Of a DNA stretch of 64,000 nt, positions 1-64,000 are shown piece after piece. Position numbers and translations under genes: made by a program. Origin of the DNA: Actinomycetota bacterium (GTDB lineage: Bacteria > Actinomycetota > Acidimicrobiia > Acidimicrobiales > AC-14); assembly GCA_040754375.1 (NCBI GenBank), contig JBFMCT010000003.1, positions 62,001 to 126,000 on the forward strand, given 5' to 3'. Numbering within the stretch: position 1 is the stretch's first letter; every line of letters begins with the position of its first letter. The notes beneath the pieces are model-generated. The model ran no database searches. It was given only the letters and a program-made list of their open reading frames with translations, and was not told where the DNA came from.

Positions 1-803
1 GCCTCGACCTTGGGGGCTGCCCCACCCGACCCGCCCGACACGATGGCGCCGGCGTGGCCCATGCGCCGGCCCGGTGGGGCGGTGAGACCGGCCACGTAGG
101 CCACGACCGGCTTGCTCATCGACTCGGAGATGAAGCGGGCGGCCCGCTCCTCTTCGTCCCCGCCGATCTCGCCGATGAGGATGACGGCCTCGGTCTCGGG
201 GTCGTCCTCGAACGCTTCCAGGCAGTCGACGAACCGGGTGCCGGGGAACGGGTCACCCCCGATGCCCACGCACGTCGTCTGGCCGATGCCCTGGCGGGTC
301 AGCTCCTGGAGGGCCTGGTAGGTGAGCGTGCCCGAGCGCGACACGATGCCCACCGGCCCCCCGGCGGTGGCGATCTCGCCCGGTGTGATGCCCAGGTTGG
401 CCCGGCCCGGCGAGATCACGCCCGGGCAGTTGGGCCCGACGAGGCGGGTGGCGGGCAACTCGGTGGCCAGGCGATCGACCAGCCGTAGCTCGTCGTGGAG
501 GGGGATGCCCTCGGTTATGCACACCACCAGCCCGATCCCCGCCTCGGCCGCTTCCAGCACGGCCGCGGCCGCCATGCGGGCGGGCACGAAGACGAGCGAA
601 GCCGAGGCGCCGGTCTCGGTCACCGCTTCGGACACCCGGTCGAAGACGGGGATGCCCTCGACGTCGGTCCCGCCCTTGCCGGGGGTGACCCCGGCCACGA
701 CCTGGGTGCCGTAGTCGCGGTTGCGCAGGCCGTGAAAGCGGCCTTGGCTGCCGGTCAGCCCCTGGACGACGACCTTGGTGTGCTCGTCGACGAAGATGCT
801 CAT
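1..803 (-). CDS. sucD: Succinyl-CoA ligase alpha subunit, C-terminus cut by the window edge
   Basis: This is the CoA-binding subunit that, with SucC, interconverts succinyl-CoA and succinate with nucleotide formation in the TCA cycle. The protein starts [20 protein letters not shown], the usual N-terminal CoA-binding fold, and carries the phosphohistidine motif GHAGAI with its His at about residue 250, very close to the window edge. About 267 codons are visible, so only the last few dozen residues are missing. The ATG at 801-803 lies one base beyond the sucC stop (805-807), so the two genes are translationally coupled. Last visible gene of the operon B12-binding mutase subunit-sucC-sucD. Confidence 0.96.
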
Positions 804-804
804 G

Positions 805-1971
805 TCATCGACCACCACCGGCCTGGCTTGCACCGGCCGCCAGTTCGACGGCTGCCTGGGCGGCGTCGAGCATCGTGGGACGGGAGACGAGCCGGGGCGA
901 CTCGTGACCAGCCAGCAGGGCCCGGCCCTCCTCGGCGTTGGTGCCGTCCAAACGGACGACGATGGGGCTGCGCAGCTCGACCCGGTCCAGGGCGTCGATG
1001 ATCCCCCGGGCCACCTCGTCGCAGCGGGTGATCCCGCCGAAGATGTTGACCAGCACGGCCTGCACCCGGTCGTCGCTGTCGACCACCTCCAGGGCGGCGG
1101 CGATCACGTCGGCGCTGGCACCGCCGCCCACGTCGAGGAAGTTGGCGGCCGACCCCCCCACCTGGTCGACGACGTCGAGGGTGCTCAGCACCAGGCCGGC
1201 CCCGTTGCCGATCACCCCCACCGTGCCGTCGAGGCCCACGTAGTTGAGCCCCCGCTCCCGGGCCCGCCGCTCGCGCTCGTCGTGCCACTCGGCGGTGGCC
1301 CAGCCGTCCCACTCGGGGTGGCGGAAGCGGGCGCTGCCATCCAGGGTGACCTTGGCGTCGAGCGCCACCAGACGGCGGTCGGCGGTCACGGCCAGGGGGT
1401 TGACCTCGACCAGCTCGGCGTCGCCCTCGGTCAACGCCCCGAACAAGGCCACCAGCATGTCGGCCGCCTGGTCCCCGACATCAGCCGCCAGCCCGGCGGC
1501 GTCGACGATCGCCTGGGCGTGGTCCCGGCTCAGCCCCGTCGAAGCGCTCACCCGCTCACGCACGATCGCTTCGGGCTCCGCGGCCGCCACCTCCTCGATG
1601 TCGACCCCCCCTCGGGCCGACAGCAGCACCAAGTAGCAGCGATTGCCACGGTCGACGGTCAGCGAGGCGTAGTACTCCTCGGCGGGCACCGTCCCCCGCT
1701 CGACCCAGACCCGGTGGACGGTGTGACCCTTGATGTCCATGCCCAATATGGACCCGGCGTGGGTCGCCAGCTCGTCGGGGTCGTGGGCCACCTTGATCCC
1801 CCCTGCCTTGCCGCGGCCCCCGGTGCGGACCTGGGCCTTGACGGCCACCGGGTAACCCAGGCGGGCCGCCTTGGCCAACGCCTCCTCCACGGTATCGGCC
1901 ACCCCGCCCGAGGGGACCTCGACGCCGTGGCGAGCCAGGAACTGCTTGCCCTGGTACTCGAACAGGTCCAT
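805..1971 (-). CDS. sucC: Succinyl-CoA ligase (ADP-forming) beta subunit
   Basis: Nucleotide-binding subunit of succinyl-CoA synthetase, active as a cytoplasmic complex with SucD. The 388 residues match the family length. The start [17 protein letters not shown] is typical, followed by an ATP-grasp domain with the lysine/glycine-rich segment [11 protein letters not shown] near residue 52 and NPLAV near residue 190. The C-terminal ligase-CoA domain holds [13 protein letters not shown]. The start lies 3 bases after the stop of the upstream B12-binding gene and the stop is 1 base before sucD, so the three form one transcription unit. Confidence 0.97.
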
Positions 1972-1974
1972 GAG

Positions 1975-2427
1975 TCAGCCCGCTCCGCCGGGCGGCGATG
2001 CCCGTTCCGACAGGCGGTCGTGGCCGTCCTCGGCGGCGTCGAGGGCCTCCTCCAACCACTGGCAGATGGTGGCCAGGCTGGTGCCCGGAGTGAAGATGGC
2101 GGCCACCCCCATGGCCTCCAGGGCCTTCACGTCGGCTGCCGGGATGATGCCGCCCCCGAACACGACCACGTCGGCCGCCCCGCCCTGGCGCAGGAGATCG
2201 AGCACCCGCGGGAACAGGGTCATGTGGGCACCCGAGAGCAGGGACAGGCCGACGGCGTCGGCGTCCTCCTGGATGACCGTGGCCGCCACCTGCTCGGGAG
2301 TCTGGTGGAGGCCCGTGTAGATGACCTCGAACCCGCCGTCGCGCAGGGCCCGGGCCACCACCTTGGCCCCCCGGTCGTGGCCGTCGAGGCCCGGCTTGGC
2401 GACCACGACCCGGTAGCGACGCTTCAC
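1975..2427 (-). CDS. Cobalamin-binding mutase small subunit (methylmalonyl-CoA mutase C-terminal domain type)
   Basis: A 150-residue stand-alone B12-binding domain. The base-off cobalamin signature is present: D15-x-H17-x2-G20 in [10 protein letters not shown], then SLLSG at 62-66, GGGIIP at 91-96 and FTPG near 112-115. His17 would be the lower axial ligand of the cobalt. Such domains pair with a separate catalytic subunit in methylmalonyl-CoA mutase and in hydroxyisobutyryl-CoA or ethylmalonyl-CoA mutases; the large subunit is not in this window. Its position immediately before sucC-sucD favours methylmalonyl-CoA mutase feeding succinyl-CoA to succinate, as in propionate breakdown. That substrate choice is inference. 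Confidence 0.85.
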
Positions 2428-2444
2428 ACGCGCATACTAGGCGG

Positions 2445-2972
2445 GTGACCTCTCGGCCCCCCCAGTCGCCCCGCCGGCCCCCCAAGACGACCACGGTCGT
2501 CCTGATGGGCATCGGGGGGGTCGTGGCCGGGGTGCTCATCTTCCTGGTGGTGCTCGCCATCGCCGGTCCCAAGTCGACCGAGCAATCGGAGTCGGCCCGG
2601 TTCAAGGTGGGGCCTGCCGAACGGCTGGCCCCCACGGTGGAACGCGACGGGCCTCTCCTGTTCCAGGACCTGCTCGGCCGCCAGCGCGACGTCTACGTAC
2701 AGCGGGTGGCCGACGACGACTGGCGGGCCTTCGAGGCCCGCCCTCCGGGGGCTCCCAGGAGCTGCGTCCTGGAGTGGCAGCGGCAGTCCGCCACGTTCGT
2801 CGACCCGTGCTCGGGGGCGACGTTCCCGGCCGACGGCCAAGGGCTGGTGTCGTTCCCCACCGAGATCGACGACAACGGCGTGGTGGTGGTCAACCTCCTG
2901 GCCCCCGTCGACCCGACCACGACCACGACCACCACCACGACAACGCCGACCCCTTCCGAGGGGCCCGGCTGA
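2445..2972 (+). CDS. Uncharacterised single-pass membrane protein with a Rieske-like C-terminal segment
   Basis: Starts at GTG 2445, 17 bases from the divergent B12-binding gene, which leaves little room for two promoters. The 175-residue product has a basic N-terminus, one membrane helix at about residues 18-41 and an extracytoplasmic part of about 110 residues, then a threonine run (154-165) of a kind common in exported actinobacterial proteins. Cys107 and Cys122 lie in the segments RSCVLEW and FVDPCSGATF. These resemble the outline of a Rieske [2Fe-2S] fold but lack the histidine ligands, so iron binding is unlikely. Function unknown. Confidence 0.6.
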   Translation: MTSRPPQSPRRPPKTTTVVLMGIGGVVAGVLIFLVVLAIAGPKSTEQSESARFKVGPAERLAPTVERDGPLLFQDLLGRQRDVYVQRVADDDWRAFEARPPGAPRSCVLEWQRQSATFVDPCSGATFPADGQGLVSFPTEIDDNGVVVVNLLAPVDPTTTTTTTTTTPTPSEGPG

Positions 2973-2979
2973 CCAGGGT

Positions 2980-3624
2980 TCAGCGCGGGCCGGGGCGGCG
3001 GACCCGCGCGGCCCACTGCCACACCCGGCTGAGCTGGCGGATCGACGGCGCCTCCCACTCCATCGGCCGGTTGCCGGTGGTGATGTTCACGGGTTCGATG
3101 CCGGCCGCTTTGGCCATCGCCCGGCGGTGACGCAGCCAGCGCCGCGACCGCGGGTCGGGCCGCACCGGCGACTCGGGGCCCAGCACGCCGGCCAGCCCTT
3201 CGGACTCCACGTACTCGATCAGCCGCTCCACGTCGGCCCGGGCGATGCCCAGCGAGGGAAGCTCGCCCGGCGGGGGGACTTGCCGGCGCCAGTTCTCCGG
3301 GTGCAGGAGCACGTCGACCAGGGTGCCCACCGAGTCGATCTCGTTGCGGCTGAAGAACAGGTCGGCCTCGGCCTTGGCCATGCGGTGGCGCAGCCCGTCG
3401 TGCAGCGAGTGGCCGGTCACGACGACGATCAGGGGCCGCCTGGCGGCCGCCGCAGTTGACTCCCGGACGCGCCTCACGACAGCCACCCCGGGGAACTGGT
3501 CGCCTGAGCGCCTCTCGTCGGCGGCGTCCACGACCGCCACGTCGACGGCCGGCCACCCAGCCCACGCAATTGCCTCACCGTGCCCGATGGCCGCCACCAT
3601 CTCGATCCCGGGTACACCCTCCAA
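2980..3624 (-). CDS. Response-regulator-like receiver protein, start unclear
   Basis: Homology-like reading continues upstream of the first canonical start (TTG 3624) into 3625-3680, giving VVIVDDNELTRLGLVKAL, the first strand and acidic pair of a receiver domain. No ATG, GTG or TTG lies in this frame before that segment. Further on are VAVVDAAD (equivalent of the phospho-acceptor Asp), VVVTGH (Thr/Ser position) and ADLFFSRNE, where the usual Lys is replaced, so phosphorylation chemistry may be altered. The rest (about 90 residues) is basic and resembles no output domain I recognise. It overlaps the end of the membrane protein at 3648-5438, so the two probably work as a pair. Either a rare start, a frameshift fusion or a sequence error explains the N-terminus. 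Confidence 0.55.
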   Translation of the reverse strand: MEGVPGIEMVAAIGHGEAIAWAGWPAVDVAVVDAADERRSGDQFPGVAVVRRVRESTAAAARRPLIVVVTGHSLHDGLRHRMAKAEADLFFSRNEIDSVGTLVDVLLHPENWRRQVPPPGELPSLGIARADVERLIEYVESEGLAGVLGPESPVRPDPRSRRWLRHRRAMAKAAGIEPVNITTGNRPMEWEAPSIRQLSRVWQWAARVRRPGPR

Positions 3625-3647
3625 CGCCTTGACGAGCCCCAGCCGGG

Positions 3648-5438
3648 TCAGCTCGTTGTCGTCGACGATGACAACGCGACGAAGTCGGGCTCCTGGTCCA
3701 GTGATCTCAGCCGTAGGTCCACCTCCTCCAGCCGGGTTTCGACATGCTCGGCCAGACGGCCGTCGAGCTCGTGGCGCACCTGGTCGAGCTGGCGGTGGGC
3801 GTCGTCGCGGGCCTCTCGGACCAGGTCGGCCACCGACCGGCGACCGTCGCCGAACGCCTCCTCGATCGCCACCCGGTCGTCGCTGCGTGACTGCCGCTCG
3901 TAACGCTCGGTGGCCTCAGCAAGCAACGTGCTCATGCGCCGGCACGCCGGGAACACGCCGACGAACGACAGCATGACGGCCGCGAAAGGGCGCAACTGAG
4001 CGGGGCCGGGGCTCAAGAACATGGCTGCCGCGCCGCTCCCGGCGAAGCCCGCCAGCAGGAGGCCCAGACCGGCAGGGCCGAGCCGGTACCAGTAGAAGCC
4101 CCCGAGATATGCCAGCAGCAACATTCCGGTGTTGACGTAGACCGGTAGACCGTCGTCGGTCCAGGCCGCCGTGGCCGACAGGGAACCCACGACCGTGATG
4201 GCGACGCAGACCACTACCGCCACTCCCAGCACAGCCGGGCGACCACCCCGCCCCCGTCGTACCAGCAGCCGGTGGGCAGCCCAGCTCCCGAGGACGCAGA
4301 GCCCGGCCAGGGCGACCACCACCGCGAGAGGCGGGAAACCACCTCCTTGAGAGTTGAGGGTGAGGCACTGGGCGGCGATGAACAGGAAGGTGGCGGGACC
4401 GGGGTCGACGACCCGGGACCGGGCCGCGGGGTCGGCCGGAACGGTGACTACCTGAGGACCGAAGTGGATCACCAGTGGGGCACCGGGGAGGCGGGAGGCG
4501 CCGTGGGGGGCCTCGACCCGGGCACGTACGCAGCCCCGCAAGCCTGAACGATCGAGGTAGTCGGCGATCCAATCGGCCTGGAACGAGGTGACCAGCGTCG
4601 TGCCCGCACCCTCCTCGAGGCTCAGCTCGACCCGGCTCTGCAGGTCGGGGTGGAGGTTGTAGCGCCGCTCCCACTCCATCAGGGCGACCTGGAGGTACAC
4701 CGCCTGGGCCTTGGTCGTCTCACCCAGCTCGGCCTTCCAACCCGACGCCAGCCGGGACAGCGCCGACCCCGCAGGCGGCCGGCCCAGGGCGGGGACCACA
4801 CCCTCGATGGAGTCCACCACCGAACTGGCCCCCATCGCCACCGCGTTCTGGCCGGCCACGAACGCCCGGCGCACCTCTGCCGCCCTCCGCTCGGCTCGTT
4901 CCTCCTCGGCCTCCCGGTAGAGCCGCCGGCAGTAGGTCTCGCCGACCACGCCTACCCACACGCCCAGGACCAACCACAGGAAGGTGAACGGCAGCACCGG
5001 CAGATCGGCCACCAAGCGCACGGGCACGACAACTGCCATCAGCGCCGCCGGTATCGCCAGTGCCCGAGGGCCCAGGCGGATGCCGCCTTCGGTGGCGAGG
5101 GGCACGGCCGTCAGCAGGGCCCCTTCGTACAACCCGCTGGGCGGCAGTGGAGACAGGCTCCAGAAGGCGACGTCGATCGAGTCCATGACGAGCCGCCAGC
5201 CCAGGCCGAACCGGTCTGACCGCCGGAGGACCTGCCAGACGATCAGGTCGAGGATGACGAACACCGGCAGTGCCCAATGCCAGATGCCTGCCCCTGCGGT
5301 CGCCGGGCCCGATGGGTTCACGAGCAGGTTGGCCCGGTGGCACAGCCGCCAGCCGATGTGGATGGTCGCCCGCGCGTCGAGCAGGGCGCGAGTGGAGAAC
5401 ACGTCCCAGCGCTCGCCGCCCTTCAGCCGCCGTTGCAC
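3648..5438 (-). CDS. Multi-pass membrane protein with coiled-coil tail, possible sensor
   Basis: 596 residues. About four hydrophobic segments lie in the first 170 residues, then a soluble block (about 175-345) that includes AFVAGQNAVAMGASSVVDS, then about six more hydrophobic segments (350-505), and a charged helical tail (about 515-590) likely to form a coiled coil. I see no histidine-kinase H-box, HATPase motif or known enzyme domain. The overlap with the receiver-like gene suggests a signalling pair, with this protein in the membrane. The divergent XRE-type regulator at 5510 shares a 71-base intergenic region. Function is inferred from context only. Confidence 0.6.
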   Translation of the reverse strand: MQRRLKGGERWDVFSTRALLDARATIHIGWRLCHRANLLVNPSGPATAGAGIWHWALPVFVILDLIVWQVLRRSDRFGLGWRLVMDSIDVAFWSLSPLPPSGLYEGALLTAVPLATEGGIRLGPRALAIPAALMAVVVPVRLVADLPVLPFTFLWLVLGVWVGVVGETYCRRLYREAEEERAERRAAEVRRAFVAGQNAVAMGASSVVDSIEGVVPALGRPPAGSALSRLASGWKAELGETTKAQAVYLQVALMEWERRYNLHPDLQSRVELSLEEGAGTTLVTSFQADWIADYLDRSGLRGCVRARVEAPHGASRLPGAPLVIHFGPQVVTVPADPAARSRVVDPGPATFLFIAAQCLTLNSQGGGFPPLAVVVALAGLCVLGSWAAHRLLVRRGRGGRPAVLGVAVVVCVAITVVGSLSATAAWTDDGLPVYVNTGMLLLAYLGGFYWYRLGPAGLGLLLAGFAGSGAAAMFLSPGPAQLRPFAAVMLSFVGVFPACRRMSTLLAEATERYERQSRSDDRVAIEEAFGDGRRSVADLVREARDDAHRQLDQVRHELDGRLAEHVETRLEEVDLRLRSLDQEPDFVALSSSTTTS

Positions 5439-5509
5439 GCCGGAAGTATGCCAAGGGCGCGCGGTTCTCGCTCTCGAACCGGCGCGGCCTGCCGGCTCAT
5501 ACTGCCGAC

Positions 5510-6295
5510 GTGGGGGAGGAACTGGCGCGGGTGCTCAAATCCAGGCGCCTGGAACTTGGGGTTCGCCAGGCGGCCATGGCACGACGGGTGGGCATCAGCG
5601 CCAGTTACCTCTCCCGTCTCGAAGGGGCAGCTTGGCTGCGGGGCGGGCCGTGGCCGTCCGACGGCGTGCTGCGAGCCCTGGCCCGAGCACTACAACTCAG
5701 TTCGTCGCGCCTGATCGACCTGCGCGACACGGCGCGCGGCAGTAGCGACACGACCCGCGGCGAGGGCGTACAGAGAACGGCGGCCGAGCCTTATCGGGTC
5801 GCAATTGGCAACGACGCCGCCTACCGGATGGCCCGCCGGACGCTGCAGAACACCGGGCCGGGAACCTTCCTGCGGGCTGCCGACGTGGCGGCCACCGACG
5901 CCACGCCATCGCCACCCGACGATCACGCCGCCAGCCCCTGGTCAGCCATCGGGGCGAAGCTGGCTCGCGACCCGGGCGCGGTCCTCCACCGGGCCGTCTT
6001 CGCTGGCCCCGCCCGCCTGGACACAGTTCACCGGAGGACCGACGTGCTGGCCGGGGGCCGCCAGCCAGAAGAGGTCGGCAACCTCGTCACCCGGTTCTGC
6101 ACGCGCAACCCGGTGTCGCTGGAACTGTTCATAACCGAGGGCGAGGCCTTCGTCGGCCTGCCGGACCTCGCCGGTGGTCACCTCCGGGCCGCCATCGTCA
6201 TCGACGACCCCGATCTGGTGGCCGCCCTGCGGGCCTGGTTCGACGAGACCATCTGGGAGCCGGCCCGCACCCAAGGCCGGCTCCCGGCCGAGTAG
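5510..6295 (+). CDS. XRE-family helix-turn-helix regulator with unknown C-terminal domain
   Basis: The start chosen is GTG 5510 (VGEELARVLKSRRLELGVRQ), since the open frame upstream is antisense to the 3648-5438 gene. Residues about 1-65 form a Cro/C1-type helix-turn-helix (RQAAMARRVGISASYLSRLE), followed by about 195 residues without a recognised domain. The C-terminal part includes RFCTRNPVSLELFITEGEAFVGLP and may sense a ligand or mediate interaction. It is divergent from the membrane/receiver pair and may regulate that pair or itself; this is inference. 261 residues. Confidence 0.75.
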   Translation: MGEELARVLKSRRLELGVRQAAMARRVGISASYLSRLEGAAWLRGGPWPSDGVLRALARALQLSSSRLIDLRDTARGSSDTTRGEGVQRTAAEPYRVAIGNDAAYRMARRTLQNTGPGTFLRAADVAATDATPSPPDDHAASPWSAIGAKLARDPGAVLHRAVFAGPARLDTVHRRTDVLAGGRQPEEVGNLVTRFCTRNPVSLELFITEGEAFVGLPDLAGGHLRAAIVIDDPDLVAALRAWFDETIWEPARTQGRLPAE

Positions 6296-6306
6296 TCAGG
6301 GCGCGG

Positions 6307-7458
6307 TCAGCACGCGACGTTGGCGGTGCACTGGCCGAACCCGTTGCCGAAGGCCCTGTTCCCACCGAGGTCAGTGGCACCGGCGGTGGCGAAGATGCCC
6401 CACTGCCCGTTGCTGTAGGCGATGTTGCGCCTCAACGAAGTCGACGACGACGAGACCCTGATCCCGTCGAAAGAGTTGAGGCTGGTCACGTTGTCCTCGA
6501 GCCTCGTGGCCGTGGGACCGCTCTCGACGAAGACGCCGAACTGGCTGTCCTGGACGCGGTTGGCCGAGACCACTGTCCCCGAGGCGGTCGTCCTGACGAG
6601 CACGCCCTGGTTGACCATGCTGACCCGGTTGCCGTTCACCGTCGTGCCCGTGCTGGCGTTGACAGTGACCCCGGCCCCCGAGGTCCCGCCGCCGTCGATG
6701 GTGTTCGACCGGACCAGGGTGTCCGACCCGTTGATGATCGAGATGGCCGACGAAGGGGACAGGGACGCGAACCCGTCGACCCGGTTGCTCAGCACCTGGT
6801 TGCCCGAGAACGGGCCGAACGTGCTGGGCGTGGGCCCGAGAGCGATGGCCGAGCGCCCCACCCCGTTGAAGGTGTTGGAGCTGATCACGTTGTTGTGCCC
6901 GAAGAAGAAGATGCTGCTGCCTTCTCCGCCGCTGAAGGTGTTGAAGCTGACCTGGTGGCCACTCCCGGCCATCTGGATGCCACTGAAGCGGGTCGTGCCC
7001 GTGATGTCGTTGCCGATGATCCGCACGTTGGTCGGGCTGGTGTCCGTGCCGAAGACGCCGATGCCCATGGCGGTCCGCTCGACGGTGATCCCCGACAGGA
7101 AGGCGCCCGAGCCTTGGACCCCGATGCCGACGTTGAACCCCCGGACGGTGCCGTTGCGGACGGTGACGTTCGCCCGGTTGAAGCCGATCGCCACACCCTG
7201 GTTGCCGGGCGTCCCGGGGGCGTCAGGAGCGATCGTGCCGCTAATCGTGTGACCACCGAGGTTGAGCGTGACCCCCGAAGCACCGATGTGCAACCCGTCA
7301 CCCGCCGGGCAGTGCAGGTCTGAGGTCAGTGTCGTGCTCTTGGTTATGACCGAGCCGCACGCCACGTTCGCGCCGGCAGGCGACACCGCCACCAACGCCG
7401 TACCCGCTGCGGCCATCAATGCCGCCGCGACCGCCCTGCCGGACCGTGTGTTGATCAT
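6307..7458 (-). CDS. Secreted right-handed parallel beta-helix repeat protein
   Basis: The start is placed at ATG 7458, preceded by a G-rich ribosome binding site, giving 383 residues; an upstream ATG is possible. The product has an N-terminal signal peptide (RSGRAVAAALMAAAGTALVA) ending near SPAGANVA. Next comes CPAGDGLHIGASGVTLNLGG, the usual entry to a NosD/pectate-lyase-like beta-helix, and many 20-25 residue PbH1-type turns such as VRIIGNDITG, VSFNTFSGG and VLSNRVDGF. Beta-helix proteins of this kind bind or cleave polysaccharides or act as surface structures; no catalytic residues are evident. It converges with the XRE regulator, with 11 bases between them. Confidence 0.8.
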   Translation of the reverse strand: MINTRSGRAVAAALMAAAGTALVAVSPAGANVACGSVITKSTTLTSDLHCPAGDGLHIGASGVTLNLGGHTISGTIAPDAPGTPGNQGVAIGFNRANVTVRNGTVRGFNVGIGVQGSGAFLSGITVERTAMGIGVFGTDTSPTNVRIIGNDITGTTRFSGIQMAGSGHQVSFNTFSGGEGSSIFFFGHNNVISSNTFNGVGRSAIALGPTPSTFGPFSGNQVLSNRVDGFASLSPSSAISIINGSDTLVRSNTIDGGGTSGAGVTVNASTGTTVNGNRVSMVNQGVLVRTTASGTVVSANRVQDSQFGVFVESGPTATRLEDNVTSLNSFDGIRVSSSSTSLRRNIAYSNGQWGIFATAGATDLGGNRAFGNGFGQCTANVAC

Positions 7459-7554
7459 GAAGTCCCCCCCCGCCGCCCGCCTTGGGCCGCGCCGTGTTCT
7501 CATCACACCACGGACGAGCCGTTGCCTCCAGGAAAGGTTGAGGAAAGCAATGTG

Positions 7555-8262
7555 TCAGCCGAGGTTGACCTCGGCGACGTCGTCGCGGACGGCCAGGGCC
7601 TCGATGACCGTGTTCAGGTCGGTGCCGGGCGGGCCGACCAGATCGGCCTGCACGACCGCCCCCTCCCGGCGGTTGTCGACCGAGAGGTCCTGGAGCTTCA
7701 GGTCGTCGAGGACCATGAGGTCGTGGAGCACACCAGCGGGGTTGGACCCCTCGCGAAGGGTGACGACCAGCGTGCCTCGGGCCCGGGAGAACTTACGCAG
7801 GATCAGGTCGCGGGGGGCGCGCAGCCCGAGCAGGCTGAGCAGCAGAGCGGCGGTGGCGATGGTGGCCGCCACCAGGCTGCCGACGCCCGCGGACAGCCCC
7901 ACGGCGGCCGTGACCCACAGGCTGGCGGCCGTGGTCAGGCCCCGGACGCTGGCCCCGTGCTTGAGGATGGCCCCCCCGCCCAGGAACCCGATCCCGACCA
8001 CGACCTGCGACGCCACCCGGGTGAGGTCGACCTGGTAGTTGCTGTCGGCCCGAGGCTGGATGTAGGCGTCGAAGCCGTGGACCGATATCACCCCGAACAG
8101 GGCCGCCCCCAGGGCCACGGCGATGTGGGTGCGCAGCCCGGCGTCCTGGTGGGCCAGCTCCCGCTCGGCCCCGATCAGCCCGCCCAGCCCGACAGCCGCC
8201 GCCAGCCGGCCGGCCACCTCCAGGTCGCTGACCGCCGGCTGGACCAAGCCGAGAAGGTCCAC
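7555..8262 (-). CDS. MgtC/SapB family membrane protein
   Basis: 235 residues. The N-terminal half has four to five membrane helices and the family hallmark GLGGLIGAERE (about 25-35), with RTHIAVALGAALF and GIGFLGGGAIL further on. The C-terminal 80 residues form a soluble ACT-like domain (GTLVVTLREGSNPAGVLHDL). Members are linked to magnesium limitation or to inhibition of the F1Fo ATPase in pathogens, but most environmental homologues are untested. Its start is 2 bases after the pcrA stop, so it is co-transcribed with, and probably coupled to, the helicase gene; no functional link is known to me. Confidence 0.88.
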   Translation of the reverse strand: MDLLGLVQPAVSDLEVAGRLAAAVGLGGLIGAERELAHQDAGLRTHIAVALGAALFGVISVHGFDAYIQPRADSNYQVDLTRVASQVVVGIGFLGGGAILKHGASVRGLTTAASLWVTAAVGLSAGVGSLVAATIATAALLLSLLGLRAPRDLILRKFSRARGTLVVTLREGSNPAGVLHDLMVLDDLKLQDLSVDNRREGAVVQADLVGPPGTDLNTVIEALAVRDDVAEVNLG

Positions 8263-8263
8263 C

Positions 8264-10525
8264 TCAGGCCCGCTTCAGCGGAGCCCAGGCCAGCAGGAAC
8301 CGCTTCTCGCCCACGCTCGGGAACCGCACCACGGCCTCTGCCTTGTCTCCCTCTCCGATGATCTCCAGGATTACCCCCTCCCCGAACTTGCCATGCACGA
8401 CGTCCTCCCCGACCCGCAGCCCGAGCTGCTCCCCGCCCGTGGTGCGCACGGGCGGGGGCGATGCGCGCCGGCCCGCGCCGCCGCCCATGGCCGATTCGAC
8501 GATCCGGTCGCGGCCCCCTCCAGGGCGGCCGTAGTCGCGGCCCCGGTCGGCCCACCCGCCCGACGTCGACCGCCGGCGGCCACCGCCGGCCAGGGCCAGC
8601 AGGTGATCGGGGATCTCCTTCAGGAACCGGCTCTCGGGGTTGTAGTTGGTCTGGCCGAAGAGCTGGCGGCTCCAGGCGTTGGTCAGGGCCAGCCGTTTGC
8701 GGGCCCGGGTGATGCCCACGTAACAAAGCCGGCGCTCCTCCTCCAGCTCGGCCGGTTCGGTGAGCGAGCGGGAGTGGGGGAACACGCCGTCCTCCATGCC
8801 GATCATGAACACGGCCGGGAACTCGAGGCCCTTGGCCGTGTGCAGGGTCATGAGCACGACCATCGAGTCGTCGTCGGTGAGCTGGTCGCTGTCCGCCACC
8901 AGGCTCACACGTTCCAGGAACCCGGCCACGGTGGCATCCTCGCCGGCCTCGGCGGCCGCCTGCTCGTACTCGGTCGCCCCCCCGACCAGCTCAGCCAGGT
9001 TCTCCAAACGGCCGTGGCTCTCGATGGTGTCGGCCGCCTCGAGCTCGGCCGCGTAGCCGCTGCGGGCCAGCAGGGTCTCCAGCAGCGAGGCCGGGCCGCC
9101 GTCGTGGGCCCGCAGCTCGTCGAGCAGGTTGACGAGCTGGCGGATGCCCCCGAGCGCCTTGCCCGACACGCCCGCCGACTCGGCCTTGAGCAGCGAGTCG
9201 GCGAACGTGGCCCCCTGGGCCGCGGCCCACGCTTCCAACCGGCCCACGCTGGTGTCGCCGATCCCCCGCTTGGGCACGTTGAGGACCCGCCGCAGCGAGA
9301 CCTCGTCGGACGGGTTGGTCAGCACCCGCAGGTAAGCGAGGGCGTCCTTGATCTCCTTGCGGTCGTAGAAGCGGGTGCCGCCGATCACCCGGTAGGGGAT
9401 GCCGACCCGCACCAGGTGTTCCTCCAGTACCCGGCTCTGGGCGTTGGTGCGGTAGAAGACGGCCATCTCGCCCCACCGCATGGGCTCGCCCTCATGGAGG
9501 CGGAACATCTCCTGGGCCACCCATGCGGCCTCGTCGTGCTCGTCCTCGGCGTGGTAGCGCTGGATCAGCTCGCCCCCGACCTGTTCGGTCCACAGGGCCT
9601 TGGGCTTGCGCAGCAGGTTGTTGGCGATCACCGAGTTGGCGGCGTCGAGGATGGTCTGGGTGGAGCGGTAGTTCTGCTCCAGGACGATCAGGGTGGCGTC
9701 GGGGAACTTGTCCTCGAACTCCAAGATATTGCGGATGTCGGCGCCCCGGAACTTGTAGACCGACTGGTCGCTGTCGCCCACCACGCAGATGTTGCGGTGG
9801 GTGCGGGCCAGTTGGACGACGATCTCGTTCTGGGCCTGGTTGGTGTCCTGGTACTCGTCGACGAGGATGTGGCGGAAGCGCTCCTGGTAGGTGGCCAGCA
9901 CGTCGGGGTGGCGGCGGAACAGCTCGACGGTCACGACCAGCAGATCGTCGAAGTCCATGGCGTTGGCGTCGCGCAGGCGCTTCTGGTACTCCCGGTAGAC
10001 GTCGGCGATGCGGCGCTCGAAGATGGTCCGGGCCCGGTCGTGGTAGGCGTCGACCCCGACCACCTCGTTCTTGGCCGCGCTGATCGTGCCGTGCACCGAC
10101 CGGGGCGGGAACTTCTTGGGGTCGAGGTTGAGGTCGCGCAGCACGTAAGCGGTCAGGCGTTCGGCGTCGGCCTGGTCGTAGATGGTGAACTGAGACGTGT
10201 AGCCGAGGGCGTGGGCGTCGCGCCGCAGGATGCGCACGCACGCCGCGTGGAAGGTCGAGACCCACATGCGCTGGGCCACCGGGCCGATCAGGCGCCCGAC
10301 CCGGTGCTTCATCTCGTCGGCCGCCTTGTTGGTGAACGTGATGGCCAGCACCTCGAAAGGCGACACCCCCTCGTGGCGGACCAGCCAGGCGATCCGGTTG
10401 GTGAGCACCCGGGTCTTGCCTGACCCGGCCCCGGCCACCACCAGGAGCGGACCGCCGGGGTGGGTGACGGCCTCCCGCTGGACCGGGTTGAGGTGGGCCA
10501 GCAGGTCGGCTTGGGCGTCGGGCAT
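8264..10525 (-). CDS. pcrA: ATP-dependent DNA helicase PcrA/UvrD
   Basis: Superfamily 1A 3'-5' helicase for repair and for clearing stalled replication or transcription. 753 residues, normal for the family. Visible motifs: Q motif LNPVQREAV (12-20), Walker A GAGSGKT (32-38), Walker B-type VDEYQDTN, GDSDQSVYKFRGAD, QNYRST, TLHTAKGLEFPAVF and VGITRARKRL. The tail GEDVVHGKFGEGVILEI is the small C-terminal domain seen in PcrA that contacts RNA polymerase in some species. It is the first gene of a two-gene operon with mgtC. Confidence 0.97.
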   Translation of the reverse strand: MPDAQADLLAHLNPVQREAVTHPGGPLLVVAGAGSGKTRVLTNRIAWLVRHEGVSPFEVLAITFTNKAADEMKHRVGRLIGPVAQRMWVSTFHAACVRILRRDAHALGYTSQFTIYDQADAERLTAYVLRDLNLDPKKFPPRSVHGTISAAKNEVVGVDAYHDRARTIFERRIADVYREYQKRLRDANAMDFDDLLVVTVELFRRHPDVLATYQERFRHILVDEYQDTNQAQNEIVVQLARTHRNICVVGDSDQSVYKFRGADIRNILEFEDKFPDATLIVLEQNYRSTQTILDAANSVIANNLLRKPKALWTEQVGGELIQRYHAEDEHDEAAWVAQEMFRLHEGEPMRWGEMAVFYRTNAQSRVLEEHLVRVGIPYRVIGGTRFYDRKEIKDALAYLRVLTNPSDEVSLRRVLNVPKRGIGDTSVGRLEAWAAAQGATFADSLLKAESAGVSGKALGGIRQLVNLLDELRAHDGGPASLLETLLARSGYAAELEAADTIESHGRLENLAELVGGATEYEQAAAEAGEDATVAGFLERVSLVADSDQLTDDDSMVVLMTLHTAKGLEFPAVFMIGMEDGVFPHSRSLTEPAELEEERRLCYVGITRARKRLALTNAWSRQLFGQTNYNPESRFLKEIPDHLLALAGGGRRRSTSGGWADRGRDYGRPGGGRDRIVESAMGGGAGRRASPPPVRTTGGEQLGLRVGEDVVHGKFGEGVILEIIGEGDKAEAVVRFPSVGEKRFLLAWAPLKRA

Positions 10526-10595
10526 CGGCCTTCAGGCTACCGGCGGGCCACACTTGTCCCTGAGGACCCAAGGAAACGGTCAGGTCGTGACTCAT

Positions 10596-11099
10596 ATGGG
10601 CATCGACACCAACTTCGAGACCTGGTACCGCACCGAACACCCCCGGTTGCTGGCCGCCCTGGCCGTCGTGGCCGGGGACGTGGAGGTGGCGCGCGACCTC
10701 ACCGCCGAGGCCTTCGCCCGCGCCCTCGAGCGCTGGGACAGGGTGTCGGCGATGAGCTCGCCCGGAGGTTGGACCTACCGGGTCGCCCTCAACCTCCTCC
10801 GCCGCCGGGCCCGGCGGGCCACCCTCGAACGCCGCCTGCTGCTGCGCCTGGCCCCTGCCCCCGGCCCGGTCGCCCTGCCGGCGCCGGCCATCGAGGTCTG
10901 GGAAGCCGTGACCGCCCTGCCCCCCCGCATGCGCACCGCCCTCGCCCTGCGTTACCTCGGCGGGCTCACCGAGGCCGAGGTGGGCGACGCCATGGGCATC
11001 ACCCCGGGCACGGTGGCCAGCACCCTCCACGACGCCCGCCGCCGCCTGGCGGTGCTGCTTGCCCCCGCCTCTGCCACCCAGGAGGTTTCCCATGGCTGA
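10596..11099 (+). CDS. ECF-type RNA polymerase sigma factor
   Basis: 167 residues with region 2 (about 5-65: TWYRTEHPRLLAALAVVAGD, then LTAEAFARALERW) and region 4 (about 105-155: LPPRMRTALALRYLGGLTEA, TPGTVASTLHDARRRL). I chose ATG 10596; GTG 10587 in the same frame is an alternative. The 3' end overlaps the next gene by 8 bases, and the ribosome binding site of that gene lies inside this one, so the membrane protein downstream is translationally coupled and is a likely partner or anti-sigma factor. No promoter consensus is clear. Confidence 0.88.
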   Translation: MGIDTNFETWYRTEHPRLLAALAVVAGDVEVARDLTAEAFARALERWDRVSAMSSPGGWTYRVALNLLRRRARRATLERRLLLRLAPAPGPVALPAPAIEVWEAVTALPPRMRTALALRYLGGLTEAEVGDAMGITPGTVASTLHDARRRLAVLLAPASATQEVSHG

Positions 11100-12207
11100 C
11101 CACGAAGTCGACAACCCTCTGGCTGTCCTGGCCGACCGGCCCCTAGCCCCACCCCCGCCCCTGGCCGAGATCGAGGGGCGGGCTTCTCACCGCCGGCGGC
11201 GCCGCTGGGCCACCCGCAGCGGCGGCGCCCTCGTGGCCGTCGTCGCCCTGGTCGCCGGCATAGTCACCCTCGCCCCCGACAGCGAGCAGACCGTCCACAC
11301 CGCCGGGCCGGCGGCCGCCGGCGACGCCGCCCTTTCCGGGCCGTCGGGCATCTTCGGCAACCGCGCATCAGGTGAGGAGACCGTCGTCCACGAACTCGAG
11401 GCCGGAGGCCGGCGCTGGCAAGTCGTCGCCGTCGCTCGGGACCAGAGCGCCCTCTGCCTCGCAGTGAGCTCGGACGACGGCCACGGCCGGGGAACCTGCT
11501 GGGATGTCGGTGCCGTGCCCTTGCAGGCGTCCGTGACGGTCGTCCCCGACGGCCCGGCGTTCGTCACCGGGCTGGCTAGCGTCGAGGTCGAGTCTGTCGA
11601 ACTGCGATCGGCTCCCGGCCGCAACCTGCTCATACCATTCGGGCCCGAGTTCCCTGGCGGCTTCGTGGCCATCGTCGTACCCGAGGGCCTCTCCACGGTG
11701 GAGCTGCGGGCCTCGACCGGCGACCGCCCGGCCTTCACGGTGACCCTCGACGTGCCCGACCCGGCGATGGCAGCACCGCCGTCCACGGTGGCCCGGGAGG
11801 TCCCGCCCGCGCCGCCCACCACGCCAGCCGTCCCGCCGACCACGGTTGCACCCCCGCCGACGACCGCCCCGCCCGTCACGTCCCCACCGGTGACGATCGC
11901 CCCTGCGCCCGGGGCGAAGCGGGTCACGGTCGACCCCGACGCGGTCCAGCTCAACCCCATGCCGTTCACCGAAGCCGGGCCCATCGGGCCCCAGACGGTG
12001 GCCGTGCGCTACTGGGCCGGGGTCGAACCGTGCACGCTGCTCGGCCGGGTCGACGTGGTCGAGACGGCCACCACGGTGACCATCACCGTGTGGGTCGGGG
12101 GCACGACCCAGCTCATCGCCTGCACCGCCCAGGCCGTCTATTACGAGACCCTCGTCGAGCTGTCGGCCCCCCTCGGCAACCGCACGATCGTCGACGGGGC
12201 GGCCTGA
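11092..12207 (+). CDS. Single-pass membrane protein coupled to the ECF sigma factor, putative anti-sigma
   Basis: ATG 11092 follows a textbook AGGAGG located inside the sigma gene. The 371-residue product has about 45 cytoplasmic residues rich in charge (EIEGRASHRRRRRWATRSGG), one membrane helix (about 46-65) and a large extracytoplasmic part with a Pro/Thr-rich linker (about 235-275), followed by a C-terminal domain with two Cys (EPCTLLG and LIACTAQ). No zinc-finger anti-sigma motif is seen in the short cytoplasmic segment, so the anti-sigma role rests on gene coupling only. It ends before a strong hairpin shared with the convergent YVTN gene. Confidence 0.72.
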   Translation: MADHEVDNPLAVLADRPLAPPPPLAEIEGRASHRRRRRWATRSGGALVAVVALVAGIVTLAPDSEQTVHTAGPAAAGDAALSGPSGIFGNRASGEETVVHELEAGGRRWQVVAVARDQSALCLAVSSDDGHGRGTCWDVGAVPLQASVTVVPDGPAFVTGLASVEVESVELRSAPGRNLLIPFGPEFPGGFVAIVVPEGLSTVELRASTGDRPAFTVTLDVPDPAMAAPPSTVAREVPPAPPTTPAVPPTTVAPPPTTAPPVTSPPVTIAPAPGAKRVTVDPDAVQLNPMPFTEAGPIGPQTVAVRYWAGVEPCTLLGRVDVVETATTVTITVWVGGTTQLIACTAQAVYYETLVELSAPLGNRTIVDGAA

Positions 12208-12230
12208 GGCAGCCCGACAGACCGGCCCCC

Positions 12231-12268
12231 GCAACAGAGCGCCCCCGTCGCTGGGGGCGCTCTGTTGC
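12231..12268. terminator. Bidirectional hairpin between convergent genes
   Basis: A perfect 16-bp stem (12231-12246 with 12253-12268) encloses a 6-base loop. It lies between the ends of the sigma partner gene (12207) and the YVTN/RTX gene (12285). No U-tract follows on either side, as is common for high-GC actinobacterial terminators. Confidence 0.8.
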
Positions 12269-12284
12269 GTGACGCCATTGAGGC

Positions 12285-13754
12285 TCAGCAGGTGACCTGC
12301 TGGTCGCCGGGGTGGCCGCCGGCGTCGCAGTCGTCGGCCCCGTCGCCACCGACGAGGCGGTCGGCACCGAACCCTCCGAGCAACACGTCGTCGTCGACGC
12401 CGCCGTTGAGGTCGTCGTCGCCGGCCCCGCCCGAGAGCACGTCGTTGCCGGCGCCCCCCGACAGCCTGTCGTTGCCCGTCCCCCCGCACAGGATGTCGTC
12501 GCCGTCGCCACCTGACAGGTCGTCGTCACCGCCGAAGCCGAAGATGACGTCGTTACCGCCCATGCCGGCGATCCTGTCCGCGCCGGGTGTCCCGTAGATC
12601 ACGTCGTCGCCGGGGGTGCCGACTGTCACCACCCCGGGCTGGGCGGCGATGTGATTGCCGGGCAGGGTGCCGAACGGCGGCGGGTAGGCACAGATCGAGC
12701 CGGGCCCGCCGATGAGGCCGGGCGTGAAGGCGATCCCCTGGGGCGTGTCCTCGGTGGCGTAGGTGGCGATGACCGTATTGGTCGTCACGTCGATCACCGA
12801 GACGGTGTTGGAGTTGAGGTTGCTGACCCACACCTGGCTGCCGTCGGGGGTGGTGGCCGCGTTCTGGGGCGTGCTGCCGACGGCGACGGTGGCCACGACC
12901 TGTCCGGTGGTGGTGTCGACCACCGACACGTCGTCCGACCCGGTGTTGGCGGTGTACAGCGTCGACCCGTCAGCGGTGATGGCCAGGCCGGCCGGCGCCG
13001 AGCCGACGACGAAGAAGTCGGCCACCGTGTCGGTGGTGGTGTCGATGACGGTCACCACGTCGTTGGTCAGGTTGGCCGTGTAGACCCGGCTCCCGTCGGG
13101 GGACATGAGGATCTCGGCCGGCGTCAGCCCGACGAAGGGGATCACGGCCAGCGGCTGGAGGGTGGCGGCGTCGATCACCGAGACGTTCTCGGAGGACTGG
13201 TTCAGCACGTAGATCTTGGTGCCGTCGGGAGTGACGGCCACCCCCACCGGGCTCAGGCCGACGGGCACGGTGGCGAGCACCGTGTTGGACGCCGTGTCGA
13301 TCACCGACAGGCTGTCGTCGCCCGAGCTCGGCACGTAGACCGTCGTTCCGTCGGGGTGGGCCTCGACCGCGAACGGGCCGTCGCCGACGGCGACCGTGGC
13401 TATGACCGTGTTGGTCGTGGTGTCGATCACCGACACGGTGTTGCCCAGGTCGTTGGCCACGTAGGCCCTCAGGCCGTCGGGGGTCACGGCCACGTCACGG
13501 GGACCAGCTCCCACGGGTATCGAACTGATCGCGTTGCCGTCGCCGTCCATGACCAGAACCGTGTCACTCCAGAAGTTGGCGACGTAGGCGAGCGAGGCAG
13601 CCGCCCGGGCCGGGCTCACGGCCATGGCGATGGCCAGCAACGAGCTGACCATCGAGGCCAGCACGGCCACCGCGAGGGCACGCAAGCCCCGGTAGCCAGG
13701 GGCCCGGTGGCCAGCCGTCCGGTGGGGACGGGGGGCGGCGGGCTGGACGTTCAT
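12285..13754 (-). CDS. Secreted YVTN beta-propeller protein with C-terminal RTX calcium-binding repeats
   Basis: The start is ATG 13754 with an AGGAGG just upstream (13762-13767); 489 residues. A signal peptide (about 20-50, [20 protein letters not shown]) leads to about seven 40-residue YVTN/NHL-type blades, each with a version of [18 protein letters not shown] and a pattern like [11 protein letters not shown]. After residue about 385 come at least eight nonapeptides of the GGxGxDxLx type ([22 protein letters not shown]). RTX repeats bind Ca2+ and often mark large exported proteins; here they follow an ordinary signal peptide, so secretion is probably by Sec. Likely a surface-binding or structural protein. 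Confidence 0.85.
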
Positions 13755-13849
13755 TCTGCAACCTCCTGGTTCGTCGCCCGCCGGTCGCGGGCTTCCGTCC
13801 AGGAGAGGACCAGGCCGCCGCCACCTTGCATCTTTCCCGAGGGAAGTCG

Positions 13850-15805
13850 TCAGCCGGCGGCGCGGCAGGTCTCGACGGTGACGGTCTGGTCGGGGGAGCG
13901 GCCCGTGGCGCCCCACTCGTCGGTGGCCTCGACCCACCACGTCACCGTGCCGGCGGCGGTGAACGGGCCGAGGCGCCCGCTGTAGGCCGTGGGCCCCTCG
14001 GCATTGAGGGCCGACGACCCGCCCCCGCCTGAGGCGTCCCGCCAGCGCAGGACGGCGGAGACGATGGCCGACTCGTCCTCGACCGACGCGGCGACGGGAG
14101 CGGCCGTGGGCGACCGGCCCGGGCAGGCGGGGAGCCTCAGCCCGCCGGGCCCGGCGGTCACTCTCACCACCGGGGGCCGCACGACCCGAGCGGACAGCCC
14201 GACCGAGCCGCGGCCGCCGTCGGAGCCGACCTCGACCTCGCCGGCGGCGTCCCCTTCGGGCAGCGACGCCCGGGCCAGGCGTACGGCTACCTCGACCGAA
14301 CCGCCCGGTTCGAGGCGGCCGTTCGAAGGCACGAGCGAGAACGCCGCCGGGCCGGCGGTGGCCGTCCAGGCCAGCGGGCCGTCGCCGTCGTTGGACACGG
14401 TGAACGTCCGCTCGGTGGCCGACGGCCCGAAGTCGACCGAACCGGCCCCGAGGCGAAGCCGGGGTGTGCCGACCTGGCCGGGGCCGGGCCCGGTGGTGGG
14501 CCCGCCGGCCACGGCCGTCGTCGGGCTCGGGCCGGGACCGGGGCCGGTAGCCGGCGAGACGGGTCCCCCAAGATCAGGGGGAAGTGTCTGCCCAGCCGGG
14601 GGACCGGAGCCGTCAGGACCCTCCGCGGCCGGCAGTGCGGTGGCCGCCGGCCCGCCAGCGGGACCTGTCGCGGTCGCGCCCGCCGACCCCCCGACCGAGG
14701 TCGTCGGGCCGCCGGCGGCCACCGGTAGTGGTCCGTCGTCGCCACCAGGGCCAAGGAGTACGAGCCCCAGGATCACCAGCACGACGGCGGCCACTGTGGC
14801 CAAGGCGACCCAGGCCCGGTGGCGGCCGCCGTCGGCGTACATCGACGGGGGGAAGCCGGCTTCGTCCGCCGTCCACCCCCCCGCCCCCGGCTCGGTAGCC
14901 GGCTCCACAGGCGGGTCAGCGGGCGGCTCAGCGGGCGGGTCGGCGGGCCCGGCGGCGGGCCCGGCGTCCGGCGGCCCCGGCCCGGGCTCGGCCGCCGGCT
15001 CGGCGACCCCCGGCTCCCCGGGACCGAACGCGATCAGGTCGAGGTCGCCCAGCACCCAGTCCCGCACGCTGGCCGGCGCGGGAAACAGGGGCATGGCGCC
15101 CAACAGGGCCAGTGGGCTGGCCATCACCCGGCGCCGGTCGCCGCACACGTCACAGCCATCGACGTGGCGGGCCACCCGCTTGCGCACGAGGGGCGAGTAG
15201 CGCCCGTCCCACCCCTTGAGCACCCGGGCCAGCTCGGAGCAGTCGTCTCGCCCGTGGCGGGCGACGAGGAGGGCGCCCAACGACCGCTCGACCTGGTCGC
15301 GAAGGCGGCTGAGCAGCACGTAGGCGTGGCTGGGCTCCACCCCGACGGCCTCGGCCAGCTCCTGGCCCTCCAGCCCCTGGCGCACGTTGAGGTCGAGCAG
15401 CACCCGGTCGCGCTCGCTCAGGCCGGCGGCCGCGTCCCACACCAGCCGCACCGCCTCCTCCTGGCGGACGGAGCGGTCGAGCTCGGCGTCGTCGGTTGGG
15501 CTGGCCCCGCTCATCTCGCCGACGTCCTCGGTGGGCTGCTGGCGGCCCCGGGCCTTGGCCCGGCGCAGGGCCTCGTGGCGGGCGATGGCGAACAACCAGG
15601 GCCGTAGTCTCGACGGGTCGCGAAGCTGGTCGAGTCGCTGGGCGGCGATGCAGAAGGCGTCGTGGAAGGCGTCGGCCGCCTCGTGGCGGTCGCGCAGGAT
15701 CGACCAGCAGAAGTCGTGCAGCCGGTCGCCGTAGCGGTCGTAGATGGCCGCCAAGGCGGCGCGGTCGCCCGTCCTGGCACTGAGCACGAGTGCGGCGTCG
15801 TCCAT
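13850..15805 (-). CDS. ECF-like sigma factor fused to zinc-finger, transmembrane and extracytoplasmic Ig-like domains
   Basis: The start is ATG 15805, preceded by GGGGAGGA; 651 residues. Sigma region 2 lies at about 15-85 ([20 protein letters not shown]), region 4 at about 128-180 ([20 protein letters not shown]). Then comes a zinc-finger-like segment with Cys189, His214, Cys218 and Cys221 resembling anti-sigma zf-HC2 modules, a proline-rich linker (about 262-305) and one membrane helix (331-352). Outside are a Pro/Thr/Gly-rich stretch, an Ig-like segment (about 475-590) and a second domain at the C-terminus ending [14 protein letters not shown]. Sigma and sensor in one chain imply a membrane-tethered regulator, perhaps freed by proteolysis. 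Fused sigma factors are known in actinobacteria; this exact architecture I do not recognise. It faces the secreted Ig-like gene at 15946. Confidence 0.82.
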
Positions 15806-15945
15806 CGCGTCCTCCCCAGCCTCGCAGGCCTCGGCCTCGCTTTCACGAGAGTGGGAGCGGTCGCCAGGGAAATCCTTACGAAAACCGTTAGCTCGCCCCG
15901 GGCCGGGCCCTCTCACCGGCAACACCAACCCGAGAGGAGCCCGAA

Positions 15946-16587
15946 ATGACCGAGACCCGCCAGCGCACCTTCGTCATCGCCATCGTCGCCGTCGCCCTGG
16001 CCGCCGCCCTGGCCGCCGGGGTGTTGCTAGGCCGTTCGGCCGGAGGGGCCAGCGCCGCCACCAGCCCCCAGACCACGGGGCCCGGCCCGACAGGGCCGAT
16101 AACGGCCCCCCCAACCGGCGAGCCGGTCTTCGAGTCGGTCGCCCAGGCCCAGCCCGCCCCCCAACCCTCCCCCCAGCCCCAGCCTGCGCCCCAACCCGTC
16201 CCCCCGGTCCAGCCCGCCCCCCAGCCCGCCCCGGAACCCGCCCCCCAGGCCGGGCCCGGCATCCTGGTCGTCGCCCCCAACCACGTCGCCCTGGCCCAAG
16301 GTCAGTGGACGGCCCAGTTCACCGTCGCCAACGTGGGCGAGAGCGCGCTGTCGTGGTTCGCCGTGGGTGTGCCGTCACAGGTCGGCCTGTCGGCGTACAA
16401 CGGTGTCCTCGCCCCGGGGACAGAGACGACCGTGACGGCCACCGTCGCCCACACAGCCCTGGCCCAGGGACCGTTCAGCCTCAAGCTGCACATCTCGGCC
16501 AACGACACCGCCGACTCGGTCACGATCACCGGCACCAAGCAGGTCAAGGTGGCCGTCCCCCTCGGCCCCCAGGTGCTCAAGCCCTGA
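15946..16587 (+). CDS. Exported Ig-like protein with proline-rich linker
   Basis: 213 residues from ATG 15946 with ribosome binding site GAGAGGAG. Residues about 8-28 form a signal peptide or anchor (FVIAIVAVALAAALAAGVLL). A Pro/Gln/Ala-rich linker (about 70-105) precedes an Ig-like domain (about 108-213) containing FTVANVGESALSW. That domain resembles the extracytoplasmic segment of the divergent sigma fusion ([15 protein letters not shown]), suggesting both come from one system and that this gene may be its target or partner. The two starts are 140 bases apart, so regulation can be shared. Ends before a hairpin at 16609. Confidence 0.75.
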   Translation: MTETRQRTFVIAIVAVALAAALAAGVLLGRSAGGASAATSPQTTGPGPTGPITAPPTGEPVFESVAQAQPAPQPSPQPQPAPQPVPPVQPAPQPAPEPAPQAGPGILVVAPNHVALAQGQWTAQFTVANVGESALSWFAVGVPSQVGLSAYNGVLAPGTETTVTATVAHTALAQGPFSLKLHISANDTADSVTITGTKQVKVAVPLGPQVLKP

Positions 16588-16608
16588 GAGGCCGGTCGAA
16601 CCAACGCT

Positions 16609-16639
16609 CATGACCGGGCCACGTCGTGGCCCGGTCATG
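16609..16639. terminator. Near-perfect hairpin after the Ig-like gene
   Basis: Complementary arms 16609-16623 and 16625-16639 match over 15 bp with one central base, so about 13 bp will form the stem. It lies 22 bases after the stop at 16587. No T-run follows. Confidence 0.7.
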
Positions 16640-16672
16640 ACGCGAAGCGTCTCCGCAGACCCGTCGAGAACG

Positions 16673-16819
16673 TCGGCGATCACTTCACTTTGACGATCGC
16701 CGATCGGCTCGTCGGGGGACACAGCGGCAGCCCAGTAGCCGGGACCGTCGGCCGGGGGCGACAACTTTCCTGACTTTGCCTGTTGCCTCGTGCGAAAGAC
16801 CATGATATTTACTAGGTAG
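16673..16819 (+). promoter_or_regulatory. Putative promoter and inverted repeat for a leaderless lipoprotein mRNA
   Basis: A sigma-70-like pair is visible: TTGCCT (16783-16788), a 17-base spacer, and TATTTA (16806-16811). Transcription would begin about 7 bases later, at or next to the GTG start at 16819, giving a leaderless message, a class common in actinobacteria. Upstream is a perfect 9-bp inverted repeat (16673-16681 with 16695-16703) that could be an operator. All inferred from sequence. Confidence 0.4.
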
Positions 16820-17439
16820 TGCGTAGGCGGAAGGTCTGGCGGACCTTGGCGGTCGGCGTGGTGGTAACGGTGGCGGTGGCCACCGGTTGCTCCAACGGCG
16901 CTCAACCCCAGTCGGCGCCCGTCCAGGGGGCCACGGTCCCCACCGCCGCCCCCACCACGACCACCACCAACCCCTATGCCGTCCCCGACCAGATCGACGC
17001 CGCCTACGTCAACCGCGTCCTCGCCGGCCTCGACGCCATCGAAGGCGACATCTTCCGCGAGGTACGCGCGACGAAGAACCTCACCCCCGAGATCGTCCAC
17101 CGTGTCGGGGCTCTCTATACGAACCTGACTGCAGCAGGAGTTCTGGTCAACGTATACCAGGTGGGCATGGCACTTGACTTTAGTGGCTATGTCGACAACC
17201 CAGGTAATGCCGTTACCACCGTCACCGAGATGCTCACCACCCGCTCGACATGCGTTTACGTTCGTGGACTTCGAGATCAGAAGGCTCGTGCACAGACGCC
17301 TTCGGCTGCTCATGAGGTATGGATTGCACTAAGACCGAAGCCGCTTGACACTCTCAATCCGATCGGCTGGGGTTACCAGTACAACGGAAGCACCGTAGAG
17401 CGCCAAGCGCCACCGACAAACCCATGCGACGGCTTCTAG
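16819..17439 (+). CDS. Putative lipoprotein of unknown function
   Basis: 206 residues from GTG 16819. The signal peptide ends in a lipobox VATGC with the lipidated Cys at 24, followed by a Thr-rich spacer (about 43-49) and a domain of about 155 residues without a recognised family (NRVLAGLDAIEGDIFREVRA, STCVYVRGLRDQKARAQTPS). No ribosome binding site is obvious, consistent with a leaderless transcript. From about 17100 the codon use is clearly less GC-biased than in the neighbours, which suggests later acquisition or weak selection. It overlaps the start of the interrupted gene at 17424. Confidence 0.65.
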   Translation: MRRRKVWRTLAVGVVVTVAVATGCSNGAQPQSAPVQGATVPTAAPTTTTTNPYAVPDQIDAAYVNRVLAGLDAIEGDIFREVRATKNLTPEIVHRVGALYTNLTAAGVLVNVYQVGMALDFSGYVDNPGNAVTTVTEMLTTRSTCVYVRGLRDQKARAQTPSAAHEVWIALRPKPLDTLNPIGWGYQYNGSTVERQAPPTNPCDGF

Positions 17440-17852
17440 CCACGGCCTGGGCCCTCGTAGCTCTCGGAACAGTCTCCGTGCCGTGGGCTTCGGCTGCGCA
17501 GGACACGCCGAGCCCGCTCGATTAAACGAGATGCTTCGTCGATCCATCCGACCCGAGGTACATGATCTGTGTAGGTGGCCAACGGATCTACGTGGGCTCA
17601 CCCGGCGAAAGTCCCACTTGGCCGCCGGACGGGTGGGCGCCCTACAACGCGGTCGTCATGGGGGGCGTGGTCGAGCACATCGGACCGGCGGGCATGCTCA
17701 GCCGACCATGTCGGGTCGGTCGGCACTTCGAAGACCAGTGCCATCTCGTGGCCTTTGCGCCACCGGCGGCGCCGAACGGGGACGAGACGAGCGGCCGCCC
17801 GCCCGGCCACGGTGATGATTATCTCCTCGCCGCCTTCGACACGACGAACTAG
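17424..17852 (+). pseudogene. Small secreted-protein gene interrupted by an in-frame TAA
   Basis: ATG 17424 lies inside the end of the lipoprotein gene and begins a clear signal peptide (MRRLLATAWALVALGTVSV, cleavage near ASAAQ). After 33 codons there is TAA at 17523-17525, then the same frame continues as TRCFVDPSDPRYMICVGGQR through 17852. Without the stop it would encode 142 residues. A point nonsense mutation, a sequence error or stop readthrough would each explain it. The distal part (after about 17700) overlaps an antisense antitoxin-like gene, so the true 3' end is uncertain. No family recognised. Confidence 0.5.
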
Positions 17853-17900
17853 CTCCGATGCCTGCTGGCGCATCTCCCGAGGCCCTACCGTGTCGCTCAC
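17598..17900 (-). CDS. Orphan Phd/YefM-type antitoxin, C-terminus aberrant
   Basis: From GTG 17900 the first 45 residues match the Phd/YefM DNA-binding fold: VGPREMRQQASELVRRVEGG, EEIIITVAGRAAARLVPV. The remainder (from about residue 50) is unlike a usual toxin-binding tail and no PIN or RelE-type toxin gene follows on the minus strand, so it is probably the remnant of a toxin-antitoxin pair. It overlaps the interrupted plus-strand gene. DNA binding may persist; antitoxin function is doubtful. Confidence 0.5.
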   Translation of the reverse strand: MSDTVGPREMRQQASELVRRVEGGEEIIITVAGRAAARLVPVRRRRWRKGHEMALVFEVPTDPTWSAEHARRSDVLDHAPHDDRVVGRPPVRRPSGTFAG

Positions 17901-17925
17901 CCTGGCGGCGCCCGCCGCCTTCAGC

Positions 17926-19752
<1,827 letters not shown>

Positions 19753-19818
19753 TCCGTAACACTACTGGCCCCTGAGGTCCCTCCCCGCCGGCCTTCGATC
19801 CTCGAACGGCCCGGGGCG

Positions 19819-21369
19819 CTACTCCCACTCGATGGTCCCCGGCGGCTTGGCGGTGATGTCGAGGGCGACCCGGTTGACGCCCGGCACCTCGTTGATGATG
19901 CGGCTGGACAGGCGGTCGAGCAGGTCGTGGGGCAGGCGGGCCCAGTCGGCGGTCATGGCGTCGTCGCTGGTCACCGCCCGGATCACCACCGGGTAGGCGT
20001 AGGTGCGCTCGTCGCCCATGACCCCGACGGTGCGCACGCCGATCAGCACGGCGAACGCCTGCCACAGCTCCATGTGCAGGCCCGCCTTCTTGACCTCCTC
20101 GACCACGATGGCGTCGGCCCGGCGCAGGGCTTCCAGGCGGTCGGGGGTGACGGCCCCCACGATGCGTACGGCCAGCCCCGGCCCCGGGAAGGGCTGGCGC
20201 CACACGATGTCCTCGGGCAGGCCCAGCTCCTCGCCCACCGCCCGCACCTCGTCCTTGAACAGGTTGCGCAGGGGCTCGACCAGCTCGAAGTTCATGTCGT
20301 CGGGCAGCCCGCCTACGTTGTGGTGGGACTTGATGCGGGCCGCGTCCTTGGTGCCCGACTCGATCACGTCGGGGTAGAGGGTGCCCTGCACCAGGAAGCG
20401 GGCGTCCTGGAGGTCGGCGGCCACCTCCTCGAACACCCGGATGAACGTCTCGCCGATGATCTTGCGCTTGCGCTCGGGGTCTTCTACGCCGTCCAGCGCC
20501 TCCAGGAAACGGTCGGCCGCCTTGACGTGGACCAGGTCGACGCCGAACTGGCGACGGAACGTCTCCTCCACCTGCTCGCCCTCCCCGGCCCGCATGAGCC
20601 CGGTGTCGACGAACACGCACGTGAGCTGGTCGCCCACCGCCTTGTGGACCAGGGCGGCGGCCACCGCCGAGTCGACCCCACCGGACAGCCCGCAGATGAC
20701 CTTCTCGCCCCCGACCTGGGCCCGGACCTGCCCGACGGCCTGCTCGATGATCGAGGTCATCGTCCACCGGGGGCGGCACCCGCACACGTCGTAGAGGAAG
20801 TGCTTGAGGATCTCCTGGCCCCGGGGCGTGTGGGCCACCTCGGGGTGGAACTGCACGCCGTAGATCAGCCGGTCGGGGTCCTCCAGGGCGGCCACCGGCA
20901 CGACCGGTGTGCGGGCCGTGACCCGGAAACCGGCTGGGGGGGACACGATCGAGTCGCCGTGGCTCATCCACACGTCCTGGGTGGTGGGCAGTTCGCCGAA
21001 GAGCACCGAGCTGGCGGTCACCTCGAGCACGGTGCGGCCGTACTCGCCCACCCCGGTGCGGGCCACCTCCCCACCCAACTGCTGGGCCACCAACTGGGCT
21101 CCGTAGCAGATGCCGAGCACGGGCACGCCTGCGTCATAGACCGACGGGTCGATCGAGGGTGCCCCCTCCACGTGGACCGACGCCGGCCCGCCGCTGAAGA
21201 TGATGCCCGCCGGGCGCCGGGCCAGCATCTCGGCCACCGGCATGTGACGCGAGACGATCTCGCTGTAGACGTGGGCCTCGCGCACCCGCCGGGCGATGAG
21301 CTGGGCGTACTGCGCACCGAAGTCGACGACCAGCACGGTGTCGTGAGCGGAACTGTCTCGGTCGGCCAT
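19819..21369 (-). CDS. guaA: GMP synthase (glutamine-hydrolysing)
   Basis: Converts XMP to GMP. 516 residues. The N-terminal class I amidotransferase has its nucleophile Cys88 in GICYGAQL and the His of QFHPEV. The ATP pyrophosphatase domain carries SGGVDSAV, and the C-terminal dimerisation domain ends with the typical KPPGTIEWE. Last purine step here; the IMP dehydrogenase relative guaB3 lies 485 bases upstream on the same strand. Confidence 0.97.
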
Positions 21370-21434
21370 AGACCAGCCTAGCCCGCGCCCTGAGCGCGGG
21401 CTGGTCCTCGGCAGTCGCCTGGGCGTAACCCGCG

Positions 21435-21643
21435 CCGAACATCCGAAACGCCAGTGTCACCGGCCGCAAGAAGACCGAGTACCGGCAGCGGGGCGTGGGC
21501 GAGCTGTGGCTGGTCGACACCGAGCCCGACCGGTGCTTGTCTACAAGGGCGACCAGGAGCTGGTGCCGGGCCGGGGCGACACGCTCACCACGGCGTTCAT
21601 GCCAGGGCTGACCATCGACGTCACCGAGCTGTTCGACCGCTGA
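21435..21643 (+). pseudogene. Uma2-family nuclease remnant
   Basis: Reading from about 21435 gives KKTEYRQRGVGELWLVDTEP, the C-terminal core of Uma2 proteins. After a frame change near 21531 it continues VLVYKGDQELVPGRGD and ends PGLTIDVTELFDR at 21643. The N-terminal half is absent. The rest of the 485-base gap between guaA and guaB3 (21370-21434 and 21644-21854) shows no gene I can support. Confidence 0.6.
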
Positions 21644-21854
21644 GGCCATCACCGAGGGCTGACCTTCGTCGCGATCGCAGGACGCGGCGCCGCGCTGGCT
21701 CGAACTACTGCGGGCGCAGTGGCTCGGGCCCAGGGGCGATGGCTAGAACCATCTCGGAACCGGCGGCTCCGAGGCCGGCTTCCTGTCTCCGGTCGGTTCG
21801 GCGGAGCCCGTTGGGGGCCCCGGCCCCCCGACCTGGAACTAGCGACGGGCGAGG

Positions 21855-23018
21855 TTACGAACCCATCCCGACGCCCTGGGAGCGCTGCAGGTTCTTGCCC
21901 TCGGTCTGGAGGGCGGGGGCGACCATGACCTCGGCCTTCTGGAACTCCTTGACCGTGCCGTAGCCGCAGGTGGCCATGGACGTGCGCAGGCCTCCGCACA
22001 GGTTGAGGCGGCCGTCGTTCTCGTGGGCGGGACCGACGAGCACCTCGCTCAGCGTCCCCCGGGGGGTGGTCTTGACCCGGGCGCCGCGGGGCAGCGTGGG
22101 GTGGAAGGTGGCCATGCCCCAGTGGTAGCCCCGGCCCGGGGCCTCGTGGGCGGCGGCCAGGGGTGAACCGATCATGACCGCGTCGGCCCCGCAGGCGATG
22201 GCCTTGGCGATGTCGCCCCCGGTCGACATGCCGCCGTCGGCGATGACCTGCACGTAGACGCCGGTCTCGTCGAGGTGGCGCATGCGGGCCCCGGCGGCGT
22301 CGGCGATGGCGGTGGCCTGGGGCACGCCCACCCCGAGCACGGCCCGGGTCGTGCAGGCGTGGCCCGGTCCCACCCCCACGAGCACCCCCACAGCCCCGGT
22401 GCGCATGAGGTGCAGGGCCGTCTGGTAGGACGCACAACCACCCACGATGACCGGGATCTCCAACTCGCGGATGAACCGCTTCAAGTTGAGGGGCTCGACC
22501 GTCTTGGAGACGTGCTCGGCCGAGACCACCGTGCCCTGGATGACGAGCAGGTCGAGCTCGGCCTCGAGGATGGCCTTGGAGAACTGGGCCGTGCGCTGGG
22601 GGGTGACCGAGGCGCAGGAAGTGACCCCCGCCTCTTTGATCTCGCGGATCCGCCTACCGATCAGCTCCTCCTTGATCGGCTCGGAGTAGATCTCCTGCAT
22701 GCGCAGGGTGGCCTTGTCGGTGGGCAGCTTGGCGATCTCGTCGAACAGGTCCTCGGGGTCGTCGTAGCGGGTCCATAGGCCTTCCAGGTTGAGGACTCCC
22801 ACGCCCCCGAGGCGGCCGATCTCGATGGCCGTGGCCGGCGAGGTGACCCCGTCCATGGCCGCGGCCATGACCGGGAGGTCGAACGTGTAGGCGTCGATCT
22901 CCCAGGAGATGTCGACGTCCTCGGGGTCACGGGTGCGCCGGCTGGGCACGATGGCGATGTCGTCGAACCCGTAGGCCCTCCGGCCCGACTTACCGATCCC
23001 GATCTCGACCTCAGCCAC
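21855..23018 (-). CDS. guaB3: GuaB3-family IMP dehydrogenase-related protein
   Basis: 387-residue TIM-barrel of the IMPDH/GMP reductase superfamily without CBS domains, matching the actinobacterial GuaB3 type. The catalytic-loop Cys222 is kept in GPGHACTTR, with the phosphate-binding ADGGM and IGSPLA further on. Canonical guaB is not in the window. A cyanobacterial GuaB3 has been reported to have IMPDH activity; the role of the actinobacterial form is less certain. Proximity to guaA supports a role in guanine nucleotide synthesis. Confidence 0.9.
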
Positions 23019-23148
23019 CCTGCATCATCCTTTCCACGACCAGACGGCTCGACCGGTCCCGGGGGGCTCCCCTTTCCCGACCGGCTCGCACAGACGCCCA
23101 CAGTACCGGTGGGCCGGTCCCTTGTCGGCGACCGCCTGTACCCCCCGC

Positions 23149-24636
23149 TCAACGGCGGTTGGGCCTGGGCCGCGGACGGGCATGGGCGGTGGCGGGGGTG
23201 GCCGGCCGGCCCAGTTCGGCCTTGGCCAGAAAGATCCGGGGCACGGCCATGAGCCCGATGGCGGCCGCCATGGCGAAGGCGGCCAAGGCCATCTTGGTGT
23301 CCTCCCACGAGGACCCCCTGACCCCCTCGTCGGGCCTCTCGGTCACGTACAGCCCTCGCGGGCCGACGGCCACCAGCCAGTCGGCCAGAACGGCCACCCC
23401 GGTCACTCCGCCCACGTCCGCCGTGGTGTCCGGGACCGGGCCGGGCGGGACGAACCGGGCCACCACAGCCATCGGTCGCCGAGCGAGGTCGACAACCACC
23501 AGGCCGGCGGGCCCGGCGGCCGCGAACGCCATCTCCCCGCTGGCCACCACCCTGCCTGGCCATCCGCCGGCCCCGGCGACATCGACGGCCGGCCCGGCGC
23601 TGGCGCCGGGCCCGGTGACATCGAAGGCGGCCCCGGCGGCGGCCAGGTCGTGCACGGGGCCGGGGGCCCGGCCGGGGTGCAGTTCGACGGCCACCAGGGC
23701 GGGAAGATCGCGGCAACCCGGGGCGGCAAGAAGGACCACGGTGTGGTCGGCTACGAGGGCGGCCGTCAGGTGCCGGGCGGGGCCGAGGGGGGCCTCGGCT
23801 TCTACGGGTGACGGGCCCGAGATGTCGAGCGGCCACACCGGTCCCCCGTCCACCGTCACCAGGGCCTGTTCGCCTCGGTCGAAGGTGTGCACGGCCCCGG
23901 CCCCCGCCAGCCCATCGCACACCACCGGGGAGGCCCCCGCCGCCCGGACCACCCACTCCCCCTGGGCGAGGGGATCGGCCGGTGCGGTGATGTCGAAGGA
24001 CTGCACCGCGCCCGGAGAAGCCACCACGGCCACCGCCCGGCCGTCGCGCCGCACCGATACCGAGGCGGCGGCCGCCCCTTCCCCGAAGACCGACAGCAAC
24101 ACGGGGCCATCCGGGTGGCTCAGGTCGTAGAGGCGCACTGCCGGCGCCGTCACATCCTCGCCCCCACAGCCCTGCCCGCCCACGGCCACTGCGGCCACGG
24201 TGCCCGAGAACGTCGGTGAAGCCAGACGCGCGGTCGCCAACGACAGGGGTGGGGCCGGCAGGTCGATGGTGGCCACCGGGCGGGGCCGGCGGCGGTCCGC
24301 CACGTCGACCACGACGACGGCCGGAGCCGGGCAGCCCACGCCCACCACGGCAAGCGTGCCCACGGCCGCCACCTCCCCGTTGGGGGCCAGCGGGGCGAGG
24401 TCGAGGTGGGCGTACAGGGCCAGGTCGTCGACCGCCGCCGCGGCCGGAGCGGAGGCCGCCGGCGAGGCCGACGACCACAAGATGGTGGCGGCCACCAACC
24501 CGAGGAGCACACCCGCTTTCGGTGCGCTCGGCCGGCACGGCGGGCTCGGCCGGTTCGGCCGGTTCGGCCGGGTCGGCTGGGTCGGCCGGCCCGGCGTGCC
24601 CGGTGGGTTCGGCGCGGGCCCGGGCCAGACCCGCAT
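23149..24636 (-). CDS. Exported beta-propeller-like protein with C-terminal membrane anchor
   Basis: The start is placed at ATG 24636 (MRVWPGPAPNPPG), giving 495 residues; the open frame further upstream is antisense to the ligD-type gene. A Pro/Arg-rich leader made of a 9-bp repeat (near 24541-24590) precedes a hydrophobic signal (GVLLGLVAATILW). The body has repeated strands such as VVVVDVADRRRPRPVATIDL and VRLYDLSHPDGPVLL, like LVIVD-type propeller blades. Near the C-terminus is one membrane helix (MALAAFAMAAAIGLMAVPRI) and a short basic tail. Probably an externally anchored binding protein. Divergent from the polymerase gene by 69 bases. Confidence 0.65.
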   Translation of the reverse strand: MRVWPGPAPNPPGTPGRPTQPTRPNRPNRPSPPCRPSAPKAGVLLGLVAATILWSSASPAASAPAAAAVDDLALYAHLDLAPLAPNGEVAAVGTLAVVGVGCPAPAVVVVDVADRRRPRPVATIDLPAPPLSLATARLASPTFSGTVAAVAVGGQGCGGEDVTAPAVRLYDLSHPDGPVLLSVFGEGAAAASVSVRRDGRAVAVVASPGAVQSFDITAPADPLAQGEWVVRAAGASPVVCDGLAGAGAVHTFDRGEQALVTVDGGPVWPLDISGPSPVEAEAPLGPARHLTAALVADHTVVLLAAPGCRDLPALVAVELHPGRAPGPVHDLAAAGAAFDVTGPGASAGPAVDVAGAGGWPGRVVASGEMAFAAAGPAGLVVVDLARRPMAVVARFVPPGPVPDTTADVGGVTGVAVLADWLVAVGPRGLYVTERPDEGVRGSSWEDTKMALAAFAMAAAIGLMAVPRIFLAKAELGRPATPATAHARPRPRPNRR

Positions 24637-24705
24637 GGGCCGAGGGTACCCGCCGCTGGCCTCGCCGGTCGTCGTCGCACCGGGGCCCGCCGCTACGGTG
24701 GCGCC

Positions 24706-25701
24706 ATGGACGTGGAGGCCGCCGGGCGCACGCTCACGATCAGCCATCCCGACAAGGTGTTCTTCTCCGAGCGAGGCGAGACCAAGCTCGACCTGGTCCA
24801 CTACTACCAGGCGGTGGAAGGCCCGCTAATGGCCGCCGTCGGGGGCCGGCCGGTGCTCATGCAGCGGTTCCCCAACGGGGCCGACGGCCCGTCGTTCTTC
24901 CAGAAGCGGGTGCCCGAGAAGCGGCCCGACTGGGTGCAGACGGCCGTCGTGAGCACCCCCAATGGCACGACCTCGGACGCCCTGGTGGCCGCCGACCTGG
25001 CCCACGTGTTGTGGGCCGTGAACCTGGCGTGCCTGGGTTTCCATGTGTGGCCGTCGCAGGCCGACGACCCCGACCACGCCGACGAGCTACGCATCGACCT
25101 CGATCCCACTCCGGGGGTGACCTTCGCCATGGTCCAGGAGGCGGCCGCCGAGGTGCGGGCCCTGTTGGGCGAGCTGGGCGTCGACGGCCGTCCCAAGACC
25201 ACCGGCAACCGGGGCATCCACGTCTATGTCCGCCTCCAGCCCCGGTGGACGTCCTACGAGGTGCGGGCCGGGGCCGTGGCCGTGGCCCGCGAGTTGGAAC
25301 GCCGCCGGCCCGACCTCATCACCGCCGCCTGGTGGAAAGAGGAGCGGGGCCGGCGGGTGTTCGTCGACTTCAACCAGAACGCGCCCCACAAGACGATCTT
25401 CGGGGCCTGGTCGGTGCGTGCCCGCCCCGGGGCCCAGGTGTCGACCCCGTTCCCGTGGGACGAGTTGGCCACCATCGACCCCGACGCGCTGACGGTGGCC
25501 AACGTGCCCGCCCGGGTGGCCGCCGGCGGGGACCCGTGGGCGGGCATGGACGCCCCCGCCCAGTCACTGGAGCCTGTCCTCGCACTGCACGAACGCGACC
25601 GGGCCAACGGCCTGGTCGACGCCCCGTGGCCCCCCGTCTACCCCAAGATGCCCGGGGAACCGTCCCGGGTAGCCCCCAGCCGGGCTCGCAAGAACCCATG
25701 A
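24706..25701 (+). CDS. Stand-alone LigD-type polymerase (primase-like) domain protein
   Basis: 331 residues from ATG 24706. It matches the archaeo-eukaryotic primase-type polymerase domain of LigD, which adds ribo- or deoxynucleotides in end joining. Metal-binding D131 and D133 are in RIDLDPTPGV, with KTTGNRGIHVYV, then VFVDFNQNAPHKT and AWSVRARPGAQVSTPF, all typical. No ligase or nuclease domain is attached and no ku or ligase gene is in the window, so it may work with partners elsewhere or in another repair path. Its last 64 bases overlap the 3' end of the convergent Nudix gene. Confidence 0.9.
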   Translation: MDVEAAGRTLTISHPDKVFFSERGETKLDLVHYYQAVEGPLMAAVGGRPVLMQRFPNGADGPSFFQKRVPEKRPDWVQTAVVSTPNGTTSDALVAADLAHVLWAVNLACLGFHVWPSQADDPDHADELRIDLDPTPGVTFAMVQEAAAEVRALLGELGVDGRPKTTGNRGIHVYVRLQPRWTSYEVRAGAVAVARELERRRPDLITAAWWKEERGRRVFVDFNQNAPHKTIFGAWSVRARPGAQVSTPFPWDELATIDPDALTVANVPARVAAGGDPWAGMDAPAQSLEPVLALHERDRANGLVDAPWPPVYPKMPGEPSRVAPSRARKNP

Positions 25702-26273
25702 GCGGCCACCACCTCTGACAGGAGCTGGTGGAGCACCCGGGCCGTCATCCCCCACACGGTGTCCTCGCCGAGGTCGAAGAAGTACATGGGCCGACCGTCC
25801 CACACCTCCTGGCGGGCGGCGACCAGCAGGTCGGCCAGGGCCACATCGAACACTTCCTCCACCTCGGCTGGCGCGGGCACAAGCATGGGCCTGGCCGCCA
25901 CCAACCCCACCACCGGTGTCACCGTGGCACCCGTCGAGCGAGCGACGACCGGGTCGAGCCAGCCCAGCACCTCCACCGCGGCCGGGGGCAGGGCCAGCTC
26001 CTCGTCGGCCTCGCGCAGGGCGGTCTCGACAACCCCTTCTCCGGGTTCGACCCGGCCTCCGGGGAAGGCCATCTCCCCAGGGTTGTGGGCCAGGCCCGCG
26101 GCCCGGCGGATGAGCACGACGTGGGGCCGGCCAGCGCGAGAGTGAACCGCCACCAGGGCAGCCGCGAAGGCGGGAGGCGGTGCCTGGCCGGCACGGTGAC
26201 GGCCCTCGAACACGCGCCTAACAGCGGCCATGTCGAGGCACAGCTCGTCAACGGGGACGCCGGCCCACGCCAT
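25638..26273 (-). CDS. Nudix hydrolase, probable CoA pyrophosphatase type
   Basis: 211 residues from ATG 26273; this start is favoured because a conserved small gene occupies the DNA just upstream. The Nudix box is complete except its last Gly: G73, E79, R87-E88 and E91-E92 in GRVEPGEGVVETALREADEE. The neighbouring segments (LIRRAAGLAHNPGEMAFPGG) resemble the NudL/YeaB CoA pyrophosphatase group, which cleaves CoA to 4'-phosphopantetheine and 3',5'-ADP. Substrate is inferred. Confidence 0.85.
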   Translation of the reverse strand: MAWAGVPVDELCLDMAAVRRVFEGRHRAGQAPPPAFAAALVAVHSRAGRPHVVLIRRAAGLAHNPGEMAFPGGRVEPGEGVVETALREADEELALPPAAVEVLGWLDPVVARSTGATVTPVVGLVAARPMLVPAPAEVEEVFDVALADLLVAARQEVWDGRPMYFFDLGEDTVWGMTARVLHQLLSEVVAAHGFLRARLGATRDGSPGILG

Positions 26274-26328
26274 GGCCGCGCCCGGCAGCGCGCCCGGCGG
26301 GCGGGGGATGGCCTGGCGGCTCAGGGGG

Positions 26329-26493
26329 TCAGGGCCCGGGCGTCGCCGGGGCGGCGGCCGCCAGGCTCTCGAGCAGTTCGCGCATGCCGGCCGTCTTGAG
26401 GTTGCCCATGACCCGCCCGGGTGGGGTCTCACCGCGCTCCCACTCCATCCAGGCCGCGAGGAGCTTGTGGGGATCGGGGGGTGGACGGTCCAT
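26329..26493 (-). CDS. Small conserved actinobacterial protein, function unknown
   Basis: A 54-codon frame from ATG 26493 to TGA 26329, lying between the GlmS-like gene and the Nudix gene. The sequence DPHKLLAAWMEWERGETPPG, then GRVMGNLKTAGMRELLESLA, is mainly helical and charged. I recall similar short proteins in other actinobacteria but know no function. It follows the GlmS-like stop by 12 bases and is probably in the same transcript. Confidence 0.65.
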   Translation of the reverse strand: MDRPPPDPHKLLAAWMEWERGETPPGRVMGNLKTAGMRELLESLAAAAPATPGP

Positions 26494-26505
26494 GATCGGT
26501 GCAGG

Positions 26506-29500
26506 TTAGCCCTGCCGCCGCCACTTCTCGGCCAGAACGTGCACGGGCTCGGTGAGCAGGTCGACGATGGGGACCTGGCCGAGCACGGCGACGTCGAACG
26601 AGGGCTCCCGCTCGGTCACCGCGTCGACCAGCGCGTCGTAGCGGTCGAGGTAGCCCCGTAGGACCGCCTCGGCCGCGTCGGCCGCCAAGCGTTCGTGGAA
26701 GCGGGCGTGTACCAGGGTGATGCCCGTCACGTCGCCCTTGATCTCGGGCACGATCACGACCGTGCGCTGGTCGGCTCCACCCCGGGCCACTATCACGTCC
26801 CGCAGGGTGGCGGCCCGCCGCTTGGAACCCCGCAGGCGGGGGTCGCTGTCGGTGCGGGTCGGGATGTCGCGGGCGATCCCACCCCGGTCGACCACCGAGA
26901 CGGTGGCCTCGTCGTCGACCCCCTCGACCAGGTAGCGCGTGTGGCCCAGGACCTCGGCCACGGCCCCGTCGAGCCCGATCAGCGAACGCAGCGAGCGGTA
27001 ACCCAGACGGTCGCGTGGTGCGCCCGCGGCCAGCACGGCCTGCACCAGGGGATTGGCGTAGAGGGCTTCCTCGGAGCGGGAGATACCCACCGTCACGGTC
27101 TTGGCCTGGTGCTTGATGGCGTCCACCGGCCGGGTCAGCTCGCCGATGGCCAGAGTGAGCGCATCGGTCAGGTCGGCCAGGAAGGCCGTCGGGGTGGCCA
27201 CCCGCCCCGTCCCCGCCTCGTAGTCCTCCAGGCCCCGCTCGGACGTGGCGTAGCCCACCATGGTGGCCACCCGCACGGCTGTGCTCGCCTCCAGGTGGCC
27301 GTTGTAGGCCCCAGAGCGCAGATCGCGGAGGAACGTGGCCGCCGGAGGCCCGGCCATGGGGCCCAGGCGGTCGAGCAGGTCGAGCCCGTCGGGGCGGCCG
27401 AGGACGGACTCGACCGCGGCCCTCACCTCACGCAACGGGCGGGCCTGGGCGTCGATCGCCAGCGCCGCCTCGTAGCCGAACAGGTGGCCGGCCATGGCGG
27501 CCACCACGAACGACAGGGCGGGCTCCACGGCGGGCACCGAAAGCACATCGAGGGTGGCGTCGAACCGGCTCTGACCGTCGTCGGCGATCACCACCGGGGC
27601 CGCCTTGTGGGCCCGGTAGATGGCCACCTCCTTGGCCACGTCGTCGGCGTTGGTGCCCGACATGCCGGTGGCGCACACCACGATGAGGGGCTCCGAGGAC
27701 AGGTCGATGTGCTTTTTGTCCTCGGTCTGGTCGCAGGCGATCGACTTGTAGCAGAGCTCGGACAGCTTGATCCGCAGCTCCTGGGCGGCGATGCGGTTGG
27801 GCCCGTTGCCCACCACCGCCCAGTAGCGACGGGACGGGGCATGGCGCTGGGCGGCGGCCGCGATCGCCGGCCGGCGGGCCAGCACCTCGGCCATGGCCGC
27901 CGGCAACCCGGCCAGGCCCTCCAGGAGCGACGGCGGGACCCGGCCGTTGGCCCCCAGCTCGTCGGCCAGGGCGACGGCCAGCAGGGCGCCCGCGGCCACC
28001 TGGGAGTAGAACGCCTTGGTCGAGGGGACGGCCATCTCCACGTCCCGCCCGTCGGACGTGTAAAGCACCCCGTCGACCTTCTCCACCAGGTCGCTGTTTC
28101 GCCGGTTGACGATCCCGATCACGGCCGCCCCCCGGGCCCTGACCATGTCGACCGTGCGGTTGGTGTCGGTGGTGGTGCCCGACTGGCTGACAGCCACCAC
28201 CAGCGTCCCCGACATGTCGTCGGCCAGCCCGAAGCCCGACAGCTCGGTGGCCAGCGTGGCCTCGACGGCCACGCCCGTACGGGCCACCAGGGGGGCGAGC
28301 ACGGCCGTGAGGCTCTGGGCCGCCACGGCCGCCGTCCCCTGGCCCATGGCCACCACCCGGGTGATGGCACCCGACCGCAACCGGGCACGGAGGGCAGGGG
28401 GCAGGGCCTCGTCCCCGAGGGAAACCGTCCACCGCCCGCCCTGGCGCACCAGGCGGCCCCGGAGGGTCTTCTGCACCGAGAGGGGGGCCTGGGAGATCTC
28501 CTTGAGCAGGAAGTGGGGGAAACCGCCGCGGTCGACATCGCGGGTGGTGATCTCGGCGGTGCGCAGGTCTGCGCCGCCCAGCGCGATCGCGGTCCCGTCG
28601 TAGGACCGGCGGGTGACGCCCGAGAGCTCCCCCGCCTGGTCGGCGTCGAGAACCACGACCTGGCCGGGGACCGGCCCTGACTCGCCGTCCATGCGCACGT
28701 AGGTCGACGTCTCCTCCACCAGCCCGTAGGGTTCGCTGGCCACCACGAACTCGTCCTCGGCCAAGCCCACATACAGGGCCTGGCCGCTGCCCCGCAGGGC
28801 GAGCAGGAGGCGGCGAGGCTCGTCGCCACTGGCGGCGGCCACCGCCACCGAGCCGTCCAGGGCGCGGGCCGTGCCCAGGAAGGCGTCGTCGAGGGCGAGC
28901 CCGCCCGCCAGCCGGCGGGACAGCATCACGGGGATCACCTTGGCGTCGGTGGTCACCTCGACGGGCACGGCCACGCCTTCGGCCAGCTTCAGGGCCGGGT
29001 AGTTGTCGACGTCGCCGTTGAGGGCCCCGACGACGTAGGGCCCAGTGGCCCGCCCCTCCTCCTCGTGGTTGAGGGGGTGGGCGTTGGCCTCCGAGATGAT
29101 CCCCACGCTGGCCCACCGGGTGTGGCCCAGCACAGTGGCCCGGGCCGTGGGGGCGGACAGGGCCAGGCGCAGCAGCGCGTCCGAACGCACGGCCTCCCTC
29201 AGTCGCCGGGTGTTGTCCCCCAACTCGCCGATCTCGGCGGCCGCCTTGTAGACGAAGGCCAGATGGGGCCCGGGGGCACGCACGGCCAGTGACGTGAACA
29301 GGGCGTCGCCCAACCGACCGTCGACCAGGGCCCGGACCTCGGGGTCGTCGAGGTCGAGGCCGTGCCCCTCGACCAGGACGTGGAGGCCGGCCGAGTCGCG
29401 GCCCCGGACCTCCAGCCGGTCGATGGCCGACAGAGCGACCTGGACGGACGTGTACGCCTCGATGGCTGCGTCCCCGGCACCCGCGCCGGCCAGGTCGGCC

Positions 29501-29889
29501 ACCGCCGCCGCGGCCCGCAGCCGGTCATGGCGCACCGCCCACAGGGCGTCCTTGAGCTCGACCAGGGTGGCGTTGACATGCTCGGTCTCGGCGGCCGCCA
29601 GGGTGTCCACCCCGGAGTCGAGGCGGTCCTCGGTGGCAACCACGACCGCCTCCAAGGACGACAACCGCTGGGTCACGGCGTCCACTAAGTCGGGAGCCCC
29701 GAGGAGGGCCTTGACCCCAGGCACGCCCCGCAGCAGCCGGTCGGCGGTCGCCACCTGGCGGGCGGCCTCGGCCAGCCCGCCCGGCCGGCCCGCGCAGGCG
29801 ACTGCTTCGTCCAACAACGCCGTCAGCTCGCGGCCGCTCGGCGGTGGGCGGCGGCTGGGACGGCGAAGGACGGCGACGATGCCGCACAT
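26506..29889 (-). CDS. Very large GlmS-like amidotransferase/SIS-domain protein
   Basis: 1127 residues against about 610 for glucosamine-6-phosphate synthase. The N-terminal nucleophile is in place (MCGIV, Cys2). The glutaminase motifs then appear after an insertion of about 130 residues: RGRDSAG (162-168), GHTRWAS (255-261), NGDVDNY (291-297). Two SIS sugar-isomerase domains follow from about residue 500, with SQSGTTTDT (568-576) and STKAFYSQ near 630. An extra 280 residues at the C-terminus (from about 850) have no recognised domain and include HQAKTVTVGISRSEEALYAN. Glutamine-dependent transfer to a sugar phosphate is likely; the substrate may differ from fructose-6-phosphate. It seems the first gene of a unit continuing into the 54-residue gene and the Nudix gene. 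Confidence 0.82.
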   Translation of the reverse strand: MCGIVAVLRRPSRRPPPSGRELTALLDEAVACAGRPGGLAEAARQVATADRLLRGVPGVKALLGAPDLVDAVTQRLSSLEAVVVATEDRLDSGVDTLAAAETEHVNATLVELKDALWAVRHDRLRAAAAVADLAGAGAGDAAIEAYTSVQVALSAIDRLEVRGRDSAGLHVLVEGHGLDLDDPEVRALVDGRLGDALFTSLAVRAPGPHLAFVYKAAAEIGELGDNTRRLREAVRSDALLRLALSAPTARATVLGHTRWASVGIISEANAHPLNHEEEGRATGPYVVGALNGDVDNYPALKLAEGVAVPVEVTTDAKVIPVMLSRRLAGGLALDDAFLGTARALDGSVAVAAASGDEPRRLLLALRGSGQALYVGLAEDEFVVASEPYGLVEETSTYVRMDGESGPVPGQVVVLDADQAGELSGVTRRSYDGTAIALGGADLRTAEITTRDVDRGGFPHFLLKEISQAPLSVQKTLRGRLVRQGGRWTVSLGDEALPPALRARLRSGAITRVVAMGQGTAAVAAQSLTAVLAPLVARTGVAVEATLATELSGFGLADDMSGTLVVAVSQSGTTTDTNRTVDMVRARGAAVIGIVNRRNSDLVEKVDGVLYTSDGRDVEMAVPSTKAFYSQVAAGALLAVALADELGANGRVPPSLLEGLAGLPAAMAEVLARRPAIAAAAQRHAPSRRYWAVVGNGPNRIAAQELRIKLSELCYKSIACDQTEDKKHIDLSSEPLIVVCATGMSGTNADDVAKEVAIYRAHKAAPVVIADDGQSRFDATLDVLSVPAVEPALSFVVAAMAGHLFGYEAALAIDAQARPLREVRAAVESVLGRPDGLDLLDRLGPMAGPPAATFLRDLRSGAYNGHLEASTAVRVATMVGYATSERGLEDYEAGTGRVATPTAFLADLTDALTLAIGELTRPVDAIKHQAKTVTVGISRSEEALYANPLVQAVLAAGAPRDRLGYRSLRSLIGLDGAVAEVLGHTRYLVEGVDDEATVSVVDRGGIARDIPTRTDSDPRLRGSKRRAATLRDVIVARGGADQRTVVIVPEIKGDVTGITLVHARFHERLAADAAEAVLRGYLDRYDALVDAVTEREPSFDVAVLGQVPIVDLLTEPVHVLAEKWRRQG

Positions 29890-29951
29890 GGTGACCTGAG
29901 GCTAACCGGGCCCGGCCCGCTCGGGGCCCCGGGCCGGGCAAGGACCAGGGC

Positions 29952-30497
29952 TCATGCCAGGATGTCCTCGGCGGTGAGGACGAGGTCGGGCAGGGCGTCC
30001 ACGGGCACGGGCCCGGCCCCGGTCACGATCTCGGGGACCTGCCCGGGACGGTAGAGCTCCACGGACCCGCCGTCGAGGTCGACGAGCCACGACTGGCGAA
30101 CACCGTGGCGGGCGTAGAGGGGCATCTTGACAAGACGGTCGTAGGCGCCGGTCGACCAGGAGACCTCGACGACGAGCAGCACGTCGGCCACCTCCGGGTG
30201 GTGGCTGGCGTAGTAGTCCGCCCGCGGTACCAGCAGAGCGAGGTCGGGCTGAGGCTGGGACAGGTCGCCTAGCCTTATCGGGTTCTGCACGCTCACCACG
30301 GCGAGGTTCCCGGTGCGATCGCTTAGTAGCCGATTGACCCGGTTCACACAGGCGGCATGGCGAGAACCGATGGGCGCCATCTCCACGACCTCCCCGTCGA
30401 CGAGCTCGACCCGGTCGTCGGGGCCAAGGATGCCGGCCTCGCCCATCCGCTCGTAGTCGCCGACGGTGAACTTCCACCGTGGAACCGGGATCGCCAC
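29952..30497 (-). CDS. Uma2-family PD-(D/E)XK nuclease-fold protein
   Basis: 181 residues. Typical features are VELVDGEVVEMAPIGSRHAA, the acidic strand PQPDLALLVP, VLLVVEVSW with the core Glu, and the Lys segment RLVKMPLYARHGVRQSWLVD. Uma2 proteins share a restriction-endonuclease fold; their cellular role is not established. A complete gene, unlike the remnant near 21.5 kb. Divergent from the ferredoxin gene with 37 bases between. Confidence 0.85.
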   Translation of the reverse strand: MAIPVPRWKFTVGDYERMGEAGILGPDDRVELVDGEVVEMAPIGSRHAACVNRVNRLLSDRTGNLAVVSVQNPIRLGDLSQPQPDLALLVPRADYYASHHPEVADVLLVVEVSWSTGAYDRLVKMPLYARHGVRQSWLVDLDGGSVELYRPGQVPEIVTGAGPVPVDALPDLVLTAEDILA

Positions 30498-30534
30498 GCC
30501 GACCAGCCTACCGGGGGACGGTTAGCCTCGGGCC

Positions 30535-30759
30535 GTGGCCGAGGTCGAGGTCGAGGTCGAGATCAGGGTGAGCCGGGCACGCTGCATCGCGTCCAAAGCG
30601 TGCGTCAACACTGCTCCTGGGGTGTTCGCCCTCGACGACCAGCGGGTCTCCACGGTGGTCGACCCAGCCGGTGAGGCCTTGGCCACGGTGATCGAGGCGG
30701 CCGAGATGTGCCCCACCGGGGCCATCTCGGTATGGAAAGGCGACCAGCAACTGGCCTAG
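30535..30759 (+). CDS. Small ferredoxin, probably [3Fe-4S]
   Basis: 74 residues from GTG 30535. The cluster motif is C-x5-C (RCIASKACVNTAPGVF) with a distal CPTGAI; the usual fourth Cys is a Ser, which favours a [3Fe-4S] cluster as in ferredoxins that serve cytochromes P450. No P450 or reductase gene is near, so the partner is unknown. The N-terminus has an unusual alternating Glu-Val run (AEVEVEVEI). Confidence 0.85.
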   Translation: MAEVEVEVEIRVSRARCIASKACVNTAPGVFALDDQRVSTVVDPAGEALATVIEAAEMCPTGAISVWKGDQQLA

Positions 30760-30770
30760 GAGGCTGGTGC

Positions 30771-30842
30771 CGCCTCGGCGCGCCGCGCCGAGGCGAAAGA
30801 CGCCAGACTCCTGAAGGCGGCCCCCGAGAGAGGGCCGCCTTC
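30771..30842. terminator. Two hairpins between ferredoxin and groEL ends
   Basis: Stem 1 pairs 30771-30780 with 30786-30795 (10 bp). Stem 2 pairs 30813-30823 with 30832-30842 (11 bp) and lies just after the groEL stop at 30845. Together they probably end transcription from both sides. Confidence 0.7.
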
Positions 30843-30844
30843 GG

Positions 30845-32563
<1,719 letters not shown>

Positions 32564-32860
32564 CTAGTTGCCGCCGTTGATCGCCAGGACGTCACGCCCG
32601 TTGAGGATCAGCAGGTCCTCGCCGTCGATGGTGATCTCGGTGCCGCCGTACTTCGAGTAGACGACGACGTCGCCCACCTTGACGTCCATGGGGATGAGCT
32701 CCCCGGACTGCTCGGACCGGCGGCCCGGGCCTACGGCCAGGACCTCGCCCTGCTGGGGCTTCTCCTTGGCGGTGTCGGGGATGACGATCCCGCTGACGGT
32801 CGTCTCCTCGGCCTCCCGGGGACGGACGACAATACGATCGTCGAGGGGCTTGAGGTTCAT
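32564..32860 (-). CDS. groES: Co-chaperonin GroES (10 kDa)
   Basis: 98 residues, start ATG 32860 ([19 protein letters not shown]). The mobile loop ([20 protein letters not shown]) and roof-loop segment are present. First gene of the groES-groEL operon, 52 bases after the CIRCE element. Confidence 0.98.
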
Positions 32861-32912
32861 GCGGCGTCGACCTCCATGTGGGGTGCCTGCGGCTCGTTCC
32901 GCCGGCAGGGCG

Positions 32913-32939
32913 TTAGCACTCTCCGGTATCGAGTGCTAA
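32913..32939. promoter_or_regulatory. CIRCE operator (HrcA binding site)
   Basis: A perfect CIRCE: TTAGCACTC (32913-32921), a 9-base spacer, GAGTGCTAA (32931-32939), upstream of groES. HrcA represses through this site until heat shock. hrcA is not in the window. Confidence 0.97.
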
Positions 32940-32999
32940 CGATACCCGCCCCAGGGCAGGGCGGCAACCGGCCGGGGCCTAGTCAGCCGAACAGCCCGG

Positions 33000-34019
33000 T
33001 CAGACGAGCCGGAGGTTGGGCGAGGCTCCCACGTCGAGGGGCGTGGGACCGTCGGACTGGTAGCGCCACCAGGCGGCCGCCGCGATCATGGCCGCGTTGT
33101 CGGTGCACATCGACCGGCTGGGCACGAACGCCCGCAGGCCGGCCATCTCGCACTCCTCCACGATGCGCCGCCGCAACAGGGAGTTGGCCGCCACCCCACC
33201 GCCGATGCACAGGGTGCTCACGCCCGTCTCGTCGGCCGCCCGCAGGGCCTTGGCCACCAGCACGTCGACGGCCGCGGCCTGGAAGGAGGCGGCGATGTCG
33301 GCCACGGCCACCCCGGGGTTGGCCCGCACGTAGGTGACCACCGCCGTCTTGAGGCCACTGAAGGAGAAGTCGAGCCCGTCGTTGAGCATGGGCCGCGGGA
33401 AGCGCACGGCCGTGGCGTCGCCCTCCGCGGCGATGCGGTCGATGGCCGGACCGCCCGGGTAGCCGAGCCCGAGGAAGCGGGCCACCTTGTCGTAGGCCTC
33501 GCCCACGGCGTCGTCGACGGTCGTACCCAGCAGCCGGTAGCGGCCGTGGCCCTCCATGAGGACCAGCAAGGTGTGGCCCCCCGACACCAGCATCACCACG
33601 GCCGGCAGCTCCAGGTCGGGCTCTTCCAGGAAGGAGGCGTAGAGGTGGCCCTCCATGTGGTCGACCCCGATGAACGGGACACCCCACACCAGGGCCAGAG
33701 CCTTGGCCGCGCTGATCCCGACGAGCAGGGAGCCCACCAGGCCGGGCCCCACGGTGGCCGCCACCGCGTCGATGCCGTCCCCACCGAGGCCGGACTCGAC
33801 CAGCACCTCGGCCACCACCGGGGTCAGCAGTTGGACGTGGGCGCGGCTGGCCAGCTCGGGCACTACTCCCCCGAACCGGGCGTGCAGGTCGATCTGGCTG
33901 GAGACGACCGAGGACACCACCGACGTGCCGTTGGCCACGATGGCGGCCGCCGTCTCGTCACACGACGTCTCGATGCCGAGGACCAGGAACTGGTCGTGCG
34001 CCCGGTGGGCCTCAGCCAC
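33000..34019 (-). CDS. tsaD: tRNA N6-adenosine threonylcarbamoyltransferase
   Basis: 339 residues. Transfers the threonylcarbamoyl group to A37 of ANN-decoding tRNAs. The start includes LGIETSCDETAAAIV; iron-binding His121 and His125 are in VDHMEGHLYAS; MLVSGGHT follows. Overlaps the rimI 3' end by 8 bases. Works with TsaB and TsaE, encoded just upstream. Confidence 0.97.
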   Translation of the reverse strand: MAEAHRAHDQFLVLGIETSCDETAAAIVANGTSVVSSVVSSQIDLHARFGGVVPELASRAHVQLLTPVVAEVLVESGLGGDGIDAVAATVGPGLVGSLLVGISAAKALALVWGVPFIGVDHMEGHLYASFLEEPDLELPAVVMLVSGGHTLLVLMEGHGRYRLLGTTVDDAVGEAYDKVARFLGLGYPGGPAIDRIAAEGDATAVRFPRPMLNDGLDFSFSGLKTAVVTYVRANPGVAVADIAASFQAAAVDVLVAKALRAADETGVSTLCIGGGVAANSLLRRRIVEECEMAGLRAFVPSRSMCTDNAAMIAAAAWWRYQSDGPTPLDVGASPNLRLV

Positions 34020-34596
34020 GGGACGGCCCCCCGTCGTCGTAGAGGGTCCGGCCCGGCACGGTCGCTTCCACGGCGTCGAGCCGTTCGGCGAAGGCCGGCT
34101 GGTCCACGTCTTCTGCCCACATGATCAAGGCGTCCTCGCTGCTCTCCACGTAGTAGTTCTTGCGCACGCCCGCGGGACGGAACCCGAAGGCCCGGTAGAG
34201 CTCCTGGGCGCCCTTGTTGCTCATGCGGACCTCCAAGGTGAGCGCCTTCACCTCCCGCCTCACCGCCTCCCGGGCGGCCACCAGCATGAGCCGGGTGCCG
34301 ATCTTGCGCCGGTGCCAGTTGACGTCGACGGCCAGGGTCGTGATGTGGCCCTCGTCGGCGCTGACCATCAGCCCGACATAACCGACCACCAGGCCGTCGA
34401 CCCGGGCCACGAAGTAGGCCCGGCTGCTGCGCAGGGCCAGTTCGCTCATGAACAGGCTCACCGACCACGGGCGGTTGTGGGTCTCGGACTCGATCCGGGT
34501 CACCGACCGCAGGTGGCGGCGGCGCATGGGCACCACGTGGACGACGAGGTCGGGGGGCACGGGCGCCGGCCGGCGGTCGTCGCGTGCCCTGACCAT
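34012..34596 (-). CDS. rimI: Ribosomal-protein-alanine N-acetyltransferase (RimI type)
   Basis: GNAT fold, 194 residues from ATG 34596, which shares its A with the tsaB stop (TGATG). Acetyl-CoA loop RRKIGTRLMLVAAREAV, with LEVRMSNKGAQELYRAFGF typical of RimI. Known to acetylate the N-terminus of S18 in E. coli; substrate here is inferred. An extra 45 residues follow the domain. The longer open frame upstream is antisense shadow of tsaB. Confidence 0.88.
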   Translation of the reverse strand: MVRARDDRRPAPVPPDLVVHVVPMRRRHLRSVTRIESETHNRPWSVSLFMSELALRSSRAYFVARVDGLVVGYVGLMVSADEGHITTLAVDVNWHRRKIGTRLMLVAAREAVRREVKALTLEVRMSNKGAQELYRAFGFRPAGVRKNYYVESSEDALIMWAEDVDQPAFAERLDAVEATVPGRTLYDDGGPSRG

Positions 34597-35417
34597 CAGC
34601 CCGCCTCCGCCACGGGCCCGTCGTCGCCGGTGTCCTCGCCGGTGTCGTCGCCGGTGTCCTCGCCGGTGTCGTCGCCGGTGTCCTCGCCGAGGGGGGCCGG
34701 CACCCGCCGGGGCTCGCGGCCCCAGCCGGCGGTCGCCTCCCAGTTGATCTCGGCGTCGGTGCGGCGCAGGTAGAGGGGCTCGAGGCGCGAGGGCGATACG
34801 AACTCCTCGCGCAGGGCCCGAGCATGGGCCAGTGCCACCAGGGCCGAGGCCGAGGGGTGGACGTTGGGCGGTCCCGCCACCTCCCCTGGGGCCACGGCGT
34901 CGAAGTCCTCCTGGTACCGCAGGGCACCGTCGCCCACGAGCAGGGCGTCCTCCCCCCGGGCCAGCAGTTCGGAGACGAGGTCGGAGGGCTTGCCCACCTG
35001 ATTGCCGGTCAGGCACTGCACCCCACCGGGGACCTGGCGGTAGAACCCGTAGAACAGCTCGCCCCGGCGGGCGTCGATAGCCGGGACGATGAGGCGGTTG
35101 CTGTAGCGGGCCGCGAAAGCCAGCAGGTCGAGGCTCGACACCCCCACCATGGGAAGGCGCAGGGCCTGGGCCAGCGTCTTAGCCGTGGTCACCCCCACAC
35201 GGAGACCGCTGAACAGGCCGGGGCCGATGTCGACGGCGATGGCGCCCAGCTCGGACAGCTCCACGCCCGCCTGCTGGCAGACGAACTCGATGGAGGGCAC
35301 CAGGGCCTCGACGTGGCGGCGCCGGCGGGCGGCGTGGAAGGAGGCCAGCACCCCTTCGTGCCCGCCGATGGCACAACCGACCTGCACGGAGGCCGTCTCG
35401 ATACCCAGGATCAACAC
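34596..35417 (-). CDS. tsaB: tRNA threonylcarbamoyladenosine biosynthesis protein TsaB
   Basis: Start chosen at GTG 35417 (VLILGIETASVQVGCAIG), 10 bases after the tsaE stop; 273 residues. ASKHA-like fold partner that binds TsaD. Motif DIGPGLFSGLRVGVTTAKTL is characteristic. The C-terminal tail is an acidic tandem repeat (GEDTGDD units) absent from usual TsaB proteins. Confidence 0.94.
   Translation of the reverse strand: MLILGIETASVQVGCAIGGHEGVLASFHAARRRRHVEALVPSIEFVCQQAGVELSELGAIAVDIGPGLFSGLRVGVTTAKTLAQALRLPMVGVSSLDLLAFAARYSNRLIVPAIDARRGELFYGFYRQVPGGVQCLTGNQVGKPSDLVSELLARGEDALLVGDGALRYQEDFDAVAPGEVAGPPNVHPSASALVALAHARALREEFVSPSRLEPLYLRRTDAEINWEATAGWGREPRRVPAPLGEDTGDDTGEDTGDDTGEDTGDDGPVAEAG
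34621..34692. repeat. Six 12-bp tandem repeats in the tsaB 3' end
   Basis: Alternating TCGTCGCCGGTG and TCCTCGCCGGTG units, the last imperfect. They encode an acidic GEDTGDD-type tail. The unit is a multiple of 3, so copy-number change would alter length but not frame. Confidence 0.9.
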
Positions 35418-35427
35418 GGGCGGGCCG

Positions 35428-35913
35428 TCAACCTTCCGGTGCCCACCGCGACAGCGCCTCCCTGATGGCCCGCAACCGGGGCGGCCATGTCGGGCCCACG
35501 GCCGCCAAGGAGAGCTCACGCTCGTCGTCGCCCTCGCCCGGGCCGATCCGCACCCGCAGGAAGTCGGGGGGTAGGGCCGGGGTCACCACGTCGCCCCACT
35601 CGACGAGGGTGACGGCGTCCTCGTCGAGCAGCTCGGAGATGCCCAGGTCGACCAGCTCCTGCATGCGGTCGAGCCGGTAGACGTCGAGATGGACCATGGG
35701 CAGGCGCCCTTCGTAGGAACGTACGAGCACGAAGGTGGGGCTGGTCACCGGGCCCTCCACCCCAAGGCCCCGGGCGAAGCCCTGGGCGAAGGCCGTCTTA
35801 CCTGTGCCCAACCCGCCCTCGAGCACGATCAGGTCTCCGGCGCGGGCCAGCGCGGCCAGGTCGGCGGCCAGCGCCCGGGTGTCGTCGACCGACTTGGTGC
35901 GCGCCCGGATCAT
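35428..35913 (-). CDS. tsaE: tRNA threonylcarbamoyladenosine biosynthesis ATPase TsaE
   Basis: 161 residues. P-loop GGLGTGKTAFAQG near residues 38-50 and TSPTFVLV after it; VEWGD near residue 110. Overlaps the end of the uracil-DNA glycosylase gene by ATGA at 35910-35913. First of tsaE-tsaB-rimI-tsaD. Confidence 0.95.
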   Translation of the reverse strand: MIRARTKSVDDTRALAADLAALARAGDLIVLEGGLGTGKTAFAQGFARGLGVEGPVTSPTFVLVRSYEGRLPMVHLDVYRLDRMQELVDLGISELLDEDAVTLVEWGDVVTPALPPDFLRVRIGPGEGDDERELSLAAVGPTWPPRLRAIREALSRWAPEG

Positions 35914-36545
35914 CCCAGGAGCCTAGGGGCCGTGACCACGGTCGCCTCCCGGCCTGCCGTGCCCCCGGGACCGGGCCCAGCGACGGGCCGGGGTGCGATG
36001 AGCAACTTCTTGGCCCGGACCAGGTCGGCCCGCATCTGGGCCTCGGGCTCCCCGCCGCCCCGAAGCACGGCCGCCGGGTGGAAGGTGGGCACCAGCGTGC
36101 GGCCGGCGGCCAGGTAGGAACGGCCCCGGAGCCGGGTGATCCCGTCGGTCGTGCCCAGCAGCAGCTTGGTTGCGAAGTTGCCGAGGGTGACGATGACCGT
36201 CGGGGCCACGAGCTCGACCTGGGCCGAGAGGAAGGGCCGGCACGCCTCGATCTCGGCGGGCAACGGGTCACGGTTGTTGGGCGGCCGGCACTTCACGACG
36301 TTGGCGATGTAGAAGTCGGCCCGGGTCATCCCCATCTCCTCGGATACCAGCCGGTCGAGGAAACGGCCCGATCGGCCCACGAAGGGTTCACCCTCGCGGT
36401 CCTCCTGTTCACCGGGGCCTTCACCCACGAACATGAGGTCGGCGGTCGGGTTGCCCACGCCGAACACCACCGTGGTCCGGCCCTTGTGCAGCGGGCAGCG
36501 GGTGCAGGCCAATGCCTCCCGTTCGACCTCAGCCAGCACCGGCAT
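35910..36545 (-). CDS. Type 4 uracil-DNA glycosylase with 4Fe-4S cluster
   Basis: 211 residues. Cluster Cys at 14, 17, 86 and 102 ([28 protein letters not shown]). Active-site GEGPGEQED (41-49) and HPAA near the C-terminus. Removes uracil from DNA, an important task in a high-GC genome where cytosine deamination is costly. Confidence 0.94.
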
Positions 36546-36614
36546 GCCCTGATGCTAGTTCCGGCTCCGAGCGCGGCCCCCCGCAGGGGCCTGACGGTGG
36601 CTACCCTGGCGCCG

Positions 36615-38150
36615 GTGGGCCTGAACGGATCCTTGAGCGCGTCGGCCCTGACAGTCGTACCGGGCGAGACGGTGGTGTTCGAACTACGCGTCACCGATGA
36701 CGGCGCCGGCGAGGGCACCGCTGGGCAACCGGTGGTCCTGAAGGTGGGCGGGCCCGGGCGGCCCTTCTCCTACATCGTCCCCGAGACGGTCACGATCGCG
36801 GCCGGGGGGAGTGAGACCGTCCGGGTCGGCTTCCGCGTGCCCCGCACGTCGGTGCCGGCCGCCGGTCCGCTCCCTTTCGACGTCCGGGCCGAGGGCCTGG
36901 GCATCGTCTTGGCCGAGGGGGTCGTCGATGTCGCCCCGTTCAGCATCCTGTCGGCCACCATCGACCCCGTCGAGGTCAGCGGCCGGGGCCCGGGCCGCCA
37001 CACGGTGACCGTGTCCAACCGGGGCAATGCTCCCGTCAACGTGACGCTGGCCGCCTACCCCGGCGAGGGGATCGACGTGCGGGTCGACCCGCCCGTGGTG
37101 GTGCCCTCCCCCGAAGGGTCGGCCTCGGCCACCGTCGAGGTGACCCCTAAGTCCCAGCCGTTCACGGGCGACACCCGGACGTTCGAGTTCAAGGTCGTGG
37201 CCACTGCCGAGGGGGGCAAGCCCGTCGAGGTCGGCGGCCGGCTGGTCCAGCAGGTGGCGGTGGCCACCCGGAAGGTGGTGGCCTCGGGCGTGGTGGTGGC
37301 CGTGCTCGTGCTCGCCCTGGTGCTCGGCCTCACCGTGTTCAACGGCGGTTCACCGTCGGGCTCGGCCCAGGCCCCCGAGGTGGAGAACGTGGCGGCCAAC
37401 GACGCCTGCCCGGCCGAGGGCCGCCGCGACAACTACGGGGTGAGCGGGATGCGCCCCGAGGACATCCCCCGGCTGCCCAACGCCTACTCGTTCCTGCACG
37501 TCATGGAGGACGGCTGCACGCCGGTGCGCTTCAACCCGTGCGAGCCCGTCCACTACGTGCAGAACTCGGCCCTGGCCCCGCCCACGGGGGCGGCCGACGT
37601 GCGGGAGGCGTTCGCCAAGCTGTCCCGGGCCACGGGGATCACCTTCGTCGACGACGGCGAGACCGACGAGGTGGCCCGGGCCCGCAGCAACCACTACCTG
37701 CCCGAGCGCTACGGCGAGCGCTGGGCACCGATCCTCGTGTCGTGGACGCGGTTCCCCAGCCAGGGCAACGACCCGACCATCCAGGCCGTGGGACGGGGCA
37801 TCGGGCACCGGGTGGGCGACGTGCTGGTGTCGGGCCAGCTCAGCCTGAACGTCGACGCCGTCACCGACCGCGAGGCCCGCACCCCCCTCGACGGCGGCTT
37901 CGGCCCCGAGATCGGCAGCGGCGTGGGTGCCATCGGGCCCAAGGGCGTCACCTGGGGAAGGATCATCCTCCACGAGCTGGCCCACGTGATCGGCCTGGGC
38001 CACACGCGCGACAAGGGGGCCATCATGTACCCCGAGTCGGCCGAGCAGACGGGCCGCCCGTCGGAGTTCCAGCAGCCCGACCTCCAGGGCATCCGCTACC
38101 TGGGACGGGAGATGGGCTGTCTCGCCACACCGCCCGTCCCGGGCGCGTAA
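36615..38150 (+). CDS. Membrane-anchored zinc metalloprotease with N-terminal Ig-like domains
   Basis: 511 residues from GTG 36615 (GTG 36597 is an alternative). Two Ig-like segments (about 1-215: PGETVVFELRVTDDG; RHTVTVSNRGNAPVNVTLAA) precede one membrane helix (about 221-243, VVASGVVVAVLVLALVLGLT). The C-terminal part ends in a matrixin-like protease site: H453-E-L-A-H457-V-I-G-L-G-H463, with MYPESA afterwards as a likely Met-turn. With no N-terminal signal, the Ig-like part may be cytoplasmic and the protease outside; topology is inference. Substrate unknown. Divergent from the glycosylase gene. Confidence 0.78.
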   Translation: MGLNGSLSASALTVVPGETVVFELRVTDDGAGEGTAGQPVVLKVGGPGRPFSYIVPETVTIAAGGSETVRVGFRVPRTSVPAAGPLPFDVRAEGLGIVLAEGVVDVAPFSILSATIDPVEVSGRGPGRHTVTVSNRGNAPVNVTLAAYPGEGIDVRVDPPVVVPSPEGSASATVEVTPKSQPFTGDTRTFEFKVVATAEGGKPVEVGGRLVQQVAVATRKVVASGVVVAVLVLALVLGLTVFNGGSPSGSAQAPEVENVAANDACPAEGRRDNYGVSGMRPEDIPRLPNAYSFLHVMEDGCTPVRFNPCEPVHYVQNSALAPPTGAADVREAFAKLSRATGITFVDDGETDEVARARSNHYLPERYGERWAPILVSWTRFPSQGNDPTIQAVGRGIGHRVGDVLVSGQLSLNVDAVTDREARTPLDGGFGPEIGSGVGAIGPKGVTWGRIILHELAHVIGLGHTRDKGAIMYPESAEQTGRPSEFQQPDLQGIRYLGREMGCLATPPVPGA

Positions 38151-38172
38151 GCGGTCTCCCGGGCAGGCCCCC

Positions 38173-38727
38173 CTACGACTCGGGCAGGTCGAGGGCAGCC
38201 AGCACCCGGTCGACCTCGGCTTGGCGAGCCGGGTTGGGTGCCGACGTGACGACCTGGTAGCGGCGGACAGCCGTGTCGACGAAAAAGGTGGTCCTCGCGC
38301 CCTCGCGGGACGAGTACGCCGGCCGGCCCGTCAGGGTGGTCTCGGTGTAGTCGGCGGCCGCCGGGCCGAACGTGGTGGCCATGAACTCGGCCAGGTCCAG
38401 GTGGTCAGGGTCGCGCCAGCAGACTTGTACGAAAGCCTGGTCGGCAGCCTCTCCCCCGCTCGTCACCGCCGCATTGCACACCGCTCCGGAGGAGAACGGG
38501 GTGGACACGACCTCCGCTCCCGGCCCCCAGCCCTCGGGGTAGGTGAGGCGGACGTTGTCGGCCGGAGGTGAGGTGGGCCGGGTCGGCAGGAAGGTGGGGG
38601 CCGGGGCCGTCGTCGGTGCGCCGCCGTTCACCGGGCCCAGCGGGTCGTCAACGTCGTCGCTCCCGCCGCACGCCACCCCCACCGCCAGCCAGCCCACGGC
38701 CGCCAGCGCCACCACTCTTGTCCTCAC
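38173..38727 (-). CDS. Putative lipoprotein of unknown function
   Basis: 184 residues from GTG 38727. The signal peptide ends in VGVAC with lipid-carrying Cys20, then a Thr/Pro-rich linker and a domain of about 130 residues with a conserved-looking pair of Cys (SGAVCNAA; VQVCWRD) and TLTGRPAYSSREG. Converges with the protease gene, 22 bases apart. No family recognised. Confidence 0.7.
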   Translation of the reverse strand: MRTRVVALAAVGWLAVGVACGGSDDVDDPLGPVNGGAPTTAPAPTFLPTRPTSPPADNVRLTYPEGWGPGAEVVSTPFSSGAVCNAAVTSGGEAADQAFVQVCWRDPDHLDLAEFMATTFGPAAADYTETTLTGRPAYSSREGARTTFFVDTAVRRYQVVTSAPNPARQAEVDRVLAALDLPES

Positions 38728-38807
38728 TCCTGGTCCCGGCACGAGACCTGACCCTACTTGGGTGGCTGGAAAGCCCGGTCCGGGCGGGCACCGGACGGGA
38801 CGAGGGG

Positions 38808-39956
38808 CTATCCCAGGTACGTCCGGGGCACCCGGGGACCGATACCGCAGAGCACGTCGTAGGCGATGGTCCCCACCCTCTCGGCCCACTCCCACGGGCC
38901 GATGCTCTCCCCGCCCTGTGCGCCGAGCAGGACCACGTCGTCGCCCGGCCGCACCCCGCGGTCGTCGCCGCAGTCGACCAGCACCTGGTCCATGGTCACC
39001 GCCCCCGCGATCGGTCGGCGGCGGCCCCCGATGAGCACCTCGCCCCCGGTTACCCCCAGCCGCCAGGGCACGCCGTCGGCGTAACCGATCGGCACGGTGG
39101 CCACGGTCGCGGTGTGGGCCGGCCGGTACCGCAGCCCGTAGGAGATGCCCTCGTTGGGGGCCACCTCCTTCACCTGGGACACGCGCGCCCGCAGGCTCAG
39201 CACGGGCCGCAGGCCGAGGGCGGGGGCCAGCACCGGGCTCGGGGCCTGCCCGTAGATGGTGATCCCGCAGCGGACCATGTCGTGGTGGCCCTCGGGCCGG
39301 GTGAGCATGGCCGCCGAGTTGCAGGCGTGCACGAGGCGAGGGCGCCCGGCGACCTCCGAGAGCTCGTCCAGGGTGGCCGCGAACCGCCCGAGCTGCTCGG
39401 AGGTGAACGGGTTGTCGGGGGCGTCGGCCGTGGCCAGGTGGGTCCACAGGCCCTCCAGGTCGAGCTCGGGCCGGTCCCGCACGGCCAGTCCCAGCTTGAC
39501 GGCGTCGGCCGGGGCCGCGCCCACCCGGTGCATGCCGGTGTCCACCTTCACGTGGACGGCGAGCGGCCGGCGTTCCTTGCCGGGGGCCGAGGCGGGGCGC
39601 CACCGGGCGGCGGCCGCAGCCAGCGCCTCCAGGCCCTCAGCCGTGTAGACGGTGGGCGTCAGGCCCAGGGCGACGACCTCGTCCATGGCCTCGGGCGGAG
39701 GCTCGGAGAGGAGCAGGACCGGGGCCTCGATGCCGGCGTCGCGGAGCACGGCCCCTTCTTCGACCAGGGCTACGGCCAGCCATGTGGCGCCCGCCTCCAA
39801 GACCGCCTTGGACACCGGCACCGGTCCGTGGCCGTAGGCATGGGCCTTTACCACCGCACACAGGACCGCCGGTCGTGCCTGGGCCGCCAACCGGGCGGTG
39901 TTGTGACGGACCGCCCCGAGGTCGACCTCGGCCCAAACCGGCCGTACGGACGTCAC
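38808..39956 (-). CDS. alr: Alanine racemase
   Basis: 382 residues from GTG 39956, which overlaps the nnr stop as GTGA. PLP-binding Lys37 lies in VVKAHAYGHG; the catalytic Tyr is near GISYGLRYRP; ARVSQVKEV and IPIGYADG-type segment (VPIGYADGVPW) are conserved. Makes D-alanine for peptidoglycan. Part of acpS-nnr-alr. Confidence 0.96.
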   Translation of the reverse strand: MTSVRPVWAEVDLGAVRHNTARLAAQARPAVLCAVVKAHAYGHGPVPVSKAVLEAGATWLAVALVEEGAVLRDAGIEAPVLLLSEPPPEAMDEVVALGLTPTVYTAEGLEALAAAAARWRPASAPGKERRPLAVHVKVDTGMHRVGAAPADAVKLGLAVRDRPELDLEGLWTHLATADAPDNPFTSEQLGRFAATLDELSEVAGRPRLVHACNSAAMLTRPEGHHDMVRCGITIYGQAPSPVLAPALGLRPVLSLRARVSQVKEVAPNEGISYGLRYRPAHTATVATVPIGYADGVPWRLGVTGGEVLIGGRRRPIAGAVTMDQVLVDCGDDRGVRPGDDVVLLGAQGGESIGPWEWAERVGTIAYDVLCGIGPRVPRTYLG

Positions 39957-41443
39957 CGGGTACCTCGGCCGGGATGGCCCGGGGTCGTTGCCGGGGCGGG
40001 CCGCTCGGAGACCGCACCCCGGACGGCGGCTGCACCCCGGACGGCGGCATGGGGAGTGGCCGGCCAGGTCGGGGCCGTAACCCCTTCGTCCCCGCCCCGG
40101 TCGGCGGACAACACCGATGGGAGCAGATCGAGCAGGTCGCCGGCCACCAGGCCCCGGGCCGGGCCGAGGCGGGCGGCCGCCCCGTGGGCCCAGGCGGCCA
40201 GGCCGGCGGCCTCCAGGGGCTGGAGACCCTGGGCCAGAAAGGCGCCGATGACCCCGGCCAGCACGTCGCCCGTCCCGGCCGTGGCCAGCCGGGCGTCCCC
40301 GGCGTTGGCCCACAACGACCGGCCGTCGGGGGCGGCGACAATCGTGGTCGAGCCTTTCAGGAGCACGGTCGCACCGGTGCGGCGGGCCAGGTCGGCCACC
40401 GCCCCCAGCCGGTCGGGGCCGGGGGCCGAACCCGTCATCCTCCGGAACTCGCCCTCGTGGGGCGTGAGTACGGTCCCGTGGCTGCGACCAGACACCACCG
40501 ATCGGGTGGAAGCCACGTCCCCCAGGGCGTAGAGGCCGTCGGCGTCGACCACGACGGGCACGGGGGCTTGGGCGACCAGCTCTCGGGCCGACCGGCCGGC
40601 GTCGTCGGTCCGGCTCAAGCCCGGGCCGACGACGAGCGCTTTGGCGCGGCCCAGGTCGTCGAGTACGGCACCGGCCCACCCGGTGGCGGGCACGGTCCGG
40701 CCCACCACTTCGAGGTAGCGGGGCGCGGGCGGTTCCCCCGGTATGCCCAGCCTCACCGTGCCCGCCCCGGCCCTCAGCGCCGCCCGGGCGCACAGGTGGG
40801 CGGCCCCGGCCATGCCCGGCGACCCGGCCAGCACCCACAGGGCCGTGGCCCACTTGTGGGTGTGGCGCGGCCGGTCGGCCAGCCAGCCCAGCTCGTCCGG
40901 CCCCACCAGCCAGGCCGAGGCCGAGGACACGTCGAGCCCTATGGGAGCCACCTCTACCGTCCCGGCCAGGTCGGGCCCGGCGCCGATGAGCAGGCCCGGC
41001 TTGAGGGCGGCGAAGGTGACGGTGTGGGCGGCCCGCACCGCGCCCTCGCACGCCGTGCCCGTCAGACCGTCCACGCCCGAGGGGATGTCCACGGCCAGCA
41101 CGGGGGACCCGCCGGCGTCAGGCGCTACGTAGTCCCCCCGGAACCCCGTCCCGTAGGCGGCGTCGACGACCAGGTCGGCCCGCACGTCCGCCGGCGCAAC
41201 GGCGGCCTCGTAGATCGCCACCCTCGCCCCCCGGCGGGCCAGCCGGGCGGCGGCCGCTCGCCCGTCGGCCCCGTTGTTGCCCTTGCCCGCGACCACGACC
41301 ACCCGGCGTCCATACCCACCGCCCAGCATCTCCATGGCGGCCCGGGCCACGGCTGCCCCGGCCCGCTCGACGAGCACCCCCACGGGCTCGGGGGCGGCCT
41401 CGTCGATGGCCTGCATCTCCGCGGGCGTGACGATCGGGACCAC
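39953..41443 (-). CDS. nnr: Bifunctional NAD(P)H-hydrate epimerase/dehydratase
   Basis: 496 residues from GTG 41443. The N-terminal YjeF domain (about 1-205) has GKGNNGADGRAAA and VDIPSGVDG; the C-terminal ribokinase-like dehydratase (about 215-480) has TPHEGEFRRM and AGTGDVLAGVIGAFLAQG. Repairs damaged hydrated NADH and NADPH. Sits between acpS (1-base gap) and alr (GTGA overlap), an order common in actinobacteria. The last 40 residues are a Pro/Ala-rich extra with a short repeat (AAVRGA). Confidence 0.95.
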   Translation of the reverse strand: MVPIVTPAEMQAIDEAAPEPVGVLVERAGAAVARAAMEMLGGGYGRRVVVVAGKGNNGADGRAAAARLARRGARVAIYEAAVAPADVRADLVVDAAYGTGFRGDYVAPDAGGSPVLAVDIPSGVDGLTGTACEGAVRAAHTVTFAALKPGLLIGAGPDLAGTVEVAPIGLDVSSASAWLVGPDELGWLADRPRHTHKWATALWVLAGSPGMAGAAHLCARAALRAGAGTVRLGIPGEPPAPRYLEVVGRTVPATGWAGAVLDDLGRAKALVVGPGLSRTDDAGRSARELVAQAPVPVVVDADGLYALGDVASTRSVVSGRSHGTVLTPHEGEFRRMTGSAPGPDRLGAVADLARRTGATVLLKGSTTIVAAPDGRSLWANAGDARLATAGTGDVLAGVIGAFLAQGLQPLEAAGLAAWAHGAAARLGPARGLVAGDLLDLLPSVLSADRGGDEGVTAPTWPATPHAAVRGAAAVRGAVSERPAPATTPGHPGRGTR

Positions 41444-41444
41444 C

Positions 41445-41810
41445 TCAGGTGGCGACGGCCACGGCCTGGGCGACCGAGTCGGTGTGGGTCAGCGACAGGT
41501 GCCAGCGCTCGACTCCGGCCTGGCCGGCCAGGGCCAGGGCGGCTCCCCGCAGCACCAGGCCAGGCGCCCCCGAGGGGGCCGAGACCACCTCCACGTCGTG
41601 GAACCCGAAGGCCCCCAGTCCCACCCCCAGGGCCTTCATGACGGCTTCCTTGGCCGCGAACCGAGCCGCCAGGCGGGGAGCGGGGTCTCGCCAGCGCTGG
41701 CCGTAGGCCAGTTCGCCGTCGGTGAACAGGCGGGCGGCGGCCGACGGGCGGCGCTGCAACAGTTGACGGAACCGTTCCACGTCGACGGCGTCGATCCCGA
41801 TGCCAAGCAC
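41445..41810 (-). CDS. acpS: Holo-[acyl-carrier-protein] synthase
   Basis: 121 residues from GTG 41810 (VLGIGIDAVDVERF). Mg2+-binding Asp7 and the Glu of FAAKEAVMKALG are present. Transfers 4'-phosphopantetheine to ACP. Follows glmM by 43 bases. Confidence 0.95.
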   Translation of the reverse strand: MLGIGIDAVDVERFRQLLQRRPSAAARLFTDGELAYGQRWRDPAPRLAARFAAKEAVMKALGVGLGAFGFHDVEVVSAPSGAPGLVLRGAALALAGQAGVERWHLSLTHTDSVAQAVAVAT

Positions 41811-41853
41811 GGACGCCAAGGCTACCGGGGGACCGAGGGCAGCAGGCCGCCGG

Positions 41854-43194
41854 TCAGGGAGCCTCGCCCAGAGCCCGCAGGGCCGCAGCGCACAGCCGGT
41901 CGCACGCCGCCCGGGCCTCGGGGGCCGAGGGCGCCTCCACCATGACCCGCAGGAGGGCCTCGGTGCCGCTGGCCCTGACCAGGACGCGGCCCCGACCGTC
42001 CATGGCCGCCTCGACGGCCCGTACCTCAGCCCACAGGCCGTGGGCGCCGTCGAGGTCACGCGAGGCGACCCTCACGTTGCGCAGCACCTGAGGCCGCCGG
42101 GTCATGACCGAGGCCAGGTCAGCCAGGGACCGCCCTGTCCGCCTGACGGTGTCGAGCACGTGCAGGCCGGTGAGCAGGCCGTCCCCGGTGGTGGCGTGGT
42201 CGCGGAAGATGACGTGGCCCGACTGCTCGCCCCCCAGCGACCAGCCGCCCTCCTCGAGGGCTTCGAGCACGTGGCGGTCGCCCACGGGGGTGTCGACCAC
42301 GGCGATGCCATGGGCGGCCATGGCCTCTCGGAACCCGAGGTTGGCCATGACCGTGACCACGACCGTCGACTCCGAGAGCCGGCCCCGTTCGGCCATGTCC
42401 ACCGCGCACAAAGCGATGATCTGGTCGCCGTCGACCAGTGCTCCGGTGTGGTCGACGGCCAGAACCCGGTCGGCGTCTCCGTCGAAGGCCAGCCCGGCGT
42501 GCGCGCCACGGGCGACGACGGCCGCCTGGAGGTCGGCCGGGTAGGTCGAGCCACACCCGTCGTTGATGTTGCGCCCGTCCGGGGACGCCGACAGCACCTC
42601 GACCTGCGCCCCCAGGCCGGTGAACAGCGCGGGACCGAGCTCGCTGGCCGCGCCGTTCGCACAGTCCACGACCACGTGCAGCCCGTCGAGGCGTCGGCCC
42701 TCTATGGCCCCGGCCAAAGACTCGAGGTAAGGCTGGTGGTCGGTGCGGCTCGAAGTCCGCCCCAGCCCCTCGCCCACCGTGGCCCCCGGGCGGGGCCCGG
42801 CGGCCAGCAACCGGTCGAGCTCGTCCTCGAGGCGGGACTCGGTGGCCGACGCCAGCTTGCGCCCACCGGGAGCGAAGAACTTCACCCCGTTGTCGGGGAA
42901 GGGGTTGTGGGAGGCGGACACCACCGCGGCCGGCAGCCCGTCGGCGGCCGACGCGTAAGCGACCCCCGGGGTGGGCACGACCCCGAGGTCGACTACGTCG
43001 CACCCCTCGGCCATGAGCCCCGAGGCCAGGGCGGCCATGACCAGCGGCCCCGACCACCTCGTGTCCCGCCCGACGAGGAACGGCCCGGGGCCCAGCACCC
43101 GGGCCGCGGCCCGGCCCAGGGCCACGAGCAGTTCGGGCGTCAGGTCGACGTTGGCGACGCCCCGGACACCGTCGGTGCCGAACCGGAGGGTCAC
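41854..43194 (-). CDS. glmM: Phosphoglucosamine mutase
   Basis: 446 residues from GTG 43194. Starts LRFGTDGVRGVANVDLTPEL; the phosphoserine Ser95 is in VSASHNPFPDNG; metal loop DGDADR; ligand loop GEQSGH; phosphate-binding RASGTEALLRV. Converts GlcN-6-P to GlcN-1-P for UDP-GlcNAc. Follows rpsI by 28 bases. Confidence 0.97.
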   Translation of the reverse strand: MTLRFGTDGVRGVANVDLTPELLVALGRAAARVLGPGPFLVGRDTRWSGPLVMAALASGLMAEGCDVVDLGVVPTPGVAYASAADGLPAAVVSASHNPFPDNGVKFFAPGGRKLASATESRLEDELDRLLAAGPRPGATVGEGLGRTSSRTDHQPYLESLAGAIEGRRLDGLHVVVDCANGAASELGPALFTGLGAQVEVLSASPDGRNINDGCGSTYPADLQAAVVARGAHAGLAFDGDADRVLAVDHTGALVDGDQIIALCAVDMAERGRLSESTVVVTVMANLGFREAMAAHGIAVVDTPVGDRHVLEALEEGGWSLGGEQSGHVIFRDHATTGDGLLTGLHVLDTVRRTGRSLADLASVMTRRPQVLRNVRVASRDLDGAHGLWAEVRAVEAAMDGRGRVLVRASGTEALLRVMVEAPSAPEARAACDRLCAAALRALGEAP

Positions 43195-43222
43195 CCTGGG
43201 GGCCGGACCGTGACCGGCGCGG

Positions 43223-43615
43223 TCAGCGCTTGGAGTACTGGGGAGCCTTGCGGGCCTTCTTCAGGCCGTACTTCTTCGACTCCTTCTCGCGGGCGTCGCG
43301 AGTGAGGAACCCGCCCTTTTTGAGCTGGGGGCGCAACTCGGCGTCGAGCTCGACCAGGCCCCGGGCGATCCCCAGGCGAAGGGCCCCGGCCTGGCCCGAC
43401 ACACCGCCGCCGTCGATGGTGGCGTCGACGTCGTAGACCTCGTTGGTCGAGGTGGTCCGCAGCGGCTCGGTCACGATCATGCGGTGGGTCTCGGTCGGGA
43501 AGTAGTCGGTGATCGGCCGCTTGTTGACGGTGATGTTGCCGGCGCCGGGGCGGAGGCGCACCCGGGCCACCGCCTGCTTGCGGCGCCCGGTCGTCTGGCA
43601 GAGAGGCTTGGGCAT
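43223..43615 (-). CDS. rpsI: 30S ribosomal protein S9
   Basis: 130 residues, ending with the universally conserved SKR tail ([12 protein letters not shown]) that contacts P-site tRNA. Start [20 protein letters not shown]. Follows rplM by 15 bases. Confidence 0.98.
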
Positions 43616-43630
43616 GTCTTGTTCGTCCTT

Positions 43631-44080
43631 CTACGACCGGGCCCGGGCATGGGCGATTTCGAGGGGCTGGGGGAGCTGGGCGGCGTGGGGGTGCTCCGCG
43701 CCCTTGTAGACCTTGAGCTTGCGGATCATCTGGCGCCCCAGGGGGCCCTTGGGCAGCATGCCCTTGACGGCCCGGCGGATGGCCTCCTCGGGGTCGTTGG
43801 CCAGGATGTCGACGTAGCCCCGGCGCTTGAGCCCGCCCGGGTAGCCGGAGTGGCGGATGGCCTCTTTCTTCTCTGCCTTGCCCGACGTGAGCACGACCTT
43901 GGCCGCGTTCACCACGATGACGTGGTCGCCGGTGTCGATGTGGCGGGCGAAGATGGGCTTGTGCTTGCCCCGCAGCAGCTTGGCCACCTCGGTGGACAGG
44001 CGGCCCAGCACCAGGCCGTCGGCGTCGACGACGTGCCAGGCGCGCTGGATGTCGGCAGGTTTTGGCGAGTAGGTACGCAC
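43631..44080 (-). CDS. rplM: 50S ribosomal protein L13
   Basis: 149 residues. Starts [38 protein letters not shown] and the [12 protein letters not shown] loop are diagnostic. Usually follows truA directly in this phylum; here about 8 kb of accessory DNA intervene. Divergent from ilvA with 56 bases. Confidence 0.98.
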
Positions 44081-44136
44081 GCGTGCTCCTCTTGTCGGCG
44101 GCGTGCCAACGGCGAGAGTCTACCGTGCGTTACGGC

Positions 44137-45339
44137 ATGATCACAGTGGCCGACCTGACTGAGGCCCGGGAGCGGGTGAAGGGGGCCGTCCGGCCCACCC
44201 CGCTCGACCGCTCCGACACGTTCAGCCGCATGTTCGGACGGCCGGTGGCGCTCAAACCCGAGCACACCCAGCGTACCGGCTCGTTCAAGATCAGAGGCGC
44301 CACCAACCGCATCTCCCGCCTCGCCCCGGGCACCGAGGTGGTGGCCGCGTCGGCCGGCAACCACGCCCAGGGAGTGGCCCTGGCGGCGACGCGGGCGGGG
44401 CTGGCATCGACGATCTTCATGCCCCGGGGGGCGGCGCTACCCAAGGTGGAGGCGACCGCCAACTACGGGGCCTCGGTGCAGCTGGGCGGCGACACGGTCG
44501 ACGACGCCATCGAGGCGGCCCGGGCCTACGTGGCCAGCCGGCCCGGAGCAGTGTTCGTCCCGCCTTTCGACGACCCCCTCGTCATCGCCGGCCAGGGAAC
44601 GATCGGCCTCGAACTGGTCGAGGAGGCCCCCGACGCCGAGGTGGTGCTGGTCCCCGTGGGCGGGGGCGGGTTGGTCTCGGGTATCGCCGCCGCCCTCGCC
44701 TTGGCCGGCGGGCGCCGTGCCCGGGTGGTCGGGGTCGAGGCCGAGGGGGCGGCGTCGCTGGTGGCCTCACTGGCCGCCGGCCGGTGCGTGGCCGTCCCCA
44801 CGGTGACGACGATGGCCGACGGCATCGCCATCAAGTCCCCCTCGCCACTCACCCTGGCCCACGTGCAGGCCTACGTCGACGACGTTGTGACCGTCTCCGA
44901 GGACGACATCAGCCAGGCCGTGGTGCTCCTGCTCGAACGGGCCAAGGCGGTCGTCGAACCGGCCGGTGCCGTGGGCCTGGCGGCCCTGCTGGCCGGCAAG
45001 GTCGGGGGCAGCGGGTTGGCCGTGGCCGTCCTCTCGGGTGGCAACGTCGACCCGTTCCTGCTGATGCAGCTCGTCAACCGGGGGCTCTCGGCGGCAGGCC
45101 GGTTCCTCGTGCTGCGGGTGCTGCTCCACGACCGGCCCGGGGCCCTGGCCGCCCTCACCGCCGCCGTTGCCCGCCTCGGCCTCAACGTCCTCGCAGTCGA
45201 GCACCACCGGGCCGGCCTGGTCCTCCCCGTGGCCGACGTCGAGGTCGTGCTCACCCTCGAGACCCGCGACCCCGACCACCGTGACGAGGTCGTCACCGCC
45301 CTACGAACCGCCGGCTACCAGGTCGACCTCGTCGGCTGA
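44137..45339 (+). CDS. ilvA: Threonine ammonia-lyase (dehydratase) with C-terminal ACT domain
   Basis: 400 residues from ATG 44137 (GTG 44125 is possible). PLP Lys51 in RTGSFKIRGA; the phosphate-binding loop VGGGGLVSG; catalytic core to about 320, then an ACT domain (RFLVLRVLLHDRPGALAALT) that may bind isoleucine or valine. At this length it resembles the shorter TdcB/IlvA form. Its last 280 bases recur as a fragment at 49928-50220. Located between rplM and the accessory island. Confidence 0.93.
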   Translation: MITVADLTEARERVKGAVRPTPLDRSDTFSRMFGRPVALKPEHTQRTGSFKIRGATNRISRLAPGTEVVAASAGNHAQGVALAATRAGLASTIFMPRGAALPKVEATANYGASVQLGGDTVDDAIEAARAYVASRPGAVFVPPFDDPLVIAGQGTIGLELVEEAPDAEVVLVPVGGGGLVSGIAAALALAGGRRARVVGVEAEGAASLVASLAAGRCVAVPTVTTMADGIAIKSPSPLTLAHVQAYVDDVVTVSEDDISQAVVLLLERAKAVVEPAGAVGLAALLAGKVGGSGLAVAVLSGGNVDPFLLMQLVNRGLSAAGRFLVLRVLLHDRPGALAALTAAVARLGLNVLAVEHHRAGLVLPVADVEVVLTLETRDPDHRDEVVTALRTAGYQVDLVG

Positions 45340-45358
45340 TGCCCTCCCCCAATGTCAT

Positions 45359-45395
45359 TGAGTAAAAGTGAACCTCTCCGGTACATTTTTACTCA
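45359..45395. terminator. AT-rich long hairpin after ilvA
   Basis: Arms 45359-45374 and 45380-45395 pair over 16 positions with one mismatch and one G-T, around a 5-base loop. Placed between convergent ilvA (stop 45339) and the Uma2 gene (stop 45411), so a bidirectional terminator is the simplest reading. Its low GC is unusual here and it could instead mark a mobile-element end. Confidence 0.6.
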
Positions 45396-45410
45396 CTCCC
45401 AGCGGCCCGC

Positions 45411-45920
45411 CTACGGCCAGGGCAAGGCCTGGGAGATCTCCTTGGCGGAAACCGCGAGCAAGGTCGACCCCGCTGAAGTGACCAGGTGCTGCCCGTCGCT
45501 CACGTAACACTCGACCGTCCGCTTCGTGGGGTCCACCACGATCAGCTCGGTGGCTCGCCTGGCATAGAAGGCGAACTTGTCGTAGGTCTCGTCGTCGGGC
45601 GAGACGATCTCGATGACTACGGCCACCGTTGGCACCCACGTGCCCGTCGGCCGCTCCAGGTGATAGCCGCCGTCGGGTACGCGATAGTCGTTGGGCTGGC
45701 CCAGGTTGAACGCTGACGTGCCGACCAGCCCGGCTGCTTTGGCCCGCGGGCCGAGGAACAGGGCGAGGGCGTGGTCGAGAACGGCGAGCGGTCCCCCCGG
45801 CCCTGGCGCCATGTGGTAATCGCCCTCCCAGATCTCGTCGTAGCGGTCGATCCCCAACGCGTGGCGGCGGGCGATGATCGCCTCCACATCCGGGTTCGAC
45901 CCGATCACGACCGTCCTCAT
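45411..45920 (-). CDS. Uma2-family PD-(D/E)XK nuclease-fold protein
   Basis: 169 residues from ATG 45920 (MRTVVIGSNPDVEAIIARRH). WEGDYHMAPGPGG, VAVVIEIVSPDDETYDKFAFYA and ELIVVDPTKRTVECY are characteristic. The nuclease-fold Glu and Lys are present; cellular role unknown. Convergent with ilvA. Occupies copy 1 of the duplicated segment only. Confidence 0.85.
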   Translation of the reverse strand: MRTVVIGSNPDVEAIIARRHALGIDRYDEIWEGDYHMAPGPGGPLAVLDHALALFLGPRAKAAGLVGTSAFNLGQPNDYRVPDGGYHLERPTGTWVPTVAVVIEIVSPDDETYDKFAFYARRATELIVVDPTKRTVECYVSDGQHLVTSAGSTLLAVSAKEISQALPWP

Positions 45921-46428
45921 CAGTCCCGATGGTACCGAGGCCACCGACCTCACCAGTCATTCCTGAAGGAGCGCCCCAAGTCAAGAGGCGCGGACTCGAA
46001 GAGTTCGCACCTCTGCCCCCGGAGGGCGCCGGTTCAGCACCGAGTTCGCCCTTGAGGTGCGCGCCAAGCAGCCCCCGGTCGGGGGCAGTTGTGATGAAAA
46101 GGGCGGTCAAGGCCGGCCGTAGGCCGCCCGCAGGGGAAGCCTTGACGGCCCGGTCATGCGCCCGGGGACAATGGATGTCGAAGCCCCCCAGGGCTTCGTG
46201 CTCGCCCTTTCCCTTTCAGGTCAGGGACGCGTTGCGGATCTGCTCCAGTGACCAGGCAGGCTGGTAGGGGGCACCGCCGGCGGGAACCGCTTGCCGGTCA
46301 TTCCTTCGCCGCGCGGAGCGGCATGGAGATCTTCGACCGCAGCGAGGGAGGGCTCAATCAGACGCTCGGCCTCGCCCGCAGGGGGCCATGACTGGTAGCG
46401 AGCTCGCCCCCGGGCTGCGCCCGGTCCC
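45921..46428. other. Non-coding stretch of about 500 bases with several stem-loops
   Basis: I see no gene. There are short hairpins: 46071-46076 with 46081-46086, 46179-46186 with 46191-46198, and an inverted repeat of GTCAAGGC and GCCTTGAC around 46107-46148. It lies just downstream of the IS110-type transposase remnant and may include that element's end. Confidence 0.5.
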
Positions 46429-47440
46429 TCACCCCTCGCCGGCGGCCAGGCAACGGATCTCTCCGTCGCGCAGGCCGAAGTAGACGAGGGCGAGAAGCTT
46501 GCGTGCCGCCGCCACGATCCCGACCTTGCGGCCTCGCCGCCCGGCGATGCGCCGGTAGTCGGCCTGGAGCTTGGTGCCGCCCCGCTGGCGCTGGACGGCC
46601 TCGACGGCGGCCCAGCGCACCAGGCGGCTGCCCTGCTTTGTGATGTGGCCCCGCTGCACGGTCGTGTCCGACTCGCGGTGGCGCGGGGTGAGGCCGGCCC
46701 ACGACGACAGCTTGTCGGGGCCGTCGAAGCGCCCGACGTCGCCGATCTCGGCCACGAACACCGACCCCAGCACGGGCCCCACGCCGGGGATGCGCTGGAT
46801 GGCCCGGTAGCCGTCGTGGCCGCCCAGGGCGGCGGCCACCTCGCGGTCCAACATGGCCACCTCCCGGTCGTAGAGCTCGATCAGGTCCCGCAATGACTCG
46901 ACCCGCACGGTGTAGGCCCGGGCCAGGGGGACGGTGTCCAGCAGCGCCCGGCCGGCGACGCCGAACAGGTCGCTCATCGGGACGGCCACGCCCTCTTTGG
47001 CCAGCACGGCGTGGACCTGGGACTTGAGGCCCGAGCGCAGCGCCACCAGCTTGGCCCGGTAGCGCACCAGCTCCCGCAGCTCCCGCAGCTCGGGTGGGGC
47101 GACCCAGGCCTCCGCCAGCCGGCCGAGGCGGAGCAGGTCCACCAGGTCGGTGGCGTCCCGCTCGTCGTTCTTCACCCGCCGGTTGCCCCAGTTGTTGCCG
47201 AGGGGGTGGGCGAGGTGGACGTTGGCGCCCGCCTCGCCCAGCAGGTCGGCCAGCCAGTACCAGCCGTAGGTGGCCTCAAGCACGACCTCGGGGTCGGGGC
47301 CGGCCTTGGCCTGCTCGGCGGCCAGGGCCAGGTGGGTCGTTGGTGATGCGCACCGTCTCCAGCGTCTCGCCCGCCGGCGTGCGGCGCACGATCGCGCTGC
47401 GGCGGCGGTGCAGGTCGATGCCGACGTACTGTCGTTCCAT
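46429..47440 (-). pseudogene. IS110-family transposase, frameshifted
   Basis: The true start is ATG 47440 with ribosome binding site GGGAGGAA. The first segment MERQYVGIDLHRRRSAIVRR holds the first catalytic Asp of the DEDD (RuvC-like) domain. Near 47338 a one-base excess (a CCC run) moves the frame; the rest continues in another frame as HLALAAEQAKAGPDPEVVLE, with KNDERDATDLVDLLRLGR, then the C-terminal transposase domain (IPGVGPVLGSVFVAEIGDVG; LSSWAGLTPRHRESD). Full length would be about 337 residues. Element boundaries cannot be seen: this family lacks terminal inverted repeats. Confidence 0.85.
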
Positions 47441-47640
47441 CGGGGCCTTCCTCCCTTGTTCGGGGGTTGTGGAAGACCCGAGTGTCGCGACACTCACCTG
47501 CTCGGGGCGAGCGGACGCCCCGTCCTTCTTCTTCGCCGCGGACTTCGTGGCCATCCGACCGACTCCTCGATGTCCGGCGTCCGGCCGGTCGTATTCAACC
47601 GGGCCGTCACGCGAGGGCGACGCTGCGCTCCTTCATGGCA
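47441..47640. other. Upstream non-coding flank of the IS110-type transposase
   Basis: About 200 bases without a supported gene between the transposase start and the end of the gene at 47641. In the IS110 group the non-coding end next to the recombinase start encodes a bridge RNA; a structured RNA could lie here, but I cannot identify it by eye. Confidence 0.35.
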
Positions 47641-48240
47641 TCAAGCTCTGAGCGGGGGGAGGGCCACCACGAGGTCGGGCATCTCCTGCGCGAGGTACTC
47701 TGCGTTCCTGGCCTCCAGGTAGCCCCGGCGGAAGAGCATGACCGTCCCGAGCCGCAGCTCGCCCAGCTCAACGCCGTCCTCCTCGCTCTGCAGGTCAGTC
47801 CAAAGGACAAGGCCGAGCTCGTGGAAGTAGATACTGTCGTCCGGTGTCGGCGTAGAGTCGTCGTCCGGCCGGCAGGCATAGACAAGGTCCTCGATGGGCC
47901 CGGTAGGACCCCACGGCTGGTAGCCGGCCTCCACCAAGCACTCGGCCGCCGAACGCATCGTCGGACCATTCAGCCGGCAGTCCCCGACGACCGGCGGGTA
48001 CTCGGTAGCCCCTATGAACTCTATGGCTTCACACCACCAAGCCGGACTAGAGAACTCGAGCAGGACGGGGAACCCCCCTTCGAACAAGCAAGTGCGAGTC
48101 ATAGTCTTGTCCGTCGCGCTCCGTCGAAGGACGTGGGCCGATAGGCGGCGGTCGATCTCATCGATGGTGTCGCCGAACCTGACCCAGCCGACGGCGGGGA
48201 TCTGGATACCTTCGAAAGGAACAGCCGGGTAACCCGTCAC
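47641..48240 (-). CDS. Unrecognised cytoplasmic protein, copy 1 of a duplicated pair
   Basis: 199 residues from GTG 48240, which overlaps the stop of the secreted-protein gene as GTGA. Contains VPFEGIQIPAVGWVRFGDTI, GDCRLNGPTMRSAAECLVEA, GYQPWGPTGPIEDLVYACRP and an acidic DDDSTPTPDDS stretch. No signal peptide or known domain. It is paralogous to 51070-51672: the C-terminal 110 residues are nearly identical and residues about 38-80 diverged. The coupling suggests that it works with, or counters, the secreted protein. Confidence 0.65.
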   Translation of the reverse strand: MTGYPAVPFEGIQIPAVGWVRFGDTIDEIDRRLSAHVLRRSATDKTMTRTCLFEGGFPVLLEFSSPAWWCEAIEFIGATEYPPVVGDCRLNGPTMRSAAECLVEAGYQPWGPTGPIEDLVYACRPDDDSTPTPDDSIYFHELGLVLWTDLQSEEDGVELGELRLGTVMLFRRGYLEARNAEYLAQEMPDLVVALPPLRA

Positions 48241-49395
48241 GTGACGGTGAAATGGACGGGGATCGTTGCTGTTGCCCCGCTCGGTTCTCGGAAACAAACC
48301 TGCCAGATACCCGGTGACCGCTCGACCCTGCCCGTCGTGTTGGGGATGAAGCCACTCGAGCTGGACGTGCGGGGGTTGGGATTAGCGTTGACCACGTTGA
48401 ACATACAGGCGTGAGCATCATGGCCTGGCTCGCCCTGGGCATTAGCGGTCACCAGGAAGAACTGGCGGCTCGCTCGGGCCCCGGTAGCGAAGGCAGTGAT
48501 CAAAGTCCCCGGTGGGCCGTCACCCTGGCTCCCTAGTTCCCCTTTCAAGCACCTGAGGAACCGCGTCTCGATGTGCTCGCGAGCCTGGTCAAGGGCGGCG
48601 TTGTAGCGCCCATCCGGGAACTTGGCACGCAGGTCGGCGTCGTCCATATTGAAGGCTCCAAGGAGGTCACCCTGTGCAAGCTTGGCGCGCTGAGCTGACC
48701 GATATGTATCGGACTCTGTGTGGCTGCCCCAGCTCCCTGTAGCATAGTGGTCTGCCCTCTTCATTACGATGATTGGGCGGCAGGTCTTCACCAGCGGTTT
48801 GCCCTGGAACTTCCAGTCGCTAGGGTATGCCATGTGGGCCGGCACGTGGTGGCGTTCGCACCCGGCAGGCACCGTTGGGAAGTACCTCTGAAGGCCCCCG
48901 GAGTAAGGCCCATCGCACTCCCCGGACTGGTCCTCGATGGTGACATGGCCGCCGGGAGAGCACTCGCTGGCAACAGTGGCGTACACGTGGGCAACACCGA
49001 GTGCGGCCGCCAGCGGGATGTAGACGATGACATCGAGCACGCCGTTCGCATCGGTGATGAAGTCGGTAAGGTCATCCTCCTCCGACGTAAGGAGTGCGCC
49101 TGCCAGGCAGGCGACGCCGGCAGCCGTCGCTAGCGCGTCGCGTATCCGGACGTTGTACTCCCGGTTGGGGCTCAGGCCAGTGAAATGCACCTTGAGCTCC
49201 TCGCCCGGCCCGACGGTGGACGGAGCGAGCGGGGCAGTGGGCGTCGTGGCGTACCACGTGAACCCGACCGGGACGGTACATGCCCACGCCGTCGAAGCAA
49301 CCGCCAGCAGGACGCTACAGGTAGTTATGCCAGCTTTCGCCAGGAGCTTTCGCCAGGAGCTTTCGCCAGGAGCTTTCGCCAGGTGCCTTCGCCAT
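48237..49395 (-). CDS. Secreted Ig-like protein whose start is out of frame across a 13-bp repeat array
   Basis: Body frame 48237-49330 encodes a signal-peptide end (TTCSVLLAVASTAWACTVPV), a segment like an Ig domain (GPGEELKVHFTGLSPNREYN), a middle with HHVPAHMAYPSDWKF, and a C-terminal beta domain (GIWQVCFREPSGATATIPVH). The obvious start, ATG 49395 behind AGGAGG, is one base out of this frame because of the 13-bp array at 49342-49393; with one unit fewer it reads MAKAPGESSWRKLLAKAGIT into the signal peptide and gives 381 residues. As it stands the start frame stops after about 26 codons, and only internal starts such as GTG 49190 (lacking the signal peptide) are open. Likely phase-variable or recently inactivated. 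Confidence 0.65.
49342..49393. repeat. 13-bp tandem array at the 5' end of the secreted-protein gene
   Basis: Three identical units AGGAGCTTTCGCC (49342-49354, 49355-49367, 49368-49380) followed by a variant (49381-49393) and preceded by an 11-base partial unit (49331-49341). The array begins one codon into the gene. Since 13 is not a multiple of 3, each gain or loss changes frame. Confidence 0.92.
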
Positions 49396-49457
49396 TGTCG
49401 CCGTCCTCCTGCGTAGTGGTTAGCTACGACAAACCGTAGGCGTGTTCTCCGTCGTCG

Positions 49458-49895
49458 TCAACTGTCCCCAGGGGGGCAGACGATCTCCCAGAGGCAGAGG
49501 CCGTGGGGTGGGGCGACGCGGGCGGCCGACGAGCGCTGGCGGGCGCGGACGATCGAGGCCATCTCGCCCGCCCGGCGCTGGCCGGAGCCCATCTCGACGA
49601 TGGTGCCCACCACCGAGCGGACCACTTGCTGGCAGAAGGAGCTGGCTTCGATGTCGAAGCGCAGCACGCCGTCGCCTAGGTCGACCCAGCGGGCGTCGGT
49701 GACCCGGCGCGCCATCGAGTAGCTAGGTGTGCCCTTGGGCACCCGGCGGAACGAGGTGAAGTCGTGCTCGCCGATGAGCGGGTCGCTCGTCAGGCGCATG
49801 GCGGCCAGGTCGAGCTCCTTGTCGACGTGCCACGACGTGGCCGCCAGGAACGGGTCGGGCACCGGCTGGTTGAGGACCGTGTAGCGGTAGCAGCC
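49458..49895 (-). pseudogene. truA fragment (C-terminal half), duplicate
   Basis: Encodes about the last 145 residues of TruA, from YRYTVLN at 49895 to the same stop context as the intact gene (52017). The catalytic Asp region is missing. Nearly identical to 52017-52450, including about 60 bases of flanking intergenic DNA (49396-49457 with 51962-52016), so the duplication is not ancient. Confidence 0.9.
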
Positions 49896-49927
49896 GGGCG
49901 ATGCCCGAGCGGCAACGCGACCCCTCC

Positions 49928-50220
49928 CTGCTCATTGCAGCTCGTCAACCGGGGCCTGTCGGCCTCGGGCCGGTTCCTGGTCCTGCGGGTCCTCCACTCC
50001 ACGACCGCCCTGGCGCGCTGGCCGCGCTCAGCGCTGTGGTCGCCGACCTCGGGCTCAGACATCCTGGCCGTCGAGCACCACCGGGCCGGCCTCGTCCTCC
50101 CCGAGGCCGACGTCGAGGTCGTGCTCACCCTCGAGACCCGCGACCCCGCCCACCGCGCCGAGGTCGTCACCGCCCTACGAACCGCCGGCTACCAAGTCGA
50201 CCTCGTCGGCCGAGGTACAT
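49928..50220 (+). pseudogene. ilvA fragment (ACT domain), duplicate
   Basis: Matches the last 280 bases of ilvA: QLVNRGLSASGRFLVLRVL, a frame disturbance within the next 20 codons, then ILAVEHHRAGLVLPEADVEV to GYQVDLVG. No catalytic domain. It abuts the truA fragment, with only 32 bases between. Confidence 0.9.
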
Positions 50221-50233
50221 GAGGTGGATCGTT

Positions 50234-50257
50234 GGTGTAATGGTGTACTATTACACC
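50234..50257. promoter_or_regulatory. Palindromic operator of vapBC
   Basis: GGTGTAAT (50234-50241), 8-base spacer, ATTACACC (50250-50257), ending exactly at the vapB ATG (50258). A TACTAT hexamer (50246-50251) inside it could be a -10 element, which would make the mRNA leaderless. Fits autorepression by the VapBC complex. Confidence 0.65.
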
Positions 50258-50530
50258 ATGGCCCTCAACATCAAGAACGCCGAGGTCGAACGGTTGGCCG
50301 GTGAGGTCGCCCGCATGGCCGGTGAGACCAAGACCGAGGCGGTGCGCCAAGCGCTGCTCGACCGCAAGGGCCGCCTGTCGCGACGGGCCCACATGGCGGC
50401 TCCGGGCACCCGCGCCCGCCGGTTCCTCGAGGCCGAGGTCTGGCCATGCGTTCCGGCCGCCGAGCTCGGCCGGCGGCTGACATCAGGCGAGGAGGACGCC
50501 ATATTGGGCTACGGCCCAGGCGGGGCGTGA
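50258..50530 (+). CDS. vapB: VapB-type antitoxin (PSK-like transcription factor family)
   Basis: 90 residues from ATG 50258 (MALNIKNAEVERLAGEVARM), followed by GETKTEAVRQALLDRKGRL. This matches VapB antitoxins of the Rv0623 type, with a ribbon-helix-helix N-terminus and a toxin-binding tail. Overlaps vapC by GTGA at 50527-50530. Present only in copy 2 of the duplication. Confidence 0.9.
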   Translation: MALNIKNAEVERLAGEVARMAGETKTEAVRQALLDRKGRLSRRAHMAAPGTRARRFLEAEVWPCVPAAELGRRLTSGEEDAILGYGPGGA

Positions 50531-50916
50531 TCGTCGACACGTCCGCGCTGGTCGCCGTCGTCGTGCGGGAGGACGGCTTCGAGGCGGTCCTCGACAAGCT
50601 CTCGGCCCCGCCGTCGGCCCCCGGGATAGGCGCCCCGACCGTCGTCGAGCTCGGGATCATCCTCTCCGCCCGGCTCGGGAGAGATGCCCGCGACCTGGTG
50701 GCGACGCTCCTTTACGAGCTCGACATTGCCGAGGTCCCCTTCGGGGAGGCCCACTGGCGCGAAGCCGTGGGGGCGTTCTGGCGCTACGGCCGGGGCCGCC
50801 ACCCGGCGGCGCTCAACTTCGGCGACTGCCTGAGCTACGCGGTGGCCCGCCTGGCCGACCAGCCACTCCTCTACGTCGGCGACGACTTCGGTGCCACCGA
50901 CATCCTCGCCGCCTGA
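50527..50916 (+). CDS. vapC: VapC-type PIN-domain ribonuclease toxin
   Basis: 129 residues from GTG 50527. PIN-domain acidic residues: Asp4 in VIVDTSALV, Glu in TVVELGIIL, Asp in NFGDCLSYAVA, and Asp in YVGDDFGATD. Cleaves RNA, often tRNA or 23S rRNA; target unknown here. Intact pair. Confidence 0.92.
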   Translation: MIVDTSALVAVVVREDGFEAVLDKLSAPPSAPGIGAPTVVELGIILSARLGRDARDLVATLLYELDIAEVPFGEAHWREAVGAFWRYGRGRHPAALNFGDCLSYAVARLADQPLLYVGDDFGATDILAA

Positions 50917-50947
50917 TGCTGAACCGACCCACGCGCGCTCCACGGCA

Positions 50948-50992
50948 AGGGATCTCGACGCCCTCGAAAGGGACAGCCCGGTAACCCGTCAC
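50948..50992 (-). pseudogene. 45-base remnant of a third copy of the partner gene
   Basis: From GTG 50992 it reads VTGYRAVPFEGVEIP, the first 15 residues of the partner proteins at 47641-48240 and 51070-51672, then diverges abruptly. Shows a third copy or a partial repeat of the gene start between vapC and copy 2. Confidence 0.7.
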
Positions 50993-51069
50993 CCGAAAGC
51001 CCTCGGCAGCGGTCCGCTCACCGAGCGATCTTTCAGTCCTCCGCGGGCGCGTCTGTTCTTGCACAAGGG

Positions 51070-51672
51070 TCAAGAACTCGGTGACGGCGGGAGGGCCACC
51101 ACGAGGTGGGGCTTCCCCTGCACAAAGTACTTCGCGTTCAGGGCTTCCAGGTAGCCCCGGCGGAAGAGCATGACCGTCCCCAACCGCAGCTCGCCCAGCT
51201 CGACCCCCCCCTCCTCGCTCTGCAGGTCAGTCCACAGGACGACGCCGATCTCGTGGAAGTAGATGCTGTCGTCCGGTGTCGGCGTAGCGTCGTCGTCCGG
51301 CCGGCAGGCATAGACGAGGTCCTCGATGGGCCCGGTAGGACCCCACGGCTGGTAGCCGGCCCGCACCAAGCACTCGGCCGCCGACCGCATCGTGGGGCCG
51401 GCGAGGCGGCAGTCCCCGACGACCGGCGGGTGCATGACGGCGTCGCTGAAACCGATTGCTTCGCACCGCCACGGCGGACCCAGGGAACAAACCGCAATGG
51501 AGAGCCCTCCGTCGAACTCACAGTGAATGCCCATCGTGTCGTACATCTCGGTCCGTGCGCAGACGTGGGCTGATAAACGGCGGTCGATTTGATCCATGGT
51601 CTCACCGAACCTGACCCAGCCAACGGCGGGGATCTCGACCCCTTCGAAAGGAACGGCCCGGTAGCCTTTCAC
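51070..51672 (-). CDS. Unrecognised cytoplasmic protein, copy 2 of the duplicated pair
   Basis: 200 residues from GTG 51672, again overlapping the stop of the secreted-protein remnant as GTGA. Nearly the same as the copy at 47641-48240 in VGWVRFGETMDQIDRRLSAH and the C-terminal 110 residues; residues about 38-80 differ (CEFDGGLSIAVCSLG instead of CLFEGGFPVLLEFSS). It appears intact although its secreted partner has been deleted. Confidence 0.65.
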   Translation of the reverse strand: MKGYRAVPFEGVEIPAVGWVRFGETMDQIDRRLSAHVCARTEMYDTMGIHCEFDGGLSIAVCSLGPPWRCEAIGFSDAVMHPPVVGDCRLAGPTMRSAAECLVRAGYQPWGPTGPIEDLVYACRPDDDATPTPDDSIYFHEIGVVLWTDLQSEEGGVELGELRLGTVMLFRRGYLEALNAKYFVQGKPHLVVALPPSPSS

Positions 51673-51961
51673 GTGACGGTGAAATGGACGGGGATGGTCG
51701 CAGTTGCCCCGTTCGGTTCCCGGAAGCAGACCTGCCAGACACCCGGTGGCCGCTCGACGCGGCCGGTCGTGTTGGGGATGAAGCCGGTCGAGTTGGACGT
51801 TCGGGGGGTGGGGTTGGCGTTGACCACGTTGAACATGCAGGCGTGAGCCTCGTGCCCGGGTTCCCCCTGAGCGTTCCCGGTACCCCCATCCGGCCGGATA
51901 CGCGTTCTGGGCTGGCACGTGGTGGCGTTGGCACCCGGCAGGCACCGTCGGGAAATACCTC
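51669..51961 (-). pseudogene. Secreted Ig-like protein gene remnant, copy 2
   Basis: The 3' part (ACMFNVVNANPTPRTSNSTG to IPVHFTVT) matches the copy at 48237-49395. An internal deletion (near 51890) removes the middle, and another (near 51961) removes the 5' end with the signal peptide and 13-bp array, joining directly to the shared 5' leader CGTCCTCCTGCGTAG. Non-functional. Confidence 0.85.
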
Positions 51962-52016
51962 GTCCTCCTGCGTAGTGGTTAGCTACGACAAACCGTAGGC
52001 GTGTTCTCCGTCGTCG

Positions 52017-52778
52017 TCAACTGTCCCCCGGGGGGTAGACGATCTCCCAGAGGCAGAGGCCGTGGGGTGGGGCGACGCGGGCGGCCGACGAGCGCTGGCG
52101 GGCGCGGACGATCGAGGCCATCTCGCCCGCCCGGCGCTGGCCGGTGCCCATCTCGACGATGGTGCCCACGACCGAGCGGACCATCTGCTGGCAGAACGAG
52201 CTGGCTTCGATGTCGAAGCGCAGCACGCCCTCGCCGAGGTCGAGCCAGCGGGCGTCGGTGACCCGGCGCACCATCGAGTAGCTGGGCACGCCCTTGGGCA
52301 CCCGGCAGAACGACGTGAAGTCGTGCTCGCCGATCAGGGGGTCACAGGCCAGGCGCATGGCCGCCAGGTCGAGCGGCTTCTCGACGTGCCACGACGTGGC
52401 CGCCAGGAAGGGGTCGGGCACCGGACGGTTGAGGACGGTGTAGCGGTAACGGCGGGCCACGGCCGAGTAGCGGGCCGAGAAGTCGGCGGCGGCCACCGCC
52501 GCCTCCCGCACGACCACCCGGGGCGCGAGCTGGCCGTTGACCGACCGCCGCACCCGGTCGAGATCGACCTCGGCGGCGTCAAGATCGAAGCTGATCACCT
52601 GGCCCCAAGCGTGGACCCCAGTGTCGGTACGCCCCCCGATGGCCAGCTTGACGGGCTGACCTAATACCCGCTCCAGCGCTCCGACCAGGGCGCCACCCAC
52701 CGTCGCGATGCCCTCGCCCTGGGGGGCGAAGCCGTGGAACCCCCGTCCGTCGTAGGCGACGACGAGCCGCAGCCTCAC
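52017..52778 (-). CDS. truA: tRNA pseudouridine(38-40) synthase
   Basis: 253 residues, intact. Catalytic Asp52 in GGRTDTGVHAWGQVISFD. Follows rplQ by 12 bases on the same strand, as usual; downstream, rplM is displaced by the accessory island. Its 3' half has a duplicate at 49458-49895. Confidence 0.96.
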   Translation of the reverse strand: MRLRLVVAYDGRGFHGFAPQGEGIATVGGALVGALERVLGQPVKLAIGGRTDTGVHAWGQVISFDLDAAEVDLDRVRRSVNGQLAPRVVVREAAVAAADFSARYSAVARRYRYTVLNRPVPDPFLAATSWHVEKPLDLAAMRLACDPLIGEHDFTSFCRVPKGVPSYSMVRRVTDARWLDLGEGVLRFDIEASSFCQQMVRSVVGTIVEMGTGQRRAGEMASIVRARQRSSAARVAPPHGLCLWEIVYPPGDS

Positions 52779-52790
52779 GGGCCGCCGGTA

Positions 52791-53144
52791 CTAGACGAGC
52801 TCGATGCGAGCCATGGGGGCGTTGTCGCCATGGCGGGGGCCCAGCTTGAGGATGCGGGTGTAACCACCGGGGCGGTCCTCGTAGCGGGGGGCGATCTCGT
52901 CGAACAGCTTGTAGGCCATGTCTTTGTCACGGATGAAGGCCACGACCTGCCGGTGGTGGTGCACCCCGCCCTTGCGGGCCTTGGTGATGACCTTCTCGGC
53001 CACCGGGCGCAGGGCCTTGGCCTTGGCCTCGGTGGTCACGATGGCCTCGGCCGCGATTAACGAGGCCACCAGGTTGCCCATCATGGCCTTCTGGTGGGCA
53101 GCGTCGCCGCCGAAGCGGCGGGACTTCCTAGGGGTTGCCGGCAT
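52791..53144 (-). CDS. rplQ: 50S ribosomal protein L17
   Basis: 117 residues: RRFGGDAAHQKAMMGNLVAS, TTEAKAKALRPVAEKVIT and the ILKLGPRHGDNAPMARIELV end are diagnostic. 6 bases after rpoA. Confidence 0.98.
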   Translation of the reverse strand: MPATPRKSRRFGGDAAHQKAMMGNLVASLIAAEAIVTTEAKAKALRPVAEKVITKARKGGVHHHRQVVAFIRDKDMAYKLFDEIAPRYEDRPGGYTRILKLGPRHGDNAPMARIELV

Positions 53145-53150
53145 GGCGAC

Positions 53151-54089
53151 CTACGCCTTCGTCCGCAGGGACAGGCCCCGCTCGTCGAGCTTCTGGAGGA
53201 CTTCGTCGAGCGACTTCTGGCCGAAGTTGGTGATGGCCAGCAGGTCGTCGGCGCTCTTCTGCACCAGCTCGCCCACGGTGTTGACCTGGGCGCGGCGCAG
53301 GCAGTTGCGGGGCCGCTCGGAGAGGTCGAGCTCCTCGATGGGCAGGTCCAGGTCGGGCGAGCCGCTACCCAGCGTGCCCACCTCGCCCAGCTCCAGGGCC
53401 TTGGGGGCGTCGCTCATCTCGGCCACCAGCGAGACCAGCGCTCGCAGGGTGGCCCCCGCCGAGGCCAGCGCCTCCCGGGGCGAGATCGACCCGTCGGTCT
53501 CGATGTCGAGCGTCAGCCGGTCGTAGTTGGTGGCCTGCTCGACGCGGGTGGGCTCGACGTTGAAGGCAACCCGGCGCACGGGCGAGAAGATCGAGTCGAC
53601 GGGGATGACCCCGATTACCGACGACTTCTTGTTGCGCTCGGCCGACACGTAACCCCGGCCCCGCTCCACGGTGATGTCGATGGCCAGCCGGCCCCGGGCG
53701 GTGAGCCCGGCGATGTGCAGGTCGGGGTTGAGGACCTCCACGTCGTTGTGGGGCTGGATGTCGCGGGCGGCCACCTCCCCGGGGCCCCGACCGTCGAGGC
53801 GCAACGTCACGGGCTCGTCGGTCTCGATGCGCAGCACCAAGTCCTTGAGGTTGAGGATGACGTCGGTGACATCCTCCTTCACGCCCGCGATGGTCGTGAA
53901 CTCGTGGAGGACGTCGTCGAAGCGGACCTGGGTCACCGCCGCGCCCGGGATGGACGACAGCAGCGTGCGGCGCAGTGAGTTGCCGAGGGTGTGGCCGAAC
54001 CCGGGCTCGAGCGGGGAGATGACGAACCGCTGCCGGTTGCCTTCCTGCTCGCCGAGGGGCTCGACGGTCGGGCGCTGGATGATGAGCAT
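53151..54089 (-). CDS. rpoA: DNA-directed RNA polymerase alpha subunit
   Basis: 312 residues. N-terminal assembly domain (LEPGFGHTLGNSLRRTLLSS) and C-terminal domain with two helix-hairpin-helix-like segments (IEELDLSERPRNCLRRAQVN; TVGELVQKSADDLLAITNFG). Slightly shorter than the 330-residue norm. Confidence 0.98.
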   Translation of the reverse strand: MLIIQRPTVEPLGEQEGNRQRFVISPLEPGFGHTLGNSLRRTLLSSIPGAAVTQVRFDDVLHEFTTIAGVKEDVTDVILNLKDLVLRIETDEPVTLRLDGRGPGEVAARDIQPHNDVEVLNPDLHIAGLTARGRLAIDITVERGRGYVSAERNKKSSVIGVIPVDSIFSPVRRVAFNVEPTRVEQATNYDRLTLDIETDGSISPREALASAGATLRALVSLVAEMSDAPKALELGEVGTLGSGSPDLDLPIEELDLSERPRNCLRRAQVNTVGELVQKSADDLLAITNFGQKSLDEVLQKLDERGLSLRTKA

Positions 54090-54135
54090 GTCGCTTCCTG
54101 ATCCGGGTTTCGGGGGCCGGCGGGGGCCCGGGGGG

Positions 54136-54759
54136 CTACTTGGAGTAGAGCTCGACGATGAGCGACTCGCGCACGGGCACGTCGATGTGCTCGCGCAGCG
54201 GCAGGTCGCGCACCGTCACGGAGAACCGGTCGGGGCCGGCCTCCAGCCACGGGGGGATGGCCCGGTCGATGGTGTCGAGGTTGTGGCGCAGCACGATCAG
54301 CGTGCGGGACTTCTCCCTGACCTCGACCACGTCGCCCCGGCGTACATGGAAGCTGGGGATCGTGACCCGGCGACCGTTGACATTGACGTGACCGTGGCGC
54401 ACCCACTGGCGAGCCTGGGAACGGCTCGAACCCCACCCGGCCCGGAACGCCACGTTGTCGAGGCGGGTCTCGAGCATGCGTAGCAGGTTCTCACCGGTGA
54501 TGCCGGGCTGGCGGTTGGCCTCGGCGTACATGTTGCGGAACTGCTTCTCGAGCACCCCGTAGATGCGGCGGGCCTTTTGCTTCTCCCTGAGCTGGAGCAG
54601 GTACTCCGACTCCCGGATCCGCCCCCGGCCGTGCTCGCCGGGGGGATAGGGCCGGCGCTCGATCGGGCACTTCATCGAGTCGCACTTGGGGCCCTTGAGG
54701 AACAGCTTCATCTTCTCCCGCCGGCACAGCCGGCAGACAGGACCGGTGTAACGCGCCAT
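54136..54759 (-). CDS. rpsD: 30S ribosomal protein S4, zinc-binding form
   Basis: 207 residues. Zinc Cys at 9, 12, 26 and 31 (CRLCRR; KCDSMKC) mark the C+ form. S4 RNA-binding domain LDNVAFRAGWGSSRSQARQW. Nucleates 30S assembly and can autoregulate. 46 bases before rpoA. Confidence 0.98.
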   Translation of the reverse strand: MARYTGPVCRLCRREKMKLFLKGPKCDSMKCPIERRPYPPGEHGRGRIRESEYLLQLREKQKARRIYGVLEKQFRNMYAEANRQPGITGENLLRMLETRLDNVAFRAGWGSSRSQARQWVRHGHVNVNGRRVTIPSFHVRRGDVVEVREKSRTLIVLRHNLDTIDRAIPPWLEAGPDRFSVTVRDLPLREHIDVPVRESLIVELYSK

Positions 54760-54762
54760 GGC

Positions 54763-55161
54763 TCAGACCCTCCGCCGCTTGGGAGGGCGGCACCCGTTGT
54801 GGGGGATGGGTGTCAGGTCCTTGATGCCGGCGACCTCGATACCGGCCGTCTGGATGGAACGGATGGCGGTCTCGCGCCCCGAACCGGGGCCCTTCACCAG
54901 CACCTCGACCCGGCGGACACCGTGTTCCATGGCCCGCTTGGCGCACGCCTCGGCCGCCAGCTGGGCGGCGAAGGGCGTGGACTTGCGGGAGCCCTTGAAA
55001 CCGACGTTGCCGGCCGAGGCCCACGCCAGCACGTTGCCCTCGGGGTCGGAGATCGAGATGATCGTGTTGTTGAACGAGCTCTTGATGTGGGCCACGCCGA
55101 ACGTGACGTTCTTGCGCTCTTTGCGCCTCGGGCGACGACCACCCGGCTTCGGCTTAGCCAC
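54763..55161 (-). CDS. rpsK: 30S ribosomal protein S11
   Basis: 132 residues: [20 protein letters not shown], then [16 protein letters not shown] and the C-terminal [18 protein letters not shown]. 3 bases before rpsD. Confidence 0.98.
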
Positions 55162-55217
55162 GGGTGCTTCCTACGGGTCTCAACGGACGACGACCTCCAG
55201 GTCAATACGGGCAACCA

Positions 55218-55595
<378 letters not shown>

Positions 55596-55603
55596 CTAGC
55601 TCC

Positions 55604-55717
55604 TCACCCCTGCCGCTGCTTGTGGCGAGGGTTGGGGCAGATGACCATCACGTTGCCGTGGCGACGGATGACTTTGCACTTCTCGCAGATCTTCTTCACG
55701 CTCGGCTTTACTTTCAC
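55604..55717 (-). CDS. rpmJ: 50S ribosomal protein L36, zinc-binding form
   Basis: 37 residues from GTG 55717. Zinc ligands C11, C14, C27, H32 ([28 protein letters not shown]). Lies between infA and rpsM as expected. Confidence 0.96.
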
Positions 55718-55737
55718 GAGTCTTGGGCCTTCGATCT

Positions 55738-55962
55738 CTACTTGTACCGGTAAGTGATGCGACCCCGGCTGAGGTCGTAGGGAGTCAGTTCCACCTGCAC
55801 CCGGTCACCCGGCAGGATCCGGATGTAGTGCATCCGCATCTTGCCGGAGATGTGCGCCAGCACCTTGTGCTTGTTCTCGAGCTCGACACGGAACATGGCG
55901 TTGGGCAGCGTCTCGACGACCGTCCCTTCCATGACGATCGTGTCTTCTTTGGGCTTGGGCAG
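55738..55962 (-). CDS. infA: Translation initiation factor IF-1, apparent CTG start
   Basis: 74 residues if it starts at CTG 55962: [20 protein letters not shown], then [20 protein letters not shown] and [10 protein letters not shown] perfect AGGAGGT (55967-55973) ends 4 bases before this CTG, and no ATG, GTG or TTG lies at the expected place; the next ATG (55933) would remove the first 10 residues of the conserved N-terminus. OB-fold factor blocking the A site during initiation. Confidence 0.9.
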
Positions 55963-56042
55963 GTGGACCTCCTGGAACGGACTACAGCCGCGCGGCGCGC
56001 GCCCGCAGGCGCGCGAGATGGCGCAGAGTCTCCCAGGATAGC

Positions 56043-56786
56043 TCAGTCCAGGACGGTCAGCACCTCCGGCCCGTTGTCGGTCACCGCGATGGTGTCCTCG
56101 AAGTGGGCCGACAGGCTGCCGTCGGCCGTCACCACCGTCCACCCGTCGTCGTACATCATGGTCTCGGCGCTACCCATGTTGACCATGGGCTCCACGGCCA
56201 GCACGTGGCCCACCTTGAGCTTGATCCCTCGGCCGGGCTCGCCGTAGTTGGGCACCTTGGGCTCCTCGTGCAGGGCCGTGCCGATGCCGTGGCCCACGTA
56301 CTCCCGCACGACCGAGTAACCGGCCCCCTCGGCCACCGACTGCACGGCGTGGCCGATGTTCGACAGGCGGCTCCCGTCGTGCACGTGCTTGACGGCCGCC
56401 TCCAGGCTGAGCCGGGTGGTGTCGAGCAGGCGCAGGACCTCGTCGTCGACCTCACCGACGGGGAACGTGCGGGCCGCGTCGGCGTGGTAGCCCTCGATGA
56501 TGGCCCCGCAGTCGATCGAGAGGATGTCGCCTTCCTTCAGGCGGTACGTGCCAGGGATGCCGTGGACGATCACGTCGTTGGGCGAGGTGCAGATCACGCC
56601 CGGGAACCCGTGGTAGTTGAGGAAGTTCGACCGGGCGTGACGTCGCTCGATGACCTCTCGGGCCAGGAGGTCGAGGTCGCGAGTCGTCATGCCTGGCTTG
56701 GCTGCCCGCTGGCAGGTGTCGAGCATCTCGGCCACGACCCGGCCCGCCCTGCGCATCTTGGCCACTTCTTCTTTGTTCTTTCGCAC
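56043..56786 (-). CDS. map: Methionine aminopeptidase type I
   Basis: 247 residues from GTG 56786. Metal ligands in [20 protein letters not shown] (two Asp), [13 protein letters not shown] (His), EPMVNMG (Glu) and the C-terminal [17 protein letters not shown]. Removes initiator Met. 59 bases after adk. Confidence 0.97.
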
Positions 56787-56845
56787 CTACTCCCCCATCG
56801 GGACGCGCCCGGTCGTGGTCATCTCCGTCTCCATTCTCGCACTGG

Positions 56846-57505
56846 TCAGCGGCCTCGTAGACGCCCGTCGATGCCCCGCAGCAAACGGGCGGTCACGGCG
56901 TCGGCCTCGCCCGTGCCGTCGACCGCCACCAGCTTGTCCTGGGACAGGTAGTAGGCGACCAGAGGTTCGGTCTGGGAGTTGTAGAGGTCGAGCCGGCGCT
57001 TGATGGCCGCCTCGGTGTCGTCGTCGCGCTGGACGACCCGGCCCCCGCACAGGTCGCACGTCCCCTCCTGCTTGGGGAGGTTGTCGACCCCGTAGGGCGC
57101 GCCGCACGACAGGCACACCCGGCGGCTGGCGATGCGCCGCAGGACCATCTCGGTGGGCACGTCGAGCTCGACGACCAGATCGACGGCGTCGTGGCCCATC
57201 TCGTCGTCGAGGGCCCGAGCCTGCTCGGCGTTGCGGGGAAAGCCGTCGAGGATGAAACCGCCCCGGGTGTCATCGCGGCAGAGCCGCTCCTCGACGATCC
57301 CGATCACCACGTCGTCGGGCACGAGCTCGCCGGCGTCCATGTACTTGCGGGCCGTGAGGCCTGCGTCAGTGCCCTCCTCGATGGCCGCCCGGAACATGTC
57401 GCCCGTCGAGATCCGGGGGATCCCGTAGTGCTCAGCCAGCCTCAGGGCCTGCGTGCCCTTACCCGCGCCCTGCTTGCCCAGGATCACGAGCCGCGGGCCA
57501 CCCAT
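56846..57505 (-). CDS. adk: Adenylate kinase, zinc-lid form
   Basis: 219 residues. P-loop GKQGAGKGT (10-18), DGFPRN, and a lid with four Cys (CLSCGAPYG; CDLCGG). Between secY and map, 119 bases after secY: no gene seen there. Confidence 0.97.
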   Translation of the reverse strand: MGGPRLVILGKQGAGKGTQALRLAEHYGIPRISTGDMFRAAIEEGTDAGLTARKYMDAGELVPDDVVIGIVEERLCRDDTRGGFILDGFPRNAEQARALDDEMGHDAVDLVVELDVPTEMVLRRIASRRVCLSCGAPYGVDNLPKQEGTCDLCGGRVVQRDDDTEAAIKRRLDLYNSQTEPLVAYYLSQDKLVAVDGTGEADAVTARLLRGIDGRLRGR

Positions 57506-57624
57506 CTCAGGCGCACCCGGTTGGGGCGGCCCGGACAGTGCGGGCGCGCTGGTCGGGGGCCTCAGCCACTGGTCCCACCGGACACCGCCACGACGTCCTC
57601 AATCCTCCGGTCGTACCAGCACCG

Positions 57625-58917
57625 TCAGGTGAGGAAACCTTCGTAGTTGCGCATCATGAGCTGGCTGTCGATCTGCTTCATCGTCTCCAGGGCCACGCCC
57701 ACGGCGATGAGGATCGTGGTGCCGCCGAAGGGGAAGCTCTGGATGCCGTAGATGGCCAGGGCGATCTGGGGCACGAGGGCGATCGAGGCCAGGAACAGCG
57801 ACCCCGGCAGGGTGATCCGGTTGAGGATCTGGGCCAGGTAGCGCTCAGTCGGGGGGCCGGGCCGGATGCCGGGGATGAAGCCGCCCTGCTTGCGGATGAT
57901 GTCGGCCTGCTGCTGGGGGTTGAACGTGATGGCTGTGTAGAAGTAGGTGAAGAAGATGATCAGCAGACCGTAGATCGTGATGTAGAAGATGTTGTCCGGC
58001 TGGACCAGGTTGTTGTTGATGAAGTTGACGACGCTGCGCCACTGCACGACGTTGGACAGCAGCACCGGGAAGTAGAGCACCGAGCTGGCGAAGATGATGG
58101 GGATGATCCCCGCCTGGTTGACCTTGAGCGGGATGTAAGTGCTCTGGCCCCCGTACATCCGGCGGCCTACCACCCGTTTGGCGAACTGCACGGGGATGCG
58201 GCGCTGGCCCTGCTCCACGAACACGATGGCGGCGATCATGAGCAACCCGCCGATGAGCACCGCCGCGAAGATCACGTTGCCACCCTCGGCCCTGACGTTG
58301 CCTATCTGGGCTGGCAGGCGGCTGACCACGTTGGCGAAGATCAGGATCGACATACCGTTGCCGATGCCCCGCTGGGTCACCAGCTCGCCCATCCACATGA
58401 CGATGGCCGTCCCGGCGGTGATCGTGAGGACGATCAGGGCCACGTGGGGGACGTCGAAGTTGGTGACCAGCCGCAGGTTGGTGGACCCGCCGTCACCCAG
58501 GAGGCCGTTGTTGAACTGGTAGGTGATGCCGGTGGCCTGCAGGACGGCCAGCCCGATGGTCATGTAACGAGTCCACTGGGTGATCTTCTTCTGCCCGACC
58601 GCGCCCTGTTTCTGCCACTGCTCGATGCGGGGGATGACCACCGCCAGCAGCTGCATGATGATCGAGCTGGTGATGTAAGGCATGATCCCGAGGGCGAAGA
58701 CCGCCATCTGGGTCAGCGCGCCACCCGAGAACAGGTTGAGGAAGCCCAACACGCCGCCCCGCTCGGCCTGGCGCTGCAGGTCCTGGACGGCGTTGAAGTC
58801 GATCCCCGGCACCGTGATGTTCGACCCCAGCCGGTAGAGGCCGATGATCAGCAGGGTGAACAGGACCTTGTTGCGAAGGTCGGGGATCTTGAAAATGTTC
58901 CTCAGGCTGCCGAACAT
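57625..58917 (-). CDS. secY: Preprotein translocase subunit SecY
   Basis: 430 residues with ten membrane helices. Conserved ALGIMPYITSSIIMQLL, QGQRRIPVQFAKRVVG and FFTYFYTAITFNPQQQADI. Main channel of the Sec export pathway. 18 bases after rplO. Confidence 0.98.
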   Translation of the reverse strand: MFGSLRNIFKIPDLRNKVLFTLLIIGLYRLGSNITVPGIDFNAVQDLQRQAERGGVLGFLNLFSGGALTQMAVFALGIMPYITSSIIMQLLAVVIPRIEQWQKQGAVGQKKITQWTRYMTIGLAVLQATGITYQFNNGLLGDGGSTNLRLVTNFDVPHVALIVLTITAGTAIVMWMGELVTQRGIGNGMSILIFANVVSRLPAQIGNVRAEGGNVIFAAVLIGGLLMIAAIVFVEQGQRRIPVQFAKRVVGRRMYGGQSTYIPLKVNQAGIIPIIFASSVLYFPVLLSNVVQWRSVVNFINNNLVQPDNIFYITIYGLLIIFFTYFYTAITFNPQQQADIIRKQGGFIPGIRPGPPTERYLAQILNRITLPGSLFLASIALVPQIALAIYGIQSFPFGGTTILIAVGVALETMKQIDSQLMMRNYEGFLT

Positions 58918-58935
58918 CGACGGGGAGAACCCTTC

Positions 58936-59424
58936 CTAACGGTTGGTCAGCGCACTGCCCTTGGCCGGCGGGCGACCGCTGCCGTAGGGCGACGGCAGGA
59001 TCTCAACGCTACCGCCCGCGGCCTTGATGGCGGCCTCGGCCGACTTCGAGAAGGCGTGAGCGGTGACGTTGAGGGCCCGGGTGAGCTCCCCCCGGCCCAG
59101 CACCTTGACGAGGCCGTGCTTGTGCACCAACCCCCGCTGGCGAAGGTTGTCAGGGGTGACGTCGTCGCCGTCGAACGCCTCGAGGGTGTCGAGGTTGACG
59201 ACGGCGTACTCGACCCGGAAGGGGTTCTTGAAGCCCTTCAGCTTGGGGATCCGCCGGTTCAGCGGCATCTGGCCGCCCTCGAAACCGGGCTTGATGTTGT
59301 GGCGAGCCCCCTGGCCCTTGGTGCCCCGGCCGGCCGTCTTGCCGCCCTTGCCGGCGATGCCGCGCCCGACGCGGCGGCGGTCGCGGGTGGACCCGGGGGC
59401 GGGCTTGAGGTCGTGGACCTTCAT
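58936..59424 (-). CDS. rplO: 50S ribosomal protein L15
   Basis: 162 residues. [20 protein letters not shown] start, then GRGIAGKGGKTAGRGTKGQG and the GFEGGQMPLNRRIPK signature. Overlaps rpmD by 4 bases. Confidence 0.98.
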   Translation of the reverse strand: MKVHDLKPAPGSTRDRRRVGRGIAGKGGKTAGRGTKGQGARHNIKPGFEGGQMPLNRRIPKLKGFKNPFRVEYAVVNLDTLEAFDGDDVTPDNLRQRGLVHKHGLVKVLGRGELTRALNVTAHAFSKSAEAAIKAAGGSVEILPSPYGSGRPPAKGSALTNR

Positions 59425-59606
59425 GACTGCTCCTCGACTTTGACCAGGTGCGTGACCCGGGCCACCATGCCGCGGATCTCGGGCCGGTCAGGTAGGACGT
59501 TGGACTTGCCGATGCGGCCCAGCCCGAGGGCCTTGAGCGTGCCCCGGTGCTTGGGCTTGGTGCCGATCGACGAGCGCACCTGGGACACCTTGATCTGGCC
59601 CATCAC
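59421..59606 (-). CDS. rpmD: 50S ribosomal protein L30
   Basis: 61 residues: [40 protein letters not shown]. Overlaps rpsE by 4 bases and rplO by 4 bases. Confidence 0.97.
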
Positions 59607-60151
59607 GCCACCTCGACGGGGGTGTGGGGACCGCGCTTGGTCTCCCGGTAGGCCCGCAGCAGACCGCCCGGGGTCACTTCCTCGGGCGACTTGCCCCGCA
59701 TGCGCGCGACCTCGTCGGGACGCTTGAGGCTGCGCAGGCCCGAGATGGTGGCGTGGGCCACGTTGATGGCGTTGGACGAACCCAGCGACTTGGCCAGGAT
59801 GTCGTGGATGCCGGCCGCCTCCAAGATGGCCCGGGCCGCACCGCCGGCGATCACGCCCGTCCCCGGAGCAGCCGGCTTGAGCAGCACGCGGCCGGCCCCG
59901 CTGGCCCCCAGGATGGGGTGGGTGATCGTCGAGCCCGCGAGGGCCACGTCGAACAGGTTCTTGCGAGCCTCCTCGATGCCCTTCTGGATGGCGGCGGGCA
60001 CCTCCTTGGCCTTGCCGTAGCCGAGGCCGACGCGGCCGCTGCCGTCACCGACGACCACCAGCGCGGTGAACGAGAAGCGCCGGCCACCCTTGACTACCTT
60101 GGCCACCCGGTTGATGTCGATTACCCGTTCTTCGTACTGGCTCTCAGCCAT
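59603..60151 (-). CDS. rpsE: 30S ribosomal protein S5
   Basis: 182 residues. [40 protein letters not shown], and [20 protein letters not shown]. 9 bases after rplR. Confidence 0.98.
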
Positions 60152-60160
60152 GAAGGCTCC

Positions 60161-60526
60161 CTAGAACTCGAGGCCGGCTTGGCGCGCGGCGTCAGCCACG
60201 GCCGCGACCCGCCCGTGGTAGATGTTGCCGCCCCTGTCGAAGACGACCTTGGTCACTCCGGCGGCCTTGGCCCGCTCGCCCACGAGCCTGCCCACGCTGG
60301 CGGCCGCGTCCTTGTTGCCGGTCGGCCCGCCCCGGAGGTCTGCCTCGACCGTGCTGGCCGCCGCCAGCGTGCGACCGGCCACGTCGTCGATGACCTGGGC
60401 GGTGATGTGCTTGTTGGAGCGGAAGACGGCCAGGCGAGGCCTCTCGGCCGTGCCCCGCACCGACTTGCGCACCCGGCGGTGGCGCCGGGCCCGGGCTTGC
60501 TGCTTCTGCTTGGTGGAGACGGTCAT
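60161..60526 (-). CDS. rplR: 50S ribosomal protein L18
   Basis: 121 residues from ATG 60526 behind GAGGAGGGGG; the longer open frame upstream is antisense overlap of rpl[21 protein letters not shown] and [20 protein letters not shown] are typical. Binds 5S rRNA. Confidence 0.97.
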
Positions 60527-60581
60527 CGCACCCCCTCCTCGGGGTTCTTGGCGCTCTGGCCAGCCGAGATCGCAGGGCGGT

Positions 60582-61121
60582 TCACTTGGCCGCCTTTCCA
60601 GCCTTGCGGCGCACGACCTCGCCGGCGTAGCGCACGCCCTTGCCCTTGTAGGGCTCGGGCTTGCGCAGCTTGCGGATGTTGGCCGCGACCTGGCCGACGG
60701 CCTCCTTGTCGTTGCCCTTGACCACCACGCGGGTGGGCGCGGGCACCTCGAAGGTGACCCCCTCGGGGGCCTCGACCTTGACCGGGTGGCTGAACCCGAG
60801 GGCCAGCTCGAGCGTGGTGGGCCCGGCCGCGGCGGCACGGTAGCCGACGCCCACGATCTCCAGTTCCTTCTGGAAGCCCTGGGTGACGCCCACGACCATG
60901 TTGTTGACCAGGGTGCGCGTGAGGCCGTGCAGGGCCCGGTGCTGGCGCTCGTCGTCAGGCCGCTCGACCTGGAGGATGCCGTCCTCCTGGCGGACGGTGA
61001 TGTCGGGCGGCAGGCGGCGGGCCAGCGTGCCGCGCGGGCCCGTGACCGTGACGCTGCTGCCCTCCAAGGCAACTGTCACGCCCGTGGGAACGGGGATGGG
61101 GGATCGGCCGATGCGGGACAT
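60582..61121 (-). CDS. rplF: 50S ribosomal protein L6
   Basis: 179 residues. [20 protein letters not shown] start; [11 protein letters not shown] and the C-terminal [20 protein letters not shown]. 10 bases after rpsH. Confidence 0.98.
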
Positions 61122-61131
61122 TTCCTCTACC

Positions 61132-61536
61132 TCACCACACGTAACAGAGCACTTCGCCGCCGACCCGCTTGGCGCGGGCCTCGCGGTCGGTCATGAGACC
61201 CTGGCTCGTGGACAGGACGGCCACTCCCAGGCCGCCGAGGACCCGGGGCAGCCGGTCGGCCTTGGTGTAGACGCGCAGGCCTGGCTTGGAGACCCGGCGC
61301 AGGCCGGTGATGGTCGGGACCCGCTCGGGCGTGTACTTGAGGGTGACCTCAAGTACCCGGCCGGGCCGGGTGGCGTCGTCGCTCAGACGGAAGTCGGCGA
61401 TGTAGCCCTCACGGCGCAGGATGGCAGCCAGGGCCTCTTTGAGCTTGGACGAGGGCATACGCACAACGTCCTGGGCGGCCACGCTTCCGTTACGGATGCG
61501 GGTCAGCATGTCCGCTATCGGGTCGGTCATCGTCAT
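61132..61536 (-). CDS. rpsH: 30S ribosomal protein S8
   Basis: 134 residues from ATG 61536; ATG 61530 ([15 protein letters not shown]) is an alternative. C-terminal [20 protein letters not shown] and the final LCYVW are typical. Binds central 16S rRNA and can autoregulate the operon. Confidence 0.98.
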
Positions 61537-61552
61537 GTGGCAGCGCCTCCCC

Positions 61553-61738
61553 TCACCAGCTCGACTTCGTGACGCCCGGCACTTCGCCGGCGTGGGCCAG
61601 TTCCCTCAAGCAGATCCGGCACAGCCCGAAGGAGCGGAACACCGCCCGCGAGCGCCCGCACTTACGGCACCGGGTATAGGCCCGCACCTTGAACCTCGGC
61701 TTGCGGGACTGCTTGATTATCAGGGACTTCTTGGCCAT
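61553..61738 (-). CDS. rpsZ: 30S ribosomal protein S14, type Z (zinc)
   Basis: 61 residues. Zinc ligands C24, C27, C40, C43. The short zinc form is the main S14 in actinobacteria. Abuts rplE with no gap. Confidence 0.97.
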
Positions 61739-62395
61739 TTAGATGGAACCTTCCCGGCGGAACGGAAAGCCGAAGGCGTCGAGCAGGGCCCGCCCTTCGG
61801 CGTTGTTGCGCGCCGTCGTCACGATGGTGATGTCCATACCCCGGGGGGCGTCGACCTTGTCGTAGTCGATCTCAGGGAAAATGAGCTGCTCATTGACCCC
61901 GAAGGTGTAGTTGCCCCGCCCGTCGAACGAGTTGGGCGGCAGGCCCCGGAAGTCGCGGATGCGGGGGATCGTGACGCTGATGAGGCGGTCGAAGAACTCC
62001 CACATCCGGTCGCCCCGCAGTGTGACCATGGCGCCGATGGCGTTGCCTTCGCGCAGCTTGAAAGCGGCGATCGAGCGCCGGGCCTTGGTCACCTGAGGCT
62101 TCTGGCCGGCGATCAGCGAGAGGTCGTTCACCGCGCCTTCGAGCAGCGACGCCTGCTGGGTGGCCCGGCCGACGCCCATGTTGATCACGATCTTCTCGAG
62201 GCCGGGGACTTCCATGATGTTGCCGAGGCCCAACGACTCCTTGAGCTTCTGGCGTACCTCGGACTGGTAACGCAGCTTGAGGCGGGGCCGCTCCCGGGGG
62301 CCCAGCGGCTCCCGCGGCTCGGCTGGCCTCTTCTCGCCACCCCCCTGGCGGCCCTGGCCCCCCTGGCGGCCCTGTTCCTTCGTCTTCGTAGCCAT
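61739..62395 (-). CDS. rplE: 50S ribosomal protein L5
   Basis: 218 residues from ATG 62395, sharing a base with the rplX stop (TAATG). The first 40 residues are a Gly/Gln/Arg-rich extension ([15 protein letters not shown]) beyond the usual start at RLKLRY. Body: [40 protein letters not shown]. Confidence 0.97.
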
Positions 62396-62697
62396 TACAG
62401 GTCGCTCTTGCACTTCTTGCAGATGCGGATCTTGTTGTCCCCATCGAAGCGGTAGCCAATGCGGGTAGGCCCGCAGGCGGAACAGATGATGGCCAGGTTG
62501 GACGCCGGCATGGGCATGTCCTTGTCGATGATCCCGGCCTGCATCGTGGCCCGGAGCGCCTTCTGGTGCTTCTTGGCCACGTTGACACCCTCGACGATCA
62601 CCCGGCCCTCCTTGGGCAGGACGCGCATGATCTCGCCCTCGTCGCCACGGTCTTTGCCGCTGAGGACGCGAACCCGGTCACCCTTTTTCAGTTTCAT
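62395..62697 (-). CDS. rplX: 50S ribosomal protein L24
   Basis: 100 residues from ATG 62697. KOW motif [22 protein letters not shown]-terminal zinc-ribbon-like part carries [13 protein letters not shown] and CKKCKSDL. 10 bases after rplN. Confidence 0.97.
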
Positions 62698-62707
62698 CGC
62701 ACAGCCC

Positions 62708-63076
62708 TCACAGAACCTCGGGTGCAAGCGAGATGATCCGCATGAACTTCTTGTCGCGCAGCTCACGCCCGACCGGCCCGAAGATGCGGGTGCCCCGGGG
62801 CTGGAGGGCGTCGTTGATGAGCACGGCGGCGTTCTCGTCGAACCGGATGTAGGACCCGTCGGGACGACGGTTCTCCTTCTTCGTTCGTACTACGACGCAC
62901 TTGACCACGTCACCCTTTTTCACGGCGGCGCCAGGGATGGCGTCTTTGACGGTGCCCACGATGATGTCGCCGATCGAGGCGTAACGCCGCTTGGAGCCCC
63001 CGAGCACCTTGATGCACAGGACCTCCTTGGCGCCCGAGTTGTCGGCGACCCGCAGGCGGGTCTCCTGCTGGATCAC
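62708..63076 (-). CDS. rplN: 50S ribosomal protein L14
   Basis: 122 residues: [60 protein letters not shown]. Follows rpsQ by 22 bases. Confidence 0.98.
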
Positions 63077-63098
63077 GGCGTCGTCCCCTTCGCGAAGC

Positions 63099-63374
63099 TC
63101 ATCGTGCCCTCTCGATCACGTCGACGACCCGCCAGCGCTTCAGCTTCGACAGGGGGCGGGTCTCCATGACCCGGACCCGGTCACCCACGTTGAGGTCGTT
63201 GGCCTCGTCGTGGGCATGCAGGCGCTTGGTGCGCTGCACGGTCTTGTCGTAGCGACGGTGGCGCACGCGCTCGACGATGGCGACGACCGCCGTCTTGTCG
63301 CCAGCGGTGGACACGACCAGGCCCTCACGGACCTTGCGGCGGTTGGGACGCGCAGCTGCAGCTTCCTCAGCCAC
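63099..63374 (-). CDS. rpsQ: 30S ribosomal protein S17
   Basis: 91 residues from GTG 63374, which overlaps the rpmC 3' end by 8 bases. [20 protein letters not shown], then [20 protein letters not shown] are diagnostic. Confidence 0.97.
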
Positions 63375-63597
63375 GGTTCTCGCTTTCCGCGGCCTCGGCC
63401 GCTTCGATCTCGCGCTCGCGCAACAGGGTGTTGAGGCGGGCGACGGTGCGCCGCACCTGCCCGATGCGGGCATAGTTGTCGAGCTGGCCGGTGACGTGCT
63501 GGAAGCGCAGGTTGAACAGCTCCTGCTGGGCCTCGGCCAGACGGGTGTAAAGGTCGTCGGGCGCCAGCTCGCGCAGCTCCTGGGATGCCTTGGCCAT
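63367..63597 (-). CDS. rpmC: 50S ribosomal protein L29
   Basis: 76 residues from ATG 63597, overlapping the rplP stop as TGATG. LRELAPDDLYTRLAEAQQEL, FNLRFQHVTGQLDNYARIGQ. Alanine/glutamate-rich tail. Confidence 0.97.
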   Translation of the reverse strand: MAKASQELRELAPDDLYTRLAEAQQELFNLRFQHVTGQLDNYARIGQVRRTVARLNTLLREREIEAAEAAESENRG

Positions 63598-64000
63598 CAC
63601 ACCTCCTCGGATCGGACGACGAACTTGGCCTTGATGGGCAGCTTCTGGATGGCCCGCTCCATGGCCTCGCGGGCCAGGCTCTCGGACACGCCCGCCAGCT
63701 CGAACATGACGCGGCCCGGCTTGACGACGGCCACCCAGTGCTCGGGGTTGCCCTTGCCCGAACCCATCCGGGTCTCGGCCGGCTTCTGGGTCACGGGCTT
63801 GTGGGGGAAGATGTTGATCCACACCTTGCCACCACGCTTGATGTGGCGGGTCATGGCGATACGGGCAGCCTCGATCTGGCGGGCGGTGATCCAGCCCGGC
63901 TCGAGAGCCTGGATGCCGAAGTCCCCGTGACTGATGGTGGTCCCGCCCTTGGCGTTGCCCTCCATCCGCCCGCGGTGCTGCTTGCGGTGCTTGACGCGGC
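63597..64000 (-). CDS. rplP: 50S ribosomal protein L16, N-terminus cut by the window edge
   Basis: The frame is open to the right edge: [19 protein letters not shown], then [20 protein letters not shown] and [20 protein letters not shown]. Only about the first 5 residues are missing. Next to the peptidyl-transferase region of the ribosome. Confidence 0.97.

What the first reader, a model, noticed from the sequence alone, without database searches (positions are those of the whole stretch)
49331..49395. Probable phase-variation switch: 13-bp repeats put a secreted protein out of frame
Three perfect 13-bp units plus a variant lie within the first codons of a gene with a strong ribosome binding site (AGGAGG) and ATG 49395. 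The start frame hits a stop after about 26 codons. Removing one unit aligns ATG with a full signal peptide and 381-residue protein. Repeats not divisible by 3 at the 5' end of a surface-protein gene are the classic layout for slipped-strand on/off switching, rarely described in actinobacteria.
Basis: partly seen in the sequence, partly recalled or inferred. Interest (0 to 1): 0.8.

Follow-up and report, generated by a model that had tools for sequence, protein, structure and literature searches.

The report
Out-of-frame secreted toxin behind 13-bp repeats
A run of 13-base repeats at the very start of a gene for a secreted DNA-cutting-type toxin puts the toxin out of frame in this actinobacterium's assembled genome; gain or loss of repeats could switch it on again, but whether that happens in nature could not be tested.

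Summary
On the minus strand, AGGAGG and ATG 49395 are followed by one variant and three perfect 13-bp units plus a 10-bp partial unit. The start frame stops after 26 codons. The other frame is open for 384 codons, carries a signal peptide shared with in-frame paralogs, and has no ATG, GTG or TTG until residue 68. Residues 157-285 belong to a C-terminal toxin domain of RHS/PT-HINT toxins, all invariant residues kept; the predicted fold best matches the DNase TseN. The 4-nt-overlapping downstream gene has a predicted fold matching TsiN, the immunity protein of the same crystal. The C-terminal frame was under strong selection (dN/dS 0.10 against a partial duplicate) and no disabling mutation lies downstream, so the frame break is recent or reversible. 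Switching itself is unproven: no reads, no second strain, no ortholog. Arrays of this kind occur about five per Mb here, so one near a gene start could be chance. Likeliest reading: a slippage-reversible OFF allele of a costly toxin; a fixed recent inactivation is nearly as likely.

The parts
49332..49394 (-). 13-bp tandem array: one variant unit, three perfect units, one 10-bp partial unit; not a multiple of 3
49405..49410 (-). AGGAGG ribosome-binding site, 9 nt before the ATG
   Evidence: 100% identical in the duplicate copy
49315..49395 (-). start-frame ORF as assembled: ATG 49395, 26 codons, TAG
48237..49391 (-). main coding frame (384 codons), offset from the ATG frame; first standard start inside it is GTG 49190
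49281..49340 (-). signal peptide region (AKAGITTCSVLLAVASTAWA, then CTVPVGFTWY), shared with in-frame paralogs
48537..48923 (-). toxin domain (residues 157-285; ERHHVPA ... KRADHYATGSWG), predicted TseN-like DNase fold
48240..48521 (-). C-terminal domain (residues 291-384), family of secreted proteins in this genome and G008; under purifying selection
47641..48240 (-). predicted immunity gene, GTG start overlapping the toxin stop by 4 nt, no Shine-Dalgarno of its own; TsiN-like predicted fold
51672..51961 (-). remnant of a duplicate toxin gene: start and most of the gene deleted
51070..51672 (-). duplicate of the immunity gene (74% aa identity)
49458..49931 (-). duplicated 3' end of truA, marking the cassette duplication

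Best explanation
A two-gene toxin-immunity operon in which the toxin's leader contains a 13-bp tandem array. Each unit gained or lost by replication slippage moves the reading frame by one base, so one in three unit numbers joins the ATG to the signal peptide and toxin. The assembled allele is in a non-joining state: ribosomes stop after 26 codons and no signal-bearing toxin is made. Because the array is nearly perfect and the downstream gene undamaged, the state is best read as a recent, slippage-reversible OFF allele of a costly secreted nuclease toxin. Shown: the array, the frames, the coding nature of the downstream frame and the toxin-domain homology. Predicted from models: DNase and immunity roles. 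Inferred: reversibility in nature and any benefit of switching.
For: Array and frames. Signal peptide and C-terminus match an intact in-frame paralog on C25. dN/dS 0.10 over 70 C-terminal codons against copy B and 0.12 against C25. No stop in 384 codons, whereas the other five frames of the same stretch hold 4-24. Toxin domain: tblastn E 3e-9 and 3e-7 to Streptomyces polymorphic-toxin-type proteins; 16 relatives from a GTDB scan, nearly all at the C-terminus of their ORF and followed at once by a small gene, two of the four scanned with PT-HINT and one of these with RHS repeats; 11 invariant positions kept. Toxin-domain model pLDDT above 90 in most of 161-270, top match TseN, PDB 9j9w_B, Z 8.9 over 126 residues, next row 4.9. 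Downstream-gene model matches TsiN, 9j9w_A, Z 7.8, and RhsI1, 6xtd_B, Z 6.4, among others. Zero disabling changes downstream bounds the OFF time to about 0.02-0.05 neutral substitutions per site, against dS 0.4-0.6 between the copies.
Against: No length variant has been seen. No ortholog or second strain exists in the searched collections. Arrays of 10-13 bp units occur elsewhere in this genome without any gene-switch role apparent, so position near a start may be chance. Only three perfect units, so slippage may be slow.
Confidence: 0.48

Rival explanations
1. Recent fixed inactivation: one tandem expansion knocked out a toxin no longer worth its cost, and the gene is at the start of decay, as its duplicate copy B already is.
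For: Copy B has lost its start and most of the toxin while keeping an immunity gene; remnants of the same C-terminal domain lie on C25; toxin loss with immunity retention is common in such loci (general knowledge).
Against: No other lesion in the gene; strong past constraint; the same array can contract as it expanded.
Confidence: 0.33
2. The assembled allele is expressed without switching, through a non-standard start (CTG within the array) or a +1 ribosomal frameshift.
For: The array is open in all three frames and CTG codons lie in the right frame.
Against: The only strong ribosome-binding site serves ATG 49395; no known +1 frameshift motif seen by eye; no ATG/GTG/TTG in frame before residue 68; a start at GTG 49190 would lose the signal peptide.
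Confidence: 0.1
3. Assembly or consensus artefact: the true majority allele has another unit number and is in frame.
For: The genome is a 105-contig draft and no reads could be checked.
Against: A 63-bp array is normally spanned by single reads, and collapse would remove units rather than add them (inference).
Confidence: 0.09

Closest known systems
TseN-TsiN DNase effector and immunity pair of Acidovorax citrulli (PDB 9J9W, PMC12574953)
   Same: Predicted folds of both the toxin domain and the neighbouring gene match the two chains of this complex; toxin gene followed by its immunity gene.
   Different: No sequence match to 9J9W in a profile search of PDB sequences; delivered by a type VI system, here a Sec-type signal peptide; toxin domain is C-terminal there, internal here.
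RHS / PT-HINT polymorphic toxins of Streptomyces and others
   Same: Same C-terminal toxin domain by sequence, small gene directly downstream.
   Different: Those are large RHS/HINT proteins with the domain at the very C-terminus; here a small secreted protein with a further domain after it and an array in the leader.
MafB-MafI secreted toxins of Neisseria (PMC4287609)
   Same: Signal-peptide-bearing polymorphic toxins with adjacent immunity genes.
   Different: Different N-terminal domain (DUF1020); the passages read do not describe leader-array switching of mafB.
NapC/NapR of Neisseria gonorrhoeae (PMC11798529)
   Same: Secreted killing peptide with immunity gene, inferred phase-variable and mostly OFF in sequenced strains.
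   Different: Homopolymer tract, bacteriocin-like peptides, thousands of genomes supporting length variation.
Tandem-repeat phase variation in Mycobacterium tuberculosis (PMC12817950)
   Same: Actinobacterium with tandem-repeat unit number changing within a population.
   Different: Repeats in promoters altering transcription, not in a leader altering the reading frame.

Membership tests
Slipped-strand (contingency) phase-variable gene | Tandem array with a non-triplet unit between start codon and the body of a protein-coding gene | tested here: met
   coding nature of the body:
Slipped-strand (contingency) phase-variable gene | Unit number decides whether start and body share a frame | tested here: met
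   Frame arithmetic on the sequence
Slipped-strand (contingency) phase-variable gene | Unit number varies within a population or between strains | not testable with these tools
   No reads, one genome in the genus, no ortholog
Slipped-strand (contingency) phase-variable gene | Expression differs between unit numbers | not testable with these tools
   Needs experiment
Polymorphic toxin carrying the RHS/PT-HINT-linked ExxHxP...DH domain | Sequence homology with conserved residues | tested here: met
Polymorphic toxin carrying the RHS/PT-HINT-linked ExxHxP...DH domain | Toxin domain at the C-terminus | tested here: not met
   A further 94-residue domain follows; so it carries the domain but lacks the classical architecture
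Polymorphic toxin carrying the RHS/PT-HINT-linked ExxHxP...DH domain | Immunity gene directly downstream | tested here: inconclusive
   Gene overlaps by 4 nt; fold match to TsiN and RhsI1; sequence similarity to the other candidate immunity genes weak
TseN DNase family | Sequence homology to TseN | tested here: inconclusive
   Fold match Z 8.9, but 9J9W absent from the PDB sequence search at E up to 10
TseN DNase family | DNase activity | not testable with these tools
   Needs experiment

The most novel reading that the evidence does not exclude
A polymorphic nuclease toxin in an actinobacterium is switched ON and OFF by slippage of a 13-bp array in its leader, and because the immunity gene is translationally coupled the whole toxin-immunity operon switches together, giving a mixed population of killers and non-killers.
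Probability: 0.35. Interest if true: 0.75.

Novelty: new variant of a known kind. Interest (0 to 1): 0.55.

Why it matters
If units vary in nature, this would be slippage-controlled expression of a polymorphic toxin in an environmental actinobacterium. Phase variation is mostly described for surface structures of Gram-negative pathogens. It would make a testable case of why clonal populations keep silent copies of a weapon. Even without switching, it places a TseN-like toxin domain inside a small Sec-type secreted protein, a different delivery architecture from type VI and RHS carriers.

Tried and rejected
Orthologs in genus, family and order genomes, GTDB contigs and viral contigs: none with the leader. 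The G100 order hit was checked and is antisense of an unrelated gene. Pfam and NCBIfam give no name to the toxin domain, the C-terminal domain or the immunity gene. Foldseek alone on both models found nothing below E 0.001; only the VIA second look resolved them. Profile comparison of the immunity pairs gave no support. RNA folding of the leader is weaker than shuffles, so no hairpin switch is suggested. The consensus promoter scan found no minus-strand site.

Full report
The observation. The array is real and as described, on the minus strand. AGGAGG (49405-49410) stands nine bases before ATG 49395. Then follow GGCGAAGGCACCT, three perfect GGCGAAAGCTCCT and a partial GGCGAAAGCT. The ATG frame ends at TAG 49317-49315 after 26 codons. 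The next frame is open from 49457 to its TGA at 48239-48237 and has no ATG, GTG or TTG before GTG 49190. The unit pair is found nowhere else in the genome. The genome is an actinobacterial draft: 11 WhiB genes, a family that rang in only one of 14 control genomes, Corynebacterium glutamicum; 105 contigs, 97% complete.

Is the downstream frame a real gene? Yes. Its signal peptide and first residues (LLAVASTAWACTVPVGFTWY) and its last 94 residues match an intact paralog on contig C25 that starts in frame, and looser relatives in G008 of the same family. Against the partial duplicate B in the window, the last 70 codons have dN 0.059 and dS 0.572; against C25 dN/dS is 0.115. There is no stop in 384 codons, while the other frames of the same stretch hold 4 to 24.

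What the gene encodes. Between the leader and the C-terminal domain lies a domain of about 130 residues (157-285). tblastn finds it in Streptomyces plasmid proteins, one annotated as a polymorphic toxin-type protein. A degenerate-pattern scan of GTDB contigs found 16 relatives in Streptomyces, Paractinoplanes, Pseudomonas, Shewanella, Pseudoalteromonas and others. In nearly all it is the last domain of its ORF and is followed at once by a small gene; of four toxin ORFs scanned against Pfam, two carry PT-HINT and one of these also RHS repeats. The window keeps all 11 invariant positions. The AlphaFold2 model is confident in this domain (pLDDT above 90 in most of 161-270) though poor elsewhere. 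Its best structural match is chain B of 9J9W, the DNase TseN (Z 8.9, 126 residues, rmsd 3.9; the next row is 4.9). The downstream gene, whose GTG overlaps the toxin's TGA by 4 nt and which has no ribosome-binding site of its own, gave a weaker model (pLDDT 64). Among its matches are chain A of the same entry, TsiN (Z 7.8), and RhsI1 (Z 6.4), although four proteins that are not known as immunity proteins score slightly higher, 8.0-9.0. The two predictions point to the two partners of one crystal, but Z values near 8 can be common arrangements and no sequence match to 9J9W was found, so DNase and immunity roles are predictions. The source for TseN and TsiN is PMC12574953.

Local history. The cassette truA 3' end - toxin - immunity is duplicated. 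Copy B has lost the toxin's start and most of its body but keeps an immunity gene at 74% identity. The stretch from the end of truA to the ribosome-binding site is almost 100% identical between copies, whereas the C-terminal and immunity parts are 83% identical, which suggests recent conversion of the leader region.

How it most likely works. One unit is 13 bases, so each gain or loss shifts the frame by one. As assembled, the start and body are not joined. Zero disabling changes in 1.1 kb puts an upper bound of about 0.02-0.05 neutral substitutions per site on the time spent silent, against dS 0.4-0.6 between the copies. Silence is therefore recent, or interrupted. A near-perfect centre with a diverged edge unit is what active slippage leaves, but also what a single recent expansion leaves. 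In the silent state the coupled immunity gene should also be poorly translated; copy B could supply a related one (inference).

Is the position meaningful? In 864 kb of this genome, arrays with a non-triplet unit, three or more near-identical copies and about 28 bp or more number about half a dozen, and all but this one that were inspected lie between genes or at a gene's end. At that rate about 20 would be expected per genome, and with roughly 7% of the genome being first-25-codon sequence (about 3500 genes assumed), one or two would fall there by chance if placed at random. So position alone is no evidence for selection. I weigh a reversible OFF allele slightly above a fixed recent inactivation.

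Known comparisons. Killing peptides with an immunity gene and inferred phase variation exist in gonococcus (napC, napR; PMC11798529), secreted polymorphic toxins with signal peptides in Neisseria (MafB; PMC4287609), and tandem-repeat phase variation in an actinobacterium, though in promoters (PMC12817950). I found no report in the held library of a minisatellite-switched polymorphic toxin; the library lacks most subscription papers.

Noticed in passing
49458-49931 and 51967-52778: Intact truA with a duplicated 3' fragment beside the toxin cassette; the last part and the leader are nearly 100% identical while the rest is 83-93%, suggesting gene conversion.
   Followed up: partly
50260-50916: VapBC-like pair (Rv0623-like antitoxin and PIN domain) on the plus strand between the two cassette copies; another PIN-like gene lies next to a C-terminal-domain remnant on contig C25.
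   Followed up: no
46429-47493: IS110-family transposase directly downstream of the immunity gene.
   Followed up: no
50949-50992: Remnant of a third immunity-gene start (86% over 44 bp).
   Followed up: no
L071 8163-8211 (contig C4 88163-88211): A second, unrelated 13-bp array of 3.8 near-perfect units, intergenic.
   Followed up: partly
L088 14046-14163 (contig C3): Two 10-bp arrays just downstream of a WhiB-like gene.
   Followed up: no
G008 contig C67 2183-3695: Four tandem copies of the short secreted C-terminal-domain family in a relative.
   Followed up: no
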